IMG/VR virus record: IMGVR_UViG_3300044953_000377
Coordinates: 84,218-148,217 of that record
Direction: 5' to 3' (one strand)
DNA length: 64,000 nucleotides
Origin: a virus
A program made the position numbers and the translations under genes. Under the pieces are notes generated by a model, which did no database searches, was not told the origin of the DNA, and saw only the letters and a program-made list of their open reading frames with translations. Of this stretch, positions 1 to 64,000 are shown piece by piece; positions within the stretch are counted from its first letter, which is position 1, and each line of letters opens with the position of its first letter.

Positions 1-257
1 ATGGATCTCTAAAAAAAATAAGCGATGTTAAAATAGGTGAAATGGTTTTAACTGTAAATAATAAAACAGGGGATATGGAATCTAAGCCGGTTGATTTTGT
101 TTATCATAATATGTCTAAAGATAATCAAATGTATGAGATAGAGACTGAATGCGGTAAGATATTAAAGGTCACGGGTAATCATAAATTGAGACTTTCTAAT
201 GGTGAATGGAAAGGAGTGGAAGATTTGAAAGATTCTGATGAGCTTTGGGATATATAA
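1..257 (+). CDS. uvsW: UvsW-like helicase, N-terminal piece: end of intein N-fragment (5' end outside window)
   Basis: The frame is open from base 3 to the stop at 255-257, so only the end of this gene is in the window. The visible protein is an N-terminal intein (Hint) fragment: it has block A-like strands (SDVKIGEMVLTV) and a block B motif (VTGNHKL with the conserved TxxH), then stops soon after block B. The helicase N-extein and the first intein residue must lie upstream. The partner intein half is in the gene starting at 1097, whose extein begins inside a helicase DExH motif. The product should join that partner by trans-splicing. The intein assignment is read from motifs; the helicase identity comes from the downstream half. 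Confidence 0.8.
   Translation, partial: GSLKKISDVKIGEMVLTVNNKTGDMESKPVDFVYHNMSKDNQMYEIETECGKILKVTGNHKLRLSNGEWKGVEDLKDSDELWDI
249..257 (+). promoter_or_regulatory. Late-type promoter element ahead of intein-linked endonuclease
   Basis: GATATATAA overlaps the stop of the N-intein ORF and ends 13 nt before the ATG at 271. It would let the endonuclease be transcribed separately from uvsW. Confidence 0.5.
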
Positions 258-270
258 TATTAAAAGAGCC

Positions 271-1107
271 ATGTGTAGCAATCAAATCAAAAAACAAATT
301 AATGAATATATAATCAAGAACAAAAAATTTATAACCCAATATAGAATGAGGGAAATATTAGATAAGGAAAAAAGAGCCTTATCTAATATTAGACTTTTTT
401 CCGGTATAGATATTCCAGATACAGTGGGCACTGTTAAATCGCTTTTATGTTTAATCGATGATAATAATGGTATATGTGAGATGGATGGATGTATTAACGA
501 AAAGTCAAGGGATTCTGGTAGATGGGTGCTAAGAAAGTTTTGTAGTAGAAAGTGTGCAGATAGAGATTTTGCATTGAAACAATCTGGATTAGGAAATTCT
601 TTTCATAAGATATCAGAGGAATCTAGGAAAAGTATGGGCGAAAAAATATCCGAAAAAATTAATAAGAAAATACTAAAAGGTGAATTCACACCGAATATAA
701 CTAATTCTTGGTTAAATAGCAAGATATCTGTTAATATTAATGGCAAATTAAAATTTGTAAGATCATCTTGGGAAGCATATTTTTATATATTAAACCCAGA
801 ACTTAGTTATAAATTAATAAGGATTCCTTATTTAGACAAAAAAACAAAAAAACCTAGGAATTATATAACGGATTTTTGTGATTTTACTAATAAGATAATA
901 TACGAGATAAAACCTAAGACAAAAATTAAAGATAATCCTGAAAAAATAGAGAGCGCTAAAGAATGGTGTTCTCTAAATTTCTATTCTTATGTGATAATAA
1001 CACAAGATTGGATAATAGAGAGATATAATAAGAAATTATTAGAGAATCAACCGGAGGGTGAAAGAATATCGATGCTTATTGAAAAAATGATAAAATATGA
1101 AAATTAA
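271..1107 (+). CDS. Free-standing homing endonuclease candidate, PD-(D/E)XK type, inside the split uvsW gene
   Basis: This protein of about 278 residues sits between the two intein halves of uvsW. Near residues 65-100 it has a zinc-finger-like Cys pattern (CEMDGC ... FCSRKC). In the C-terminal half, TDFCDF followed by IIYEIKPKTK fits a PD-(D/E)XK nuclease core (D, then E-x-K), somewhat like TnsA-type and other phage endonucleases. An ATG at 238 would overlap the intein ORF by 20 nt; I prefer 271 because a GATATATAA promoter-like element lies just before it. The stop overlaps the start of the next gene (1097). Family membership is an inference from a short motif. Confidence 0.6.
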   Translation: MCSNQIKKQINEYIIKNKKFITQYRMREILDKEKRALSNIRLFSGIDIPDTVGTVKSLLCLIDDNNGICEMDGCINEKSRDSGRWVLRKFCSRKCADRDFALKQSGLGNSFHKISEESRKSMGEKISEKINKKILKGEFTPNITNSWLNSKISVNINGKLKFVRSSWEAYFYILNPELSYKLIRIPYLDKKTKKPRNYITDFCDFTNKIIYEIKPKTKIKDNPEKIESAKEWCSLNFYSYVIITQDWIIERYNKKLLENQPEGERISMLIEKMIKYEN

Positions 1108-2035
1108 ATCTATAAGAAAGATTAACAACGCTGAGGATGTTTATAATTTGAGAATAAAATCTGATGATGGAAATAATCATAATTATATAGCTAATGGAAT
1201 CCTTGTAAGCAATTGTCACCAAGCTCAGAGTGCATCTATAAAGAAGGTTGTTGCAGTATGTAAAGATTCTAAATGGAGATTTGGATTATCTGGAACTCTA
1301 GCAAACAAAAACACCGCTGAATATCTAACAATCCAACAGTTTTTAGGTCCTCTAATAATGGAGATATCTCCCAAGTTTTTATTTGATAACAAATATGCTA
1401 CTCCGGTTTCAATTAAGATTGTAAAAATGGACTGGATGGATGACGAGATAAAGGAAAAGCTATCATCCCTTAAAGAGAACAAGACTGAAATGGAAGGTAA
1501 CGAGATTTTTAATTTGGAAAGAAAATTAGTTGTTGGCTCAGATAAAAGACTTAATTATATAATAGATTTTGTTCTCAAAACATCAAAGAACTCATTAATA
1601 CTTTTCCAATCTGTTGGAGAAGGTTACGGTAAGAAAATTTATGATGGAATAAGAGAAAGAACTAATGATAGAGAAGTCTACTATATTGATGGAGATACAG
1701 ATCCTGACAAGAGAGACATATTTACTAAGAGGATGGAAGAAGGGGTTAACAAAATAATGGTTGCTTCTTTTGGTACTATGTCCACTGGTATATCTGTAAA
1801 AAATATTCATAATATATTCTTAACCGAATCATATAAGTCGGAGGTACTTATAAAACAGAGTTTAGGAAGGGGCATGAGATTGTTCGAGGGTAAGGAAAAA
1901 GTTAACATAATAGATTTCGTAGATGATTTTGCTTGGGGCGGAAAAGAGAACTATTTGCTAAAGCATTCGAAGGAAAGAATAGAAATTTATAAAAGGGAAC
2001 ATTTCGATTATAAAATTTATAATGTCAAAATTTAG
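1097..2035 (+). CDS. uvsW: UvsW-like helicase, C-terminal piece: intein C-fragment plus C-extein
   Basis: Residues 1-39 are an intein C-terminal fragment ending in block F/G (NHNYIANGILVSN); Asn39 is the splice residue and Cys40 the first extein residue. The extein begins CHQAQ, so the break falls inside helicase motif II (DE|CH). It continues with FGLSGTL (motif III), ASFGTMSTGISVKNI (motif V) and QSLGRGMR (motif VI). T4 UvsW is a superfamily 2 helicase that unwinds branched DNA and drives fork regression and recombination-dependent replication. The start ATG overlaps the endonuclease stop. Trans-splicing with the piece ending at 257 is needed to rebuild the ATPase site. Confidence 0.85.
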   Translation: MKIKSIRKINNAEDVYNLRIKSDDGNNHNYIANGILVSNCHQAQSASIKKVVAVCKDSKWRFGLSGTLANKNTAEYLTIQQFLGPLIMEISPKFLFDNKYATPVSIKIVKMDWMDDEIKEKLSSLKENKTEMEGNEIFNLERKLVVGSDKRLNYIIDFVLKTSKNSLILFQSVGEGYGKKIYDGIRERTNDREVYYIDGDTDPDKRDIFTKRMEEGVNKIMVASFGTMSTGISVKNIHNIFLTESYKSEVLIKQSLGRGMRLFEGKEKVNIIDFVDDFAWGGKENYLLKHSKERIEIYKREHFDYKIYNVKI

Positions 2036-2042
2036 GAAATAG

Positions 2043-2051
2043 GATATATAA
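2043..2051 (+). promoter_or_regulatory. Late-type promoter element
   Basis: GATATATAA ends 20 nt before the ATG at 2072, in the gap after uvsW. Confidence 0.55.
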
Positions 2052-2071
2052 AGTAGAAATAAAGAAATTTG

Positions 2072-2677
2072 ATGTATAAAATTAAAAACTTCAAGGATTT
2101 TTGCCAAATTAATGAGTCTAATGAGGAGCTTTTCTTCAGAAGACATTTGGGTGGAAATGCCTCTACTTATGATGATAGAGCTAAGAACCATTATGATTTA
2201 GGCAGTAATCCCACTGTCCTACAGAAAACTCGAGACTTTTTCCAAAAAATGGAAAATAGAATAAACAGAGCGGCAGAAATAGGAAAGCAACAGGTAAGAC
2301 AAAACAGAGCAACAAGAACTCATGGGGGTCCAGACACAGGATTCGAGATGCTTTTTGGAGCTTTATCAGTTGTACCCAATGTGTTAAAAAGAGTATTTGG
2401 TCCTACTAAATATGAATTCACTAAAAAATCCCCTAGCGATGAGAAAGTGGATATAGAATTCATGAGACACACAAATGAAGACTTTGCACAAAATGAACTT
2501 CCCGCTATAAAAACGGAAGATCAATTAGCAGATCATATAGGAGATCTTTATAATAGAGGCGACGTAGTAATAGGACAAGTTCCTGTATTAGATGATATAG
2601 CTAGAAATAGGGTAAATCTCTATTATCAACATCAGGCAAACCCAGCTCAGCCTATATTCCAAACAAATAATGTATAA
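2072..2677 (+). CDS. Unknown protein with capsid-targeting-like N terminus
   Basis: A protein of 201 residues. It begins MYKIKNFKDFCQINE, which resembles T4 internal-head-protein targeting peptides and contains an I-x-E site of the type cut by the gp21 prohead protease. The body is basic and Asn/Gln/Arg-rich between residues 55 and 90, with a short hydrophobic stretch near residue 100. An in-frame TTG at 2069 is possible, but ATG 2072 fits the motif. It leads a tightly spaced run of plus-strand genes. No enzyme motif is visible. A packaged or head-associated role is inferred from the N terminus and the late promoter. Confidence 0.6.
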   Translation: MYKIKNFKDFCQINESNEELFFRRHLGGNASTYDDRAKNHYDLGSNPTVLQKTRDFFQKMENRINRAAEIGKQQVRQNRATRTHGGPDTGFEMLFGALSVVPNVLKRVFGPTKYEFTKKSPSDEKVDIEFMRHTNEDFAQNELPAIKTEDQLADHIGDLYNRGDVVIGQVPVLDDIARNRVNLYYQHQANPAQPIFQTNNV

Positions 2678-2680
2678 AAA

Positions 2681-3526
2681 ATGAAAAAATTCTCTTCAGC
2701 AGTAGAAAAAAAGAAGCAAGAACTAAAAGAAAGTCAGGTAGTTAATGAAAGAAACATGTACCTTGAATTCTCTAAAAAATATCACAAAAAACATGGTGTT
2801 TCTGGACCTTTCGATAAAAAATTCCAGGGAGATAAAAAAGCTCAGGAAGAATACATGGAAGGCCTATCTAAAGCTTGGAGTGATTATAAAAAAGAGAAAG
2901 GTATAAAACCTAAATCTACTGGATCGAAATTCGATTTTGCTAAAAAGAAAGTAAATGAATCTAAATCTCTAAAAATGGCTAAGAGCATGATAGGTGACGG
3001 AGGGGATCCTAATTATCATTTCGTAACAATGTGTGATGACTTTTATTTTGAAAAAGATGGAGAAATGATCAGATACAGTAAAGACATGATGTCTGCTCCA
3101 CTTAAAGTGAAAACCACTCCAGATTTAGGAGCTTACACTTTTGGACCTTTTGCTAATTTAAATGAGTCTAAAATGTTTGCAGCAAGTATAGAATTAGACG
3201 AGATCAATGGTCCTAGAATGGTAACAATCGAAGACAGAAAAAATGGAGACGTCTACTTTAAATATTTAACTTGTAAGATGCAGCCAGTTTGGAACGAGAT
3301 AGAGGAAGAAGAAATGGAGGACGAGGAAGAACACGAAGATCCAAATTCTGGGTATACTTACGGGAGGGAGCACAATGGTCATCCAGAGGAAACAGAAGAC
3401 CGCTACGATGATGAAGATGAGGATGAAGATGATGAGTACGCTGCTACTATCCCTCAAGGAGATGACGATGAGGTCGAAGATGAAATTGAAGACGACGAAG
3501 ACGAGGACGAATACGACGAGGAATAA
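2681..3526 (+). CDS. Unknown protein with very acidic C-terminal tail
   Basis: A protein of 281 residues with a basic, helical N-terminal half and an extremely Asp/Glu-rich final 70 residues. Early on it contains QVVNE (V-x-E) and later KKVNESKS, both similar to prohead-protease cleavage contexts. The overall layout, a Lys-rich core then a poly-acidic tail, recalls T4 prohead core proteins such as the acidic gp67, but I see no direct homology. It starts 3 nt after the previous stop and precedes a further unknown gene by 5 nt. Confidence 0.55.
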   Translation: MKKFSSAVEKKKQELKESQVVNERNMYLEFSKKYHKKHGVSGPFDKKFQGDKKAQEEYMEGLSKAWSDYKKEKGIKPKSTGSKFDFAKKKVNESKSLKMAKSMIGDGGDPNYHFVTMCDDFYFEKDGEMIRYSKDMMSAPLKVKTTPDLGAYTFGPFANLNESKMFAASIELDEINGPRMVTIEDRKNGDVYFKYLTCKMQPVWNEIEEEEMEDEEEHEDPNSGYTYGREHNGHPEETEDRYDDEDEDEDDEYAATIPQGDDDEVEDEIEDDEDEDEYDEE

Positions 3527-3531
3527 TAAAA

Positions 3532-3975
3532 ATGTTTGGACCTATACAAAGTACCGCACTTTATACGGTTTTACATCACTATACAGGATGTAAGATACAT
3601 TCAATCTCACCCGACGGTGATGATTTTTCATTTAGAACATTTCTAGGAGAAAGAGGAATACTTACTGAAAATAATACTGGGAACTGGAACATTACTATAG
3701 GAAAAGAGCTTGTATACACGATCGAAAGGGATATCTTTAAGGTATTGATTAAGCCAGATAAAAAAAGCTCTTTAGAAGACTATATGGACATATTAAATGA
3801 TTTAAATAACAATCCAGACGTAAGCTATAGATCCAGGATTTTGGTAGTAAATATCATGAAATTTTTAGAGGAATATGTAATAAGTTCTGGTTTTGTCCCA
3901 AATAAAAATTTAAGGATAGGACCTCTTTTAATTTGTAATTTAAAAGGTAAAAAAATTATTAATTGTTTAAACTAA
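3532..3975 (+). CDS. Conserved-looking unknown protein
   Basis: A protein of 147 residues with mixed alpha/beta composition and no signal peptide or membrane segment. I recognise no motif. Its stop (3973-3975) overlaps the ATG of the following gene, which suggests translational coupling to the ligase-like/nucleotidyltransferase fusion. Confidence 0.55.
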   Translation: MFGPIQSTALYTVLHHYTGCKIHSISPDGDDFSFRTFLGERGILTENNTGNWNITIGKELVYTIERDIFKVLIKPDKKSSLEDYMDILNDLNNNPDVSYRSRILVVNIMKFLEEYVISSGFVPNKNLRIGPLLICNLKGKKIINCLN

Positions 3976-5981
3976 TGGCTGGAATAAAATATTTAACGGA
4001 CATATACGAAAAAAAAGGAAAGTCCTTTATTGAAAGCCTTTTCAATAAAAATTTAACTGTAACAGAAAATCTAGACGGTCCTTCTTTTTCTTTTGAAAGG
4101 GATTTTACTGGCGATAACATATCTTTCTATAAAAAGGATCAAGATAATCCTATAACCAAGGTGGATAGGATATTAATGAGATATTACGAAAAGCCTATAA
4201 GCTATATAGAATCTCTATCTCTTGAAATCACAGATCAGCTTCCTAAGGGATGGAGATTCGGAATGGTTTACTTTCCTAACAAAAAGCCAGTCAGAATTGA
4301 GTACGATAGGATACCAAAGAATCATCTTGTTTTAACACATGTTGTTGTTAGGGATGAATTCGGAGATATTATTAAAAATTTACAGGACAGAGACGAGCTC
4401 GATGAATGGGCAGACAAGTTAGGGGTTGAAAGATCGCCCATCATATTTCAAGGTAAACTTGACAGGGACCAAAAAATAGCTATAATGGATTTCCTTTCTA
4501 CTCCATTGGCAGATCTTAAGAATAAATTTCAGACCTCTAGTTTTAGTAACTATCTAATTTCAATCTTAAATAAAAATGTAGAAAGAACAACACTCGGTAA
4601 GGATTTACAGGGGGAGATAGATTCTCTGGTTTTTAGATTCGAGGATGAAGACGGAAAGGAGGAAACTGTTTTAGCAAAAATGGTTGATCCTATTTTTCAT
4701 GAGATAAACAGAAGCAGAAAAGTTACTCAAACATCTTATTTTCCTAGTGATGTTTATTCTTTGTGTCTTATAGATGTAATGAATTTTATACTAGAGGAGG
4801 GGGTAGAAAACTTTATGGCTAAAGGTAATGACCCAGAGGAAAGATACATCAGTTTTGTTTTTGATGTATTTAAGAAGTTTGTATACGAGGAGGGTGATAA
4901 ATATGTAGGTGCGGATTTTCAAAAACCAGAATACTTAAAAACCGAAGGATTTGAAATAAATAAGGATTTAATAACTGACGAAGAAATTTTAAAGTCTATA
5001 GAAGACGACGAAGTTTATATAGACATTTTACAAATGATCCTTAACTCTTTTAGAAAGCTTAAAAGAAAACCGCATGGATTTTTTACAGAGGGACTAATCC
5101 AGCAATTTAATATACTAATTGAAGATATTGCTAGCTATATAAACGCCAAAAAGAAAGATTTAGTTGAAGAGTCTTTAGGGGTTCCCAGCTTTGTTTGGTT
5201 TAAAAAAGCCGTTAGTAAATTTAATCCAATAATAAGTGATGAGTATGAAATAGACGAGCTAAAAGAAATAATAGAAGGCTCTTCTTCTGGAGAGATTACA
5301 CCTCTTAATGAATCTGAAACTCCTGAGGTTATAACCGAAGATGAGCAGAAGGAAGAAGACGCTTCAGAATTTTTCTCCTTTAAAGATTTTAAAAAAGTAG
5401 TAGCTACTCACAAAGAAAAAAAGAAGATAAAGATATTAAACGAGAACAATCAGAAAGTAAATATAGTAATAGGTAAATTTCAGCCCTTTAATAACGGACA
5501 TTTAAAAATGTGTACAAGATTAAAGAAGGAAAATAATTTACCAGTATTTCTGTGTGTAGTTCATCCCCGGAGTGAGCCAGGATCTAAATATCCATTCTCC
5601 GATGATTTAATAAAAAAATCCATAGGATCTTTAACATCAGAGAACAACAAACTTTTTGCAGGATATGAAATGATCCCGTCCAACCTTTTGGAGGATGCTC
5701 TAAATGCAGTAGTAAAACATGCTAATCCTGCTTCTATATGTATAGGTGAGAGAGATTTTGAAAATATGATTCTTCAAAGAGAATGGGTAAGGAATAAATA
5801 TGATTTAGAGGGGGGAGATATAGAAATATACAAAACCCCGCAATGGTCAAATAATAATGATATTAGAACTTACATAAAAGATGGTGATTTCCAGCAATTT
5901 AAAGATAAAGTTCCAAAATCGATAGCAGTGCTTTTCAATGAATTTACTAAACAAATAAATGGATCTGAGGAAGATATATAA
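3975..5981 (+). CDS. Two-domain protein: ligase-like N-terminal region plus NMN-adenylyltransferase-like C-terminal domain
   Basis: A protein of about 668 residues. The N-terminal region looks like a covalent nucleotidyltransferase (RNA/DNA ligase fold): TENLDGPSFSFER near residues 30-42 resembles motif I (KxDG), RFGMVYF resembles motif III, and DSLVFRF with LAKMVDP resemble motifs IV and V. The motif I lysine appears to be Asn32. The C-terminal 170 residues contain GKFQPFNNGHLKM, the phosphate-binding motif of NMN adenylyl-/cytidylyltransferases, and later SNNNDIRTYI, a typical ISSTxIR-like motif. From memory it resembles the DUF6267 family of T4-like phages. An internal FFSFKDF segment before the second domain resembles the targeting motif. 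ATG 3975 is preferred over TTG 3963. Confidence 0.65.
   Translation: MAGIKYLTDIYEKKGKSFIESLFNKNLTVTENLDGPSFSFERDFTGDNISFYKKDQDNPITKVDRILMRYYEKPISYIESLSLEITDQLPKGWRFGMVYFPNKKPVRIEYDRIPKNHLVLTHVVVRDEFGDIIKNLQDRDELDEWADKLGVERSPIIFQGKLDRDQKIAIMDFLSTPLADLKNKFQTSSFSNYLISILNKNVERTTLGKDLQGEIDSLVFRFEDEDGKEETVLAKMVDPIFHEINRSRKVTQTSYFPSDVYSLCLIDVMNFILEEGVENFMAKGNDPEERYISFVFDVFKKFVYEEGDKYVGADFQKPEYLKTEGFEINKDLITDEEILKSIEDDEVYIDILQMILNSFRKLKRKPHGFFTEGLIQQFNILIEDIASYINAKKKDLVEESLGVPSFVWFKKAVSKFNPIISDEYEIDELKEIIEGSSSGEITPLNESETPEVITEDEQKEEDASEFFSFKDFKKVVATHKEKKKIKILNENNQKVNIVIGKFQPFNNGHLKMCTRLKKENNLPVFLCVVHPRSEPGSKYPFSDDLIKKSIGSLTSENNKLFAGYEMIPSNLLEDALNAVVKHANPASICIGERDFENMILQREWVRNKYDLEGGDIEIYKTPQWSNNNDIRTYIKDGDFQQFKDKVPKSIAVLFNEFTKQINGSEEDI
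5973..5981 (+). promoter_or_regulatory. Late-type promoter element
   Basis: GATATATAA overlaps the end of the preceding gene and ends 11 nt before the ATG at 5993. Confidence 0.55.
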
Positions 5982-5992
5982 AACAACTTATT

Positions 5993-6865
5993 ATGGGAAT
6001 GAAAAGAATATTATCCTTCAACGATTTTGCTATTTTTGAGTATAAAGGATTTGATTATTTGGAACACAGAAATTTAAATGAAGCAATTTATTTAGACGAA
6101 AGAAACAAAACACCACACGATCCCGCAGCTCTAAAGAAAATGAGGGCTTGTGTGTTTTTATTAAATGGATCATATCCATTTTTTGCATCGATGCTATCTC
6201 GATTGATGATCAGAGAAAACAGAAATCTTAAATTTAAAACGATGGCAACTGACGGTGTTAGTATACACTATGATCCTGATTTTGTTCTTAATCACAGTGA
6301 TGCTGAGATAATTTGGGTTATTGCACATGAGGTTTTACATAATACCCTAGTTCACTTTTTAAGATGCCCTAAAGATAAAACAAAAGCAGGTGTATGGAAC
6401 GTTGCAGCGGATTATGCACTTAATCAATTGTTAACTCCAATAGATCCTAGCACATTAAACACAACTAAACCTAAGCCAGCTACTAAAGGCGGTATAGGAA
6501 AAATGGTAGAAGGATCTTTATATCCTGGATGTGGTCACGTTCCTTACGACCACGAATTTGTAAATAGAGGAGCCGAATGGATTTACGAAAAACTTCTAGC
6601 TAATGGATATGTTCCTGAACCTGGAGATGATACAACTCCGCCTCCGTATCCACCTTCACCACCTCCACCACGGGATCCTGAAGTTGGTGATATTATCTAT
6701 GATAAAGATAATGATTCATATGGTATAATTAAATCTATAGATAATTCATTGGGTGAGCTTGAGTATGATCCTATACCAAAAAATAAGGTTAAAGAATACT
6801 TACAAAGAAAAGTTAATGATAAGAATATATTAGGAGATGATATAGAAAAAGAATTAGATTTCTGA
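5993..6865 (+). CDS. Putative zinc metallopeptidase-like protein (DUF2201 N-terminal type)
   Basis: A protein of 290 residues (288 if ATG 5999 is used). After a targeting-like start (MKRILSFNDFAIFE) comes IWVIAHEVLHNTLVHFLR at about residue 107, an HExxH zinc-peptidase motif, and VWNVAADYALNQLL, which fits the metallopeptidase domain usually found N-terminal to a VWA-like domain in DUF2201 proteins. A proline-rich linker near residues 205-225 (PPPYPPSPPPPR) precedes an acidic C-terminal region. The matching VWA half is the separate next gene. With the MoxR ATPase at 7952 it forms a three-gene module. Confidence 0.7.
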   Translation: MGMKRILSFNDFAIFEYKGFDYLEHRNLNEAIYLDERNKTPHDPAALKKMRACVFLLNGSYPFFASMLSRLMIRENRNLKFKTMATDGVSIHYDPDFVLNHSDAEIIWVIAHEVLHNTLVHFLRCPKDKTKAGVWNVAADYALNQLLTPIDPSTLNTTKPKPATKGGIGKMVEGSLYPGCGHVPYDHEFVNRGAEWIYEKLLANGYVPEPGDDTTPPPYPPSPPPPRDPEVGDIIYDKDNDSYGIIKSIDNSLGELEYDPIPKNKVKEYLQRKVNDKNILGDDIEKELDF

Positions 6866-6876
6866 TTTAATATATT

Positions 6877-6912
6877 ATGAAAGCTAAGATAACAGTAAAA
6901 AGAATTTAAGAA
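6877..6912 (+). repeat. Partial duplication of the next gene's start
   Basis: An 11-codon mini-ORF (ATG AAA GCT AAG ATA ACA ..., TAA at 6907-6909) closely matches the first codons of the VWA gene beginning at 6913. It reads like a tandem duplication of the 5' end of that gene. It is probably not functional as a protein, though it could act as a leader. Confidence 0.45.
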
Positions 6913-7917
6913 ATGAAAGCAAAAATAACAGGTGTAAGAATTCAGGAAATAAAAGGAAGCGGAGGATCTGGAGATGATACAATGGGGGATGACTTCGGAA
7001 TCCAAAAACCAGAAAATGTTGATGAATGGATAGACGATATTCCTGACGGAGATACCCCGGAAAGAGATAAAGACGGAAAGATAAAAGAGGAGGATCCCGA
7101 GTTCAAAAGATCAGATAGTCCAGGTGGTGGAAAATCAGCTCCTGACGGATATAATCCCGGGGAGGTTCTTAGACCGGGAGAGTTAGGTGATCTCGGAGGG
7201 GACAGTGGTCTTAACGGTGAAGCGTTAGCTGAAGAATGGGGGAGTGTTACTAGAATAGCATCTAGTAATGCAGGAAACATACCCGGAGAATTAAAAAGAG
7301 CAATTAGAAAAGTTAAAAGACCGGTTATAGATTGGAAGAAGGAGCTTTCAAAGTACATAGATCAGGCAATATCTAAATCAAAATATACATTACCTGCTAG
7401 GAGATTTTTAGGAGCAGGAAAAGCTCAGTATGGATACAAGAGATACAAGGAGGATTTTGAGAGTGCGGTTATTGCTATAGATACCTCAGGATCTATTACC
7501 AGGGAAATAATAGAGCAATTTCTGGGTGAAGTAATGAGTATAACACAGGAATATAGTCCGCAGAAAACTGTTATATTGTATTGTGACACTCAAGTTTATC
7601 CTCCGGATATATTAGAGCCAGGAGATACCCCTGATTTTAGTAAAATAGCTGGCGGTGGTGGTACTTATTTTTGGCCCCCTTTCAAATGGGTACAAAAAAA
7701 TATGATAGATGAAGAGGGAGAAAAACCCACGGTGTTTATATACTTTACCGACGGTGAAGCAGACTTTCCTTCGGAGATGGATTATGATATTTCTGAATAT
7801 AGCGATAGATGTATTTGGGTATTCCTCACATTTAATGATGAACCATATCCAAATCCACAGCCTTTTGGAGAAAGAATAGATATTATTCTTGCCAATAAGA
7901 ATGTCAAAAGAATATAG
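6913..7917 (+). CDS. VWA-like domain protein (C-terminal half of a DUF2201-type pair)
   Basis: A protein of 334 residues. Residues 1-110 are Gly/Asp-rich and acidic. From about residue 185, VIAIDTSGSIT is a MIDAS DxSxS metal-binding motif; AGGGGTYF and VFIYFTDGEADFP follow in the order seen in VWA domains. In bacteria, VWA proteins of this kind pair with MoxR ATPases to assemble or remodel partner proteins. Here the metallopeptidase half is the gene upstream and the MoxR ATPase is the gene downstream. The last 55 residues have a second copy in the protein at 37519. Confidence 0.75.
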   Translation: MKAKITGVRIQEIKGSGGSGDDTMGDDFGIQKPENVDEWIDDIPDGDTPERDKDGKIKEEDPEFKRSDSPGGGKSAPDGYNPGEVLRPGELGDLGGDSGLNGEALAEEWGSVTRIASSNAGNIPGELKRAIRKVKRPVIDWKKELSKYIDQAISKSKYTLPARRFLGAGKAQYGYKRYKEDFESAVIAIDTSGSITREIIEQFLGEVMSITQEYSPQKTVILYCDTQVYPPDILEPGDTPDFSKIAGGGGTYFWPPFKWVQKNMIDEEGEKPTVFIYFTDGEADFPSEMDYDISEYSDRCIWVFLTFNDEPYPNPQPFGERIDIILANKNVKRI

Positions 7918-7922
7918 AAGTA

Positions 7923-7931
7923 GATATATAA
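7923..7931 (+). promoter_or_regulatory. Late-type promoter element
   Basis: GATATATAA (within TAGATATATAAAG) ends 20 nt before the ATG at 7952, just after the VWA gene stop. Confidence 0.55.
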
Positions 7932-7951
7932 AGCAAATAACAAAAAATAAA

Positions 7952-9553
7952 ATGGGCAAAAGAATTTATAATTTCAATGAGTTCGTAAATGAATCTTATA
8001 TGAGCGAGGGATTTTTCTCAGATTTGGGATCAAAAATATCATCATGGGCAAAAGGCTTATACAATGCAATTAAGTCAGGTTTAATTAGATTAATATCTTC
8101 AGGTCCTAAAGCAGGAACACGAAGAGTTGCTCTATTTGACGATTCAAAGAGTGAATCAATTTTAGATCAGGTTAACAATTTCTATAGGGGAACTGAATAC
8201 TATAACATGTTCAATCTTGAAAAACCCGAGACCCTCGGAGAAAGTTACTTATGGGAAGAAGTTGTTCCTTTAGAATATCCAATGAAAGATGATGTTCCTA
8301 ATTATTCAGAGCCAGAAATAAAAGAGGACATCAAAATAAACATGAGAGAGATCTTCAGAATTGCTGATGAAATGGATGCTGCTAGAAAAGCTGGAGCAAC
8401 TGAAGACGAATTAGATGATATGTACAGGGGAATTCTTGATGTTAAACCTATCTTTATTTATGGAGCTCCTGGGATTGGTAAAACACAAATCGTAGCCCAA
8501 GTGTGTGATGAATTAGGAAAAGAATTATATGGACATAAACTTTCTTTAGTTAACATAGATGGTGAAAATGCAGAACCGGTTGATTTCGCTGGTGTACCTA
8601 GTGTGGTAGACATTGAAGCTCCATCTAAAGAAAATCCTTTAGGTAGAGGCGTTACAAGATCAAATGTTAACGCAGACATTTTACCCTATGATAACGGAAG
8701 AAACGGTAAAGGAGGGATCATCTTTATTGATGAGTTAAATCGTATGCCCGAGGAGGTTATTAAAATCTTTATGAAACTTGCACAATCAAGAAGAATCGGT
8801 AACAACTATAATATCCCTGAGAGATGGTACATAGTAGCAGCAGGTAACAGAAAAGAAGACGATAAATCAGTTAAAGAATTAGGAACTGCACTTAGAGACA
8901 GATTCCAGGCAGTTAACTTTGTCCCTACTGTAAAAGGATTTATATCATATGTAGAGAGAACCAGATATAAAGACGTGGTTCTTCCAGAACTTTTAGATTT
9001 CTTAGAATTCCAGCCGGAATTCTTCCATAGTTTAGATCCAGCAATTAAGAAAACTAAATATCCTACGCCTAGATCTTGGGTTGATGCCTCTAACTCTCTG
9101 GGAAGGGTAATCAGAAATCTAAAATCGGAAGGGATTACTAATATACCAGAAGAAGTCATAAGAAAAGAATTTGCTAAAAACGTAGGTTATGACGCTACTG
9201 AAGCTTTCTTGAATTTCTATAAAATTGCTAAGGATATTCCTGTAAAGGAGCTCACCTTAGTTTTCACTGATCCAGAAAAAGCTCCTGTACCTGCAGACAA
9301 AGGAAACAGAGCGGATTATACACATGCTTTATTCTCCGCAGTTATTAGAAAGAGTAAGGAAATGTCATTAACAACTAAAGAAGTTTGTAACTTTGCTAAA
9401 TGGTTAGACAGAACAGATCTTGAAGAGGAAGGATCAGCAGCTCTTACTACGTTCTTTAATACTCACCCAGAATTGAAAAAAAATCCTGAAATGTACTCTT
9501 GTATAGGTCCTTTAGCAGATAAATGGGGAACTAAATTGGGAATAGAATTCTAG
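7952..9553 (+). CDS. MoxR-type AAA+ ATPase with capsid-targeting-like N terminus
   Basis: A protein of 533 residues; TTG 7889 is in frame but ATG 7952 matches the motif and follows a promoter-like element. It starts MGKRIYNFNEFVNE, then has an amphipathic segment to about residue 50. The AAA core has Walker A (YGAPGIGKT, about residue 170), Walker B (GGIIFIDELNR), sensor I (YIVAAGNR) and an arginine-finger region (TALRDRF). MoxR ATPases act with VWA proteins as chaperone-like machines, and the two genes upstream supply metallopeptidase and VWA partners. If the N-terminal peptide is a true targeting signal, the module would travel in the capsid; this is inference. Confidence 0.8.
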   Translation: MGKRIYNFNEFVNESYMSEGFFSDLGSKISSWAKGLYNAIKSGLIRLISSGPKAGTRRVALFDDSKSESILDQVNNFYRGTEYYNMFNLEKPETLGESYLWEEVVPLEYPMKDDVPNYSEPEIKEDIKINMREIFRIADEMDAARKAGATEDELDDMYRGILDVKPIFIYGAPGIGKTQIVAQVCDELGKELYGHKLSLVNIDGENAEPVDFAGVPSVVDIEAPSKENPLGRGVTRSNVNADILPYDNGRNGKGGIIFIDELNRMPEEVIKIFMKLAQSRRIGNNYNIPERWYIVAAGNRKEDDKSVKELGTALRDRFQAVNFVPTVKGFISYVERTRYKDVVLPELLDFLEFQPEFFHSLDPAIKKTKYPTPRSWVDASNSLGRVIRNLKSEGITNIPEEVIRKEFAKNVGYDATEAFLNFYKIAKDIPVKELTLVFTDPEKAPVPADKGNRADYTHALFSAVIRKSKEMSLTTKEVCNFAKWLDRTDLEEEGSAALTTFFNTHPELKKNPEMYSCIGPLADKWGTKLGIEF

Positions 9554-9554
9554 G

Positions 9555-9827
9555 ATGAAAAAATATAGCCAGATAAAAGAGGGTCATACCTACAAGTATG
9601 ACCTTTCTAATAGTAAAAAACTTTTAGAAGAGGCTATAGAAAGGATAAATCTAGTTAAGGAGGAATTCTCTAAATTAGAGGATGTAGATTTAGAAGAACT
9701 AGAAGAAGGCTGGAACCTTATAGATAAATACTACGGAAACGTTGTAAGAGGAGAGATATTCAAAAGAAAGAAAAAAAGATATATCCCAAACACCTCTGCA
9801 GTTTTTCCAAGAAAAGGAGATAGTTAA
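9555..9827 (+). CDS. Small acidic coiled-coil-like unknown protein
   Basis: A protein of 90 residues that starts 1 nt after the MoxR stop. The central region is a Leu/Glu/Lys helix (residues 18-55) likely to form a coiled coil; the C terminus is basic. QIKE near the start is a possible I-x-E site. It is probably co-transcribed with the MoxR gene. No function can be named. Confidence 0.5.
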   Translation: MKKYSQIKEGHTYKYDLSNSKKLLEEAIERINLVKEEFSKLEDVDLEELEEGWNLIDKYYGNVVRGEIFKRKKKRYIPNTSAVFPRKGDS

Positions 9828-9829
9828 TT

Positions 9830-10366
9830 ATGAAACATATAAAATTATTTGAGCATTTTTTAATGGAAGAAGACGGATTCGGTAGAGGCTTTTTTGCTAA
9901 AAGAAAGAACGGAAAAGTTTCCAAGTACTATTTTAAAATGGAAGGTGAGGAAGAAAATCTAGGATTTATCATCAATATAGGTAAACTTTCACGTGGATCT
10001 TCTATAGATGAAGCAGAAAATAGTTATTGTGTTGTATCGGTAGAGCCAATTAAAATACGAATACTTGATGACTATTTAGTAAATGATACAGATTATAAGT
10101 CTAGAGAGGATGACGATTTTAATCTCACTAAATCAGAGTTTATGAGATTTTATAGTATCTTAAGTGAAGCAATAAAAGACTATTTACAAAATAATCCTAA
10201 GGTCTCTAAAATCTATGACGAGATTACAATGAATCTGAGTGTGGATTTCTCTGAGTATAAAGACAGAGTAGAAACATTAATGGGAGAATGGAGCTACGAA
10301 AAATGGAGCGTTCAGGAAGGACCGGATGATGAAACTTTAATTTATACTAGAAGGGATCATGACTAA
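9830..10366 (+). CDS. Unknown protein with capsid-targeting-like N terminus
   Basis: A protein of 178 residues that begins MKHIKLFEHFLMEE, an F-x-x-F-L-x-E pattern with a predicted protease site after LME. The remainder is acidic with mixed alpha/beta composition and no recognised motif. It overlaps the next gene by 8 nt, indicating an operon. Confidence 0.55.
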   Translation: MKHIKLFEHFLMEEDGFGRGFFAKRKNGKVSKYYFKMEGEEENLGFIINIGKLSRGSSIDEAENSYCVVSVEPIKIRILDDYLVNDTDYKSREDDDFNLTKSEFMRFYSILSEAIKDYLQNNPKVSKIYDEITMNLSVDFSEYKDRVETLMGEWSYEKWSVQEGPDDETLIYTRRDHD

Positions 10367-10670
10367 TAATATTCTTTCATATAAAGAATTTATAAATGAA
10401 TCTAGGATTCCAATAGCTTGGGCTAAGCCATCAGCTACAACAATAAAGGTTCTTTCTTTTATAATGGAGAAAGAAAAAGTAACCAAAAGAGAACTTATGG
10501 AATTTCTAGATAGCATACCAGAAGATGCTTCCGGGAAAAAGCCTTCTATGAATTGGATTAGAGGTCAAAAAAAGTATATCAAATATAAAGTACAGGAGGA
10601 GGAAGCAAACTATTTTTCACTAACAACTCTGGGTAAAAGAATTCTAAAAGCATCTAGCGTAAACGAATAA
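10359..10670 (+). CDS. Small winged-helix-like protein with capsid-targeting-like N terminus
   Basis: A protein of 103 residues. It starts MTNNILSYKEFINE (I-x-E after F), then has a compact helical region with ATTIKVLSFIMEKEKVTKRELMEFL and SLTTLGKRIL, which looks like a winged helix-turn-helix DNA-binding fold. A DNA-binding protein carried in the virion is possible but unproven. The stop is followed by an AT-rich gap with an early-type promoter. Confidence 0.5.
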   Translation: MTNNILSYKEFINESRIPIAWAKPSATTIKVLSFIMEKEKVTKRELMEFLDSIPEDASGKKPSMNWIRGQKKYIKYKVQEEEANYFSLTTLGKRILKASSVNE

Positions 10671-10706
10671 ATCGTATATTTTTTTACTAAATCCTTTAAA
10701 AAATTA

Positions 10707-10743
10707 AACATTTTAATAGATTTGCGGTAGAATAATATATTTA
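10707..10743 (+). promoter_or_regulatory. Early (host-type) promoter, weaker -33 box
   Basis: AACATTTTAATA, a 17-nt spacer and TATATTTA. The -7 element ends 3 nt before the ATG at 10747, so the mRNA would be leaderless. Confidence 0.5.
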
Positions 10744-10746
10744 GAA

Positions 10747-10926
10747 ATGGAAAATTACGAAAAAATCAAGGAATTAGTAGAAAGCATGTCTAAAGATATG
10801 GAAGCTTTTTACGTAAAAGGTAACAAGTCTGCTGGTACACGTGTAAGAACTGCTTGTCAAGAGCTTAAGAAACTAGCTCAAGATTTAAGAATTAATGTAC
10901 AAGAAACTAAAAACACTAAAGCTTAA
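10747..10926 (+). CDS. Histone H1-like DNA-binding protein, Bacteroidota type
   Basis: A protein of 59 residues. The composition and pattern (an N-terminal acidic helix, then NKSAGTRVRTACQELKKLAQDLR) closely match the small histone H1-like proteins encoded by Bacteroidota, in which a G(N)xxAGTRxRK segment precedes a helix. Such proteins bind DNA non-specifically. A phage copy could help condense or protect phage DNA, or alter the host nucleoid. It is the best single pointer to the host phylum. The gene is followed 5 nt later by another small ORF. Confidence 0.75.
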   Translation: MENYEKIKELVESMSKDMEAFYVKGNKSAGTRVRTACQELKKLAQDLRINVQETKNTKA

Positions 10927-10931
10927 TCTTT

Positions 10932-11108
10932 ATGGGTTACTATATTTGTAAAGTTAGCTTTTTTACTGGTAAGGTTTCTAAAAGTACCAGTAAGGCAAAG
11001 GCATCTAGATCTGAAATACTTGTAGAGGCGGAGAATGTAACTGATGCTGAAGCAACCCTTCACAAGCACTTAGCTGGTGATAATGCAACTGCTCATTTAG
11101 ATTTCTAA
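10932..11108 (+). CDS. Small unknown protein, possibly DUF4494-like
   Basis: A protein of 58 residues (MGYYICKVSFFTGKVSK...). The pattern YxCKVSF followed by ILVEAENVTDAEATLHKHL resembles, from memory, small Bacteroidota DUF4494 proteins. It follows the histone-like gene by 5 nt and is probably in the same transcript, which would end at the terminator at 11172. Confidence 0.5.
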   Translation: MGYYICKVSFFTGKVSKSTSKAKASRSEILVEAENVTDAEATLHKHLAGDNATAHLDF

Positions 11109-11171
11109 GTTACTTCAGTAGCACAGTCTAAAATCGAGTCTATAGTACAGAATAGAGGTTAAAAAATATAA

Positions 11172-11206
11172 TCCACGATGGATATATAATCTATCGGGGA
11201 TTTTTG
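11172..11206 (+). terminator. Rho-independent terminator
   Basis: An 11-bp stem (left arm 11172-11182, right arm 11190-11200) with a 7-nt loop, followed by TTTTT. It ends the histone-like / DUF4494-like transcript. The loop contains TATATAA, so the GATATATAA here is not counted as a promoter. Confidence 0.7.
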
Positions 11207-11228
11207 TATTCCCTAATTGAATTAAACT

Positions 11229-11402
11229 ATGGGAAAACATAAAAAAGAATCTGCGGAGACCAGTTCATATGAACCTCCTGTTTCTCCAGTAAAAATACCA
11301 AAGGGGGATAAGGGGTTTAATATAGTTAAAAATAATTACAGAAGATTTATTTGGACTTGGAATCAATACACGGATAAAAGGCCCAAGTTTCAAAAAACGT
11401 AG
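11229..11402 (+). CDS. Small unknown protein
   Basis: A 57-residue ORF (MGKHKKESAETSSYEPPVSP...FQKT) with a Lys-rich start, a Pro-rich middle and an aromatic C-terminal half (FIWTWNQY). It ends 4 nt before the next ATG. Codon use fits the neighbours. No function recognised. Confidence 0.45.
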   Translation: MGKHKKESAETSSYEPPVSPVKIPKGDKGFNIVKNNYRRFIWTWNQYTDKRPKFQKT

Positions 11403-11406
11403 TGAT

Positions 11407-11751
11407 ATGCCAGCAGTTTCTAAAACACAACAGAGATTAATGGGACAAGCCCACGGGGTCAGAAAATTCTTGGACACCAATGGGAAAGAGGGTTTGAACC
11501 CAAGAAAGATTGATTCAGTATACAGGGAAACTATAGTGGAGATAGCTAAGAACATGAAGAAAAAAGCTCTTAAGGATTACGCTAGCACTAAACACTCTAA
11601 CCTTCCAGAGGAAGTTGAGGAAGTAGAAGAGGGGATTGCTACTATAATACCGCATCTTAGTCCCGAGTCTAATAAGCCTAAGAAGTCTAAAGCAAAAAAG
11701 ATGCAGAATCTTTCTGATTATAGAGAATTTGTAACTAAAATAAAAAAATAA
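11407..11751 (+). CDS. DUF3008-like small phage protein
   Basis: A protein of 114 residues. The start PAVSKTQQRLMGQAHGVRKFLDTNG matches, from memory, a short conserved family in which P-A-x-S-K-x-Q-Q-R-x-M-G is diagnostic (DUF3008 type). Such proteins occur in many tailed phages; their role is unknown. The middle is acidic and the C terminus (NLSDYREFVTKIKK) carries a Y-x-x-F pattern similar to the N-terminal targeting motif. The next gene begins 1 nt after the stop. Confidence 0.6.
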   Translation: MPAVSKTQQRLMGQAHGVRKFLDTNGKEGLNPRKIDSVYRETIVEIAKNMKKKALKDYASTKHSNLPEEVEEVEEGIATIIPHLSPESNKPKKSKAKKMQNLSDYREFVTKIKK

Positions 11752-11752
11752 T

Positions 11753-12220
11753 ATGAGTGAAGATTGCGGATGTGGCGGAGTCACAGATAATATCAGAAGC
11801 TATGATTCTTATAGAGCTTCTAAATACGACCAAGATTCTTTAGTTGGTAAAAGAGTTTCTCTTATAGATGGAAGAAGCGGAAGAATCGATGATTCTATTA
11901 GAAACAGTGTTGGCGAGGTGATAGGATATGTTATAGAAGGCGAAAGAGGTATGTATAGGGTGTTTAAAGATAAGATCTCTAGCGAACTTGAAGAAAGCGG
12001 GGGCGCTATGGCTTCTTTAGCGGGAACCCTCGGAATGGGTAACGTTGTGCCTCCTGGACCCGGGAGAACTGGATCTGGGGATCAATTTCCTAGTTTAACT
12101 GTGGGTACACCTGCAGCTAAAAAAAAGAAGAAAAAGGTTTCTAAAGAAACACCTAATCCAATAAGTAACTCGTTGATGGATTTTAAAACTTTCCAAAGAG
12201 CATCAAAATCGAACCAATAA
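11753..12220 (+). CDS. Unknown protein with Cys-rich N terminus
   Basis: A protein of 155 residues. It starts MSEDCGCGG (three Cys in nine residues), has a beta-rich region with GKRVSLIDGRSGRIDD resembling an SH3-like barrel, then a Gly/Pro-rich linker, a poly-Lys stretch and a C-terminal MDFKTFQ segment. It is probably co-transcribed with the DUF3008-like gene. No function assigned. Confidence 0.5.
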   Translation: MSEDCGCGGVTDNIRSYDSYRASKYDQDSLVGKRVSLIDGRSGRIDDSIRNSVGEVIGYVIEGERGMYRVFKDKISSELEESGGAMASLAGTLGMGNVVPPGPGRTGSGDQFPSLTVGTPAAKKKKKKVSKETPNPISNSLMDFKTFQRASKSNQ

Positions 12221-12245
12221 TATTTATTTTTCTTAATTTAGCTAT

Positions 12246-12632
12246 GTGCAAAGAATTAAGATAATACAGGAAGAATATGCTAATGATCCTTGGAAAGTTT
12301 TAGTATGCTGTATATTACTTAATCAAACTAGTAATAAACAGGTAAGACCTTTAATAGAAAGCTTCTTTAAAAGATGGTCAAATCCTAAATCTCTAATGTA
12401 TGAGGATGATATGACCATTTCTGATTTTATAAAGGCCACAGGATTTCAAAACATAAAAGCAAAAAGAATAAAAAATTTCTCTCATGCTTGGTATTCTGGT
12501 ATAAGAGATCCTTTTAAGTTTCCTGGTATAGGAGATTATGGAAGGGAAGCCTGGCGGATTTTTGTAACCAAAGACACATCATTTATTCCTAAGGATAAGA
12601 AGCTTAAAATGTATTTAGAATCGATTCAGTAA
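12246..12632 (+). CDS. MBD4/Endonuclease III-like HhH-GPD DNA glycosylase
   Basis: A protein of 128 residues with a GTG start. DPWKVLVCCILLNQTSNKQV is the first HhH-GPD helix segment, FKFPGIGDYGREAWRIF is the helix-hairpin-helix, and PKDKKLKMY places an Asp where MBD4-type glycosylases have their catalytic residue. The hairpin and the P-x-D-x-K-L ending match the catalytic domain of MBD4/thymine-DNA glycosylases better than EndoIII, and no iron-sulfur cysteines are visible. The predicted role is removal of mismatched or damaged thymine or uracil from DNA. It is near the dUTPase and polymerase genes. Confidence 0.75.
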   Translation: MQRIKIIQEEYANDPWKVLVCCILLNQTSNKQVRPLIESFFKRWSNPKSLMYEDDMTISDFIKATGFQNIKAKRIKNFSHAWYSGIRDPFKFPGIGDYGREAWRIFVTKDTSFIPKDKKLKMYLESIQ

Positions 12633-12642
12633 TATATACTAC

Positions 12643-13224
12643 ATGAATCATCTATTTACGTTTCAACAGCTTTTTGAAAAGCTTCAAATGGTAACAGCTA
12701 ACTGGGCAGTAGTAAGCAACGAATCTTCTTTTGAAAAGAAAGATGAGAATGGATATTTAGTTTTTAGTAAAAATGGAACATTCTCAATTATATACAACAA
12801 GAAAAAAGAGAACGAAGAAGCTAGGATAGAATTTTATTCTAGTAAAGAAAATTCAACGGATAAAAAATCAGTTTGTGAGTGTAAAATAACTACTACTTCG
12901 GGATCTGACAGAGTAAAAAAAGGATTTCCTGATATCACACCAGATAATATGTGGGATATATTGGTGACTTTCTTTGATTACAGTGATCTCGAGAAAGTAG
13001 ATAAAAATGCGGTAGATGTATTCATGATGGGATTCACTAAATCTATCAAAGAGGTTAATAGGAGTGAGGAAAAAGATCAGCTAGCACCTTCATTTAAAGT
13101 TTTCTATAAATATTTAAGCGAGTGGAGTAAGAAATCTAAAGAAATTCCTCCGGTTACCACTGACGAGTATAATTTCATGGATATAATAAACAAATTTGCT
13201 TCCTATTTTAAATCAAACAAATAA
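12643..13224 (+). CDS. Unknown protein
   Basis: A protein of 193 residues. The N terminus (MNHLFTFQQLFEKLQ) is a weak relative of the targeting motif. A beta-rich region covers residues 20-90, then helices. No catalytic motif seen. It converges tail to tail with the minus-strand gene at 13225 with no gap. Confidence 0.5.
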   Translation: MNHLFTFQQLFEKLQMVTANWAVVSNESSFEKKDENGYLVFSKNGTFSIIYNKKKENEEARIEFYSSKENSTDKKSVCECKITTTSGSDRVKKGFPDITPDNMWDILVTFFDYSDLEKVDKNAVDVFMMGFTKSIKEVNRSEEKDQLAPSFKVFYKYLSEWSKKSKEIPPVTTDEYNFMDIINKFASYFKSNK

Positions 13225-13530
13225 TTAGATTGATTCTTTCTTTTTGAGTTGTTCTAGATAGTCTTTCCAGACAAGTCCACCCTCTTTAATTCCTGCTTTT
13301 TGAAATTTATGGAGCTCTGCTCTTTTAGACATTATATAGGAAGCTATAATTGCGTCCTTCAATTCTATTTCTTTTCGATCTAGCATTTCCTGAACCTTTT
13401 TAATTGATTTCATTGCTTCATCCCTGTTAGCAAATCTAAGGCCTGGGGTATACTTCCTTTCTCCGTCAAAAGGATTTACGTCTTTTAGGTATACATCCTC
13501 GAATAATTTGAAAGATAGAATTTTTTTCAC
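13225..13530 (-). CDS. Small protein with capsid-targeting-like N terminus (minus strand)
   Basis: A protein of 101 residues that starts MKKILSFKLFEDVY (L-F-E context). It is mainly helical, with KKVQEMLDRKEIELKDAIIASYIMSKRAELHKF. On the minus strand, GAATATATAATA about 20 nt upstream of the ATG is a variant of the late-type element. It lies alone on the minus strand between plus-strand genes. Confidence 0.55.
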   Translation of the reverse strand: MKKILSFKLFEDVYLKDVNPFDGERKYTPGLRFANRDEAMKSIKKVQEMLDRKEIELKDAIIASYIMSKRAELHKFQKAGIKEGGLVWKDYLEQLKKKESI

Positions 13531-13582
13531 CTATTATATATTCCTTTTTGAAACCTCTTCCCTACAACACTATAAAATAGAT

Positions 13583-14989
13583 ATGATCATAGATATTGAG
13601 AATACAGGAAATGGATTATCTGTTTCACATTATACAGAGGAAGGAGAAGTTAATTTATTGAAAATTCAGGTACCAAAGCATCTACAATTTGTTTGGCAAA
13701 AAACATTGGAGAACGACAAAAGTAAAGATAAGGAATGGAGGTCGTGGGACAATTTTCCTGTGAAGAAAGTTAACACTAGTAAGTTTGACAAGTATAGGGT
13801 GGTAGAAATATTAGAAGCTATAGATCCTGAAATAACAAAACCCCTTTGGGATTACCAAACTCCAAAAAAATACTTTGTCGATATAGAGGTTGAAATCACG
13901 GATAATCGTGCAGATTCTTTAGATAATGAAAACTCTAAGAACCGGGTGCTTTCAATAGGAATGGCTTCTTCACAGGGAAAGATCCTTGTTATTGGACTTG
14001 AAGATATTCTTCAGGATAAAATATTAAAAATAGAGAAAAGGATAAAGGAGCACTTTAAAGATCAAGCAGGGGAATGGACTTTTAATTATAGGAAGTTTGA
14101 GACTGAGTTTGATATGCTTTATACTTTCTTCTCTAAGCTAGTTCCTAAGATGCCTTTGATAACTGGGTGGAACTGGTTTGGATATGACTGGCCTTATCTT
14201 ATCAATAGAGCAAAAAGATTAGGAATAGATCCAAAAATAGCTTCACCTAGTGGAATTCTCTTAGGAATGAATCAGATTCCGATGCACATTTTAATGGTTG
14301 ACTATCTTGACATCTATAAGAAATGGGATAGGGTCATAAAGATCAGAGAATCTAACTCATTAGACTACGTTGCTAATCAAGCTATAGGAATAAAAAAGAT
14401 TTCTTATAGTGGAACATTAAAAGATTTATACGAATCAGATTTTGAGACATTTATCTTTTATAACGCAGTCGACTGTGCTTTAGTCCATTATATAGATAAA
14501 AGGTTGGACACCCTTTCAACTTTCTTTAAAATTGCCGAAGTTAGTAGAGTGGAAATAAACAGAGCTTTATCCCCGGTATGGACTACTGAGGTACTGATGC
14601 TAAGAAAATTCTTGGAAAGAAAAAGAGTTATTGTCAACGAGAGAAAAGGAGAATCTCATGTAAAGTTTGAGGGAGCTTATGTTAAGAAGCCAGAGAAGGG
14701 ATTATACGAATGGATTGCTTGTTTTGACTTTGCCTCCCTATATCCTAATACAATGATGCAATGGGGAATTTCTCCTGAGGCTTACATAGGAAAAAATCTA
14801 AAGGAAATACCTGAAGGAGCAATAAAGACCTCCTCGGGAGCAGTTTTTTATAATAAAGATGGGCAAGAACCTATACTTAGAGAAATATTGAAAGGACTTT
14901 ATTCTCAAAGAAAAGCTACTAAGAAAAAATATTTTGAGTGTGAAAAGGAAATAGAAAAAATTAAAAAAGAAATAAAATTAAAATCATAA
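13583..14989 (+). CDS. 43A: DNA polymerase family B, N-terminal half (gp43A-type): exonuclease domain and palm motif A
   Basis: A protein of 468 residues. Exonuclease motifs are clear: FVDIEVE (Exo I), GWNWFGYDWPYLINR (Exo II) and YNAVDCALVHYID (Exo III). Polymerase motif A is CFDFASLYPNTMMQWGISPE. The protein then ends after a Lys-rich helix (RKATKKKYFECEKEIEKIKK), before motif B. Motifs B and C are in separate genes at 34595 and 36462. The end has no intein sequence, so this is a two-gene polymerase like the gp43A/gp43B split known in some T4-like Aeromonas phages, and the halves should associate non-covalently. ATG 13583 is preferred over the earlier in-frame start at 13508, which lies in the divergent gene's 5' region. 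Confidence 0.9.
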   Translation: MIIDIENTGNGLSVSHYTEEGEVNLLKIQVPKHLQFVWQKTLENDKSKDKEWRSWDNFPVKKVNTSKFDKYRVVEILEAIDPEITKPLWDYQTPKKYFVDIEVEITDNRADSLDNENSKNRVLSIGMASSQGKILVIGLEDILQDKILKIEKRIKEHFKDQAGEWTFNYRKFETEFDMLYTFFSKLVPKMPLITGWNWFGYDWPYLINRAKRLGIDPKIASPSGILLGMNQIPMHILMVDYLDIYKKWDRVIKIRESNSLDYVANQAIGIKKISYSGTLKDLYESDFETFIFYNAVDCALVHYIDKRLDTLSTFFKIAEVSRVEINRALSPVWTTEVLMLRKFLERKRVIVNERKGESHVKFEGAYVKKPEKGLYEWIACFDFASLYPNTMMQWGISPEAYIGKNLKEIPEGAIKTSSGAVFYNKDGQEPILREILKGLYSQRKATKKKYFECEKEIEKIKKEIKLKS

Positions 14990-14992
14990 ATT

Positions 14993-15457
14993 ATGGCAAA
15001 CACAGATAACAAATGTTCAGATCTTTCGGTGGAGGATTTTTACACGGGGTCTGAAGACACTTTAGGATTAGTTTACAACAAACAAAAAGAACTCCAGGAA
15101 AGGTATGGGTTCGATTTCAAAGATTGGTCTATCAAACAGATATCAGATTTTTGGATGGTCAATAAGCACGCACTTGGTGATGAACTAAATGAAATGTTCG
15201 ATGCACTGGGAGGAATTAACGATGGTATAGGATCTGCTGGTTGGAAATACTGGAAAGGCGACAACAAAAAAACAGAGACTATGAAAATCTCAGATCTTTC
15301 AGAAGCTGACAAGTTGGAGCTATATTATGAGTGGATAGACGGATTACATTTTTATATGAACTTCGCTATTTCTATTGGTATGACAAGTAAGGATATTGTT
15401 AATCTTTATATGTCTAAACATAAAGAAAATCATAGAAGACAGGATTCAGGATATTAA
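14993..15457 (+). CDS. dUTPase, all-alpha dimeric type
   Basis: A protein of 154 residues. The order EKxxxLQxxY-like segment, DELNEMFDALGG, WKYWKGD, LYYEWIDGLHFYMNFAISIGM and a C-terminal NHRRQDSGY matches the dimeric all-alpha dUTPase family (MazG-related), with the Glu/Asp residues that bind magnesium. It hydrolyses dUTP to dUMP, which keeps uracil out of DNA and feeds dTMP synthesis. It lies 3 nt downstream of the polymerase half, close to the ribonucleotide reductase genes. Confidence 0.8.
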   Translation: MANTDNKCSDLSVEDFYTGSEDTLGLVYNKQKELQERYGFDFKDWSIKQISDFWMVNKHALGDELNEMFDALGGINDGIGSAGWKYWKGDNKKTETMKISDLSEADKLELYYEWIDGLHFYMNFAISIGMTSKDIVNLYMSKHKENHRRQDSGY

Positions 15458-15480
15458 AATACAGATTCTCGTATTTCTTT

Positions 15481-15489
15481 GATATATAA
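15481..15489 (+). promoter_or_regulatory. Late-type promoter element
   Basis: GATATATAA ends 3 nt before the ATG of the broken GIY-YIG gene at 15493. Confidence 0.45.
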
Positions 15490-15492
15490 AAA

Positions 15493-16355
15493 ATGAAAGC
15501 TTTTGTATATCTTTGGACTAATAGTAAAAATCTTATGTTGAATCTCATATAGGAGATATGGATGATGGATACATAGGATCTGGTAAATATTTTATTAATT
15601 CATATAATAAAAATCCTGAATTTTTTTCAAGAGAGATATTGGAGGTTATAGAAGGTCCATACGTAAAGGAAAGAATAAAAGAAAGATAGGAATATTATTT
15701 AGATCTTTATAAGGTTTCAAAAGATCCTCTATATTATAACATAAGTAATAGGTATTTTGGAGGCGATGTTTATTCTGGATTAAGCGAGGAGGATAAAAAA
15801 AATATGATTAATAAAACAGTCGAAAAAACTAATGAAGATAGAATTAATAATCCGGAAAAATGGAAAATGATATACAGTAAAATGTCCAAATCAAAAAGGG
15901 ATAAATCATTACCAGTTAATCAGTTTGATAGTGAAGGAGTATTTATTAATTCTTATTCATGTATAGAAGAAGCACATGAAATAACTGGAATATCTAAAGG
16001 AAATATCCATTCCGCTATAACAGGTAAGAGAAATAGTGCAGGTGGATTTAGATGGTCGTTTACAAAAGAACCGAATAACATTGTTAGTAAAAAATGTGGA
16101 AGGCCTAATGGAATTAAGAATAAGATTAAGATTGAAAGATCACATACTAATATAAGAAAAATGCAGGTAACTCAATATGATTTGTTTGGTAATTTAATTA
16201 AGATTTGGGAATCAGCATCCGAAGCATCTAAAGAATTGGCCCTAAGCTCCGGATGTATAACACATTTTGTTAATGGAAGAAAACCAAAGTCTGGAAACTA
16301 TGGTGGATTTATATGGGAAAAAGGAAATTATATCACATATACTATATACGAGTAA
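15493..16355 (+). pseudogene. GIY-YIG homing endonuclease with NUMOD1-type repeats, broken by a frameshift and a stop
   Basis: The start MKAFVYLWTNSKNLM is the GIY-YIG beta-strand with the usual Y-L-W-T-N. The expected continuation (VESHIGDMDDGYIGSGKYF) is in the +1 frame, so one base appears to be missing near 15530-15540. Further on, the frame meets TAG at 15687-15689 (KERIKER*EYYLDLYKVSKDPLYYN) where relatives have Glu or Gln. From 15804 a long frame encodes two NUMOD1-like DNA-binding repeats (VNQFDSEGVFINSYSCIEEA..., VTQYDLFGNLIKIWESASEA...). It sits directly upstream of nrdB, a common target of phage homing enzymes. The two lesions make it a decaying gene unless they are sequencing errors. 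Confidence 0.75.
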
Positions 16356-16367
16356 TAAAATAATATT

Positions 16368-16376
16368 AATATATAA
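16368..16376 (+). promoter_or_regulatory. Late-type promoter element, variant
   Basis: TAATATATAAAA, one base away from GATATATAA at its core, lies about 10 nt before the nrdB ATG at 16387. Confidence 0.35.
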
Positions 16377-16386
16377 AATAAAAAAA

Positions 16387-17367
16387 ATGGAAAAATTATT
16401 GACACCCAATCCTAAAAGATTCTCGTTGTTTCCCGTTCAACATCACGACATGTGGACAATGTATAAAACAGCTGAAGCATCTTTTTGGACAGTAGAAGAA
16501 ATAGATCTAGCTCAAGATATAACACACTGGAGAGATAAATTAAACGATAACGAGAGATATTTTATTAAGCATGTAATTGCTTTCTTTAATAACTCCGATG
16601 GAATTGTAAATGAAAATTTAGCTGCAAACTTTTTTAATCAAGTACAATATCCAGAGGCAAGATGCTTTTATGGATTCCAATTAGCAATAGAGAACATTCA
16701 CGGAGAAACGTATTCTCTTCTTATTGATTCCTATATAAGAGACGGAGAAGAAAAGGAACATCTATTTAATGCTATTGATACTGTTCCCTCAGTCAAAAGA
16801 AAAGCTGATTGGGCTATGAAATGGATAGAGAAAGGGTCATTCATAGAAACATTAATTGCTTTTGCTGCTGTGGAAGGAATCTTCTTTTCTGGATCATTTT
16901 GTTCCATCTTCTGGTTAAAGAAAAGAGGACTAATGCCAGGACTATGTTTTGCTAATGAACTAATATCTAGAGATGAAGGATTACATTGTGATTTTGCTTG
17001 TTTACTTTACACTAGTCACATCGAAAACAAACTTCCAGAAGAAACAGTTGTCAAGATAATTAGTGAAGCTGTAGAGATCGAAAAAGAGTTTGTTACTTCA
17101 TCATTACCTGTAAGACTTATTGGAATGAACTCTGAGCTTATGTGTCAATATATAGAATTCGTTGCTGATCGTTTGCTAATTTCTTTAGGGTGTAATAAGA
17201 TTTATAATAATAAATGTCCTTTTGATTTTATGGTTAACATAGCCCTTGAAAACAAAGGTAACTTCTTTGAAGGAAGAGTGGGTTCATACCAAAAATCCGG
17301 TGTTATGGACAGTACTAAAGACAATAAAGATTCTGGTAAATCCTTTACTATGGATGCTGACTTTTAA
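16387..17367 (+). CDS. nrdB: Ribonucleoside-diphosphate reductase, beta subunit (class I)
   Basis: A protein of 326 residues. Di-metal ligand motifs are in order: [45 protein letters not shown] (with the likely radical Tyr in CFYGFQ), [11 protein letters not shown] and [11 protein letters not shown]. The enzyme makes deoxyribonucleotides with NrdA, encoded 487 nt downstream. ATG 16387 is preferred because the longer frame overlaps the broken endonuclease. The length is typical of class I beta subunits. Confidence 0.92.
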
Positions 17368-17388
17368 TTTGGTAACAGATCCCCAATT

Positions 17389-17400
17389 GAATATATATAA
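17389..17400 (+). promoter_or_regulatory. Late-type promoter element, variant
   Basis: GAATATATATAA ends 18 nt before the GTG start at 17419. Confidence 0.35.
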
Positions 17401-17418
17401 GGCATATAATTAACAACT

Positions 17419-17745
17419 GTGGCTCAGAAAACTAGATCTCAATTTAAAGTAATATTTTCCCAAGGAAATATCCTAAATCAACAGGATTTCCATGACTTTA
17501 TAGATAGTTATTGGAACTTGCCCGATGATGGTTCTTTTACTGGGATAACTGGGCCTTCTGGACCTACCGGACCTACTGGATATGGTGTTCAAGGAGCAAC
17601 CGGGCCAACAGGTGACACGATGTTAACATCAGTTCCTGGTGCAACCTCAACAACTGGAACAACTGGAAATTATGCAGCTGGTTCCGGAGCTTTCTATTTT
17701 CATGACGGCTCCCAATGGTGGAAGGTTAACGGTACAGGATTTTAA
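17419..17745 (+). CDS. Collagen-like repeat protein, possible fibre or decoration protein
   Basis: A protein of 108 residues with a GTG start. Gly-x-y triplets ([25 protein letters not shown], and a TTGTTGN stretch) fill the middle. The C terminus is aromatic ([17 protein letters not shown]), like the small C-terminal domain of phage collagen-like fibres. The N-terminal 45 residues include [21 protein letters not shown], common in phage collagen-like proteins. It sits between nrdB and nrdA. A surface or fibre role is inferred. Confidence 0.6.
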
Positions 17746-17853
17746 TTTTTATTTGTATCATAAATACAGATACACAAAGCTCACAATTCTTAAAAAATAT
17801 TAAAAGAATCGAAACTAACTGTCGACTAAAAAATAAAAAAATAAACTTGTAAA

Positions 17854-20220
17854 ATGGAAGTAATAAAAAGAGATGGCTCTAGGGAAAGAGTGAAACTAGA
17901 TAAGATTCTTAACCGAGTTAAAAAGCAGTGTTATGGATTAAATATGGACTATATAGAGACGATGGAGATAGCAAAAAAGGTTATACATGGACTTTATGAT
18001 GGAATTACTTCCGTAGAATTAGATACATTAGCTGCTGAAACTGCTGCAGCATTAACCCCTACACATCCAGACTACTCTATATTGGCTTCTAGGATTTGTG
18101 TTACATCCTTACATAAAAGAACTCCAAAAAGTTTTTCCCTAGTTATTGAGCAACTCTATAATTACATTGATCCTAGAACAGGATTGAAAGCACCTATGAT
18201 TGCTGATGATGTCTACGAGATCATCATGAATAATTCAAAAGATATAGATTCTCAAATAATAACTGATAGAGATTTGGAATATGATTATTTTGGGTTCAAA
18301 ACTCTGGAAAAATCATATCTATTAAAAATAGATGGTCTTCCAGCAGAAAGACCACAGCAAATGTTAATGAGAGTAGCGATAGGAATTCATAAAAATGATT
18401 TGACCTCTGCTTATAAGACATACGATTTAATGAGTCAGGGATATTTTACTCACGCAACACCTACATTGTTTAACTCTGGTACTAGAAGACCACAGCTTTC
18501 TTCTTGTTTTTTAGTTTCAATGGATGATGATTCGATCCGGGGAATTTATAAAACTCTTTCGGATGTAGCTCATATTTCTAAGAATGCAGGAGGTATTGGA
18601 TTACACATACACAACGTAAGAGGTACAGGAGCTTACATTAGAGGCACTAACGGAACATCTAATGGTATTATCCCGATGCTTAAGGTGTTCAATGAGACTG
18701 CAAGATATGTTGACCAGGGGGGAGGAAGAAGAAAAGGATCCTTTGCTGTTTATTTAGAGCCTTGGCATTGTGACGTTGAAGATTTTTTAAATCTTAGAAA
18801 AAATCACGGTAAGGAAGAAATGAGAGCTAGAGATCTTTTCTTGGCTTTATGGACGCCTGATTTATTTATGGAGAGAGTAAGAGAAAACGGGGATTGGACG
18901 TTATTCTCACCAGACGAAGCCCCTGGATTAGATGACTGCTATGGAGAGGAGTTCAATAAGCTTTATACTAAATATGAATCTGAAGGAAAGGGTAGAAAAA
19001 CTGTAAAAGCTCAAGATCTATGGTATAAAATTATAGAGGCACAGATAGAAACTGGAACACCTTATATTCTCTACAAGGATTCTGCTAACGGTAAGTCAAA
19101 TCAAAAGAATTTAGGTACAATTAAATCATCTAATCTTTGTACGGAAATTATAGAGTACTCAGATGCTAAAGAAACTGCAGTTTGTAACCTTGCTTCCATT
19201 GCCCTTCCTAAATTTATTATACCGGGTAAGAAACCTAAGTATGATTTTAATGCACTCAAAGATATAGCATATACGGCTACAATAAATCTTAATAGAGTAA
19301 TAGATGTTAATTATTATCCTACTAAGGAGACCAAGACTTCTAATATGAAGCACAGACCTATAGGTATAGGCGTACAGGGATTAGCAGATACTTTTGCTAT
19401 ATTAAAAATACCTTTCGATTCTGAAGAAGCTAAGCAATTAGATAGAGAAATGTTTGAAGCAATATATTATGGTGCTATGTGTGCTTCTGTCGATCTTGCA
19501 GAGAAAGAGGGAGCATACCAATCTTTTAAAGGATCTCCTCTATCTAAAGGATTATTTCAATTTGATCTATGGGATGAAAAACCTAGTACAAGGTGGGATT
19601 GGGAGGAATTAAGAGAAAAAGTTAAAACACATGGTGCTAGAAACTCTTTATTACTTGCACCAATGCCTACTGCATCGACTAGTCAGATTCTAGGTAACAA
19701 TGAATGTTTTGAACCTTTCACTTCTAATATCTATATTAGAAAAACACTATCTGGAGAATTTCCAGTAGTTAATAAACATCTTGTTAAAGATTTAGTTAAG
19801 CTTGGATTATGGAATGAATCATTAAGGGATAAGATTATTATTAATAACGGATCAGTTCAGGATATACCAGAAATACCAGAGGAACTTAAATCTATCTACA
19901 AAACTGCTTGGGAAATGAGTCAGAAGATTATAATAGATCACGCTGCTATTAGGTCTCCGTTCATCTGTCAGAGTCAGAGTATGAATCTTTTTGTACAGGA
20001 TGCTAATTTTGCTAAACTATCTTCAGCACATTTTTATGGGTGGTCTAAAGGGTTAAAAACCGGAAGCTATTATATCAGAACTAAAGCTGCTTCAACAGCT
20101 ATAAAGGGATTAGGGATAGATACTAGTAAAACAGAGGACATAAAAACGGAGGAAGACAATTATAGCGATCTAGTTTGTAGTATTGATAATCCTGGAGATT
20201 GTAAAGCCTGTGGATCATAA
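17854..20220 (+). CDS. nrdA: Ribonucleoside-diphosphate reductase, alpha subunit (class I)
   Basis: A protein of 788 residues. An N-terminal ATP-cone ([18 protein letters not shown]...) is followed by the catalytic ten-stranded barrel: [54 protein letters not shown] and [20 protein letters not shown]. The C terminus ends CKACGS, the mobile CxxC pair that re-reduces the active site. It reduces ribonucleoside diphosphates with NrdB. No intein interrupts it, unlike NrdA genes in some related phages. Confidence 0.93.
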
Positions 20221-20228
20221 ATAAAATT

Positions 20229-20885
20229 ATGGATAAAAAGAATAATCCTAAGAAAATAAACAACTTCAAAGAATTCGTAAAAGAATTTGGAGACATTGAC
20301 GGCAAGGAAAATTTAGAAGATATACCTTGTATAATTTTAACTGGTCCTCCTGGATGCGGCAAAGGTACACAGTCAAAGATAATATCTAAGGGTATGAGAT
20401 GGAAACACGTTTCTACCGGCGATATATTAAGAGCTTCTGATGACAGGGATATTAAAAAGATGATGAAGAACGGAGAGTTACTTCCTGATGAATTAGTAGG
20501 AAAGGAACTAATTGCATATCTCAAAGACTACTCTAAGCATCACGATCCTAAGGGATTTATATTTGATGGTTATCCAAGAAATCTTGCACAGAGAGATATT
20601 TTTGAAGAAATATGTAGGGTAAACAAATTAAAGCTCGTATATATTTTCTTTTTAAACGGACCTGAAGATTTATTAAAGAAGAGAATTATTAACCGAGGTA
20701 AATCTTCGGGAAGATCAGACGACAAAAGCGAGAAAGCTTTTGAGAAAAGAATGAAAGAATATAACGAGCAAACCCTTCCCATGATAGAATCAATGAGGAA
20801 TGGAGGAAACTTCCTAGAGATATCTGCCACTAAGGATCTTGAGGGGGTTTCTTCTTTAATATTTAAGAAATTGAATGAAATTTAA
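20229..20885 (+). CDS. Adenylate kinase-like nucleoside monophosphate kinase
   Basis: A protein of 218 residues. LTGPPGCGKGTQ is the P-loop, HVSTGDILRA the NMP-binding region, and FIFDGYPRNLAQ the DGFPR-type motif. The LID region is short with no zinc cysteines. It would interconvert adenine nucleotides, or act on other NMPs, to feed DNA synthesis next to NrdA. Unusually, 36 residues precede the kinase and include KINNFKEFVKE, which resembles the capsid-targeting motif of many neighbours. It starts 8 nt after the nrdA stop. Confidence 0.85.
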   Translation: MDKKNNPKKINNFKEFVKEFGDIDGKENLEDIPCIILTGPPGCGKGTQSKIISKGMRWKHVSTGDILRASDDRDIKKMMKNGELLPDELVGKELIAYLKDYSKHHDPKGFIFDGYPRNLAQRDIFEEICRVNKLKLVYIFFLNGPEDLLKKRIINRGKSSGRSDDKSEKAFEKRMKEYNEQTLPMIESMRNGGNFLEISATKDLEGVSSLIFKKLNEI

Positions 20886-20933
20886 TTTATAAAATAGTCT
20901 ATAACTATTAAAAAACAATTAAAAAACAATAAA

Positions 20934-22166
20934 ATGGATAATGTCGAAAAAGAATCCCCTGTTGAGAATCAGGAAATAAATCAACCAACCCAGCCAACTA
21001 TCTGTTTAACTATGATAGTTAAAAACGAATCTCAAGTAATTAGAAGATGTATAGATTCGGTAAAAGATTATATCAGCTATTGGGTTATTGTAGACACAGG
21101 ATCTACTGACGGAACACAAGATCTCATTAAAGAAATCATGGCTGAGTATAACATTCCCGGGGAACTACACGAAAGACCTTGGGTTGATTTTGGACACAAT
21201 AGAACTGAAAATCTACGATATGCCAAGGATAAGGCAGATTACCGATTAATAATAGATGCGGATGATGTACTTGTCGTTGAAAATCCTGAAGTTAATCCAT
21301 TCTTAAATGTAACCAAGGATTTCTATAAAATAAAAATAAGACTAGGTTCATTAGCATATTATAGATCCCAACTAATTAGAGGGGATCAAGATTGGAAATA
21401 TGTTGGTGTTTTACACGAATATCTTTCTGGACCAGAAGACATGGATCTCGAGGAGGACTTTTTAGAAGGGGTAGAAATGCACGCTTCAGTTTCGGGACAC
21501 AATAGAGACATTAAAGGTAAAGACAAATACTATAATGATGCTTTAATTTTCGAAAAGGCTATTTTAACTACCACAAAAGAAGAACTTCCTATAGATTTGG
21601 AAAGAAGATATGTCTTTTATATGGCACAAAGCTATAGAGATGCTGGAATGCACGAAAGATCTATCGAAGCTTATCAAAGAAGAGCTGATCTAGGAGGATG
21701 GAACGAAGAAGTTTATATTTCCAAATATTGGATTGCTAGACAAAAGCAGACAATGCAAAAACCCGACGAGGAAATAATTGATGCTTATTTAAAAGCTTGG
21801 GAATACAGACCAAATAGACTTGAATCATTATATCACCTTATTAAATTCCTGGGGAGCAGAAAGAGATATGCTTTAGCTTTTGCTCTATCTTCAATAGGAA
21901 TGAAAACTGGACCATGCTCAGATATCCTTTTCGTCGAAGATGAAATTTGGAAATGGAGAATGCCTGATGAATATTCAGTACTTGCTTACTATAACGGAAA
22001 TGCAGAGGAAGCACGTAAGACTACAAGTATTATAATTAATTCCCCAGTATTCCAAAAAATAACTAAGGGTGAGCAAGATAGAATCCTTAAGAATTTGGAT
22101 TTCTATAAAAAAGCTATAGACCGAAATACAGAAGAAGAGCCTAAAGAGGAATTACAGGAATCTTAG
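20934..22166 (+). CDS. Family 2 glycosyltransferase with TPR-like C-terminal half
   Basis: A protein of 410 residues. CLTMIVKNESQVIRRCIDSVKDYISYWVIVDTGSTDGT and RLIIDADD are the nucleotide-sugar-binding and DxD metal motifs of GT-A family 2 enzymes. The C-terminal half is helical with repeating aromatic and Leu positions (YVFYMAQSYRDAGMHERSIEAYQRRADLGGW, YLKAWEYRPNRLESLYHLIKFL), resembling TPR units. Proteins of this layout are known in T4-like phages and may glycosylate phage or host structures. The substrate is not visible. Confidence 0.75.
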   Translation: MDNVEKESPVENQEINQPTQPTICLTMIVKNESQVIRRCIDSVKDYISYWVIVDTGSTDGTQDLIKEIMAEYNIPGELHERPWVDFGHNRTENLRYAKDKADYRLIIDADDVLVVENPEVNPFLNVTKDFYKIKIRLGSLAYYRSQLIRGDQDWKYVGVLHEYLSGPEDMDLEEDFLEGVEMHASVSGHNRDIKGKDKYYNDALIFEKAILTTTKEELPIDLERRYVFYMAQSYRDAGMHERSIEAYQRRADLGGWNEEVYISKYWIARQKQTMQKPDEEIIDAYLKAWEYRPNRLESLYHLIKFLGSRKRYALAFALSSIGMKTGPCSDILFVEDEIWKWRMPDEYSVLAYYNGNAEEARKTTSIIINSPVFQKITKGEQDRILKNLDFYKKAIDRNTEEEPKEELQES

Positions 22167-22174
22167 GAAATGTA

Positions 22175-22183
22175 GATATATAA
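22175..22183 (+). promoter_or_regulatory. Late-type promoter element
   Basis: GATATATAA (within TGTAGATATATAACA) ends 16 nt before the ATG at 22200. Confidence 0.55.
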
Positions 22184-22199
22184 CATAAAAAGTTATATA

Positions 22200-22682
22200 A
22201 TGAGAATTCTAAGATTTGCGGATTTTTTAAATGAGTCTGTTTATAACGTAGGAATTCCTCTTTACAGAGGATCTAGCTTCCAACCAGAAAGAACAATAAA
22301 AAGAAATAAGTTTATTGGGGAGCTTCAGGATTTCCTTACTCAAGTTGCTAACGGTACACTTTCCGAAATCACAGTAATAGCTGAAATACCAACACAAGGT
22401 AAGAATGTGCCACAATATCTAAAAGATATTTATGCTGAAATGGGATATGATCCTAGCGAAAATCAGGAAGATATGTATGACCCTGAGACTGATGTTTACA
22501 TGGGAAATAGAAGCAGAACAGCAGATGAACCTTATAGAAATATATTTGTAGACTCGGAGTTTATTGTTAAAGATGTTGATCAAACAAAAGGAGTTATTAT
22601 TGCAGTTCCTTATTCTTTAAAAAGAAAGAATGTTACTGTAGAATTAACACCTGATATGATTGACGAGGCTTACGTTAAATAA
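22200..22682 (+). CDS. Unknown protein with capsid-targeting-like N terminus
   Basis: A protein of 160 residues. It begins MRILRFADFLNE, a clear F-x-x-F-L-x-E pattern. Next comes VGIPLYRGSSF, similar to the R-G-S/T start region of ADP-ribosyltransferase-like folds, and an acidic middle. A virion-carried ADP-ribosyltransferase would parallel T4 Alt, but the catalytic E-x-E is not evident, so I leave the function open. A late-type promoter lies just upstream. Confidence 0.55.
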   Translation: MRILRFADFLNESVYNVGIPLYRGSSFQPERTIKRNKFIGELQDFLTQVANGTLSEITVIAEIPTQGKNVPQYLKDIYAEMGYDPSENQEDMYDPETDVYMGNRSRTADEPYRNIFVDSEFIVKDVDQTKGVIIAVPYSLKRKNVTVELTPDMIDEAYVK

Positions 22683-22700
22683 TTTAGCACTTACTAACAT

Positions 22701-23060
22701 ATGGATTTTGATGATTTTTATATAGCAAAAATCGGAGACCATACTTTCATATTAGAAGATTGCAAAGACTTTCCAAAAGGGCTTTCAGAAAGAGAGCATC
22801 TCCTCGAAAATGAGGGGATGCTTTTTAAGTTTAATGATCCTGGACATAGATCTTTTCATATGAAAGGATGTCTAATACCTTTGGATATTATATTCATAAA
22901 AGGGGGTAAGATACAAAAAATATATCATAACTGTAATCCTTGCGAGCTTAATGAGTGCGAGCGGTTCGAACACGAGGATGCTGATACTGTAGTTGAACTT
23001 ATGGGAGGTACATGCAAGAAAAATAGAATCAATGAGGGTTTAATTTATAGGCTTATGTGA
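22701..23060 (+). CDS. Unknown protein
   Basis: A protein of 119 residues. It has a beta-rich body with FILEDCKDFPKGLSEREHLLENEGMLF and FIKGGKIQKIYHNC, plus a Cys cluster (NCNPCELNECERF) that could bind a metal. It overlaps the opposing endonuclease gene tail to tail by 8 nt. It resembles, weakly, the DUF192-like small beta-barrel proteins. Confidence 0.5.
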   Translation: MDFDDFYIAKIGDHTFILEDCKDFPKGLSEREHLLENEGMLFKFNDPGHRSFHMKGCLIPLDIIFIKGGKIQKIYHNCNPCELNECERFEHEDADTVVELMGGTCKKNRINEGLIYRLM

Positions 23061-24213
23061 TTTCTTGATTACTTTTAATTTTTTCTATGATTTTATTAAT
23101 TGTTAATTCTATTGTTTTTTCATTAGAATCGTCAGAAAATATTTCTATTACATCAAATCCTAATCTTTCCGCTATTTTATTTTTATAAACATCAAGATCT
23201 CTTTTTTCCTCTGCATTTAATCCCATGAAATTCCATTTGTCCCATTTATTCTTTTCCCATTTGGGATTGGGATGGTATCTTTTTCCGTGATATTCTATAA
23301 TTATTTTTAATTTTGGTATAGTAAAATCATAAAAAAATATTTTTTTTGAATCCTTATCATATAAAAAATATTCCTTAGATCCTGATATCCCCCAATATAT
23401 CTCATTTATTTGTAAATACCTTCTAATTTTTTTGTATATTTTTTTAAATAGAATTAGGGATTCCTTAGATGTGTATGTATTGGAGCATCTTTTAATTATT
23501 GTTTCTGTGTATTTTTTATTTCCCTCTTCTTGTCCGTATCTGCTTATAAATCCATTAAGAGATTGAGAATTACTTAGATTTTTACACATATTTTCATATC
23601 TTATCGTGCCCTCTATTTTTCCATATTTCTTAATTATTTTTTCTAGATCGAAAGTTTTCTGTAATTCTGAAACTTTTTTCTTTGCATCTTCCTCGGATAT
23701 TTTTTCTTTTTTCATCCAGTATTCATATTGATTCCAAGTGACCCCATGATATTTTTTCCTTTTGGCTGAATTTTCTTTCTGTGTATCTTTTATTTTTAAA
23801 ATTGCTTCTTTTTCAGATAGCCCCCTCTCTATCCAATATTCAATATTAAATTTTCTTTGTGATTTTATTTTATATTCTGCTTCCTCCTTGGTGTAATTGA
23901 TCCCGGTCTTAGGATTTATTTTATTTTTCCAGTAATCTATTTGCATAGGACTTCCGTTCGGTATATTATTTACACGATTTTCTTGCCTTTTCAACAAGGA
24001 ATCCTCTCTACTCCATCCTCTTTGTTCCCAGTATGTAATAGTAAATTTTCCAACTTTCATAAATCCTTTGTCCATTCTAAATTTTGATAATATCTTATTA
24101 ATGGATTGGCCGGTTTTAGGAGATTCTTTTTCTATTATAATTCTTAACTCCTCCTTATATTTTGGTGGAAGATCTATTAAAAATTTTTCTAATTCTATGT
24201 TTGATTTATTCAT
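23053..24213 (-). CDS. Free-standing Vsr-like (EDxHD-type) homing endonuclease with repeated DNA-binding units
   Basis: A protein of 386 residues. The C-terminal domain has FFYDFTIPKLKIIIEYHGKRYHPNP and a later KNKIAERLGFDVIEIFSDD, matching the Vsr-like/EDxHD endonuclease family described with split-intein phage genes. The N-terminal half holds four similar units, each with an I-x-Y-W core (TYWEQRGWSREDSL, DYWKNKINPKTG, EYWIERGLSEKEAI, EYWMKKEKISEEDA), probably DNA-recognition modules. A GGATATATAA element lies upstream of its ATG. It stands divergently just ahead of the topoisomerase large-subunit gene, a plausible homing target. Confidence 0.7.
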   Translation of the reverse strand: MNKSNIELEKFLIDLPPKYKEELRIIIEKESPKTGQSINKILSKFRMDKGFMKVGKFTITYWEQRGWSREDSLLKRQENRVNNIPNGSPMQIDYWKNKINPKTGINYTKEEAEYKIKSQRKFNIEYWIERGLSEKEAILKIKDTQKENSAKRKKYHGVTWNQYEYWMKKEKISEEDAKKKVSELQKTFDLEKIIKKYGKIEGTIRYENMCKNLSNSQSLNGFISRYGQEEGNKKYTETIIKRCSNTYTSKESLILFKKIYKKIRRYLQINEIYWGISGSKEYFLYDKDSKKIFFYDFTIPKLKIIIEYHGKRYHPNPKWEKNKWDKWNFMGLNAEEKRDLDVYKNKIAERLGFDVIEIFSDDSNEKTIELTINKIIEKIKSNQEIT

Positions 24214-24216
24214 ATC

Positions 24217-24257
24217 TGCTAATGGATATTATATTTTTATATATCCATTAGAAGCAG
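24217..24257. repeat. Inverted repeat between endonuclease and gp39 genes
   Basis: Left arm CTGCTAATGGATAT (24217-24230) and right arm ATATCCATTA plus GAAGCAG (24241-24257) are complementary, with a short bulge, across an AT-only centre. It lies between the divergent endonuclease and topoisomerase genes and could be an operator, a terminator-like hairpin or an endonuclease-related site. Confidence 0.55.
24237..24245 (-). promoter_or_regulatory. Late-type promoter element for the Vsr-like endonuclease
   Basis: On the minus strand GATATATAA ends about 23 nt before the ATG at 24213; it lies within the right half of the inverted repeat. Confidence 0.5.
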
Positions 24258-24267
24258 AGAAACTTTT

Positions 24268-24280
24268 GATATATATATCA
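24268..24280 (+). promoter_or_regulatory. Late-type promoter element, variant, ahead of gp39
   Basis: TGATATATATATC lies about 29 nt before the start at 24309. Confidence 0.3.
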
Positions 24281-24308
24281 TATAAATCTAATAGATAAAT
24301 ATTAATTG

Positions 24309-26099
24309 ATGGAAGAAAAGAATAAGGAAATTAGAGTCCTTTCTGAAAAAGATCATGTTAGACAAAGAAGCCATGTATATGTGGGGTCCGTTATTAAAAC
24401 CGAAGAGAAGATTCCTATAATTAAAAATAATGCTATTTACATTGAGCCTAAGGAGATGTCTATAGGAATGTATAAAATTCTTAATGAAATAATAGATAAT
24501 TCATTAGACGAAGCTAAAAGAATGAAGGGGAAAATGGAAAAAATCCAAATATTGGTCGATAGCAAATCCAATAAAGTAAAGGTTACTGATACGGGAAATG
24601 GATTTTATAAAGGTGCATCGATTAATAAGGATTCTAGTAGATCTAATATAGAAACTGCTGTATCTATGTTAAGATCTGGTTCCAATTTTAATAATGAAAA
24701 TATAGAGGAATCGCTTATAGGAAACAATGGGTTAGGATCTGCACTCTGTAACTGCTTATCTGAGGAATTTTCTATAGTTACAGTAAATGACACACATTAT
24801 TATGAACAAAAGTGGGAGGATTTTGTAAGAACTGAACCAATAATTAGAAAAAAAGCTCCAAAAGATAAAATGGGTACTTCTATAGAGTTTAAACCCCTGA
24901 GAAGTTTATTTAAAAATTATAAATGGGATTTAGAAATTTTAAGATCCTCATTAATACTAAAATATAATCTTATAAAAAGAGATCATATTCTTTCCAATCT
25001 AAATCTAGAGCTTTTGTGGGATGGTGAAAAAATAGATCTTAATTGTAGCTTTTTACCAGAGGATTCTTTTAAGATTAACACTGATATAGGACAGATAACC
25101 ATTTGGGAAAAGTATGAGGGATCTGGATCTATTAGTTTTGTTAATTCCGCTATGTGCACTGGAATACACCAGAAGATAGTAAATGATTTCATAAACTCTA
25201 GGTTGGAAGATACATTAGGGCATCATTTTTATGACGCAATGATTGTTTTGAATCTTCCCCCTAAGTATGTTAAATTTGGAGACCAGAACAAAACTAGGTT
25301 TGTAACAACAAGAGAAGAGATAGAAAATCTTCTTATGAACAAATTCGGATCTAAACTCCAGGAATTTTTCAAAACCGAAATTTTTGAAAGGATCTTAAAA
25401 AAAGTGGAAGAGAGAAAGAATGATGGGTATGTAAAAAAATTAAGAGCAGAAAAAAGGAAGGTTAATTTAAAACATTCACATAAATATTTTCCAGCGCAGA
25501 AATCATTAGCTGAGAATCTTTTTATAGTTGAGGGATTATCTGCGATGGGATCTATACTCCAAAAAAGAAATCCTAAAGAAGACGGGGTATATGCGCTAAA
25601 AGGAAAAATAAAGAACTGTAAGAATATAGGAGATTTATCTGACAATAAGGAGATATTAGAACTAATGCAAATATTAGGTCTTGACCCTACTGCTAGAAAC
25701 ATAGAGGCCGTGGGATATAAAAGGATTGTTATAGCTACAGATCCGGATCCTGACGGATCTCATATCACATCTCTGCTTATAAATCTTTTCTACAAATGGT
25801 TTCCTATGATTATAAGATCAAAGAGACTTAGTTTTTTAAAGATCCCTTTAGTTTCTGTTGGGGATTCTAAGAAAAGAAAATACTATTGGGATATGAATGA
25901 ATTCAAAAAAGCAAAACCCAGTGGAAATATTAGGTATCTAAAAGGACTAGGATCTCTATCATTGGATGATTGGGAATGGGTAATGAGCGATAAAACACTC
26001 ATATCAATTGAAGAAAGCGGGGACAGTAAAGAAAAACTAGAAATGGCTTTTGGCGATTCCTCAGAATTAAGAAAAAAATGGCTTTCAAATGTTAAGTAG
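24309..26099 (+). CDS. 39: Type II DNA topoisomerase large subunit (gp39-type)
   Basis: A protein of 596 residues. The GHKL ATPase motifs are present: EIIDNSLDEA, VTDTGNGF and LIGNNGLGSALCN. The TOPRIM domain follows with LFIVEGLSAMGS and IATDPDPDGSHITSLL. In T4 this function is split between gp39 and gp60; here both parts are in one gene. It works with the gp52-type subunit encoded at 31104-33833 to relax and untangle phage DNA. ATG 24309 follows an in-frame TTG at 24306. Confidence 0.9.
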   Translation: MEEKNKEIRVLSEKDHVRQRSHVYVGSVIKTEEKIPIIKNNAIYIEPKEMSIGMYKILNEIIDNSLDEAKRMKGKMEKIQILVDSKSNKVKVTDTGNGFYKGASINKDSSRSNIETAVSMLRSGSNFNNENIEESLIGNNGLGSALCNCLSEEFSIVTVNDTHYYEQKWEDFVRTEPIIRKKAPKDKMGTSIEFKPLRSLFKNYKWDLEILRSSLILKYNLIKRDHILSNLNLELLWDGEKIDLNCSFLPEDSFKINTDIGQITIWEKYEGSGSISFVNSAMCTGIHQKIVNDFINSRLEDTLGHHFYDAMIVLNLPPKYVKFGDQNKTRFVTTREEIENLLMNKFGSKLQEFFKTEIFERILKKVEERKNDGYVKKLRAEKRKVNLKHSHKYFPAQKSLAENLFIVEGLSAMGSILQKRNPKEDGVYALKGKIKNCKNIGDLSDNKEILELMQILGLDPTARNIEAVGYKRIVIATDPDPDGSHITSLLINLFYKWFPMIIRSKRLSFLKIPLVSVGDSKKRKYYWDMNEFKKAKPSGNIRYLKGLGSLSLDDWEWVMSDKTLISIEESGDSKEKLEMAFGDSSELRKKWLSNVK

Positions 26100-26118
26100 A
26101 GTTATCTAACAATAAGTA

Positions 26119-26127
26119 GATATATAC
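26119..26127 (+). promoter_or_regulatory. Late-type promoter element
   Basis: GATATATAC ends 4 nt before the ATG at 26132, implying a very short leader. Confidence 0.45.
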
Positions 26128-26131
26128 AAAG

Positions 26132-26878
26132 ATGATTTTAAGGTTAAAAGATTTTGTTAGTGAGCAAGAAAACGTAGGAGCTAAAACTCCTCAAAGCTCT
26201 CCTTCTACTAGTTCTAGAAAGAACCTAAAGATAAATTGGACTAAGCCAGACCTAGCTAAGGAGATTAATCACTATGATGATAAAGCAAAATTAGAGTTTT
26301 ATCAACACAACATAACTATAGGAAACAAGGACATTGGTAAAACATCTCCAAGAGCAACTAAATTTTATAAGTATATTTCAGAGCCTTTTCGGAGCGGTCA
26401 CTTTGAAGATATTCCAATAGTTTCTGAAGGGAGCTTTTATGTTAAGAGTATACAGAACTTTATGGTTTATGAATACGACAACATCGTAAACGGAGCATAC
26501 GGAAGAGCATATGGCGATGTACTTATAAAAACAACCGAAGAATTAAAGAAAAGCGGATCTATAAGTTTACCTGCTCCGATCGTAATAAAATTTATAAACT
26601 TCGGAGAAACTAGAACATCAGAGGAAGAAAGTTATTATCTATTCTCTGGAAACAGAGTCGCTAACTTGGCTCTCCAATATAATATACCTATAAAAGCATG
26701 GGTGGTTGACCTAATTCCTTCCAGGAGGGATGTTAGACAATTTGCAGATCAATCTGGCGCTTCTGCAAATCCTACTAAATTTAAGAAACTTCTTAGAAGA
26801 GAAACAGGGAAAGAAAACATCGACGACTTAAATGCCAGGGAAAGATTCAAAATCATCCAATCTCTTAAGAATTTTTAA
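26132..26878 (+). CDS. Unknown protein, weakly ParB-like, with capsid-targeting-like N terminus
   Basis: A protein of 248 residues. The start MILRLKDFVSE fits the targeting pattern. Residues 170-210 (PAPIVIKFINFGE..., YYLFSGNRVANLALQYNIPIKAWVVDL) resemble the ParB/sulfiredoxin-like nuclease fold, where a G-x-R-R-x-x-A segment follows a beta strand. The last 40 residues are basic. A nuclease or DNA-binding role is possible; the call rests on a short pattern. Confidence 0.5.
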   Translation: MILRLKDFVSEQENVGAKTPQSSPSTSSRKNLKINWTKPDLAKEINHYDDKAKLEFYQHNITIGNKDIGKTSPRATKFYKYISEPFRSGHFEDIPIVSEGSFYVKSIQNFMVYEYDNIVNGAYGRAYGDVLIKTTEELKKSGSISLPAPIVIKFINFGETRTSEEESYYLFSGNRVANLALQYNIPIKAWVVDLIPSRRDVRQFADQSGASANPTKFKKLLRRETGKENIDDLNARERFKIIQSLKNF

Positions 26879-26892
26879 TTTAGCTTTATAGT

Positions 26893-27810
26893 ATGAAATA
26901 TAATACTAGAATGGGTTATTGTTGTCTTTGTCTTTCATTAGAAAAAGAAAAAGTCACAACAAACAGAGGAATGGTAAAAAAGACGTTTCTAGAAAAAGGA
27001 CTTCCTTACGTCTCTGAACTTGCCGTAAAGAACACAGAAGATCTTATAAGAGTAATAAATTTTAATGCCAAAAGTGGAATTGGAATGTATAGAATGAGTT
27101 CTGATATGTTCCCTTGGATGTCTGAATATGCAATATCTGATCTACCGGACTACGAAATTATAAATCTTAATCTTAAAATAGCTGGAGATATAGCTAGGGC
27201 TATGGACCAGAGACTAAGTTTCCACCCATCCCCCTATTGTGTAATTGCTTCAGAAAATCCTGCTGTTGTTGAAAAATCGATAAAGGAACTCAGACAACAT
27301 GCAGAGATAATGGATCTAATGGGATTAGAAAGAAGTCATCAGTATCCAATAAACATACACATAAACACAACTAAGCCTTCCAAGGAAGATGCTGCTAAAA
27401 GATTTTTAAAATCTTTCGAATTACTTCCTGATGGTGTAAAGAAGAGGTTGGTTGTTGAAAATGACGATAAGAAAAGCCAATTCACTCCTACTGATTTATA
27501 TAATATGATATATAAAGAGTCGGGGATTCCTATAACATATGATTTTTTACATCATAAATGTAATCCAGACGAGATATCTGAAGAAGAAGCTTTAGATCTT
27601 TGTATATCAACCTGGCCTGAAAATACAATAGCTTTAACTCATTTTTCAGATTCTAGAAAACTTTATGAAGATTCTAGTGCTAAAGAGGTAGCACACTCCG
27701 ACTGGATTTGGAGTAAAATAGAAACTTATGATCGAGTTTTCGATATAGAATTAGAGGTCAAGATGAAAGATCTTGCCTTACTAAAATATTTGGAGAAATG
27801 GAAGGAATAG
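26893..27810 (+). CDS. uvsE: UV damage endonuclease, UvsE type
   Basis: A protein of 305 residues. RMGYCCLCLSLE, GIGMYRMSSDMFPW, RLSFHPSPYCVIASENP, NIHINTT, RLVVENDDKKSQF, PITYDFLHHKCNP and LTHFSDSR are the metal-binding and core motifs of the UvsE TIM-barrel family, which nicks DNA 5' to UV photoproducts. The length is typical. It overlaps the next small gene by 13 nt. It adds to a repair set with UvsW, the HhH glycosylase and dUTPase. Confidence 0.88.
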   Translation: MKYNTRMGYCCLCLSLEKEKVTTNRGMVKKTFLEKGLPYVSELAVKNTEDLIRVINFNAKSGIGMYRMSSDMFPWMSEYAISDLPDYEIINLNLKIAGDIARAMDQRLSFHPSPYCVIASENPAVVEKSIKELRQHAEIMDLMGLERSHQYPINIHINTTKPSKEDAAKRFLKSFELLPDGVKKRLVVENDDKKSQFTPTDLYNMIYKESGIPITYDFLHHKCNPDEISEEEALDLCISTWPENTIALTHFSDSRKLYEDSSAKEVAHSDWIWSKIETYDRVFDIELEVKMKDLALLKYLEKWKE

Positions 27811-28013
27811 AAGAAATAGATTTATCTAAATCTAAATGGAGCCCGGAAAATGAGATTTATCTCATGTCTGTCGTGGAAGGTATAAAAGAAAATTACCCCC
27901 AGATAGATCTGGACGAAGAGCTAAAAGAATCTGGTTATCCAATAGATGAATTAACAGATCCTAAAATTATTGTTTCATTTATGAAAAAGCTCAATAAAAA
28001 ATATACGGATTAA
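27798..28013 (+). CDS. Small acidic unknown protein
   Basis: A protein of 71 residues, Glu/Lys-rich and helical, overlapping the end of uvsE by 13 nt and the start of the next small membrane-protein ORF by 1 nt (TAATG). Translational coupling is likely. No function recognised. Confidence 0.5.
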   Translation: MEGIEEIDLSKSKWSPENEIYLMSVVEGIKENYPQIDLDEELKESGYPIDELTDPKIIVSFMKKLNKKYTD

Positions 28014-28153
28014 TGCTTATGTTATTGTTATTAAAAAGGATATCTTTTATGGCTCTTGCTTTAGCTAGCGGGTTTTTTATCTATGCTCTTTTATTTCTGA
28101 TAGAGTTTTCCAAAATAATTTCTTGTATTTTTTATTCTTTTAAAAAACATTAA
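28013..28153 (+). CDS. Small hydrophobic membrane protein
   Basis: A 46-residue ORF starting at the TAATG overlap (MLMLLLLKRISFMALALASG...). Almost the whole sequence is hydrophobic, enough for one long or two short membrane segments, ending in a basic SFKKH tail. It ends 2 nt before the dnaJ TTG start. Its role is unknown; position and coupling argue that it is real. Confidence 0.45.
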   Translation: MLMLLLLKRISFMALALASGFFIYALLFLIEFSKIISCIFYSFKKH

Positions 28154-28155
28154 AG

Positions 28156-29193
28156 TTGATTAATTACTACGAAATTTTAGGCGTCCAAGAAAATGCCGGC
28201 CAGGAGTCTATAAAGAAAGCTTACCGACAAATGGCTAAGAAATTCCATCCGGATCGAAACAGGGATCAAGGAGCGGAAGAAAGGTTTAAGAAAATTACTG
28301 AGGCTTATGAAAACATAGGGGATCCTACTAAAAGGAGAGAATATGATAATAAAAGAAATTTTAAAGATCATTTCTTTGGCGGCTTTGAAAATTTTAATAG
28401 CTGGAATCAAAAAGACCCTTTTGCAAGTCACTATGATCCCGAATTTCATCAAGATCCTAAAGGAGGACACATTAGTATCACACTAAAAGTGACGCTCGAG
28501 GATGTGTTAAACGGAGTTGAAAGGAGAATCAAATTAAAGAGAGATAGAAAGTGTAAATGTTGTGAAGCCACAGGAGCTGAGGGGAGTAGATCTTTTCAAA
28601 CCTGTGGTGCATGTAATGGAACTGGACAAATTACAATAAATAAAACCAATGGATTTGTGCAGATCAATTCTGTTACAGTTTGTAATGTTTGTAGAGGTAA
28701 CGGAAAAACCATACTAGAATATTGTATGAGTTGTCTAGGAAAAGGATTGATAGCGGAGGAGGATTTAATTGATATAAACATACCCGCAGGATCTTCGGAT
28801 GGAATGCAATTTGTAGTGGCAAATAAAGGAAACGACGGTAAAGGAAACGGATTACCGGGGGATCTTTATGTGAAGATAAGCGAGATCGAAGATGAAAATT
28901 TTGTGAGAAGGGGGATTGATCTTATATCAGCAAAACAAATAACCTTCATAGACGCTGTTCTTGGAACTAATATAGATGTTGAAATGCCGGACGGGGAAGA
29001 ATTGAAAGCTATTATTTCTCCTGGTACAATTCCTGGTACTATCCTTAAATTTTCTCAAAAAGGAATACCTAATATGGGATACGGTGGCAGAGGAGATTTC
29101 TTAGTGGAAATAAATGTAAAGATTCCTTCTGATCTTAATAAGGAAGAGATAAGATTCATGGAGGAGTTAAGAGAGTATGATATGTTTAAATAA
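28156..29193 (+). CDS. dnaJ: DnaJ (Hsp40) co-chaperone
   Basis: A protein of 345 residues with a TTG start. A J domain (YYEILGV..., HPDRNRDQ) is followed by a Gly/Phe-rich linker, a zinc-finger domain with CxxC units (CKCC, CGAC, CNVC, CMSC) and the substrate-binding C-terminal domains. This is a full-length class A DnaJ, apart from a short C terminus. Phages rarely carry DnaJ; it could direct host DnaK to phage assembly or replication complexes. It follows the small membrane ORF without a gap and precedes a membrane protein by 9 nt. Confidence 0.88.
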   Translation: MINYYEILGVQENAGQESIKKAYRQMAKKFHPDRNRDQGAEERFKKITEAYENIGDPTKRREYDNKRNFKDHFFGGFENFNSWNQKDPFASHYDPEFHQDPKGGHISITLKVTLEDVLNGVERRIKLKRDRKCKCCEATGAEGSRSFQTCGACNGTGQITINKTNGFVQINSVTVCNVCRGNGKTILEYCMSCLGKGLIAEEDLIDINIPAGSSDGMQFVVANKGNDGKGNGLPGDLYVKISEIEDENFVRRGIDLISAKQITFIDAVLGTNIDVEMPDGEELKAIISPGTIPGTILKFSQKGIPNMGYGGRGDFLVEINVKIPSDLNKEEIRFMEELREYDMFK

Positions 29194-29202
29194 ATTTAAC
29201 TA

Positions 29203-29529
29203 ATGACGAATTTCTTTTTTTATATACTTGCAGTTTGGGGACTAACTCACATACTAGTAGCATCCAAAATAATGGAACCCACTAGAAATTGGCTTCTTAT
29301 AAACGCTCCTTTTTTTGGAGATATGCTTAATTGCTACCAGTGCACTTCCTTTTGGTCATCTATGATTTTATACTTTATGTTTAATGATTTAAGTGTGGGT
29401 GGCCTTTATTTTTATCTTAATGAAATCAAAATAGGATTCGATTTCTTATTAATTTCTTTTATTGGATCTGGTATAGTGTCATTTATATCTATAATAATGT
29501 CAATCCTGATAAATAAATCTAAAGGATAG
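29203..29529 (+). CDS. Membrane protein, DUF1360-like
   Basis: A protein of 108 residues. Two or three hydrophobic segments surround LNCYQCTSFWSSM. The pattern of an N-terminal AVWGLTHIL and a Cys-x-x-Cys followed by S-F-W matches, from memory, the DUF1360 family of phage and Firmicutes membrane proteins. Function unknown. It is plus strand, between dnaJ and the collagen-like hydrolase candidate. Confidence 0.6.
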   Translation: MTNFFFYILAVWGLTHILVASKIMEPTRNWLLINAPFFGDMLNCYQCTSFWSSMILYFMFNDLSVGGLYFYLNEIKIGFDFLLISFIGSGIVSFISIIMSILINKSKG

Positions 29530-29534
29530 GTTTT

Positions 29535-29543
29535 GATATATAC
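29535..29543 (+). promoter_or_regulatory. Late-type promoter element
   Basis: GATATATAC ends 3 nt before the ATG at 29547. Confidence 0.45.
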
Positions 29544-29546
29544 ATT

Positions 29547-31052
29547 ATGGAAAGAAAAGTATTATCATTTAGCCAATTTTTAAATGAAGAAGAAACCGGA
29601 ATAACCGGAGCCACGGGATCTTCGGATTCAGGAAATCTAGGTAGACCAGAAACTGAAAGGGAAGCAAAGTCGAGGATCGCAAAAAATATAGTACAATCTG
29701 TTTTTGGTGGTATAGGAGGAAGCGGCGGGGTTGATAGTTATATCGATCAAACTAAAGAAGTAAAAGAATCTTTACCTTACAAAGGATGCGGAGTATCTGA
29801 TCCATATAAATTAGAGAAGACTCCTCTCTCTGTAATGACTATTAAATTGCTTCTTAACTATTTACAAGAGAAAAAAGTTGGTGACTATACGAGAGTTATA
29901 AACGAACTAAATGAGAAGAGAGCGGTAATAATTGGTATAAGAAATAGAATAGCAACAAAAAAAGAAAGCTCAAATCAAGATAGATTTTGTGATGCCTTAT
30001 ATTTCATACCAGGTAATGCAAAAGATGGAACCGAAAGTGCTGGCGCTACAGGAGCTACGGGAGCTACTGGAGCATCGTCTGGTTTTATGCAGCAAAAGAA
30101 AAATGAATCTCTGTCCCTTTACAACTACATAGAACAAAGAATAACGGAATTAGAAACTGTTTCTGAATCTGGACTTTGGACATTTGAGGATTTTTCTCGG
30201 ATGAATGAAGAAAGAGAATTTTTAATTAAAAATAGGGATCTTTTAGAGTCAGGAGAAATATCAGAGAATGATTTCTTAGAGTTATACGAGGATATCTTAG
30301 GAATAGGAGGATTTCTTAAAGGAGCTTGGGATAAAGGAAAACAAGCAGCTAACTGGGTAGGTAGGAAACTTGGATTGGTCGATGATAAACCTAAAACTGG
30401 GAAAGTTGATATGGATAGCGAGGACAATACTAAATCTCCCTCACAACAACAATCTGGTGCTACCGGAACTACTGGACCAACACCCCCGTCAGACTTGGGG
30501 GATAAAATTGAACCCTATCAAATAACAACAGTTGCTAGCTTAGCTTACTATGGTAAAAAGCCTATGAATCCTAAAGGTGTAGGTATTAAGCTACCCGGGG
30601 ATACTCTTTATGTATTGCAGGAAAGTACATTGGGAGGAAAAACTAAATATAAGATGATGGTGGAGGCCGAAAAAATTAAAGTAGGCCGATATCCTATAGG
30701 GGTTACTAAATATGAAACATATAAACCAGCTGAAACATACACTGAAAGCTGCGGAATGCAAATACATAGATCATCAACTAAAGGCGTAGGAGTTTGTATA
30801 GGACCTTGGTCAGCAGGATGCCAAGTATTTTCTGATTATACTGAATGGCAAGAATTTATATCTAAAGCTGAAAAGGAATCGATGAATGCCTCAAAATTCC
30901 TATATGGATTAATCCAACTGGACGACATACCAGAGGAAGTATTAAAGTCTGCAATAATCGGTTTACCATATAGTCCTCAACAAGAACAACAACCTGTTGC
31001 CCAAAACAGATCTGGGAAAGACGTAAGAAAGGTCGGTTTCAGCGAGGAATAG
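29547..31052 (+). CDS. Capsid-targeted-like protein with collagen-like tracts and an L,D-transpeptidase-like domain
   Basis: A protein of 501 residues. It begins MERKVLSFSQFLNE. Three short Gly-x-y tracts (ITGATGSS, GATGATGATGAS, GATGTTGPTPP) divide the protein. The C-terminal 180 residues include MQIHRSSTKGVGVCIGPWSAGCQVF: a His followed by an S-A-G-C motif, as in YkuD-type L,D-transpeptidases and related phage cell-wall enzymes. This suggests a virion protein that modifies or cuts peptidoglycan during entry or release. The enzyme assignment rests on the His and SxGC pattern only. Confidence 0.6.
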   Translation: MERKVLSFSQFLNEEETGITGATGSSDSGNLGRPETEREAKSRIAKNIVQSVFGGIGGSGGVDSYIDQTKEVKESLPYKGCGVSDPYKLEKTPLSVMTIKLLLNYLQEKKVGDYTRVINELNEKRAVIIGIRNRIATKKESSNQDRFCDALYFIPGNAKDGTESAGATGATGATGASSGFMQQKKNESLSLYNYIEQRITELETVSESGLWTFEDFSRMNEEREFLIKNRDLLESGEISENDFLELYEDILGIGGFLKGAWDKGKQAANWVGRKLGLVDDKPKTGKVDMDSEDNTKSPSQQQSGATGTTGPTPPSDLGDKIEPYQITTVASLAYYGKKPMNPKGVGIKLPGDTLYVLQESTLGGKTKYKMMVEAEKIKVGRYPIGVTKYETYKPAETYTESCGMQIHRSSTKGVGVCIGPWSAGCQVFSDYTEWQEFISKAEKESMNASKFLYGLIQLDDIPEEVLKSAIIGLPYSPQQEQQPVAQNRSGKDVRKVGFSEE

Positions 31053-31103
31053 AAACTTTAATCCGGTATTCCAGTATAATTTTCATCAGCGAAAATATTT
31101 TAG

Positions 31104-31664
31104 GTGGACAAAAGGATAACAATTTCAGATCAGATAAATCAGGATTACCGTAAGTACGCATTATACGTTATTCAAAGCAGGGGCATCCCGAATTTCTACG
31201 ATGCACTAACCCCTGTACAAAGATTAATTCTTCAGAATTCCCCAAGCATTTTTAAAAAAACTGTTGGTGTTATAGGTGGGGTTTTTAGTACTGGCCTATA
31301 TCATCACGGAGACTGCGTTTCTGGGGATACAAAAATAGAATTGGCAGATGGGGGTCAGATTAGAATAGAAGACTGGTACGATAAAAATCCGGGTTGTGAT
31401 CTTTTAGTTTCTTGTATAGATACAGATACAGGTGAAAAGACTTTTGGAGTTGGTCATTCACCTAGGATAGGACAAATTAATGACGAATTAATTGAGCTCG
31501 AATTAGAGAGTTGCGAAATAATTAAATGTACTAGGAATCATCCCTTTTATGTAAATTCTACTTGGATTAAGGCCGAGGATCTTGAGGAGGGAATGGATAT
31601 AAAAGATTTTTATCATCACGCTGGATATATAAATATAAACATCCATGATGATAAAGAAATGTAA
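31104..31664 (+). CDS. 52: Type II DNA topoisomerase medium subunit, N-terminal piece plus intein N-fragment (gp52-type)
   Basis: A protein of 186 residues with a GTG start. Residues 1-70 are the N-extein (GIPNFYDALTPVQRLIL ... STGLYHHGD), matching the start of topoisomerase A-type subunits. Cys71 starts the intein: CVSGDTKIELADGG is block A, and CTRNHPF is block B with TxxH. The break is inside the conserved HGD|SS motif. The frame stops at 31664 without an endonuclease domain; the C half is at 32511. Protein trans-splicing should be needed to make an active enzyme. Confidence 0.9.
   Translation: MDKRITISDQINQDYRKYALYVIQSRGIPNFYDALTPVQRLILQNSPSIFKKTVGVIGGVFSTGLYHHGDCVSGDTKIELADGGQIRIEDWYDKNPGCDLLVSCIDTDTGEKTFGVGHSPRIGQINDELIELELESCEIIKCTRNHPFYVNSTWIKAEDLEEGMDIKDFYHHAGYININIHDDKEM
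31624..31632 (+). promoter_or_regulatory. Late-type promoter element ahead of intein-linked endonuclease
   Basis: GATATATAA, inside the coding end of the N-intein ORF, ends 12 nt before the HNH endonuclease ATG at 31645. Confidence 0.5.
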
Positions 31665-32514
31665 ATCGTGCGGGAATGATTTTGAGTCAGATCTAAATCT
31701 TAACCAGTATTGCACAACAAAATGTAGATCTCGGGATAAATTCTTCAAAATACAAAACGAGGGAAAGTCTTTTAATGTATGGAAAAAAAATTACGAGAAA
31801 TACCCCGAATTTTATAATTCCCTTTCTAGTTATAAAGATAGGTATAAGAATAAGTGCTTCATCTGCGGGAAAGAATATGAAAATTTTAGTATGTGTTGCT
31901 CTAAGGAATGTTCTTTAGCAATGAAAAATTATTCTACTTTTTTAACTACTGGATCCAATCATAATTTATCTAGGAATTCAATATCAAGAAAGAATATGGA
32001 GAAATCTTTATATGAGAAATATGTTGTCAATAATGTTTTTTCTAGAGATGATGTTTTAAATAAGCTTAAGGAAACATGGGTTAAAAAATATGGATATATT
32101 AATCTTTCTAAGGTTGATTATATAAAAAATAAAAAAAGATCAACTGCAGAAAAAAATGGATTTTGGGCTCCTAAAGAAACGATGGATTTAAAAAATATTT
32201 ATGACGAGAACGTTTATAATATTACATGGAGTCAAATGAAAAGGTTTTCTACAATTAAATTTGGCAATGATATATGGAAAAAGATAAATGATTCTAAAAA
32301 TCTTAAACAATCTGAATGGCTTACAGTTGATCATAGATATTCAAGATCTAAAGGATTTATAGATGGTATATCTCCAGAAATAATAGGACATATATGTAAT
32401 CTTGAGATTATTAATTTCGGGGATAATCGTAAAAAAAATAGTAAATGCTCGGTTACAATGGACCAATTAATCAAGGAGATAAATGAATTTGATAAAATAG
32501 TTTATAAAAAATGA
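31645..32514 (+). CDS. Free-standing HNH-type homing endonuclease candidate with N-terminal zinc fingers, inside the split gp52 gene
   Basis: A protein of 289 residues between the two intein halves. Two treble-clef-like Cys clusters (CKSCGNDF...YCTTKC and CFICGKEY...CCSKEC) come first. The C-terminal part has TVDHRYSRSKGF, then HICNLEIINFGDNRKKNSK; this D-H ... N-L ... N ... K order matches HNH endonucleases. It overlaps the N-intein ORF by 20 nt and the C-intein ORF by 4 nt (ATGA). Confidence 0.7.
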   Translation: MMIKKCKSCGNDFESDLNLNQYCTTKCRSRDKFFKIQNEGKSFNVWKKNYEKYPEFYNSLSSYKDRYKNKCFICGKEYENFSMCCSKECSLAMKNYSTFLTTGSNHNLSRNSISRKNMEKSLYEKYVVNNVFSRDDVLNKLKETWVKKYGYINLSKVDYIKNKKRSTAEKNGFWAPKETMDLKNIYDENVYNITWSQMKRFSTIKFGNDIWKKINDSKNLKQSEWLTVDHRYSRSKGFIDGISPEIIGHICNLEIINFGDNRKKNSKCSVTMDQLIKEINEFDKIVYKK

Positions 32515-33833
32515 GGATAAAGAAAATTAATAGGATAAAGTTAGAATCCCCTTCTGCTTTTTATGATATTACTGTAGAAAAATATCACAATTTTATCATA
32601 GGTGACTCGAAAATAGTTTGTCATAATTCATCAATGGCTCAAGCAATATCCAAACTTGCGAGACCTTTTTCTTGTGCTGAACAGATATTATTGGGTGATG
32701 GATTTTTTGGAAGTCCAGTTAATCCTGTACCTTCAGCTCCTAGATATACTCAGGTAAAGATCTCCAGTAAATACAAAGATATAATAGAAAAATATAAGGA
32801 TCTAAATGTTCCCAATGAGGAGGGTGGATTTGATTGGATCCATGTTGACTATCCTGTGGGTCTTTCCACTCACATTGTTGGGATAGCAGTTGGATATAAG
32901 TCTAATGTGCTTCCCCGAAAGCCTGAAGACATAGTTGCATACTTAACTGGAAATAAATCTAAGAAATTAAAACCATATTTTAGAGGATTTAAAGGAAAGG
33001 TAACAAAAATGGATTCTCTTAAATCTGCTTGGCTTATAGAAGGGGACACTGAAATAGATGTTACAACTAGAACATTCAAGATAAACTCTATATCACCCCT
33101 TCAGAGATATGAATCTTTTTTTATTAGGCTCAACAACATTCTGGAAAGAAAATCCCTTAATTACAAGATGGATAATTTCTCAACTGATGAAGTTAAGATC
33201 ACGATAAAGTTTAGATGCACAGATCAGGAATTTAAGGAAGTCTCAGATCTAATAGCTAAAGAAACAAAACAGATAGTTACTGAAAATATAGTTTTCGTGC
33301 GGGACGGATCAGTCTTGGAATATGATTGTATAGAAGATTATTTAGAAGACTTCATTGTACACAGGGAAAGAACTATTTTAAAAAGATATGAGAGGGATCT
33401 ACTTTATCTTGACGATGAATTAGAATTCTTGGAAGCCAAGGTTAAATTTCTTATTTTTATGCAGGAAAAGAAGAGAGGTGATGATGAGGTTTCAGCATTT
33501 CTTAGTGGTTATAAAAAGGAAATATCCAGAAGACTAGAATCCATATCTTTAATAAAGCTAACAAAAGAGGAAATAATTAAGACAAAAGAAGAAATTAATT
33601 CCATAAAATCCGATATAAAGATTAAGAACCAAGAAATAAAGAAACAAAGGGATAGAGTTAAAGTTGTTGAAAAAGAAAATTCTTTATTAAAAAAGAAAAC
33701 GACTTCAAGAACAACTTCACTCTTAGGAGAAGTAAAAGAAGAATTTCATAATGGAATAAGAATATTTGATCCAGAAGAAGAAATAATAGAAGAAGTAGAA
33801 CAAGAAAACGAATTAAATATAGAAAATGAGTAA
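32511..33833 (+). CDS. 52: Type II DNA topoisomerase medium subunit, intein C-fragment plus C-extein (gp52-type)
   Basis: A protein of 440 residues. Residues 1-39 are the C-intein (block F/G: YHNFIIGDSKIVCHN, His38-Asn39), and Ser40 is the first extein residue (SSMAQAISKLARPF). The extein carries the catalytic Tyr in SAPRYTQVKIS, as in gp52 and GyrA (R-Y-T), and a long coiled-coil near residues 290-400. It pairs with the gp39-type subunit. The last 8 nt overlap the sliding-clamp gene. Joined to residues 1-70 of the upstream piece, it gives a topoisomerase subunit of about 471 residues, close to T4 gp52. Confidence 0.9.
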   Translation: MRIKKINRIKLESPSAFYDITVEKYHNFIIGDSKIVCHNSSMAQAISKLARPFSCAEQILLGDGFFGSPVNPVPSAPRYTQVKISSKYKDIIEKYKDLNVPNEEGGFDWIHVDYPVGLSTHIVGIAVGYKSNVLPRKPEDIVAYLTGNKSKKLKPYFRGFKGKVTKMDSLKSAWLIEGDTEIDVTTRTFKINSISPLQRYESFFIRLNNILERKSLNYKMDNFSTDEVKITIKFRCTDQEFKEVSDLIAKETKQIVTENIVFVRDGSVLEYDCIEDYLEDFIVHRERTILKRYERDLLYLDDELEFLEAKVKFLIFMQEKKRGDDEVSAFLSGYKKEISRRLESISLIKLTKEEIIKTKEEINSIKSDIKIKNQEIKKQRDRVKVVEKENSLLKKKTTSRTTSLLGEVKEEFHNGIRIFDPEEEIIEEVEQENELNIENE

Positions 33834-34593
33834 GAAACAAGCAACTTTGAATTTTAGGATTACTAATCCTACCAATTTTATGTCTTTCCTTAAAAAATTA
33901 AAATTGGTAGACAAAAGCGTTCCTTTAGAAATAGAAGGAGGAAATTTATTTGCTAAAGTTAGAACCCCTGACAAATCTGTTTTAAAATATGTGAGCGTAG
34001 ATATCAATGAAATACTGGAGGGAGACTTTCCTCCAAATAGATTAAAAATAGGTATTCTTGAGATAAGTAAGTTAATCGATGTTTTTAAATATTTTGGGCC
34101 GGAAGAAGAACTTAACTTGACAGTTGATTCCCAGTCTTATGATTCAGATCTAATCGCAACGGGATTAAAATTCTCTTCCTCATCATTAAACATATTTGTT
34201 AAGTGTGCAGATATAAGTTTACTTGCTTATATAGACGATAATATACAAAGACAGATACATTCAACTGAAGGATCGCAAGTTAATTTTGAAATATCAAAAG
34301 AAAACTTCCAAAAAGTATCTTTATTAACGGGAATAGAATCTAACTCTGAAGAACTACTAAATTTTGATATCGAAGAAAACGGGGTGACTATCAGAGGAAA
34401 TTCATTCCAATACAATTTAATAAAAGGCAAAAAGCCTAATGGATTTTCTAGCTCTAGTGTTTATACAATCTACAAAAACCAATTCTCTTATATAGATCAG
34501 GAAAATTCGGAGATACACTTTCATGACAATAGAATATTAGTTAAATCAACGGAATCAGATTCTATAATAGCAATAGGTTTAGTAGAGGTATAA
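33826..34593 (+). CDS. 45: Sliding clamp-like protein (gp45-type)
   Basis: A protein of 255 residues, beta-rich. The order of segments (DINEILEGDFPPNRLKIGILEISKLIDVFKYFG, then ELNLTVDSQ, then FSSSSLNIFVKCADISLL) follows the T4 gp45 layout of D-x-x-D-F, a helix and alternating strands. It would encircle DNA and hold the polymerase. Its position between the topoisomerase subunit and the polymerase C-half agrees. Sequence identity to gp45 seems low, so the call relies on layout and context. Confidence 0.65.
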   Translation: MSKKQATLNFRITNPTNFMSFLKKLKLVDKSVPLEIEGGNLFAKVRTPDKSVLKYVSVDINEILEGDFPPNRLKIGILEISKLIDVFKYFGPEEELNLTVDSQSYDSDLIATGLKFSSSSLNIFVKCADISLLAYIDDNIQRQIHSTEGSQVNFEISKENFQKVSLLTGIESNSEELLNFDIEENGVTIRGNSFQYNLIKGKKPNGFSSSSVYTIYKNQFSYIDQENSEIHFHDNRILVKSTESDSIIAIGLVEV

Positions 34594-34594
34594 T

Positions 34595-35317
34595 ATGGAA
34601 GAAGTAGATTACATGTCAATGAGCTTGGAAGAGCTCAATAAAAAACTGCAGGAATATCAACAAAAATCCTCCGACTTTTATAACACTGAACAAGGTATTA
34701 AATTAACTCTTAACAGTATATATGGAGCGACAGGAAACCAGTACTTTGCACTTTTCAATCCCGATGTAGCAGAAAGTGTAACTCTACAAGGACAGGACAT
34801 ATGGAGATTTGCTGAGAAGATAATTAACAAGTACTTCACCGAGATGTGGCACCTTGATAGTGAATTACACGAAAAAATGGGGGTCGCTAATGTTAGGCCT
34901 CTAAATTTAGATTTTGTTGTCTACGGGGATACTGATTCGGTTTTTTCCAGATCTAAGATAATGATAATGAATAACTTGGGTGAAAAAAAAGAAATTGAAA
35001 TTGGGGAATTTTTTAATGAATTAGCTGAATCGGAGGATATTTTATTAGACGATAAGGGTAATCATATTATAGAAACAAAAGGGTTTTTCTCGCTTAATTC
35101 AATTGATGAAGAATTAAGATATTCCCCGATAAAAAAAATAATAAGACACAAAGTAAGAAAGCCTAAATGGAAAATAACTACAGAATCTGGTAAAGAAGCT
35201 ATAGTAACTAATGACCACTCCTTGACTGTTTTTAGATTCGGTAAAAAAATTCATATTAAGCCTTCTGAAATAAATTTAGAAACTGATAAAATTTTATCAG
35301 TTGATGCTGATATATAA
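34595..35317 (+). CDS. 43B: DNA polymerase family B, C-terminal half part 1: motif B and start of motif C, plus intein N-fragment (gp43B-type)
   Basis: A protein of 240 residues. Residues 1-114 are polymerase: EQGIKLTLNSIYGATGNQYF is motif B and VVYGDTD is the start of motif C. Ser115 begins the intein (SVFSRSKIMIM), with block B in VTNDHSL. The intein splits the catalytic motif C after YGDTD, a known polymerase intein site. The N-half of the polymerase is the distant gene at 13583. It follows the clamp gene by 1 nt. Confidence 0.9.
   Translation: MEEVDYMSMSLEELNKKLQEYQQKSSDFYNTEQGIKLTLNSIYGATGNQYFALFNPDVAESVTLQGQDIWRFAEKIINKYFTEMWHLDSELHEKMGVANVRPLNLDFVVYGDTDSVFSRSKIMIMNNLGEKKEIEIGEFFNELAESEDILLDDKGNHIIETKGFFSLNSIDEELRYSPIKKIIRHKVRKPKWKITTESGKEAIVTNDHSLTVFRFGKKIHIKPSEINLETDKILSVDADI
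35309..35317 (+). promoter_or_regulatory. Late-type promoter element ahead of intein-linked endonuclease
   Basis: GATATATAA overlaps the stop of the N-intein ORF and ends 17 nt before the ATG at 35335. Confidence 0.5.
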
Positions 35318-35334
35318 TATATAAAAAATATTAT

Positions 35335-36477
35335 ATGGAGACGCAAATATTGAAGTCGTTGGTTAAAAGGTATAATAAAGAAAGAACCCGTGAAAATTGG
35401 GATCTTTTAGAAACTCATATAGAGGATAAGCATTTTTGTAAGGACTGTGGTGGATCTATATTTTATGAGAATTCGGTAATTAGAGTTTCTAGGGAAGGTT
35501 CTTTATATTATGATCCTACTATGACCTCTTGTAAAACATATAAAAAAATAGAGGATAGTATTTACTATCTAAATGTTTGTCGGGATTGTATTGGTAAGAA
35601 GTTCCCAGAATATCTTAAAATGAATCGATCCAGAGTTTTCAATGTGATGAATAAAATTACTATATACGCTTTTGATATTCCAGAATATGAGGCTAAAAAA
35701 TTTACCAAAACCACTGCAGTAACGCTAGAAAACTTAACTAATAAATATGGAGAATCAGAGGGATTAAAAAGATGGGAAAGATATAGAAAATTACAATCTC
35801 TAACAAATACTTTTGAATACAAGAAAGAAAAATATGGGTGGGGAGAAAAAGAATTCAACGATTTTAATAAATCACGTGCAGTTACTCTTAAAAATATGAT
35901 TAAAAAATATGGGGAAGAGAAGGGGGTCCGCATTTTTAATGAATACCTAGAAAAACAAAAGGTCAACGGAAAATCAATTTCTTGGTTCTTAGAAAAACAC
36001 GGGGAGGAGATAGGTAGAAGAATTTTTAAAGAAATGCTACAAGGTAAGCTAAAAGGCATTAACTGTGTTGTAAATTCTAAACCAGCGGGAGAATTTTTTG
36101 CTAGAATTGAAAATCTTCTTGAAGATAGATTTGAAATTTATTATTTTAATAAAAATTTCGAATTTGAAGTTGTAATAGAAGAAATCGGAAATGTTTATTA
36201 TCTCGATTTTTTTATTAAAGAATTAAATGTTTGTATAGAATTTTTCAGTGATTATTACCATGCTAATCCAAAAAAATATAAAGATCCTGAGGCACTAATT
36301 AAATTTTCTAGGATTCATAAGGTTTCTGAAATTTGGGATAGGGATAAAAAAAGAATTCAAAATCTTGAAAAATATAAAGCAATAAAAACTATAGTAGTTT
36401 GGGAATCCGACTATTATAAAAACAAAGATAACGAGGATTTTTACAAGAAAATAATTAAACAATGTATAGAGAAATAG
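35335..36477 (+). CDS. Free-standing Vsr-like (EDxHD-type) homing endonuclease, inside the split polymerase gene
   Basis: A protein of 380 residues. An N-terminal Cys cluster (CKDCGG ... CRDCIG) resembles a zinc ribbon. Residues 130-240 hold repeated units with a K-Y-G-x-x-x-G core (NKYGESEGLKRW, EKYGWGEKEF, KKYGEEKGVRIF, EKHGEEIGRRIF). The C-terminal domain has YYLDFFIKELNVCIEFFSDYYHANP and RDKKRIQNLEKYKAIKTIVVWESD, the same EDxHD/Vsr-like signature as the protein at 23053-24213. It overlaps the C-intein ORF by 16 nt. Confidence 0.72.
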   Translation: METQILKSLVKRYNKERTRENWDLLETHIEDKHFCKDCGGSIFYENSVIRVSREGSLYYDPTMTSCKTYKKIEDSIYYLNVCRDCIGKKFPEYLKMNRSRVFNVMNKITIYAFDIPEYEAKKFTKTTAVTLENLTNKYGESEGLKRWERYRKLQSLTNTFEYKKEKYGWGEKEFNDFNKSRAVTLKNMIKKYGEEKGVRIFNEYLEKQKVNGKSISWFLEKHGEEIGRRIFKEMLQGKLKGINCVVNSKPAGEFFARIENLLEDRFEIYYFNKNFEFEVVIEEIGNVYYLDFFIKELNVCIEFFSDYYHANPKKYKDPEALIKFSRIHKVSEIWDRDKKRIQNLEKYKAIKTIVVWESDYYKNKDNEDFYKKIIKQCIEK

Positions 36478-37445
36478 AGTACCAATCAAAATTTGAAAAG
36501 ATTAAATCGTGTGAATGTATTGGTGAGTTCGAGAATGATTATGTTTACGATTTAGAGATTGACGAGGAGGGATATGACAATCAAACTTTCTTTGCTAATC
36601 ACATTTTAGTTCATAATTCCAATTACATAAATCTTGGTGCTGTTATGGATTCTTGTGAATTTGATTATGATCCTTTTGATTTTGTAAAAAATTTAAATGA
36701 CTATAGACTTAAGGACTATATAAAGAAGTGCTATGACATCTATGCTAAAAAATGGAATACTGAGAACTATCAAGACTTTGAACTGGAAAGTTTATCTTAT
36801 GCAGGTATATTCTTAGGAAAAAAGAAATACGTACTTCACATAGCTTGGGAAGACCCAAACAAGGATCTATTTCCCAAGCTATCTAAAATTAAATCAACCG
36901 GTATAGAACTAGCTCAAGGAGGTACTGCTCCTTTTGCAAGGGAAAAACTTACTTTCCTTCTTAGACACATATTTGAAAAGGGTAAAGGGTTTGATATTAG
37001 GGAATTTGTAAAGATACTGAAGGATATCAAGAATGAATTCAAAGTACAAAGTCCAGATCAAATATCAATAGGTACTTCAGTTAACAATATAGAAAATTTC
37101 ATAGTAAATGATACAAGTAAATTAGAAGTTGCTAAGGGATGTCCAATGCACGTTAGAGCTGCTGGGTATCATAACTATATCTTGAATAATTCTAAACACA
37201 AAGCAAAGTACAGCTTGATAAGATCCTCGGAGAAGATAAAATACTATTACGTTAAAGTTAACAAAGAAAGGGAGAATAACGTATTCGGATATCTTAATGG
37301 TTCTTATCCCTACGAGTTTGCTCCCCCGGTCGATTTTGACGAGCAGTTTAATCGTGTTATCCTGGATCCAATAAATAGATTCATTGAAGCTATGGGATAT
37401 ACCCCACTTTCTCCTAATCTTTTACTAGTTAGAGCTCTTTTTTAA
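36462..37445 (+). CDS. 43B: DNA polymerase family B, C-terminal half part 2: intein C-fragment plus palm and thumb
   Basis: A protein of 327 residues. Residues 1-52 are the C-intein, ending FFANHILVHN; Ser53 starts the extein (SNYINLG), which restores YGDTD|SNY motif C. The extein includes GKKKYVLH (the K-x-Y motif of the palm/thumb), a thumb region and a short C-terminal LLLVRALF that may bind the clamp, as the gp43 C terminus does. After trans-splicing to residues 1-114 of the previous piece it would form a polypeptide of about 389 residues that pairs with the distant N-half. Confidence 0.9.
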   Translation: MYREIEYQSKFEKIKSCECIGEFENDYVYDLEIDEEGYDNQTFFANHILVHNSNYINLGAVMDSCEFDYDPFDFVKNLNDYRLKDYIKKCYDIYAKKWNTENYQDFELESLSYAGIFLGKKKYVLHIAWEDPNKDLFPKLSKIKSTGIELAQGGTAPFAREKLTFLLRHIFEKGKGFDIREFVKILKDIKNEFKVQSPDQISIGTSVNNIENFIVNDTSKLEVAKGCPMHVRAAGYHNYILNNSKHKAKYSLIRSSEKIKYYYVKVNKERENNVFGYLNGSYPYEFAPPVDFDEQFNRVILDPINRFIEAMGYTPLSPNLLLVRALF

Positions 37446-37499
37446 TTCTTTGTATATTATTTTTTTAATGTTTTTTTATGCTTCTAGTTGGATACATAA

Positions 37500-37508
37500 G
37501 ATATATAA
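37500..37508 (+). promoter_or_regulatory. Late-type promoter element
   Basis: GATATATAA ends 10 nt before the ATG at 37519. Confidence 0.5.
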
Positions 37509-37518
37509 AAAAGTAAAG

Positions 37519-37890
37519 ATGTTTAAAAGAATAAAAAATTTCTCCGATTTTGTTAATGAGTCATACAGTCCTTCAGGTATAAATGAAGGTTTCGTTTCAG
37601 CAATTAAAGACTATGCAAAAAGATTTTTCGGATGGACCGGGAAATTTTTAAAAAGTATAGTTGATGGATTAATACCTCCTTTTGCTTGGTTACAAAAAGA
37701 GAAGATCATTCCTTCTGTATTTGTTTATTTTACAGATACTAATGCAGATATGCCAGATCCTAGCATGTATAACATTAGAAAATATGCTAAGAAGACAATA
37801 TGGTTTGTTTGTTCGCCTAAACTATACAATAATCCTCCATTTGGTAAGGTATTATATGTTCCTTTAGCAGGTATAGCTGGTGGAAAATAA
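37519..37890 (+). CDS. Chimeric paralogue: MoxR-protein N terminus joined to a VWA C-terminal fragment
   Basis: A protein of 123 residues. The first 65 residues (MFKRIKNFSDFVNESYS..., then an amphipathic segment with FVSAIKDYAKRFFGW) parallel the N terminus of the MoxR protein at 7952. Residues 68-118 (PSVFVYFTDTNADMPD..., NPPFGKVLYVP) align with the last 55 residues of the VWA protein at 6913, but the MIDAS DxSxS part is absent. It therefore looks like a fused leftover or a small regulator of the module. ATG 37519 is preferred to an earlier in-frame start. Confidence 0.6.
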   Translation: MFKRIKNFSDFVNESYSPSGINEGFVSAIKDYAKRFFGWTGKFLKSIVDGLIPPFAWLQKEKIIPSVFVYFTDTNADMPDPSMYNIRKYAKKTIWFVCSPKLYNNPPFGKVLYVPLAGIAGGK

Positions 37891-37900
37891 AAGTAAGTAG

Positions 37901-38767
37901 ATGAAAAAAATAGTAAGCTTTAAATTATTCGAAAATGGTAAATTTGACTACAATGATCTTTTTTTAAGAAAAGATTATAAAAAGCATCTTGAGTTTTCAT
38001 TAAGAGGTGAAGCTAAGTGTAACGAGGATAAAGATTTTGTTAGATGGTGTGCTTATAAAGCATACACAAATTCTATATTAGAAATGAATCCTCCTAGTAG
38101 TGTAATTGATTCATTTGACATTGAGAAAAAAACACCATTCCCTGATGGATTATTAACATCATTCAATTTTAACAAGGAGATAAGCATGGATTCTAGTCTA
38201 GGTACAAAAAGTGTAGCTTGGTTTATAAAAAACTTCCTAGAGGAAAAAATAAAAAGAATACCTCCAGTAAATTCTGCAGTAACAATGGAAGTTAAAGAAG
38301 CTATAGCTTCTGCTGTACATGAATCTATAAAGAATGTGATAAACGAAATATTCTTACCTTCTAATATTAGTAATATTCAAAAATTAAAATATCTAGACTA
38401 TTTAAAAAAATACACTAAGGAGAATTATTATAATTCATTAGGAGTGGACGATCTTGTTATTAATGAGCTGGATAAAAACTTCAAAATGGCTTCAGATCTT
38501 TATAAAGGAATTGAATTCTCTACTGATCTAGGAAAAAGAATATTTAATTTTATTAAGATATTTTCTATCCATAATATGGAATATTTTAAAAATATTCCAC
38601 TCCCTGAGAGAATGGCAAATTATGTAGTTTTATACTTCAGAGAATCTGAAGATTCATTTAAAGCTGCAGACGAACTTAGAAAATCTAATGTGGGGATATA
38701 TAACAGAATAAAAGATCTTTTACCTAATATAGACACTGCTGCAGATTTAGGGGATCTAGGATTTTAA
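37901..38767 (+). CDS. Unknown protein with capsid-targeting-like N terminus
   Basis: A protein of 288 residues. It starts MKKIVSFKLFENG and is otherwise helical and Lys/Asp/Glu-rich with no catalytic motif. The central part (AVTMEVKEAIASAVHESIKNVINEIF) may form a long amphipathic helix. It lies 10 nt after the chimeric VWA paralogue and may share its transcript. Confidence 0.5.
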   Translation: MKKIVSFKLFENGKFDYNDLFLRKDYKKHLEFSLRGEAKCNEDKDFVRWCAYKAYTNSILEMNPPSSVIDSFDIEKKTPFPDGLLTSFNFNKEISMDSSLGTKSVAWFIKNFLEEKIKRIPPVNSAVTMEVKEAIASAVHESIKNVINEIFLPSNISNIQKLKYLDYLKKYTKENYYNSLGVDDLVINELDKNFKMASDLYKGIEFSTDLGKRIFNFIKIFSIHNMEYFKNIPLPERMANYVVLYFRESEDSFKAADELRKSNVGIYNRIKDLLPNIDTAADLGDLGF

Positions 38768-38786
38768 AAATAAATAAAACAAAAAA

Positions 38787-39233
38787 ATGACTTTCGACGA
38801 ATTCAAAGACAAAGGAACAGAATTAAAAATGGACCTAGATATGGTTACAAGAAAAACCAAATCTTTAGGATCATCATCTGATATTGATGATCATTTCATA
38901 AACCTTCTTTTATTCCAAGCACAGCTTAAAATAATGCACTGGGGTACAGAATCATATGCTGAACATAATGCCTTCGGATCTACATATGTAAGTATTGATG
39001 AAGGCTTAGATGCTTTAGTAGAATCATATCAAGGATATCACGGAAGAATAGATTTCGGGTGTGAATGTGAGTTTATAAGTTTTAAAAACGTTGAGTGCGA
39101 CTCTTGGCTTAATTCTATGCTAGAATGTCTAGATAACTTAAGAGGAATGTTAAAAGAATCAGATTTACAAAATCTTATTGATGAGTTAATAGCAGCAGTT
39201 TCTAAACTTAAATATCTATTAACCCTTAAATAA
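38787..39233 (+). CDS. Ferritin/Dps-like helical protein (DUF5856-like)
   Basis: A protein of 148 residues, all helical. LLLFQAQLKIMHWGTESYAEHNAFGSTYVSIDEGLDALVESYQGYHG has the H-W ... A-E-H-x-A ... D-x-L-V-E pattern of Dps/ferritin-like helical bundles and resembles, from memory, the DUF5856 family of phage proteins. Not all metal ligands are confirmed, so iron storage is uncertain; DNA protection or another helical-bundle role is possible. Confidence 0.6.
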   Translation: MTFDEFKDKGTELKMDLDMVTRKTKSLGSSSDIDDHFINLLLFQAQLKIMHWGTESYAEHNAFGSTYVSIDEGLDALVESYQGYHGRIDFGCECEFISFKNVECDSWLNSMLECLDNLRGMLKESDLQNLIDELIAAVSKLKYLLTLK

Positions 39234-39266
39234 CATTTTTTGATTGGTGGTATTTTTGTACCTTTG
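39230..39266 (+). promoter_or_regulatory. Early (host-type) promoter
   Basis: The -33 region contains AACATTTTTT (39232-39241), followed by a 17-nt spacer and TACCTTTG (39259-39266). It ends 17 nt before the ATG at 39284. Confidence 0.6.
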
Positions 39267-39283
39267 TTAAAACATTGTACACT

Positions 39284-40294
39284 ATGAAAATAATGAATTT
39301 TAATCAGTTTATAAATGAGAGTTATTCACAATTTAATGAATTACCTAAAGCTGTTAAGGACTTCTTTATTAATGGTGCTCAAAAGAATATTCTCTCCAAG
39401 GTTATAGGACTTAGAAATTTTTCCATAACCCTTGAAGGAGATAGAATTTATTTTACTATAAATGGTAGAAAGATATTGTTTCCGTTTGTTAATTATATAG
39501 GTGGAGAAGTCGTACCAAATACTAATAATCTTAAAGACCTTACATTAATAGAGAATTTTTATAAGGATTTAGGATTGAACTATTCAACTGGAATGTATCA
39601 CCAAGATATAAAGAAAAGAATAGAAATCGAAGAGGGAAATTACACCCCTATCGAGGATGTTGACTACAGGATAATGTCTAGTGGGGAAAAATTGCATTTT
39701 ACAACAAGGGGTGTTGATGAAAATCTAGGATGGATAATCTATATAATTTTCGATTCTTTAAGAAAAGTGGTAAAGGAAGATATACCAGTTTTAAACCCCT
39801 TCTCCGATTTAGATTTAAATAATAATCCTTTAATTAAAATATTAGAAAAGCTTGGAGCTTATGTAGATACAAGCGAAGCTAGAAGGAAAAAGGGGATTCT
39901 AAGATTTTCCATTAAGGATTTTAATTATGGCTTGATAATACAGCCTAATGGTTATATCAGAAGGGAACTTGGACATAAAACACCTATTCTTAGCTCCAAT
40001 ATGGAGATATCAGAGCCCATGTATACTGAGGAGGATTTAAATCTAAAGCTTAGCTATTTAATAAGTTATCTTATGAAGGATTTACTTGTTTACAAGTTCA
40101 ATGTTCCAGTAAAAGATGCAAACAAACTATGTAAATCTTATGTTTCTGGCGATCTGGATTCATATAGTAATTTACTCTTACAGATAGCATCAACGAATCC
40201 CCAGATCGTTGTCATGATGCCAGACCCTAACGATGTATTAGATCCTGAGGTTAAAAAGGGTGCTTCTATGTTAAGCCGCTTTGGTTTGTTCTAA
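39284..40294 (+). CDS. Unknown protein with capsid-targeting-like N terminus
   Basis: A protein of 336 residues; ATG 39284 is chosen over TTG 39275. It starts MKIMNFNQFINE. The body is alpha/beta with no recognised motif. The C terminus has Pro/Asp-rich stretches (MMPDPNDVLDPEVKKG). Unusually for this class, the visible promoter upstream is the host type, not the late type. Confidence 0.5.
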   Translation: MKIMNFNQFINESYSQFNELPKAVKDFFINGAQKNILSKVIGLRNFSITLEGDRIYFTINGRKILFPFVNYIGGEVVPNTNNLKDLTLIENFYKDLGLNYSTGMYHQDIKKRIEIEEGNYTPIEDVDYRIMSSGEKLHFTTRGVDENLGWIIYIIFDSLRKVVKEDIPVLNPFSDLDLNNNPLIKILEKLGAYVDTSEARRKKGILRFSIKDFNYGLIIQPNGYIRRELGHKTPILSSNMEISEPMYTEEDLNLKLSYLISYLMKDLLVYKFNVPVKDANKLCKSYVSGDLDSYSNLLLQIASTNPQIVVMMPDPNDVLDPEVKKGASMLSRFGLF

Positions 40295-40343
40295 TTGAAA
40301 CTTAACCAACCAACATCCATATAAAAGACATATTTTTTAGATT

Positions 40344-40703
40344 ATGTCATTTCACAAAAGGTACTATAATTGGGACAAAATAATGGATTACTCTAAAAAC
40401 CACGATTTTAATGGTTTTGATTTATGGATATCAAAGCCAGAGGCTCATATACTTCAGGATAATGAATCTAATGGTTTCTTCAAAGCATATTTTTGTTACG
40501 AAAGTGACGACAGCAGAAACATTCTTTTTGATTGTCTTAAAAAGGAGTCTATTGAATTTGTAAGGGATCTTATAAAGTGTATAAATGTTGTAATGGATGA
40601 AAGAAATCAAGAAATACACAAAGAGTCTATTGAAATTTATCGAGATCTGTTTATAGTTAAATGGGACACACTAGCAGATAAATATAAATCATTAATATTT
40701 TAA
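40344..40703 (+). CDS. Unknown protein
   Basis: A protein of 119 residues, rich in aromatic and charged residues, with no signal peptide or membrane segment. No motif recognised. It is followed 5 nt later by a small Cys-containing protein gene. Confidence 0.5.
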   Translation: MSFHKRYYNWDKIMDYSKNHDFNGFDLWISKPEAHILQDNESNGFFKAYFCYESDDSRNILFDCLKKESIEFVRDLIKCINVVMDERNQEIHKESIEIYRDLFIVKWDTLADKYKSLIF

Positions 40704-40708
40704 ATAAG

Positions 40709-40966
40709 ATGGAAGAAAAAACACTAAAAGTAGATCTTAGTTCTACGCCTTGGATTAAATGCGAGGGAGGTAATATGTTATGGGAATCATCCATGCTTTT
40801 TAAAAGACTGTCCCCACTTATGAGCCCTTCTGGGAAAGAAGAGCTTATGCCTGCCGAGGTAATTACTTGTAAGAAATGTGGTAAAGTTCCTAAATTTTTC
40901 TTTGATGCTGCTAAGGGTATTCCAGAAGAGCTTAAATCAACATGTCACACCGACATAATATCATAA
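40709..40966 (+). CDS. Small protein with a possible zinc-binding site
   Basis: A protein of 85 residues. ITCKKCGKVPKFFF is a CxxC zinc-ribbon-like half-site, and a later STCHT could complete it. No other feature. It is probably co-transcribed with the gene at 40344. Confidence 0.5.
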   Translation: MEEKTLKVDLSSTPWIKCEGGNMLWESSMLFKRLSPLMSPSGKEELMPAEVITCKKCGKVPKFFFDAAKGIPEELKSTCHTDIIS

Positions 40967-40983
40967 AATAAACATTTTTACTG

Positions 40984-41019
40984 AATCGTTTTTTTCTTGT
41001 ATCCTTTTACTTACCTTTG
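40984..41019 (+). promoter_or_regulatory. Early (host-type) promoter, 16-nt spacer
   Basis: AATCGTTTTTTT, a 16-nt spacer and TACCTTTG, ending 21 nt before the ATG at 41041. Confidence 0.6.
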
Positions 41020-41040
41020 GGTAAACTAAAAATAAAAAAA

Positions 41041-41349
41041 ATGGAAAGAAAAGAAATAAAAGTCATTTTGACTAACTACGCAACTAAAGCTGGTAAATTT
41101 GCCTTAATAGGCGGAATCTTTATTTTAGGATACGTTTGCTCCGATGTTTATCACATGATAATTAAAGCAGAATCGCAAAAAACAGAGGAGTCTTCAATTC
41201 CCAAGTTAACCAAAAAGATTGATAAGATATCAGTAGCCATAAACGAAAGAAATGAGCTAATGATTATCGACCGTACAGATGGTAGCTACGAGATTTACCA
41301 GGACTCGATAGGTCGATGTATATTTAATCTTTATGCAAACGTAATTTAA
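41041..41349 (+). CDS. Small membrane-anchored protein
   Basis: A protein of 102 residues. One membrane segment spans about residues 19-37 (FALIGGIFILGYVCSDVYH), with a short basic N terminus and a soluble C-terminal domain with a DRTDGSYEIYQDS hairpin. It precedes the lytic transglycosylase by 17 nt, so it may be part of a lysis or entry unit. A spanin- or holin-like role is possible but unproven. Confidence 0.5.
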   Translation: MERKEIKVILTNYATKAGKFALIGGIFILGYVCSDVYHMIIKAESQKTEESSIPKLTKKIDKISVAINERNELMIIDRTDGSYEIYQDSIGRCIFNLYANVI

Positions 41350-41366
41350 ACTAAATACCAGAATCC

Positions 41367-41894
41367 ATGAAAACCTATTCTTTAGTGCTAAAGATAGGAT
41401 TAGTAGGCATTTTAACAGTCCCATTAAGGCTATATTTTGAGTCTAATGAGATAAAAAGGATAAATTATAATGTAAACCATGGGAGCGTTATTTTAAACGC
41501 TCCTACGGCTGTTAAAATGTTTAATTCTATCGAGGTATACTCCAAAAAATATGATATACCTTTAAAGTATGCGTTGGGTATTGCCTATGCAGAAACAAGA
41601 TATCAAGGACCCTTTCATTGGTCTTATAATCCTCAGCAAAAATCTTCCGCGGGAGCATTAGGACCTATGCAAATAATGCCAGGCACCGCTAATTCTGTAT
41701 GGGGAAAGCAAATACCGAAGGATCAATTGATTTCTGATATAGATTTTAATGTTGAAACTTCAATGAAGGTTTTGAGAAGACTACATGACAAGTATGGTGA
41801 TTGGAAGCTAGTTTTTGGGTGTTATAATACTGGAAGACCTTGCATCAATGGTTATGCTGAAAAAGTTTATAATTTTAATCCGAGCAAAAAATAA
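41367..41894 (+). CDS. Lytic transglycosylase (SLT-type), probable endolysin or cell-wall enzyme
   Basis: A protein of 175 residues. A hydrophobic N-terminal segment (about residues 6-22) could be a signal anchor. The catalytic region has ALGIAYAETRYQG (catalytic Glu), SSAGALGPMQIMPGTA (the G-x-M-Q-I-M-P motif), NVETSMKVLRRL and VFGCYNTG. These are the SLT motifs that cleave peptidoglycan glycan strands. The small membrane protein gene directly upstream supports a role in lysis. Confidence 0.8.
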   Translation: MKTYSLVLKIGLVGILTVPLRLYFESNEIKRINYNVNHGSVILNAPTAVKMFNSIEVYSKKYDIPLKYALGIAYAETRYQGPFHWSYNPQQKSSAGALGPMQIMPGTANSVWGKQIPKDQLISDIDFNVETSMKVLRRLHDKYGDWKLVFGCYNTGRPCINGYAEKVYNFNPSKK

Positions 41895-41928
41895 AATACG
41901 TATCAATTGATAATTTAACAATAAAGGT

Positions 41929-41937
41929 GATATATAA
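41929..41937 (+). promoter_or_regulatory. Late-type promoter element
   Basis: GATATATAA ends 12 nt before the ATG at 41950. Confidence 0.5.
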
Positions 41938-41949
41938 TGTAAAAATTAT

Positions 41950-42462
41950 ATGGAAATGAGCTCAATAAAAAGATTTGATCAGTTTCTTAATGAAGAAAAA
42001 TGGATCAAAAGCGCTATAGAACACCCAGGAGCTCTTAGAAGACATTTTCATAAGAAGGAGGGAGAAAAGATCACTAAAACTGAAATAAGTGATGAAATAG
42101 CGGATCTTATGAGAAAAGACATGGACAAGAAAAAGCCAGGTGCTCAGTTAGGTAAAAGAGATGCTACTCTTTACAAAAGACTTCAATTAGCAAAAACTCT
42201 CAGAGGTATGAATGAGGATCACGATGAGATGGATAATTATATGTTCTTTGCAAATGTTTCTAATATAAAAAGAATGTGTGAGGAAATATTACAAATGGAT
42301 CCCACAGAAGTCGATTCCCTTCTTAGTGACGGACACGGATGGGCTACTGATCATATAGCAACTTCTAAAGATGATGTTGAAGAAGTTTATGGATTTTTAA
42401 AATCCTCAATGGAATTACATCATGATGAAGAGGGTATGATCTACGATGGAGAGGAATGTTAA
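41950..42462 (+). CDS. Unknown protein with capsid-targeting-like N terminus
   Basis: A protein of 170 residues. It begins MEMSSIKRFDQFLNE; ATG 41956 would give MSSIKRFDQFLNE. The body is helical and His/Asp/Glu-rich, with several His near the C terminus (HGWATDHIATS, ELHHDEEG) that could bind metal. No family recognised. Confidence 0.55.
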   Translation: MEMSSIKRFDQFLNEEKWIKSAIEHPGALRRHFHKKEGEKITKTEISDEIADLMRKDMDKKKPGAQLGKRDATLYKRLQLAKTLRGMNEDHDEMDNYMFFANVSNIKRMCEEILQMDPTEVDSLLSDGHGWATDHIATSKDDVEEVYGFLKSSMELHHDEEGMIYDGEEC

Positions 42463-42476
42463 AATAAAAATAAAAA

Positions 42477-44549
42477 ATGAGATACCTGTCACTATTCGAC
42501 GATTTTAACCAAATTGACGAGTCTTACTCATTCGATCAGGAATCTTTGTTAGAGGCAAAGATAAACCAGATGATAATGCTTAGAGAAGATTGTACTGCCG
42601 CTTGGGATGTACAAGAATTTATCGATTTCTTCTCACCTGTGGTTAACACACTTAATGAAAGTGCTTTCCTTGAGGATAAAGAATTTTTATTAGAAAAAGC
42701 ATATTACACATATGAACTAGGTGTTCTTTATGAAAATAAGAAAGAGTGGTTTCAAGACAACGAAAAAATTCATTATCTAGTTGATCAAGAGGAGGACGAT
42801 CAAAAAGTTATACTCTTCAAAAACAATCAGCTTCATTTTATACAGAAAGAATCATTAGAAGCAGTGCAGAGGGGAGAGCTTATAACTGAGGGTTTTTTTA
42901 GTAGTGTAGGAAATTTCTTCAGTAATGTTTATGCTGGTGCTAAAAATCTAGCAAAAAAGGCTGTAAGTGCAGTAAAAACATACGTTATTGAACCAGTTAA
43001 AAAAGCAGCTTCTTGGGTGGCTGATAAGGCAAAGCAAGCTTGGGAGTTTCTTAGTGATGGAGCAATAAAAGTCTGGAATTTCTGTAAGAAAATTTATGCA
43101 GCTGTCGCTGCTTTCGCCAAAGAAAACCCTCTAACTGCAATAGGTATTGGATTACAGATATTAGCTACCGTTGTTGGCTTTATTCCAGTTGCTGGCCAAG
43201 CTATAGCCGGTGTACTACTAATGATTGCTGGGGGTATTACTGTCTACGAGGGTGGATCCAATATAATTAAAGCTAGTAAGGAAGTAGGAAAAGCTGAAAA
43301 GGTTGTTAATATTGTTAAAGGAGGAGCTAAAATAGTATTAGGTACAGCTAGTACAATACTAGGAATAAGAGACGTTGTAATGGCAGCGGGAGAAGCTGCT
43401 ACAGGAACAGGGGGATTCGGATTAGCATTAAAGACTTCAGTAGTTGGTTGGACTGAGAAATTTACAAAAACAGCATTTGGTGGCATTGCAGCGGCTGGAG
43501 TTGGTAAAGCTTTAGGATGTTCAGCTTTGCTGGGTGAATTCTTCCAAACACTTTGCGCAAAAGCACCTTTTATGGCTAAACTTGGTGGAACTGGTGCTAA
43601 GGTTGCTAAATATACTTCTCAAGGTTTAGATGCAGCTAAAAAATCCGGAGAAGATGAAGTACTAGCAAACAGCGGTGAAACCAATTCATATCAATGGGAT
43701 CAAAGAATAAATGAGGATGCCTCAGGGTCTTGGGGATTTGGTGAAATAGTTATTAATTTCTTAGCCTATATCGGTAACGCTTGTTTTTCTTGGCTTTATA
43801 ACGTTGTAGTTTCTGGTATATCAGCAGTTGGATCCGCTATTAAAAGCCTACTTAATCTGCCTGGTAATATATCAAAGTCCATAGAAAGATTTCAGAAGAA
43901 TGCAGATGGATGGATATCTAGAAAAATTGCAGGAGCCCTCTCATATGTTGTTAAGCCTTTAACTAACTGTGCACAAGGATTCATTGATAAGTATGTGAAA
44001 CCAGCTGCAGAACCTATAGCAAACTGGATGGTTTCCCTGGGGAAAAGAAATAAAGGAATAATCAAAGCAATAAACGATAATCCTAATCTTAAATCTCCAG
44101 TACCTGGATTAAAGAAGCAAGGACCTAAGGAAATACCGAAAAAAGAGGTCAAGTTAACATCAGCAGATAAAAAGAATATAGCTAAAATAGGTGACAAAGG
44201 AACCAAAACAATGGTTAAAGCTGGTGGAGGAAGTCAAAAGCTACTAAAAATGATAGATAAAAAGCAAGAGGGGTTTACAAAAAAATTCCCTGGTGTTGCT
44301 AAAATAAAAGGATCTTTTGGAGAGAGTAAAACAGGGACTCCAGTTTTCACTTATAAATCAAGAGCTGCTGATGGTTATGTTACGTTATTTAATAATGCTA
44401 GATACTTTGTACTGGACGGGCCAAATAAAGGAACTAAAGGAGACTTTAAATCTGAGAAAGATAAAATAGTCCTAGTTGAACCTAAAGGGGGGTTTAAAAA
44501 TAACGAATCGAGAAGGTATATCCTATCTATAAATTCTTTCTTTGGTTGA
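42477..44549 (+). CDS. Large hydrophobic protein with targeting-like N terminus; candidate ejected membrane-active protein
   Basis: A protein of 690 residues. It begins MRYLSLFDDFNQIDE. Residues 210-320 contain long Ala/Gly/Val-rich hydrophobic stretches (LTAIGIGLQILATVVGFIPV, VLLMIAGGITVYEGG, VVMAAGEAATGTGGFG) and residues 420-465 another (IVINFLAYIGNACFSW, VVVSGISAVGSAIKSL). Amphipathic AKK-rich repeats precede them (GAKNLAKKAVSAVKTYVIEPVKKA). The layout resembles pore-forming toxins and phage ejection proteins. A role in genome delivery is inferred from the targeting motif plus hydrophobic helices. Confidence 0.5.
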   Translation: MRYLSLFDDFNQIDESYSFDQESLLEAKINQMIMLREDCTAAWDVQEFIDFFSPVVNTLNESAFLEDKEFLLEKAYYTYELGVLYENKKEWFQDNEKIHYLVDQEEDDQKVILFKNNQLHFIQKESLEAVQRGELITEGFFSSVGNFFSNVYAGAKNLAKKAVSAVKTYVIEPVKKAASWVADKAKQAWEFLSDGAIKVWNFCKKIYAAVAAFAKENPLTAIGIGLQILATVVGFIPVAGQAIAGVLLMIAGGITVYEGGSNIIKASKEVGKAEKVVNIVKGGAKIVLGTASTILGIRDVVMAAGEAATGTGGFGLALKTSVVGWTEKFTKTAFGGIAAAGVGKALGCSALLGEFFQTLCAKAPFMAKLGGTGAKVAKYTSQGLDAAKKSGEDEVLANSGETNSYQWDQRINEDASGSWGFGEIVINFLAYIGNACFSWLYNVVVSGISAVGSAIKSLLNLPGNISKSIERFQKNADGWISRKIAGALSYVVKPLTNCAQGFIDKYVKPAAEPIANWMVSLGKRNKGIIKAINDNPNLKSPVPGLKKQGPKEIPKKEVKLTSADKKNIAKIGDKGTKTMVKAGGGSQKLLKMIDKKQEGFTKKFPGVAKIKGSFGESKTGTPVFTYKSRAADGYVTLFNNARYFVLDGPNKGTKGDFKSEKDKIVLVEPKGGFKNNESRRYILSINSFFG

Positions 44550-44566
44550 AAACAATTTATTAATTA

Positions 44567-44575
44567 GATATATAA
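44567..44575 (+). promoter_or_regulatory. Late-type promoter element
   Basis: GATATATAA ends 15 nt before the ATG at 44591. Confidence 0.55.
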
Positions 44576-44590
44576 AGTATAAAAAACAAA

Positions 44591-46186
44591 ATGAAAAAAC
44601 AAGTATTATCATTTAATGAATTTATAAATGAAGCCTATCAGATGATTCAAGAGGCATCAAAAACTAGGGACTGGGCTCAAGTTAGTGCCTTTTTTAGTGA
44701 ATATTTTAACACTGATCAAAAAAAAATATTCGCGGATATACGGACTATTCTTGATGATGATTCACGTGAATCAGAGGAAAAAGGTTCGATCTTAAAAAAA
44801 ATAAGCAACTATTTCGGAGCAATCCTCAATGATCAATTAGCCGGACAATATTTAAATGTCGAAAGTATTGACGTAGATGTAGAACAAATAGAATTTGATA
44901 AGTGTATAATGAGGATGTTTCCAGTTACTACGGAAGGAACCCCCATAGGCAAGGATGTAAAAATATTAGACACAGATTCAAATGAAATAACATTCGGAAA
45001 ATTTACTCAAAAAGATGGATATATGAAAATTACAGATTTTCTAAATATGGTTAACATCCTTAACATGGGTAAGCTTGGAAATGAAAATGTAATAGCAGTC
45101 AACAAGAGAGGTAAGGCTCAATTTGACCGCATGGAGAAAGAAGAAAGAGGGCAAAAATCTAAATTTGGTGGTTTTGTAGGATTATTTTATAGAAGATTCG
45201 ACAAAACAAAAATAGAAGGATCTGGTGCACAGAACAACTACTTCATTACTCAAGCAACGGATAACATTGAAATACAGCAATGGAGAGATAATAGTAGGAT
45301 CAAACCACTTGTAGGAAAAGCTGAGGGCGTCAATAAAAATAAGGCTGCGATCGATGCTCCTTTAAAAGCGTCCCTACAAGGAGCTTTATCAGCAACAAGA
45401 TTAACCAAAAAAGCTGGCATGGCATTATTCCAGTTTGTTCTATATTCGATGGATCCTGTAAAAGGATATAAAAGGGGGAAAGGAACAGAATTCTATAAAA
45501 ATGAAATTCGAATGGTTAAAGTTCCTAGTAAAAGCGAAGGTAACATAACAAAAACCCTTGTTATAAATGATCCAGGCTCCTATGTATTTAAAGTAAATTC
45601 AACCGAGCTTACACCAACTGGGGGCCAAAAAATTTATACAGAAATAATGACTGATTTTAACACCGTTAGTTCTATTGAGCTTACTGGCTATGCTTCTGCT
45701 GAAGGACCGGATCTTAACAATTTAAAGCTTTCCAAAGGAAGAGCTGATGCAACTAAAGATTTTTTAGATGAATATTTTAACGGAGTAAAAGTAGTAAATG
45801 GCGAAGTTCCAGCGGCAACAGACACTAAAGCAATTGCTGCAGAAATGAAAAAGTACGTTCAGCCAAAATCTGAAATAAATCAAACAATGAACCAAACGCA
45901 GAAAGAGGAAGCGTACAAACCCTGGAGAAAAATATCCCTTAAAATTACGGGTACTACAATTTTACCTGCTCCAACACCTAAAGATGAGGAGAGGCCAATC
46001 AAAATTATAGAAAAAATCAAATATGATACAGTGGTGCTTAATCAAATGACAATAAGTATAAAAGTAGAGTTGGACAAGAAATTTGCTGTTAGAGCAGCCC
46101 AAACTAAATCTGGTGTTAGAGGAGGATCTGTGGCGTCAACGGAACCTGGAAAGAGGTTCAAAACTTCAAAGAAAGAATCTGAATAA
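44591..46186 (+). CDS. OmpA-like-domain protein with capsid-targeting-like N terminus (paralogue A)
   Basis: A protein of 531 residues that begins MKKQVLSFNEFINE. The C-terminal third contains FNTVSSIELTGYASAEGPDLNNLKLSKGRADATKDFL, which follows the OmpA/MotB peptidoglycan-binding pattern (beta strand, G-x-x-S, N-x-x-L-S-x-x-R-A). The first 14 residues and overall layout are shared with the gene at 46810. It ends at a strong terminator. Confidence 0.6.
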   Translation: MKKQVLSFNEFINEAYQMIQEASKTRDWAQVSAFFSEYFNTDQKKIFADIRTILDDDSRESEEKGSILKKISNYFGAILNDQLAGQYLNVESIDVDVEQIEFDKCIMRMFPVTTEGTPIGKDVKILDTDSNEITFGKFTQKDGYMKITDFLNMVNILNMGKLGNENVIAVNKRGKAQFDRMEKEERGQKSKFGGFVGLFYRRFDKTKIEGSGAQNNYFITQATDNIEIQQWRDNSRIKPLVGKAEGVNKNKAAIDAPLKASLQGALSATRLTKKAGMALFQFVLYSMDPVKGYKRGKGTEFYKNEIRMVKVPSKSEGNITKTLVINDPGSYVFKVNSTELTPTGGQKIYTEIMTDFNTVSSIELTGYASAEGPDLNNLKLSKGRADATKDFLDEYFNGVKVVNGEVPAATDTKAIAAEMKKYVQPKSEINQTMNQTQKEEAYKPWRKISLKITGTTILPAPTPKDEERPIKIIEKIKYDTVVLNQMTISIKVELDKKFAVRAAQTKSGVRGGSVASTEPGKRFKTSKKESE

Positions 46187-46207
46187 TAATATTTTTTAAT
46201 CATAACA

Positions 46208-46236
46208 AAAAAGCCCAGAATATTCTGGGCTTTTTT
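46208..46236. terminator. Bidirectional rho-independent terminator
   Basis: A stem AAGCCCAGAAT/ATTCTGGGCTT is flanked by A-rich sequence on the left and T8 on the right. It serves the OmpA-like gene and the converging exported-protein gene. Confidence 0.85.
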
Positions 46237-46247
46237 TTGTTTATTTT

Positions 46248-46694
46248 TTAATCTATTGCTATTATAAAATAACAATCGTCCCCGTCCACTATCTCTTCCA
46301 CCCATATTTTCTTTGGGATATATATTTTGAAGTACAGTGGATTTGATTCTACTGTTTTAACAAGAAGCGTGTTGAAAAAATCAAAAGGTACATCCTGGTA
46401 AAAATCTAGCGGAATAATTGCCGCTTTGTGTATGTGTGCGTCTACTTCGGAATTATAATTTTCTCCGCCTCCTTTTAATTCGCCAAAAAAGTTAAAGCAA
46501 CCCTGTTTAAGCGACTCATCTATGGATAATTCATATCCGTATTTTTCTTTCATTGTGATTTGTATCGAATCAATAATTTTATTTAAGTTTTTATTGATTG
46601 GTGGGTCCGCTGCTAAAGACACTGTACTAATTAGTACGAAAGAAAGTGCAATCACTGAGGATTTTAGGACTTTCAAAAAATTAATTGTTTTCAT
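46248..46694 (-). CDS. Exported protein with signal peptide (minus strand)
   Basis: A protein of 148 residues from ATG 46694. A Sec signal peptide is clear (MKTINFLKVLKSSVIALSFV..., AAA-like end in SLAAD). The mature part has one Cys in KQGCFNFFG and one in DDCYFI, and no known motif. It has a host-type promoter and a 70-bp leader that is duplicated ahead of another exported-protein gene at 48607. Such exported early proteins often alter the host envelope or block superinfection; this is inference. Confidence 0.6.
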   Translation of the reverse strand: MKTINFLKVLKSSVIALSFVLISTVSLAADPPINKNLNKIIDSIQITMKEKYGYELSIDESLKQGCFNFFGELKGGGENYNSEVDAHIHKAAIIPLDFYQDVPFDFFNTLLVKTVESNPLYFKIYIPKKIWVEEIVDGDDCYFIIAID

Positions 46695-46761
46695 AACTTT
46701 ATTTTTTTTAATTGTTAGACCACTCAAATGTAGAGCATAACCTATAATAAAAAAAAGGATT
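46692..46761 (-). repeat. Duplicated 70-bp leader, copy 1
   Basis: Covers the ATG, 5' UTR and promoter of the exported-protein gene. It matches 48605-48673 with one substitution and one T-run indel. Confidence 0.8.
46725..46761 (-). promoter_or_regulatory. Early (host-type) promoter
   Basis: On the minus strand AATCCTTTTTTT, a 17-nt spacer and TACATTTG, followed by a leader of about 25-30 nt to ATG 46694. Confidence 0.65.
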
Positions 46762-46784
46762 CTTTGAATTTATTTTAAAATAGA

Positions 46785-46793
46785 GATATATAA
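46785..46793 (+). promoter_or_regulatory. Late-type promoter element
   Basis: GATATATAA ends 16 nt before the ATG at 46810. Confidence 0.55.
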
Positions 46794-46809
46794 TAGAAAA
46801 ACAAAAAAA

Positions 46810-48093
46810 ATGAAAAAACAGGTATTATCGTTCGTCGAATTCGTGTTTGAAGCATATAACACTATTAATGAGGAAGACAAAGTTACAGTAGGATCTTTTG
46901 ATCCCCTAAAAAAAACCCTAGGAGGGGGATTAAGTTTTAATAAAACTGAGAATGAAAGATTTAAGTTAACAATCGACAGACTAAATATGCTTAATCCTTC
47001 TAAAACAGTAGCTGAAGAGGTTCTCGAAAGGGCAGAGGGTATAACGGAGAGGATAAACCAATCATCAGAAGGGGTTAAGATATCATCAGCAGGAATAACA
47101 CAGGCTGCTACCGTTAAAAACAAATATGGATGGCTAGTAAATGGTACATGCAGAGTTCAAAATGATATTTCTTCCGACGTTTCTGATCCGGGAGCAGATA
47201 CTCCTGGGTATAATGGAACAGATACCACTACTGTAGCTGTGGCACCAATAGCAGCAGTGTTAAAAAAATTGTTTGCACATAACCTAGATACAGCTAATAA
47301 ATTGTTATCGCGACCAAAAAAGGAACTTAAATCCGACTCAAATTTTGGAACAAAAGGTAAGGGTAAGGGGAAAGCTGGTTACGTGTTTTATACTATTGAT
47401 GAAGACTCATTGAAAGGAGATGTTATACAAATTATTGAATTTAAGGATGATGTCCCAGGAACTCCAACTGGAGAATATGGATTTGGATTCCCTGTTTATA
47501 CAATTGCAGAAGATCCGGAAGGAGGTCTTGCAATTGAGACAGGAACTAATGAGATATCCAAGGATATTTACGATGTGGTGCTTCCCCCAGATCCAACAGC
47601 AACAGTTGTGACTGTGGAGAATAAGCCTTACAAATCCTCGGGAGTAGATTTCTTTGAAGAAAATGAGGTTAAGATTGGTGAGGATGGTATGGCAGCTCTT
47701 AGAGCTATTCTATCTGAATTTAATACAATTTCAAAAATCGTAGTTAATGGAGGAGCATCTAGCAAACCAACTTCCAGACCAGGAGGAAACGAAAAATTAG
47801 CCAAGGATCGAAGGGCTGCTGGAATTGCTGCTTTGAACCAAATGAAAAAAGATGAGGTTACTCAGTTAGCTAAGGCTACTATTACTGAAGGCGAAGCAAA
47901 AGTACAGGCTGCAGCACCTTCGGAAAGTGATCCTAAGAATCAGCAGGTTTCTTTTATAATCTCAGGAACAATTAAAAAAATGGTAGAGAGCCCAGATCCA
48001 ACACCGGTTGTTATAAAGAAAGTTGATTCCAAAATGGCTATGGTAGTAACATTTAAAAAACAATATTTATATTGTAGTTATAATATATCTTAA
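46810..48093 (+). CDS. OmpA-like-domain protein with capsid-targeting-like N terminus (paralogue B)
   Basis: A protein of 427 residues that begins MKKQVLSFVEFVFE, almost identical to paralogue A at its start. The C-terminal domain has FNTISKIVVNGGASSKPTSRPGGNEKLAKDRRAAGIAAL, an OmpA-like pattern with an insertion. The central 200 residues differ from paralogue A. It is separated from A by the minus-strand exported-protein gene. It ends at a terminator at 48111. Confidence 0.6.
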   Translation: MKKQVLSFVEFVFEAYNTINEEDKVTVGSFDPLKKTLGGGLSFNKTENERFKLTIDRLNMLNPSKTVAEEVLERAEGITERINQSSEGVKISSAGITQAATVKNKYGWLVNGTCRVQNDISSDVSDPGADTPGYNGTDTTTVAVAPIAAVLKKLFAHNLDTANKLLSRPKKELKSDSNFGTKGKGKGKAGYVFYTIDEDSLKGDVIQIIEFKDDVPGTPTGEYGFGFPVYTIAEDPEGGLAIETGTNEISKDIYDVVLPPDPTATVVTVENKPYKSSGVDFFEENEVKIGEDGMAALRAILSEFNTISKIVVNGGASSKPTSRPGGNEKLAKDRRAAGIAALNQMKKDEVTQLAKATITEGEAKVQAAAPSESDPKNQQVSFIISGTIKKMVESPDPTPVVIKKVDSKMAMVVTFKKQYLYCSYNIS

Positions 48094-48110
48094 TATCAAA
48101 GAACACAAAA

Positions 48111-48137
48111 AAGCCTATCCGAAAGATAGGCTTTTTT
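48111..48137. terminator. Bidirectional rho-independent terminator
   Basis: Stem AAGCCTATC/GATAGGCTT with loop CGAAA, an A-run before and T7 after. It ends paralogue B and the opposing exported-protein gene. Confidence 0.85.
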
Positions 48138-48151
48138 TGCGATAAGGAAAT

Positions 48152-48607
48152 TTATTCGTTACTAGAAGATAAATTTCTACTAAATCTACTAAAGTTGTTG
48201 TCTATGATAATTCCATAACGAACCATCCCGTTTTCTTTGGTAGCAGTTGCACAGAATTCTGTAAATCCACATCTTTTTAAAGCTGCATCATCCATATACA
48301 AAACTTTTTTAAGGTATTCCTTGTAAGCTGCAACTAATTTTTTGGCTTCTGCCTTTTCCTCGTTGGCTGTGTTTACCATGCCTCCTTCTTTAGTTCCGTA
48401 GCAATCTGGATACCCTGCCTCTGCCTGACTTGTAGCTCTTGTAGCAAAATTTAATGTTGTATCCAATGTCATACCTGGAAATTGCTTATACATTTCAGAG
48501 ATTAGCAGACTCTCGAATTTTTCAACTTTAAAGTTGTTGGCTTTTTGTGCTTTCAATCCTGTTACTGATACCAGGCTGACAGCTAAGATTAAAAATAGAT
48601 TTTTCAT
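48152..48607 (-). CDS. Exported protein with signal peptide (minus strand)
   Basis: A protein of 151 residues. The signal peptide is MKNLFLILAVSLVSVTGLKAQ. The mature region contains TLNFATRATSQAEAGYPDCYG and later CGFTEFCATAT, giving three Cys; the first segment loosely recalls CAP/SCP domains, but the family is not certain. The leader and promoter duplicate those of the gene at 46694 while the proteins differ after the signal peptide. Confidence 0.6.
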   Translation of the reverse strand: MKNLFLILAVSLVSVTGLKAQKANNFKVEKFESLLISEMYKQFPGMTLDTTLNFATRATSQAEAGYPDCYGTKEGGMVNTANEEKAEAKKLVAAYKEYLKKVLYMDDAALKRCGFTEFCATATKENGMVRYGIIIDNNFSRFSRNLSSSNE

Positions 48608-48673
48608 AACTTTATTTTTTTAATTGTTAGACCACTTAAATGTAGAGCATAACCTATAATAAAAAAAAGGATT
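48605..48673 (-). repeat. Duplicated 70-bp leader, copy 2
   Basis: Matches 46692-46761 and covers the same parts: ATG, 5' UTR and promoter. Confidence 0.8.
48637..48673 (-). promoter_or_regulatory. Early (host-type) promoter
   Basis: On the minus strand AATCCTTTTTTT, a 17-nt spacer and TACATTTA. Confidence 0.65.
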
Positions 48674-48696
48674 TCTAAAAAAATAAAGCCACACAA

Positions 48697-48725
48697 AAAA
48701 AGGCCCCTTTCAGGCCCTTTTAGTA
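48697..48725 (-). terminator. Rho-independent terminator (minus strand)
   Basis: On the minus strand AAGGGCC, loop, GGCCTTT and then T-rich sequence, just downstream of the Lys-rich gene ending at 48742. Confidence 0.65.
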
Positions 48726-48741
48726 GTTTGGTTAGGGTTGA

Positions 48742-49023
48742 TTAAGCGTTAGCCCAAACAAATCCACCAGCAGTTTTCATGATTCCCCGAACCACTTTAG
48801 AGATTGAACCAGTGTTAACTCCTGTTGCTCTTTCAGCATCAGACATTGAGTTGTACTTTCTGATTCTTCTCCCTCTTGGAGTAAGCTGGATAACTGCAAT
48901 AGTATTTCTATTACTAGTTTTAGATTTAGTAGCTACTGCCTTAGTAGCTTTAGGAGCTGTTTTAGAAACGGCTCTAACAGTCTTAGCCGTAGCCTTAACA
49001 GTTTTCTTTGTTTTTGTACTCAT
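48742..49023 (-). CDS. Lysine-rich tail plus NUMOD1-like DNA-binding domain (minus strand)
   Basis: A protein of 93 residues from ATG 49023 (MSTKTKKTVKATAKT...). Residues 1-45 are Lys/Ala/Thr-rich with repeated K-x-A/V-x-K units, like histone H1 C-terminal tails. Residues 48-93 (VIQLTPRGRRIRKYNSMSDAERATGVNTGSISKVVRG...) match the NUMOD1-type helix-turn-helix found in homing endonucleases, without any nuclease domain. It is probably a DNA-binding protein. Confidence 0.6.
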   Translation of the reverse strand: MSTKTKKTVKATAKTVRAVSKTAPKATKAVATKSKTSNRNTIAVIQLTPRGRRIRKYNSMSDAERATGVNTGSISKVVRGIMKTAGGFVWANA

Positions 49024-49108
49024 TTTTTGTTTTTTATGATTATATAATTTATACTCATTTATCATCAAAAAGTTTCATTTAACGCGTTTTAAAAGCACTT
49101 AGGAGTTT

Positions 49109-49117
49109 GATATATAG
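49109..49117 (+). promoter_or_regulatory. Late-type promoter element
   Basis: GATATATAG ends 6 nt before the ATG at 49124. Confidence 0.4.
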
Positions 49118-49123
49118 ATTAGG

Positions 49124-49324
49124 ATGGCAAAGAAAAAAAGACGTATTAAAACGTTTAAAAACTGGCTTCTTGCTAGGGACTCAGCTAGTAGGATATCCAC
49201 TAAATCTAATTATATGGGATTTTTTGAATCCCTAGATAAATACAATGATATAAAACACCCCGAGATATTTGAAAATTTTATTAAAAATGACAGGCTTGAC
49301 GAAAAGTTCAACATGAACTCCTAA
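49124..49324 (+). CDS. Small basic unknown protein
   Basis: A protein of 66 residues with a very basic start (MAKKKRRIKTFKNWLLARDSASR) and an acidic C-terminal half. A late-type element precedes it. The sequence after its stop changes sharply in base composition. Confidence 0.5.
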   Translation: MAKKKRRIKTFKNWLLARDSASRISTKSNYMGFFESLDKYNDIKHPEIFENFIKNDRLDEKFNMNS

Positions 49325-49988
49325 TGCTTACCTACGGACGCATAAATTACAACCACGCACTCGAGTACATTAACTTAACACGAACTACGAACCGACCACC
49401 CCACAACACAAAGCTTGAATAATAGCACTCAACGAATTCGAGGCTATGTACAAAGCCGAACTACGAACCGAAACATTGCCATTTCATTTCAGCTATAACA
49501 AAGGACGAGTGTATTCACCTGCCTCGATGCTACCTCGAGACCTTGAACAATTTACTTACTTTATAGGCTATGAGCACGAAACGAGTATTAACCTCGATAT
49601 GCCGAATTCACAGCTGTGCTTTTTCGACCACCTAATAAATACAAAAATGCACCACATAGGGAAGAGAGTATGCGAGTATGGGAGTTTGACCTCGAAAGCG
49701 AACCACAACCCTCCTCTCAATAAACTTTAAAGTTGATATAACTCAAAATATATGGCTTTATAAATTTAGTGAACTCCAAGTTTATCCCCCGGTAATAGAA
49801 TTAAGTAGTGATATGTATGATCTAGGATTAGTTTGGGCTTGGCTCTCTAATAACAAGTTTAGAGTAAAGAATTCAATAGCGGGAGAGTATTCATGGCCTA
49901 TCCCAATACAATCGAATGTTAATAAATCATTTAATAACAATGAGGGTCCTATGAAATTTAATATAACTGAGGACATAAAAAAAATATA
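49325..49988 (+). other. Island of gene remnants with unusual composition
   Basis: From 49325 to about 49730 the DNA is richer in C and CGA/CTC codons than its surroundings. A frame open from 49419 (ATG 49446) encodes GRVYSPASMLPRDLEQF and INLDMPNSQLCFF, a pattern like a truncated protein family with an R-x-Y ... L-P-R-(D/E)-L ... D-x-x-N-S-Q core. A 15-bp direct repeat (CGAACTACGAACCGA) occurs at 49381 and 49457. From about 49740 a second frame (NIWLYKFSELQVYPPVIELSSD...) looks like the C-terminal part of another gene, in normal phage composition. Neither is a complete gene. Confidence 0.5.
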
Positions 49989-50999
49989 TCAAGATCTAGT
50001 TTTTCTCCTTTTTTTGATATCAGTTTTCTTCTTATATGAAACTTTAGCCTGTCCTATCCTGTCTATAGTAAATTTGTTTAACTCTTCAAATACTATGTAC
50101 TGAAAGGGTTCTTCTTTGTTTTTCGATTCATATATGATTATAGAATCCAATGAGCAGAGAATAAAATACTGTTCCAATGGAATAGGGGCTAAGTCACCAA
50201 TACCTAATATGTTATTTACATAGTCATTTAGCTCTTTTTTTTGTATTCTAGATGTTCTATTGGGGTCAATTATCTCGGCTAACCTCACACTCAGCAGTCC
50301 CCTCCCTAGCCAATTTCTTAAAGAATTCCTTACCATTGAGTAGTTAATGTATTCCCGAGGGGAATCCTTGCTTAATTTAAAGACTATTGTGTCGTCTGTC
50401 TTTGTTTCAAGCTTCCAAATGTTGCTGTTTAGCTCAATATAACCCCTAGGACACAAAAAACTCTCGCAGAAATGTCTTAAACCCTTCCTTATATCATTAT
50501 TATTTACATCTGTTAAGCTCGTAATAAACCCACCCTGTACTAGAGCTTGTATGATTGTCCCTAAATCAGTAAAAAAAGATGTTGCTTCTGTGAGTCTGAA
50601 GTTTTCTCCATAAGATTTTATCTCTATCCTTCTGCTGGAATCTAAGAAAAGCAGATCCGGGTTTCTTTTACCTCCACTGTAACTGTTGCCCGAGAGTAAA
50701 AGACATATTATTTCGCCCGGTCCTAGGTATGAATGACTCCAATCCGAAACGAAATAAAATGTCTTAGTTAATTTCTTGTCCCCCGAGAGAAACTTATTTA
50801 GAACTAATAAAGAATCCTTTAACTGATTTTCCCTGTTTTCTTTTATGAATTCCCAAAAAATCTTAAATGGTTTTTGGTTCTCATTTATGTGAGAGTAAAA
50901 ACAGGTTAGAAATCTTTTGGATATAGTTGGACTGATTAATTTGGCCCTGAAATATTCTTCAAATTCCTGTTTGTAAATCTCAACAGTGCTTCTTCTCAT
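49989..50999 (-). CDS. PD-(D/E)XK nuclease-like protein (minus strand)
   Basis: A protein of 336 residues. SDWSHSYLGPGEIICLLLSG precedes GGKRNPDLLFLDSSRRIEIKSYG, in which PD ... E-x-K fits the catalytic core of restriction-endonuclease-like folds. The C terminus is basic (YKKKTDIKKRRKTR). The gene is alone on the minus strand beside the remnant island, as expected of a mobile or homing-type nuclease. Function otherwise unknown. Confidence 0.6.
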   Translation of the reverse strand: MRRSTVEIYKQEFEEYFRAKLISPTISKRFLTCFYSHINENQKPFKIFWEFIKENRENQLKDSLLVLNKFLSGDKKLTKTFYFVSDWSHSYLGPGEIICLLLSGNSYSGGKRNPDLLFLDSSRRIEIKSYGENFRLTEATSFFTDLGTIIQALVQGGFITSLTDVNNNDIRKGLRHFCESFLCPRGYIELNSNIWKLETKTDDTIVFKLSKDSPREYINYSMVRNSLRNWLGRGLLSVRLAEIIDPNRTSRIQKKELNDYVNNILGIGDLAPIPLEQYFILCSLDSIIIYESKNKEEPFQYIVFEELNKFTIDRIGQAKVSYKKKTDIKKRRKTRS

Positions 51000-51200
51000 T
51001 CATAATATTATATCCAATAAGACATAATAAGTTACAAATCATCCTTTTGCCAGAATGGCTTTTGATATTTCGGTCTTAGTGCTCTCCAAATAATCCGATC
51101 GTAATTCTTTTTATACCAAATGGGTATTTACTGAGGATTCTTATACTGTATTTCTTTCCTACCATAACAATAAAATTAGATAAAATTAGAGAATAAAAAA

Positions 51201-51226
51201 AACCGATTCCTGGGAATCGGTTTTTG
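51201..51226. terminator. Rho-independent terminator
   Basis: Stem AACCGATTCC / GGAATCGGTT-type hairpin, with A8 before and T5 after. Confidence 0.75.
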
Positions 51227-51339
51227 AGAGATATCGAGAAACAGAAAGCCCTAAAGCTTTTGCTGGATGTATTATTTATCCGGTATTTAAAGAAAAGTTT
51301 AAATAAAACAAAAAAACCCCGGACTCCCACAAGAAAAAA

Positions 51340-51348
51340 GATATATAA
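51340..51348 (+). promoter_or_regulatory. Late-type promoter element
   Basis: GATATATAA ends 16 nt before the ATG at 51365. Confidence 0.55.
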
Positions 51349-51364
51349 TAGAAAACTTGAATAG

Positions 51365-52075
51365 ATGAAAGTTAAAAATTATAAGAACTTTATAAAACTC
51401 CAAGAAGTTAGGAGGGAGAAAAAATGCCCAATATTAAGTTTTAAACCAATTAGAGAATCTGAAACATATCAAGATATGATCGGAATGGGATGGATTGAGG
51501 TGCTAGCAGACAATCCTAAAGGAATTTTAGCGTGGGCAACAGCAGAAGAAAGAAGCCATAAAGATAGAATGGGTAACATCGCATTCTATCATCCAGTATT
51601 TCAAGGTAGAAGATTAACAAGAAGAGCATCTTCGAATGCACCAGAGGGATATCCACACTTTAACATAAAACACGACGGTGGAGTTAGAGTTGTTGAGGGT
51701 CTTCAAAACAGTGCTGAATTTCCAAGATTAACTACAGATCTAACAAGATCCTGTATGACTATTGAGGATTACCTTTACAAAATGAGTTTTTTAATAAAAT
51801 ATGCTATGAGAGAACAAGGATTTCCTATCTTAGATATTGAACTCTATAATAATGAATCCTACAAAGATCTTATAAAAAGAAAAATGCAGGAGGATCCAAC
51901 AGTAATCAAACATTTCGAAGATGTAGGTGTGCCTTCAGATCCTAGAGAAACAAGTATTGCTGGATCAGAAAAAATATACAAACAAGTTTCACTTCCTTCT
52001 AGTTTAAAAAAGGATGATTTAGGAAAAGCAGCTGCAATGATGAAGAGGTTTGGAGCATTTGATGGAGATGAATAA
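51365..52075 (+). CDS. Unknown protein with capsid-targeting-like N terminus
   Basis: A protein of 236 residues. It starts MKVKNYKNFIKLQE (L-x-E after F). A basic patch (QGRRLTRRASSN) and an acidic C terminus are the only visible features. A late-type promoter precedes it and the next gene begins 16 nt after its stop. Confidence 0.55.
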   Translation: MKVKNYKNFIKLQEVRREKKCPILSFKPIRESETYQDMIGMGWIEVLADNPKGILAWATAEERSHKDRMGNIAFYHPVFQGRRLTRRASSNAPEGYPHFNIKHDGGVRVVEGLQNSAEFPRLTTDLTRSCMTIEDYLYKMSFLIKYAMREQGFPILDIELYNNESYKDLIKRKMQEDPTVIKHFEDVGVPSDPRETSIAGSEKIYKQVSLPSSLKKDDLGKAAAMMKRFGAFDGDE

Positions 52076-52091
52076 GAGTAGGATCTAAGCA

Positions 52092-52700
52092 ATGATAGAG
52101 ATAGCACAGATAATAATAACTGGAATTTTTTCCGTAGTAGTGGCCTTTGGTACCGTTTGGATAAAACACTATCTAGATACTAAAAAAAAAGCTACTGACG
52201 AAGAAAATTATGAGAGAATCTCACAGCAAGACATAGACTCTATGCTGGAAGTTCAGGAATTTCTAGAAGATTTCAGAGAAAAATGGGGGTTTGATAGAGT
52301 AGGTATATTCCAATTTCATAATGGAGGTAAATTTTTTCATGGTATTCCGATGAAAAAATATTCACAGACCTTTGAATCAGTATCCCACGGAGTTTCTAAG
52401 TCTAAAGAACATAATCAGGGCGTGTTTGTAACTGAACACCCATCTCTTATGAAGCATCTTAGCGAGAAAGAGTACTTCTATGTTGATGCAGAGGATCCTG
52501 TTTTAGATTACATCAGAGGAAGAGTAACAGAGGAAGGCATACTACAGATCTTTAGTTCCCCTATAAGAAGCCTTTCTGGGCAACTTATTGGATTTATTCA
52601 GCTACACACGGTTAAACACAAGGTTGAAATGACAGATGAGCTAATAGTTGAGATAATAGATCTAGCTAACAACATCTCCGGATATCTAATAAAAAAATGA
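52092..52700 (+). CDS. Membrane-anchored protein with GAF-like domain
   Basis: A protein of 202 residues. One N-terminal membrane segment (residues 5-24, AQIIITGIFSVVVAFGTVWI) is followed by a coiled linker and a domain with FDRVGIFQFHNGGKFFHGIP, YFYVDAEDP and IFSSPIRSLSGQLIGFIQLH, the strand pattern of small GAF/PAS-like domains. The C terminus overlaps the next gene by 4 nt. It could sense a ligand or scaffold at the membrane. Confidence 0.55.
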   Translation: MIEIAQIIITGIFSVVVAFGTVWIKHYLDTKKKATDEENYERISQQDIDSMLEVQEFLEDFREKWGFDRVGIFQFHNGGKFFHGIPMKKYSQTFESVSHGVSKSKEHNQGVFVTEHPSLMKHLSEKEYFYVDAEDPVLDYIRGRVTEEGILQIFSSPIRSLSGQLIGFIQLHTVKHKVEMTDELIVEIIDLANNISGYLIKK

Positions 52701-53125
52701 CCACAGAATACGAGATAAATTTTTTTACTAAAAGAGGGGGAGAATTAGTTTTTACTCTTGGTATAGAAGGAGGATCCAGAACTAAACTACTCTATAATAT
52801 TATCACTCAAAATTGGGATCAAGGTGGGTATTTCCGAGTTGATGAAGACGATTGGGATGATATAGAATGGAATTTTTTAGATATAATCTGTGAGAATGTC
52901 CCGTATCATCATGAAGATTCAGATGGATATAATAAATTCATCTATAATTTAGAAATGCTTTGTAAATACAATCTTAATATAAGAAGTGTATTATCAAAAT
53001 CAAAATATAATGCTGAGATAAAAGAAAAAGCTATATTAGAAACTCTTTGTGATTGTCTAGTGGAATATTTTGGCTACGAGGCGGCAGGAATGGACAGGTT
53101 TAAATACAAAATAGTAAAATCATGA
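52697..53125 (+). CDS. Unknown protein, tandem paralogue 1
   Basis: A protein of 142 residues. It shares with the next gene the segment order of F-x-x-x ... L-L-Y-N-I ... W-D followed by acidic helices and a C-terminal Y-E motif. Overlaps of 4 nt on both sides show an operon with the GAF-like gene. No function recognised. Confidence 0.5.
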   Translation: MTTEYEINFFTKRGGELVFTLGIEGGSRTKLLYNIITQNWDQGGYFRVDEDDWDDIEWNFLDIICENVPYHHEDSDGYNKFIYNLEMLCKYNLNIRSVLSKSKYNAEIKEKAILETLCDCLVEYFGYEAAGMDRFKYKIVKS

Positions 53126-53517
53126 GATATCTATTTCGATTTTCAACAGATCCTGATAAAGACCCTGAGGTATTAAAGATGGTAATAAAAGCGGATAATA
53201 GATCCGACCTACTTTATAATATATTAAATAGCAGATGGGATACTGAACACTTGTATTTTAAAGATGAAGAAATTAATAAGATATTTCGTGATATCTTTGG
53301 TGGGTTATGGGAGAATTTTGATAAGAAAAAATATGCAGAGGATCGATATGATTTTTTAATGAGATGTCAATTTAAGCTTGATCTTAGAAGGTTTCTAGGT
53401 GAAAACAACGATGGATCTTTAAAAAGGGTATTACATTTATTTGGGCAGGCCGTTTGCTACAATCTTTATATAAAATCTGGGGGTCTTGATTACGAGTACG
53501 AATTTTTAGAAAGGTAA
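53122..53517 (+). CDS. Unknown protein, tandem paralogue 2
   Basis: A protein of 131 residues, similar in layout to the preceding gene (ADNRSDLLYNILNSRWD against SRTKLLYNIITQNWD). It is probably a tandem duplication that has diverged. It overlaps the opposing gene at 53506 tail to tail by 12 nt. Confidence 0.5.
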   Translation: MRYLFRFSTDPDKDPEVLKMVIKADNRSDLLYNILNSRWDTEHLYFKDEEINKIFRDIFGGLWENFDKKKYAEDRYDFLMRCQFKLDLRRFLGENNDGSLKRVLHLFGQAVCYNLYIKSGGLDYEYEFLER

Positions 53518-53748
53518 ATCCATAGCAATTAAGAATATGTGCTCCTTGTTAGCATTATACATTGCCATTTTTTCTAGCATCTCTTCTTTACCTAACTTAT
53601 TAAAAAGATAAGATTTATCCTCAATGATACATTCATGGTCCTCATCACCTAGATTATTATCCCACAATTCATAGAAGTATCCTAGAACGTGATCGTGTCC
53701 ATATACAAATTCTCTATTTCTCTCTAATTGTATAACGTATCTGCTCAT
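53506..53748 (-). CDS. Small unknown protein (minus strand)
   Basis: A protein of 80 residues, acidic, with a central DNNLGDEDHECIIEDKSYLFNKL region and no recognised motif. Its start overlaps the stop of the DUF4326 gene by 1 nt, so the two are coupled and share the early promoter at 54112. Confidence 0.5.
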   Translation of the reverse strand: MSRYVIQLERNREFVYGHDHVLGYFYELWDNNLGDEDHECIIEDKSYLFNKLGKEEMLEKMAMYNANKEHIFLIAMDLPF

Positions 53749-54107
53749 TATATCAGTTGTTTTTGTTTGTTTTTAAGCTCGCTATTAAGATATTTTGCCA
53801 AGACTTGACCATGACAAAAAAAAGTCTTTTCTGATCCATCTGAGGGCTTATTACAACACCAACACCCCAACACTTTACCTCTTAATTCCCCAATATCTTT
53901 TATCAGTCCACTATCTTTTAAGTGTTTTTCGTATCTCTCAATCGCTTCTTTTCTTGAATCTACCTTAAACTTAGCTTGAGTTTTTTCTAGATCTTTGTGT
54001 GTGTATGGATTAGACCATTTACTAGGCCTACCTATATAAACATCGTGATTGTATTTTTTAAAGTGAACCACGTAAGTTACTCCTTCGATTCTCTCAAAAT
54101 TATCCAT
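53748..54107 (-). CDS. DUF4326 family protein (minus strand)
   Basis: A protein of 119 residues. YIGRPSKWSNPYTH, REAIERYEKHL, IGELRGKVLGCWC and FCHGQVLAKYL are the signature segments of DUF4326, a small family common in phages and mobile DNA. The Cys and His residues suggest metal binding; the function is unknown. The early promoter would give a leaderless mRNA. Confidence 0.8.
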   Translation of the reverse strand: MDNFERIEGVTYVVHFKKYNHDVYIGRPSKWSNPYTHKDLEKTQAKFKVDSRKEAIERYEKHLKDSGLIKDIGELRGKVLGCWCCNKPSDGSEKTFFCHGQVLAKYLNSELKNKQKQLI

Positions 54108-54111
54108 AGTG

Positions 54112-54148
54112 TAAATATAGGAAAAGATATAGTATTAAAAAAACTATT
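54112..54148 (-). promoter_or_regulatory. Early (host-type) promoter
   Basis: On the minus strand AATAGTTTTTTT, a 17-nt spacer and TATATTTA. The -7 element ends 4 nt before the ATG at 54107, so the transcript would be leaderless. Confidence 0.65.
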
Positions 54149-54344
54149 TATCGTAATATGAGGAACACTGTGATATAAGATCACAGCTAAATAATGACAG
54201 GAATTCTATAGTTAATAAGGCTTTCATGGTTTTGATTACATATCTATGTATTATTAAATACATCATATTATGGTAATTTAAATTAAAGTTAACGTTATAT
54301 CGTAAAATAGATTATAACCATATTCATATATAAATTATATTTAT

Positions 54345-55022
54345 ATGAAAAAAAAACTATCCATAATAATACCCTGTAAGAACGAGGAAGATATTATTAT
54401 AAATTCGATAAAATCTATAAATAATCGAAAAAAATACAATATAATTGTTTCAGATTCATCTACTGATAAAACTGTCGAGCTATTAAAAAAATTTGACAAG
54501 AATATAGTAATAGTTAATGGGGGATTACCAGGTTTTGCTAGAAATCAAGGTGCAATTAAATGCGAAACCCCGTATATTTTGTTTATGGATGCAGATATGG
54601 ATATATCCTCGATAAATCTGGATAAACTTATTAAGGATATGGAGGATAATCAGATATTTCTTTCAACTTGCAAAATAACAGTGAATGAAATATTTTATAA
54701 ATTCCCATATTTTATATTTTCTATAGCTCAGAAGATAATATCTAAAAGAACACCTTTTGCTGTTGGTGGTTTTATGCTTTTCAATAATAATGAATTCAAA
54801 AGATTAGGGGGATTTAATGTTGATGATGTATTTGCAGAAGATTATCACTTGTCAATGAAAGTTAATCCAAATAAATTTAAAGTTTATTCATATAGAATAA
54901 AAACTTCAAATAGGAGATTGAAAAACAAGTCAATCTTTTATATGATTAGATTAATGATTCTATGTTGGATTAATAGAAATAATGATAAATTTTATAAAAA
55001 TGATTATAATTACTGGAACTAG
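54345..55022 (+). CDS. Family 2 glycosyltransferase
   Basis: A protein of 225 residues. KLSIIIPCKNEEDIIINSIKSI, IIVSDSSTDKT, PGFARNQGAIKCETPYILFMDADMD (DxD) and a later FAEDYHLS (E-D motif) match GT-A family 2 enzymes. A hydrophobic stretch near residues 120-135 could associate with the membrane. It is 3 nt ahead of a metallophosphoesterase, so the pair probably acts on one envelope glycan or lipid. About 240 AT-rich bases upstream hold no clear promoter. Confidence 0.8.
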   Translation: MKKKLSIIIPCKNEEDIIINSIKSINNRKKYNIIVSDSSTDKTVELLKKFDKNIVIVNGGLPGFARNQGAIKCETPYILFMDADMDISSINLDKLIKDMEDNQIFLSTCKITVNEIFYKFPYFIFSIAQKIISKRTPFAVGGFMLFNNNEFKRLGGFNVDDVFAEDYHLSMKVNPNKFKVYSYRIKTSNRRLKNKSIFYMIRLMILCWINRNNDKFYKNDYNYWN

Positions 55023-55025
55023 TAT

Positions 55026-55742
55026 ATGAAAAAATGGAAAACAATAATAATGAGTGATCTTCATTTAGGAGCAAGACAATCCCAAGTTGATAAGATATTA
55101 AAGTTTCTAAACGAAAATGAATCAGAAATACTAATACTTAATGGAGATATTATAGATGGATGGGCAATTAAATCTGGGGGTAAATGGAAAAAAGATTGTT
55201 CTAAGATTTTTAGAAAATTTATGAAAAGAAGCGAAGATGGAACTAAGGTGATATACATTAGGGGGAACCATGACGATTTTTTAAAACCTTTTGTTCCTTT
55301 CAAAATGAATAATATAGAGATACTTAGAAAATATGTTCATATCGGAATAGATGGTAGGAAGTATTTTTGCTTTCATGGGGATGTCTTAGATTTTATAATA
55401 ATGAAGGTGAGGTGGCTAGCTTTAATAGGAGGATGGTCATATGATTTTATCGTTAGGCTAAATACTATTTATAACTATATTAGAAAAAAATTAAATTTGC
55501 CATATCACTCATTGGCAAATTCAATAAAACAATCAGTAAAAGGAGCTATCAATTTCGTATCAGATTTTGAAACAAATGCAAAGGGGCTAACAAAACAAAA
55601 AGGATATGATGTCGCAGTGTGTGGTCATATACATCAGCCTAAAATTGATACAGATTATATGAATTCTGGGGACTTCTGCGAAAATTCGACATGTCTAGTT
55701 GAGGATCACTCTGGTAAATGGAGTATAATATTTGTAGTTTAA
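55026..55742 (+). CDS. Metallophosphoesterase, LpxH/UDP-diacylglucosamine diphosphatase-like
   Basis: A protein of 238 residues. MSDLHLG, LNGDIIDGW, YIRGNHDD, CFHGDVLD and VCGHIHQP are the five metal-binding motifs of calcineurin-like phosphoesterases in the order seen in LpxH-like enzymes, which cleave UDP-2,3-diacylglucosamine in lipid A synthesis. Together with the adjacent glycosyltransferase it suggests modification of the host outer membrane, for example to block superinfection. The true substrate is unknown. Confidence 0.78.
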   Translation: MKKWKTIIMSDLHLGARQSQVDKILKFLNENESEILILNGDIIDGWAIKSGGKWKKDCSKIFRKFMKRSEDGTKVIYIRGNHDDFLKPFVPFKMNNIEILRKYVHIGIDGRKYFCFHGDVLDFIIMKVRWLALIGGWSYDFIVRLNTIYNYIRKKLNLPYHSLANSIKQSVKGAINFVSDFETNAKGLTKQKGYDVAVCGHIHQPKIDTDYMNSGDFCENSTCLVEDHSGKWSIIFVV

Positions 55743-55770
55743 TTAAACAGAACGAACTAGTCTTGCTTTT

Positions 55771-55798
55771 ATTCTCTCGTATTTATTCTCTCGTATTT
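55771..55798. repeat. Tandem 14-bp repeat, two exact copies
   Basis: ATTCTCTCGTATTT occurs twice back to back in the short gap between converging genes. Confidence 0.85.
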
Positions 55799-55839
55799 AG
55801 GAATGCCCCCATATCTTCTCAATGAGAAATAATATACTC

Positions 55840-56398
55840 TTATTTATCCGTGTTTTCTATTAAAAAATAAAGTTCCTCTGGAAATTCTGGAATATCCATA
55901 ATAGAATTGAGATCAAAAACTGATTTTTTTAGGAATTTGTATGATTTTCCATTGAATTTAGAGGGTGAACTAAACGATTTTCCACTAAAAAGCGCATCAA
56001 AATTAATATTTCCGTGTCTAGAAGCATAGATATTTCTAATTTTCCATCCTTTAGGAACTCCAAAATATAAATGAAGACCCCCATTCATAGTGGTTTTCAC
56101 TAGATAATCTCCAATTTTTAGAGATTTCTCCTCCAAAATACTCATAAATTCCTCTACCGAATGTGGTGTTCCCTCTATATTTAAGCACATAATCCCAGAA
56201 TCTTTCAAACAGATCCCATAAAATTATACCCCGATAGTTTTCTCTGAAATTTTCTGCAGTATCAACAGAAAAATAAACGGAATTTTTGTGTAGTTTTCTT
56301 ATTCCTAACTCTTTTTCTATCTTACATATTTTTGTTTCTATACCTAAGCCGTACCACTTGATACAGTGTCTTAAAATCTCTGATATGTTATCTCTCAT
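55840..56398 (-). pseudogene. PrimPol-like protein interrupted by a single-base frameshift (minus strand)
   Basis: The 5' part (from ATG 56398) reads ...SVYFSVDTAENFRENYRGIIL, then leaves frame near 56210. The 3' part, in the +1 frame, reads YGICLKDSGIMCLNIEGTPHSVEEF..., VKTTMNGGLHLYFGVP and INFDALFSG. Together they follow the pattern of archaeo-eukaryotic primase-like (prim-pol) domains, where a D-x-D/E motif precedes a T-x-G-G-x-H-x-Y segment; here the first Asp of the motif is Asn. Removing one T from a TTTT run would restore a protein of about 185 residues. Confidence 0.6.
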
Positions 56399-56436
56399 TT
56401 CTATTTTTATAGGGGAAATAGAGTAAAGATTTCAAC

Positions 56437-56462
56437 AAAAAAGCCCCCATTTCTAGGGGCTA
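56437..56462 (-). terminator. Rho-independent terminator (minus strand)
   Basis: On the minus strand the AGCCCC/GGGGCT stem is followed by T6. It ends the transcript from the repeat-protein genes at 56569-57418. Confidence 0.75.
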
Positions 56463-56568
56463 GCTGTAAATCGTAGATCTTCTCTACCTTGTCCTGGGAC
56501 AATATTTATTAGTTATTCAATAGTATACCCAAGCTCCTCAATCTTACCCAAGAATTTCTTTGTTACAT

Positions 56569-57012
56569 TCATAAAAAAACCCGTTGTTTAACCATCAACT
56601 TAAATAACCTCTTAGTTGATACATCATCTATAGAACCCACCCAGGATTGACCCCAATCTCCTGATGTGTTAAACATATATTTTCCACCCCCTTGATATCC
56701 AAGCATAATCTTACTCTTTCCATTATTAAATTGAACTGAAGGATGTATCTTAATTCCCCGATCAGATAATCCCAAAGTAATATTACCTCCATTATTAAAC
56801 TGAACGCCCTCGGGAATATCACCTAACTCTTTAATAAAAACATAACCCTTGTTACTAAATATAACACCAGAAGGCAATGCCTTGACATGCTGAATAGTCA
56901 CGTTCCACTTATAAGCAAGAACATTTGATCCAGTGATCTCAATCACATCACCAGATAAATTATAAGCGATCTTATCCTGATCTAACTGTTCTATAAACTC
57001 CTCCCTTGTCAT
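56569..57012 (-). CDS. Beta-solenoid-like repeat protein (minus strand)
   Basis: A protein of 147 residues. After a short helical start (MTREEFIEQLDQD) it has repeating rungs of about 20 residues: LPSGVIFSNKGYVFIKE, IPEGVQFNNGGNITLG, IHPSVQFNNGKSKIMLG. The end is DDVSTKRLFKLMVKQ. It is a close paralogue of the gene immediately upstream (57009-57418), whose restored stop overlaps this ATG. Function unknown. Confidence 0.6.
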   Translation of the reverse strand: MTREEFIEQLDQDKIAYNLSGDVIEITGSNVLAYKWNVTIQHVKALPSGVIFSNKGYVFIKELGDIPEGVQFNNGGNITLGLSDRGIKIHPSVQFNNGKSKIMLGYQGGGKYMFNTSGDWGQSWVGSIDDVSTKRLFKLMVKQRVFL

Positions 57013-57418
57013 ATAAATATACCTTGTTTTATCATCAAGTTCAATAATCTCTTACTACCTATTCCTTCTACATGGGCTTTAAACCATCCTTCAACTAATG
57101 AGCCCAAAACGACATCCCTTGTATTCTTGAACTCCAGCCCAGGGGAATCTTCTTAAATGAGCCCAAAACGATATACCCTTTATTCTTGAACTCCACCCCA
57201 GGGGGAATCTTCTTTAATGAACCCAATGAACCCAATTCGACATGCCCTTCATTCGAAAACTCCACCCCAGGGGGAAGGACCTCTAATGAGCCCAAAACGA
57301 CATGCCCTACATGGGTAACAACTAGCTTATCTGCTTCTTCCCTATAGGAATACCCTCCCTTGTCTCTGTAGGAATACCCTCCCTTGTCTAATATTCTCTT
57401 AAACTCTTCTTGTGTCAT
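57009..57418 (-). pseudogene. Frameshifted beta-solenoid-like repeat protein (minus strand)
   Basis: The annotatable frame stops at 57095, but removing a one-base deletion in a G5-to-G4 run near 57134-57140 continues the protein through LEFKNTRDVVLGSLVEGWF... to GIGSKRLLNLMIKQGIFI and a stop at 57009-57011. That stop overlaps the next gene's ATG (ATGA), which supports the restored frame. It has a tandem KGGYSYR repeat near the start and rungs such as LPPGVEFSNEGHVELGS. The lesion may be real or a sequencing error. Confidence 0.6.
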
Positions 57419-57431
57419 ACTCTAATATATC

Positions 57432-57920
57432 TTATATATCTGACAGTACCCTATTTAAGTCCTCTCTAGAAAACCCATTAGGAAGAGCCATAATCTTGTC
57501 CTTAATCTCCTCTGTTATTCTAGCCCTGATACTATACCTCTGATAGTGCTCACTGTTTTCGTAATGAGAAGACCACTCAAGATTATCTATATGATTATTC
57601 TTCTTATCTAGATCCTTATGATTAACTACTAGATCCTGACATCCCTCCACAGGCTTAAATGTTAACATCACCAATCTATGTACAAAACTCTTGGTGTCTC
57701 TTAGATGAACTTTATAGTAGCCAGTATAATGATCCTCAAGTTTTATTAGATTACCCCTCGGTCCTAAAACATTACCTTTAATAGAAACACAATACCCTGC
57801 AGCATCAGGAATCTCCTTATATAAATCTCCACCAAATATCACAATCTTATCATCCGACGAAAGATGTAAATCTGGTAACTTTGCTAGTAGATTATCCACA
57901 CATTCTTTGATTATATCCAT
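57432..57920 (-). CDS. HNH homing endonuclease with NUMOD4-like N-terminal region (minus strand)
   Basis: A protein of 162 residues. YKEIPDAAGYCVSIKGNVLGPRG is a NUMOD4-like motif (W/Y-x-x-I-P... Y-x-V-S-x-x-G-x-V). VHRLVMLTFKPVEGCQDLVVNHKDLDKKNNHIDNLEWSSHYEN is the HNH_3 core (N-H-x-D-x-x-x-x-N-N-x-x-x-N-L-E-W). It is a small free-standing homing endonuclease at the edge of the intergenic island. Confidence 0.8.
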   Translation of the reverse strand: MDIIKECVDNLLAKLPDLHLSSDDKIVIFGGDLYKEIPDAAGYCVSIKGNVLGPRGNLIKLEDHYTGYYKVHLRDTKSFVHRLVMLTFKPVEGCQDLVVNHKDLDKKNNHIDNLEWSSHYENSEHYQRYSIRARITEEIKDKIMALPNGFSREDLNRVLSDI

Positions 57921-58612
57921 ACACTTTTTATCTTATTTATCCCGCCGGACCACGATTTCCCCGGGGTCCCCGATTTCACTACCCAATTTCGCCTCATTTT
58001 TCCATTTCGCCTCGCCTTCGTCTCGTTACCTTAGCTTAAACCTCCACAAAGCGCGGAATAGAAAAATCCCCGTTTAGTCCCCCGATTTTTCTATTAAAAT
58101 CCCCCGAAATTTCTACCCTAAAAATGGGGGGACAAAACACCAAAAATCCCCCAAACACGCCCCCGCTCTTATAGACAATAATATTATCACTACCCCTATA
58201 CATAAGCACATACATATACCACTACCTATACAGTACACCATACACATATACACTAGACAAGTACCTACCCACATAAACACACATACCTTAACTAAACTAA
58301 TAAAAACAAAAAGAATCACCATTCCTACTATAGTACATAGTATACCTATACCTATATAGACACCTACCCCTACTGTATACACAACCCATATCCCTACTAC
58401 ATGTCAAAGGGGACGTATAGTAGACCCCTTGCTCACACGTATACGCGTTCTTATAAGTAAGACCCTCAAGGGGTTTTTCTCAGCGTCCCGTGCAGCTAAA
58501 ATACTCTCAGATAACTACCCCTTTAACCTCTCGTGGAAAGACCCGTAGAATATACCACAGAGCGAGCAAGGTTAAACCCACTTTCTACGTGCACCTCGGA
58601 AGGCCCCCAGGG

Positions 58613-58648
58613 GGTCCCCACGTGGTCCCCACGCGGTCCCCACGCGGT
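58613..58648 (+). repeat. Three tandem 11-bp repeats
   Basis: GGTCCCCACGY occurs at 58613, 58624 and 58635, nearly identical, starting the repeat cluster of the intergenic island. Confidence 0.8.
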
Positions 58649-58649
58649 C

Positions 58650-58765
58650 AATTATCTGGGATTATCTGGGAATTTCCTGGATATCTAGGATACCTTCTGG
58701 GAAACTTCCGTGGATTCTCTAGGATTCCCCTGGATATTCTTAGAAATTCTTGGAAAATCCCCGAA
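58650..58765 (+). repeat. About eleven degenerate 9-12 bp repeats (A/T segment plus CTGG/CTAGG)
   Basis: Successive units such as ATTATCTGGG, AATTTCCTGG, ATATCTAGG, ATTCTCTAGG, ATTCCCCTGG and AAATTCTTGG alternate A/T-rich and G/C-rich halves at about one DNA helical turn. Confidence 0.7.
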
Positions 58766-58952
58766 TGCGTGCGAGTGCGGGGGCGAATCCGGGTGATCCC
58801 GGGGGTCACAAAAATATTTGGTGGGGGATTTACTTTTTGATAAACTTTTTATATAATTGAAATATTATAAGAAAGGAAGGAAAATCAAGGAATCGTTTTT
58901 TTCTTCCGAGGAGAACTGCTAAATTTGCAAAAAACTAAAAACGTAAAAAGCG

Positions 58953-59330
58953 ATGATTATAAAAAGAAAAAAAGAAACTCCCCCGAACGATTCTCGTCTG
59001 TGGTCTAAGAGAGATCGTAAGACTTTGAAGGCTATGGTGAAGGAGGGTAAGACACTTAAAGATATCGCAGAGGAGCTTGGGCGAACCCCTGCTGCTGTGC
59101 AATATCAGAAGAGTGCGATGGGATTGGTTAAGACGGTGAAGGAGAAGAAGGTGAAAATGAAGACTAAGGAAGGTAATAAGATTGAAGTTAATGTGTCTGC
59201 TGAGGCTCTCTCTGATAAGGAGATGAGTCCTAGGGATAATTCCAAGGAGTTGGCGAAGGTTGCTCGGGGAATAGCCAGGGCAAATGGTAAAAGGATAACG
59301 ATGGCTATGTTCTTTGTTGAAGATTTGTAA
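58953..59330 (+). CDS. Putative helix-turn-helix regulator (SANT/GcrA-like)
   Basis: A protein of 125 residues. RLWSKRDRKTLKAMVKEGKTLKDIAEELGRTPAAVQYQ is a clear Myb/SANT-like helix-turn-helix. The rest is Lys-rich then acidic, ending KRITMAMFFVEDL. A similar domain occurs in the next gene 20 nt downstream, so the two are probably an operon of related regulators. Confidence 0.65.
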   Translation: MIIKRKKETPPNDSRLWSKRDRKTLKAMVKEGKTLKDIAEELGRTPAAVQYQKSAMGLVKTVKEKKVKMKTKEGNKIEVNVSAEALSDKEMSPRDNSKELAKVARGIARANGKRITMAMFFVEDL

Positions 59331-59350
59331 ACAATTAAAATCAAATAAGT

Positions 59351-60010
59351 ATGGCAAAACAAATTCCAAGAAATGTAAAGGTGGCTGCTATGAAGGCATA
59401 TGTGACCGATGGCAAAAATTTAAAAGATGCTGCGATTGAGCATGGGGTTAGTCGCGAGAGTCTTCGTAGATGGTTAGGTGGCAAGGTGCGTAAGAAAGGC
59501 ACTTACGTTAGAAAAGGTAATAAATCGGTGGTTGATCCAAGCTCTTCTATTAGTCGAGCATCTATGATTGCACTTAAGCCTAAAACATCTAAGGCGTCTT
59601 TGGAGAATACCCGCTCTAATAAGCGATGGACTTTGACTGAGGACGAACTACTAAGAGACGCGGTTCTTAGCAAGATGACTGTTAAGGAGACCGTTGATTT
59701 ACTAGGAAGAACCTCCGTGGCTATTTGCTGTCGTAAGAACCATCTAATCGATAATAGATTCATTAACGAGACGAGTAAGTTTGTAATGCCGACAGGCATC
59801 AAAAGAGTGCGTAAGAAGATGGAGACTCCTTTCGATACTGCTGAGGTGGAAGCTATCATGGATATCCCTGCGGATGAGCCATTACAAGAATCTAATGGGG
59901 CTTACCAGAACATTGAGCTTTCCGATCTTGCTAAAATTGTCCGAGACTATGGTGTTAACATCACTGTGTCTATGACATCCCGAGGTATGGAGGTTAAGAT
60001 GACGAAATAA
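59351..60010 (+). CDS. Two-domain DNA-binding protein (transposase-type HTH plus SANT-like HTH)
   Basis: A protein of 219 residues. AAMKAYVTDGKNLKDAAIEHGVSRESLRRWLGG is a HTH_psq/transposase-like helix-turn-helix. RWTLTEDELLRDAVLSKMTVKETVDLLGRTSVAICCRKNHL is a SANT-like HTH matching that of the upstream protein. No transposase catalytic domain is present. It is likely a transcription regulator of the right-hand region. Confidence 0.68.
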   Translation: MAKQIPRNVKVAAMKAYVTDGKNLKDAAIEHGVSRESLRRWLGGKVRKKGTYVRKGNKSVVDPSSSISRASMIALKPKTSKASLENTRSNKRWTLTEDELLRDAVLSKMTVKETVDLLGRTSVAICCRKNHLIDNRFINETSKFVMPTGIKRVRKKMETPFDTAEVEAIMDIPADEPLQESNGAYQNIELSDLAKIVRDYGVNITVSMTSRGMEVKMTK

Positions 60011-60037
60011 TCTCAAACCCCCTCGAGATTAAAAAAG

Positions 60038-60066
60038 AAGGTCAGTCTTATGACTGATCTTTTTTG
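60038..60066 (+). terminator. Rho-independent terminator
   Basis: A 10-bp stem (left arm 60038-60047, right arm 60052-60061) with a 4-nt loop, then a T-run. It ends the regulator operon. Confidence 0.85.
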
Positions 60067-60119
60067 TGGGGAGCCCACCTTAGGACCCCTTACGTGTGTG
60101 CGTGAGTATGTGGATTTTT

Positions 60120-60572
60120 CTAATATTCATCCTCTTCCCCTAGGTGTAGGGTGATCTTCCAGAGTTTAGGATCTTCGGATTTGTTCATGTGGATTTCGAT
60201 TGCGGTGAGTGCTAAAGGAAGTCTGTGTACCTCCGAGGTGAATGTGTCGTAATCAAAATCTGATTCTGTGAGTTCGATGGTGTCTTCTTCAGTATCTCCG
60301 GTGTGTGGATCTTCTATTTCGATGGTCATGGAGAGAGATTTTAGTCTTGCTCCATTGGAACCTATGTCAATGCCCCAGTTTCTATAGTCTAGATCTATTG
60401 TCCATTCTGCGATGCCGTCGACGACTCTTGCCATGTGGAGGGATTTGGGTTCGTCATAGAAGTCTATGGCTGTGGGTGCTCCGCTGCTGGAGTAGGTGGC
60501 TATCTTGGTGCGGTATACGAAGGTGTCCGATGCGGATTCCGAGATGAGGTTGAAGGGTTTGATACGTTTCAT
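60120..60572 (-). CDS. Unknown protein with capsid-targeting-like N terminus (minus strand)
   Basis: A protein of 150 residues from ATG 60572 (MKRIKPFNLISE). The earlier in-frame start at 60638 lies within the promoter region on the opposite strand. The body is beta-rich and acidic with no motif. The composition fits the right-hand region. Confidence 0.55.
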   Translation of the reverse strand: MKRIKPFNLISESASDTFVYRTKIATYSSSGAPTAIDFYDEPKSLHMARVVDGIAEWTIDLDYRNWGIDIGSNGARLKSLSMTIEIEDPHTGDTEEDTIELTESDFDYDTFTSEVHRLPLALTAIEIHMNKSEDPKLWKITLHLGEEDEY

Positions 60573-60588
60573 ATGATATTTATCCGTG

Positions 60589-60625
60589 AATTGTTTTTTT
60601 ATTCCGCTAATGTATCGTATATTTG
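60589..60625 (+). promoter_or_regulatory. Early (host-type) promoter with no ORF downstream
   Basis: AATTGTTTTTTT, a 17-nt spacer and TATATTTG. Downstream there is only about 80 nt before a terminator. Confidence 0.65.
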
Positions 60626-60631
60626 TAGTGT

Positions 60632-60710
60632 TAAACATTTCTTGTTTTGTATATTATTTAGGTTTTAATTGGTTATCGTAAGACCGAGTCCGCAAAGGCT
60701 CGGTTTTTTG
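60632..60710 (+). ncRNA. Predicted small RNA between promoter and terminator
   Basis: The interval runs from the expected transcription start after TATATTTG (60618-60625) to the T-run of the hairpin at 60683-60710. It contains no ATG. An RNA of about 80 nt is therefore predicted; its boundaries are inferred from promoter and terminator spacing, and the strand is opposite to the flanking gene at 60120. Confidence 0.5.
60683..60710 (+). terminator. Rho-independent terminator
   Basis: Stem ACCGAG(T)CC / GG(C)TCGGT with loop GCAAA, followed by T6. Confidence 0.8.
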
Positions 60711-60903
60711 TTGGGCGAAGGTCTTGCGGACATCCAAGAATTTCCCAGAAAATCCCAGCGGCATGCCGAGCGGAACTCGAGCGGAATCCGAGCGGAAGGT
60801 CTGCGACATCTCTGCGGAAGTCTCCGAGGATTAATCCCCAGGGGAGCCACCGGGAAATATAATGCGAGGGGAAATTTATCGGATCGGATTAGAATTTTTT
60901 GGA
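60711..60903. repeat. GC-rich spacer with 11-bp and other phased repeats
   Basis: CGGAACTCGAG, CGGAATCCGAG and CGGAAGGTCTG occur in tandem at 60771-60803 after CGGCATGCCGAG. Upstream AATTTCCCAG and AAAATCCCAG repeat. The alternation of A/T and G/C blocks resembles the cluster at 58650-58765. It lies between the small-RNA terminator and the next early promoter. Confidence 0.65.
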
Positions 60904-60940
60904 AATCATTTTTTTGATTGTAGAGAATTTTCTATCTTTG
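60904..60940 (+). promoter_or_regulatory. Early (host-type) promoter
   Basis: AATCATTTTTTT, a 17-nt spacer and TATCTTTG, ending 16 nt before the ATG at 60957. Confidence 0.7.
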
Positions 60941-60956
60941 TAAGAAAAAGGGGATT

Positions 60957-61487
60957 ATGAAAGACACTACCAAAGTTGCAGCATTAGCGGTCGCGAGGAA
61001 CATCGCAGACAAGCTTTACGAGGGTAACGACGTGAGCAAGCGTATGGGACGTATACTAGCTATATCAGCAGCGGTTTTAGAAAAGAGTGATGCACGCTTT
61101 GATAGAATGCGGGAGGATCTACAGAGTGTATACGAGGAGATGAGCCGTGTACATAATAAGTTGTATCAGGATTTAGGAGGGCAATTAGGTTCTGGTGAAT
61201 TCTTCGGAGTGGACATAGAGGATCTCGAAGGTAAGACGGATTTAAACTTTAAGAGGTTGGTTGATGGAATCGACCCAGATGGATTTATGCACCTTCAGAT
61301 TTCTCTTGGGGGATTACGAGAGCTTATCGCTAAACTCGCAGGAGGTGTTCCTTTTAAAACCCCGGATTTGGTTTTCGTGGAGCGGCTTCAGTTCGCCCAT
61401 TGGTTGACGTTCATGAGTCTGTACGAGAGTAAGCACCGAGACAAGGTTTTAAAAATAATCTCTAAGTACGATCCAAAAGCTTCTTAA
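60957..61487 (+). CDS. Unknown helical protein
   Basis: A protein of 176 residues. Mostly helical, with repeated Arg/Glu positions (RFDRMREDLQSVYEEMSRVHNKLY) suggestive of a coiled coil. No family recognised. It is expressed from its own host-type promoter. Codon use is more GC-rich than in the left part of the window. Confidence 0.6.
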   Translation: MKDTTKVAALAVARNIADKLYEGNDVSKRMGRILAISAAVLEKSDARFDRMREDLQSVYEEMSRVHNKLYQDLGGQLGSGEFFGVDIEDLEGKTDLNFKRLVDGIDPDGFMHLQISLGGLRELIAKLAGGVPFKTPDLVFVERLQFAHWLTFMSLYESKHRDKVLKIISKYDPKAS

Positions 61488-61523
61488 ATCATTTTTTTCT
61501 TTAAATAGAATTTTCCACATTTG
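61487..61523 (+). promoter_or_regulatory. Early (host-type) promoter
   Basis: AATCATTTTTTT begins at the last base of the previous gene; a 17-nt spacer leads to CACATTTG, which ends 15 nt before the ATG at 61539. Confidence 0.65.
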
Positions 61524-61538
61524 TAAAAACAATCAAAT

Positions 61539-62414
61539 ATGCCAAATCACATTTCAAACATTTTGACTATCGAAGGTGACGCCAAGAGGGTAGCTCAGAT
61601 TAAGAGTGATATCATTTCCGTTGATGAGGATAGGAATATCAGACATATCGATTTCAACAAGATCGTTCCGATGCCGGAGAGTTTAAATATCACTAGTGGC
61701 AGCAGTACGAGTAACGGGATTGCTATCTTGGAGTATCGTGCTGGTAACGCCACCAAGATTAACGAGATAATGGGGTATGCTTGGGCGACTGAGTTTGCGA
61801 CACCTGAAGATTTAATCAATCATATGATTGAGAAGGGTACGGCTAATCTCGAAGAGGCTCAGAAGGCTTTGGATAATGGGCGATTATACGGACACCTTGA
61901 TTGGTATTCGTGGAGTAATGCTAACTGGGGTACGAAGTGGAACGCATATGACACGAATGAGAATGAAAACGGTGATATTTATTTCCAGACGGCTTGGAGT
62001 AATCCGTTGCCTGTCATGGAGGCTTTGAGTCGTAAGTATCCGGATGTTGTATTTCGTGTGAGATTTGCCGATGAGGATTTTGGTCATAATGTGGGTGAGT
62101 ACAGTTTAGGAAACGGAGAGGTGGTGTCGGAGAACATTCCTGAGGGTGGTTCAAAGGAGGCTTATGATCTGGCCGCTGATATCAAAGGATATGAAAGTTA
62201 TCTCACTGACCGTGTGTATGATATCAAAGCTGAGACTATCGACGAGCTAGAGGATTACGAGAAGACTTATATCAAATCGGTTTACAACAAGGGTGTCATT
62301 GAAGACTTCCCGAGGGTTGTTATAGACTACATGTTGGAGTTAGCCGTTGCTGATGAGGATTTCGAATTAGCTATTAAGCTAAGAAATATGACCGCTTGTA
62401 AAGACGAAGATTAA
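61539..62414 (+). CDS. DUF1281/Api92-like ferredoxin-like-fold protein
   Basis: A protein of 291 residues. MPNHISNILTIEG at the start, KIVPMPESLN, LYGHLDWYSWSNANWGTKWNAYDT and FQTAWSNPLPVMEALSRKYPDVVFRVRFADEDFGHNVGEY are the hallmark segments of the YubB/Api92 (DUF1281) family, common in phages and conjugative elements. Function unknown. Confidence 0.78.
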   Translation: MPNHISNILTIEGDAKRVAQIKSDIISVDEDRNIRHIDFNKIVPMPESLNITSGSSTSNGIAILEYRAGNATKINEIMGYAWATEFATPEDLINHMIEKGTANLEEAQKALDNGRLYGHLDWYSWSNANWGTKWNAYDTNENENGDIYFQTAWSNPLPVMEALSRKYPDVVFRVRFADEDFGHNVGEYSLGNGEVVSENIPEGGSKEAYDLAADIKGYESYLTDRVYDIKAETIDELEDYEKTYIKSVYNKGVIEDFPRVVIDYMLELAVADEDFELAIKLRNMTACKDED

Positions 62415-62415
62415 A

Positions 62416-62452
62416 AATCATTTTTTTAAACCGGAAGGTGTTTCTATATTTA
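62416..62452 (+). promoter_or_regulatory. Early (host-type) promoter
   Basis: AATCATTTTTTT, a 17-nt spacer and TATATTTA, ending 5 nt before the ATG at 62458; the mRNA would be leaderless. Confidence 0.7.
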
Positions 62453-62457
62453 GGTGG

Positions 62458-63276
62458 ATGGACGACAAATCTAAGATAGTTAGGATGCGAGATATAAGCT
62501 TCGATCCCTCCTTATTCGAAACAATGAGGACTGGAAAGAAGATCGATAACTTGCTAAGCTCTGAAGGTGGATTCACAAGATCCACCAATTTTATTTTGGT
62601 GGGTGATCCTGGGATCGGTAAGAGCACAGTGTCAATGGATATCTTAGCGGATTTAAAGCGGAACGGTCATTCTGTTCTTTTTATCTCCGGTGAGATGGAC
62701 CGAGTGGATCTTTACCGATACGTTAAGCGATATCCCAAGTTTGGGGATCTCGACATTCTTTTCCTCGGCGAGTACATAGACGAAAATCCGATGAGGGTTA
62801 TAGAGAGTACACTCAACCTAGGATACGATGTGGTGCTAATAGATTCATTCATCGAAGTTTGTGACACGGTTAAGGAAAGATGTAAGATCACTTCGAATGC
62901 TGCGGAAAAATGGTTGATTGATTTAATGCGTAAGCACAATGCGGGTGGCAACTCTAAATCCGCTTACACCTCGTTTCTTTGTATTCAACAAGTAACTAAA
63001 GAGGGTGTGTTTGTCGGATCAAACAAGTTGAAGCACAATACGACTGGTATGATGGAGCTTCGGTTTACACCAGAAGGATCCCGCTTCATTATGTTTACTA
63101 AGAACAGAAGAGGCGAGGTCAACAAGAAATTATACTTCGACCTTTCTTCCACTTCGGATGTTGCATATGAATACGAGACATTCCATGTCGCAATAGAGAA
63201 AGCCGCAAAACATGTGATGTCACGTAAAGACGATGATGACGAAGAGAATATCACTAATATATTTTTCGGGATGTAA
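62458..63276 (+). CDS. RecA-fold ATPase, RadA/DnaB-like
   Basis: A protein of 272 residues. ILVGDPGIGKST is Walker A, VLFISGEMDRVDL resembles the Glu region after it, DVVLIDSF is Walker B, and TSFLCIQQVTKEGVFVGSNKLKH with TKNRRGEV follow the RadA/KaiC-like order. There is no zinc finger or Lon-like domain. Likely a DNA-repair or recombination ATPase or a small replicative helicase-like protein. Confidence 0.75.
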   Translation: MDDKSKIVRMRDISFDPSLFETMRTGKKIDNLLSSEGGFTRSTNFILVGDPGIGKSTVSMDILADLKRNGHSVLFISGEMDRVDLYRYVKRYPKFGDLDILFLGEYIDENPMRVIESTLNLGYDVVLIDSFIEVCDTVKERCKITSNAAEKWLIDLMRKHNAGGNSKSAYTSFLCIQQVTKEGVFVGSNKLKHNTTGMMELRFTPEGSRFIMFTKNRRGEVNKKLYFDLSSTSDVAYEYETFHVAIEKAAKHVMSRKDDDDEENITNIFFGM

Positions 63277-63296
63277 TTCCTGCTTGTTGCATCCTT

Positions 63297-63324
63297 AGGC
63301 CCAGGAGCGACCTTGGGCTTTTTT
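63297..63324 (+). terminator. Rho-independent terminator
   Basis: Hairpin GCCCAGG/CCTTGGGC with one bulge, followed by T6, after the RadA-like gene. Confidence 0.7.
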
Positions 63325-63327
63325 GTG

Positions 63328-63364
63328 AATCATTTTTTTAATTAAATAGAATTTTCTACATTTA
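63328..63364 (+). promoter_or_regulatory. Early (host-type) promoter
   Basis: AATCATTTTTTT, a 17-nt spacer and TACATTTA, ending 4 nt before the ATG at 63369; the mRNA would be leaderless. Confidence 0.7.
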
Positions 63365-63368
63365 CAAT

Positions 63369-64000
63369 ATGAAATTAACACAAGAACAAATCAATTGGCT
63401 TAACAAGTGTACTAAAGGAACTTGGACACTTAACGAGAAAACAGGATTGGTTGATGTGAAGGGGGATTTCTATTGTAGTGAACAAAATCTTGAGGACTTT
63501 AAGGGGGTTAGATTCGGAACAGTTACTGAGGGTTTCTATTGCCGGAATAACCAGCTCACAAGTCTAGTGGGAGCACCACAAAAGGTTGGATGGGCTTTCT
63601 TTTGCGAGCATAACCAGCTCACAAGTCTAGAGGGAGCACCACAAAAGGTTGGATGGAGTTTCCTTTGCGAGCATAACCAGCTCACAAGTCTAGTGGGAGC
63701 ACCACAAGAGGTTGGAGGGGATTTCTCTTGCCGGAATAACCAGCTCACAAGTCTAGTGGGAGCACCACAAGAGGTTCGAGGGAGTTTCCTTTGCGAGCAT
63801 AACCAGCTCACAAGTCTAGTGGGAGCACCACAAAAGGTTGGACGGGGTTTCGATTGCCAGAATAACCAGCTCACAAGTCTAGTGGGAGCACCACAAAAGG
63901 TTGGAGGGAGTTTCTATTGCGTGAATAATAAAATCTCAGAAGGGACTCTAAAAATAATATGGAAATTTATGAGTGAGAAGAAGGTGGATTACTGTACGGC
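63369..64000 (+). CDS. Leucine-rich-like tandem-repeat protein (3' end outside window)
   Basis: A frame of 210 codons up to the window edge. After 60 residues (MKLTQEQINWLNKC...) come six near-identical 21-residue repeats with the core NQLTSLVGAPQKVG and an F-x-C, followed by a diverged seventh unit at 63927. The units look like short leucine-rich or beta-solenoid rungs (L-x-x-L ... V ... F-x-C) and are related in style to the repeat proteins at 56569-57418. Proteins of this kind are frequent in phages and mobile DNA, possibly binding other proteins. Confidence 0.8.
   Translation, partial: MKLTQEQINWLNKCTKGTWTLNEKTGLVDVKGDFYCSEQNLEDFKGVRFGTVTEGFYCRNNQLTSLVGAPQKVGWAFFCEHNQLTSLEGAPQKVGWSFLCEHNQLTSLVGAPQEVGGDFSCRNNQLTSLVGAPQEVRGSFLCEHNQLTSLVGAPQKVGRGFDCQNNQLTSLVGAPQKVGGSFYCVNNKISEGTLKIIWKFMSEKKVDYCT
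63549..63926 (+). repeat. Six tandem 63-bp coding repeats
   Basis: Units start at 63549, 63612, 63675, 63738, 63801 and 63864, each 63 bp and nearly identical at DNA level. Such identity implies recent expansion or gene-conversion-like homogenisation. A diverged unit follows at 63927. Confidence 0.9.

Follow-up and report, generated by a model that had tools for sequence, protein, structure and literature searches.

A gene-free gap of 1,032 bp between two divergent gene blocks raises the question of what so long a stretch of non-coding DNA does in a phage genome. The gap, hereafter the island, occupies positions 57921-58952 of the window analyzed here, a 64,000-nt stretch (84218-148217) at the right end of a virus contig that is 148,217 bases long. 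As the original prediction stated, it divides open reading frames (ORFs) on the minus (57432-57920) and plus (58953-59330) strands, and its neighbors are an HNH gene reading to the left and two HTH (D5-like) regulator genes reading to the right. Of the roles then proposed, an origin or a regulatory site acting at the DNA level is the best supported, while packaging found no specific support. The more telling features than those stressed earlier are an 80-bp core, a segment with an 11.7-bp period, a G-poor, TpA-rich stretch, and a pair of promoters at the island's edges.

The phage is an uncultured T4-related jumbo phage. It encodes topoisomerase II subunits of the T4 type, 29% identical to those of T4-like phages, together with a split DNA polymerase, ribonucleotide reductase, and a Dda-like helicase, and a comparison with 50,697 phage records gave no DNA similar to it. 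For comparison we used three further large-phage contigs, with island loci L002 (contig G1), L003 (contig G2), and L047 (contig G7). G1 (206,617 bp) is a close relative that shares the last 80 kb of the window contig and extends 119 kb beyond it, and a DNA comparison of the first 68 kb of the window contig with G1 gave no large match, so that the overlap points to a genome of probably at least about 275 kb. The early promoters combine a T-run with a TAnnTTTG-like box, which we take to be of Bacteroidota type, and this suggests a host in that phylum. In the helicase gene (phrog_16), the listed window ORF (1097-2035) is shorter than its G1 counterpart (14881-16422), with 312 versus 513 aa.

With respect to base composition, the interior of the island has a GC content of 0.446, compared with 0.33 on its left side and 0.42-0.44 in the right flank. 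GC content goes up at the island and remains high through the early block, so that the island stands at a composition step and is not an isolated composition island; the difference in composition claimed for it holds toward the left but not toward the right. The island coincides with a switch in gene strand and a flip in nucleotide skew. In cumulative skew, proposed earlier as a check, the GC skew extreme of the contig lies elsewhere, and the skew tracks gene strand.

The whole island is kept at the same genomic place in all three relatives, conservation being a key test named with the original prediction. Identity is 87% for L002, about 63% for L003, and 61% for L047 (the last figure spans the whole island and runs into the next gene), and at fourfold-degenerate sites of the neighboring genes it is 82%, 36%, and 46%, respectively. 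Within the island, identity to each of the two distant relatives (L003 and L047) is 80% for block 58115-58154, and for core block 58555-58594 it is 75% and 78%, respectively. Because both blocks far exceed the 36-46% seen at fourfold sites, the comparison indicates that the island DNA itself is under selection. The 80-bp core is 84% identical to that of L003, whereas the adjoining D5a protein is 49% identical. Furthermore, the left neighbor varies, being an HNH gene in the window and L047 and other genes in L002 and L003, and the island persists regardless, with module order and place alike in all four contigs. No such island was seen in the 10-20 kb examined from each of the distant ATPase relatives L004-L016, the exact core patterns occur in these phages only among the viral contigs and in none of the genome contigs, and the island was matched to no known family.

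The left part of the island begins with a C-rich segment of TTTCGCC-type units (57942-58045), in which TTCGCCYCG is present in all four phages save for single changes. It is followed by a segment (58046-58170) in which A/T-runs alternate with C/G-runs at a period of 11.7 bp. Nowhere else in the 148-kb contig is A/T-versus-G/C periodicity between 9 and 12.5 bp as strong as in the 110-bp windows from 58064, which reach a power of 17.0 at a period of 11.7 bp. This power is matched by 1 of 1,000 dinucleotide shuffles, and the C-run/A-run alternation reported earlier is thereby confirmed. Across the four phages the period is 11.7, 11.6, 11.8, and 11.6 bp (0-1 matching shuffles per 1,000), and the segment ranks first or second among the periodic windows of each contig. 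In a test for 12-nt repeats, this 11.6-11.8-bp periodicity proved in all four to come without a fixed 12-nt repeat sequence.

The stretch said to be nearly free of G (58163-58412; 6% G on the plus strand) is indeed the contig minimum, with 12 G in 250 bp. It is a contig extreme in all four phages and a candidate unwinding element: purine-pyrimidine alternation reaches 0.62-0.65 against a mean of 0.43-0.44, the contig maximum in four of four (z 4.8-5.3), and TpA steps are about 1.6-2 times as frequent as expected. Given its GC content, the stretch is the weakest stacked or within the top 1%; in absolute stability it is not among the lowest (68th-99.5th percentile of 250-bp windows). Speculatively, the scarcity of C on the minus strand would likewise be consistent with prolonged single-stranded exposure of that strand.

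The conserved core (58543-58622) is present in a single copy per genome. It carries inverted half-sites CGTAGAA (58544-58550) and TTCTACG (58583-58589), one of which is changed in L047, as well as the palindrome GGCCCCCAGGGGG at 58602-58614; its CCCCCAGGGGG palindrome is found in three of the four phages. A phage promoter family was rejected as an explanation of the core, since its boxes occur once per genome. Overlapping its right end are four imperfect 11-bp repeats CCCCACGCGGT (58605-58649, plus strand), of which three had been noted before. The repeats are there, three to four of them, but they are not conserved in relatives, and a deletion at this place in the close relative marks them as a local expansion private to the window phage.

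Next to these, about eleven ATTATCTGGG-like units form an array on the plus strand (58650-58766); its 10.3-bp period is attained at the observed power by none of 1,000 dinucleotide shuffles, in agreement with the roughly eleven units of 9-12 bp predicted. Its periodicity is weaker than that of the C-run/A-run segment at 58064-58174. Comparable arrays at 10.3-10.5 bp exist in three of the four phages, L002 and L047 (5611-5822) having their own versions, and the phasing in L003 is not clear; the spacing near one helical turn is real as phasing, yet the array character is kept in only these three. DNA bending, which had been suggested from this spacing, was not confirmed as unusual: the predicted curvature of the array falls at the 88th-98.5th percentile of the window under two simple models, and we set exceptional bending aside. 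We also rejected the array as a genome-wide repeat, the other large motif matches resembling collagen-type coding repeats. An A+T-rich stretch common to all four phages (58826-58888, plus strand) leads to the right edge.

Each edge of the island carries an outward promoter. At the left edge, the late-like box GATAAATAAG (57932-57941, minus strand) stands 12 nt ahead of the start codon (ATG) of the HNH gene on that side, and both L047 and L003 have similar boxes at this edge. GATAWATA-type boxes occur at most 50 nt upstream of 42 G1 genes, against about 3.5 expected, and in the early region before 1 of 58; we call them late-like because they resemble the T4 late box and are common before structural-side genes, a name that reflects resemblance and gene context. 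At the right edge, in all four phages, is an early-type promoter, GAATCGTTTTTTT-N17-TAAATTTGC (58890-58928, plus strand), the first of the early block. This promoter, which precedes D5a, has a position weight matrix score of 27.2, compared with a mean of 10.7 and a 95th percentile of 37.8 in random 1-kb windows, the latter presumably high because true promoters are among them. It lacks the GTAGAA..TTCTAC palindrome that most other early promoters carry between their boxes and that may be an operator. An early-type promoter was not found on the minus strand of the island, and the plus-strand one points away from the G-poor stretch. With outward boxes at both edges, outward transcripts probably start there, and the 947-bp interior would not be leader RNA and is probably untranscribed.

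The island also marks the start of the block of early promoters. In G1, the interval 83101-120370 holds about 39 near-identical promoters (GAAATCATTTTTTT...GTAGAATTTTCTACATTAGC), every one of them on the plus strand, and the D5a promoter comes first; the G7 cluster likewise begins at the island, and a scan for a T-run and TAnnTTTG found a like cluster in G2. The early promoters (G1 L029-L031; window about 60590, 61485-61522, and 63328-63363) each stand ahead of a small gene. A CTGGGGAACCCCAGG-type palindrome is present in ten copies between terminator and early promoter at G1 intergenic sites (95073-120998) and is absent from the G2 and G0 contigs.

The two genes to the right encode candidate ligands of the island: D5a (58953-59330, plus strand; phrog_323, 2.9e-9) is a small HTH regulator with an invariant C terminus, NGKRITMAMFFVEDL, and D5b (59351-60010, plus strand; phrog_323, 3.3e-5) has two predicted trihelical HTH domains. 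The profile matches of these HTH genes are to transcription-regulator and DNA-binding families only, and no replication-initiator homologue was identified beside the island.

Taken as conserved and probably untranscribed DNA with a single core, phased arrays, a G-poor stretch, and HTH neighbors, the island is best read as a site of protein assembly and unwinding. The reading that we tentatively prefer, while placing it somewhat short of an even chance, is a multipartite origin of replication that doubles as the control region for the first early genes and would work somewhat as T4 origins do at transcription divergences. A DNA-binding protein of the phage, with D5a and D5b as candidates, would bind the core at the inverted CGTAGAA half-sites and spread cooperatively over both helically phased arrays; the 250-bp G-poor, TpA-rich stretch between them would unwind, through torsional strain or through an RNA hybridized to the plus strand, which contains C; a replisome would load there, and the two edge promoters, early on the right and late-like on the left, would fire outward. 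We count in favor of an origin the modules shared in order and place, the conservation of the core and the 58115 block, the period and the alternation common to all four phages, the weak stacking of the G-poor stretch given its GC content, the strand switch with its skew flip, the outward edge promoters, and the genes for T4-type topoisomerase II and Dda-like helicase. Against it we count the skew extreme lying elsewhere, the unexceptional absolute stability of the stretch, the early promoter pointing away from it, the differences from T4 oriE given below, and the distance of the replication genes, which lie tens of kilobases away. To our knowledge, origins of jumbo phages have hardly been mapped, and those of uncultured Bacteroidota-infecting lineages not at all; a conserved, sharply bounded origin candidate with testable modules offers a defined target and, if true, would show a T4-related replication system adapting its start sites to a different host.

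In iteron-type origins, such as those of lambda O and of plasmid initiators, repeats of near-helical spacing adjoin the gene for a DNA-binding protein and a stretch that unwinds. The island likewise has a near-helical array, an adjoining DNA-binding protein gene, and a candidate unwinding stretch, but its units are degenerate and come without an identified initiator homologue. The nearest comparison is with T4, in which three active origins, oriE, oriF, and oriG, coincide with places where transcription diverges and the skew shifts. Repeats of 12 nt at even spacing mark oriE, which requires an early promoter, and at oriF an unwinding element accompanies a promoter (PMC3016281). The island resembles oriE in lying at a transcription divergence with a skew shift and in having an early-type promoter, and its 11.6-11.8-bp periodicity may be comparable to the oriE repeats, whereas oriE is annotated inside gene 5 (NC_000866) and the island is 1 kb of non-coding DNA. 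A scan of the T4 oriE region found neither the A/T-G/C periodicity nor the alternation of the island. As in oriF and oriG, a promoter lies near a stretch predicted to unwind easily, and T4-type topoisomerase and Dda-like helicase are encoded here too, but the stretch is G-poor with TpA steps and not simply A+T-rich. The oriF promoter, furthermore, points into its unwinding element (R-loop type), whereas the island's stretch lies behind the mapped promoter; the arrangement of an R-loop origin, with the promoter directly upstream of the unwinding element, is not found in the island.

The main rival of the origin reading is purely transcriptional control, in which the island would be an operator or enhancer and an early-late boundary bound by the adjacent HTH proteins, with no role in replication. 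We regard this as somewhat less likely than the origin reading, even though the HTH genes always adjoin the island on the right, the two edges carry early-type and late-like promoters, and the half-site pair of the core is the very GTAGAA..TTCTAC palindrome of most early promoters that the D5a promoter is missing. The island measures nearly 1 kb and includes a compositional extreme of 250 bp, far more than the phage operators known to us, and the arrays and the G-poor stretch lie hundreds of base pairs from at least one promoter. The origin and transcription-control readings may also both be true together. A centromere-like or packaging site, at which a multimeric protein array would partition or package phage DNA, is very unlikely: repeats of some plasmid centromeres resemble the arrays of about 10-12 bp, but the units here are degenerate, unlike parC-type direct repeats, and the neighboring genes examined are HTH regulators, with no partition or terminase gene among them.

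In two further readings the island would be expressed. Folding of the plus strand at about 58602-58807 gives a single long hairpin, a rod built of the array, with z = -3.9 in the window, -3.2 in L047, and -2.3 in L002, and in these three the minus strand folds more weakly, the plus strand having more G-U pairs. A structured RNA gene is nonetheless quite improbable, since substitutions between the window and L002 break 9 pairs and keep 3 (null, 6.8 and 5.4), unit-order shuffles fold nearly as well in the window and L002, the rod is absent in L003, and a promoter for it was not found; nor did a search of Rfam give a match to the island above the gathering score. The long-hairpin RNA was rejected as folding well with pairs that substitutions do not preserve. 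That small ORFs at 58113-58382 (minus, a hydrophobic peptide) and 58490-58840 (plus) are genes is highly improbable. Minus-strand frames of 77-97 codons do recur in three phages, with lengths reached by only 1, 1, and 17 per 1,000 shuffles, but the L002 frame is interrupted by an in-frame stop, codon changes are 11 nonsynonymous to 1 synonymous with substitutions about equal across codon positions, and indels in L002 disrupt the plus ORF; on these grounds we rejected the coding reading.

A second, simpler non-coding island is located where the early block of G1 ends (122807-123520; L031:2807-3520). Its TTTTAGCCCCC-like units recur every 11.7 bp, and its GATATATAG box points outward. An early-type promoter directed inward has a terminator-like sequence a little way downstream, the two forming a short unit of early transcription that is possibly a small RNA; the G-poor alternating stretch is absent from this island. 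A related region in G2 (L041, about 102330-102500) is 69% identical over 175 bp, with an adjoining 12.5-bp alternation within 102330-103000. In G1, each of the two islands has an early-type promoter pointing inward and a late-like promoter pointing outward with respect to the early block, an arrangement that makes boundary elements or an origin pair conceivable. The idea of a bounded early domain, in which the islands would either act as boundary elements setting early transcription apart from late or serve as two origins, strikes us as improbable, and we know of no such boundary element in phages; if true, it would show whether the early and late gene domains of big phages have physical boundaries.

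Outside the islands, we observe a tandem family of leftward genes (MTREEFIxxLxxxGYSY...) with solenoid-like LPPGVEFNNGGDVYL repeats, all on the minus strand (L002:958-4805; L003:1599-3210; L047:1797-4417; window 56569-57418), their number differing between phages. In the window, an LRR-like protein with 21-residue repeats (NNQLTSLVGAPQKVGG) is encoded at 63369-63998, in a frame that reaches the end of the window.
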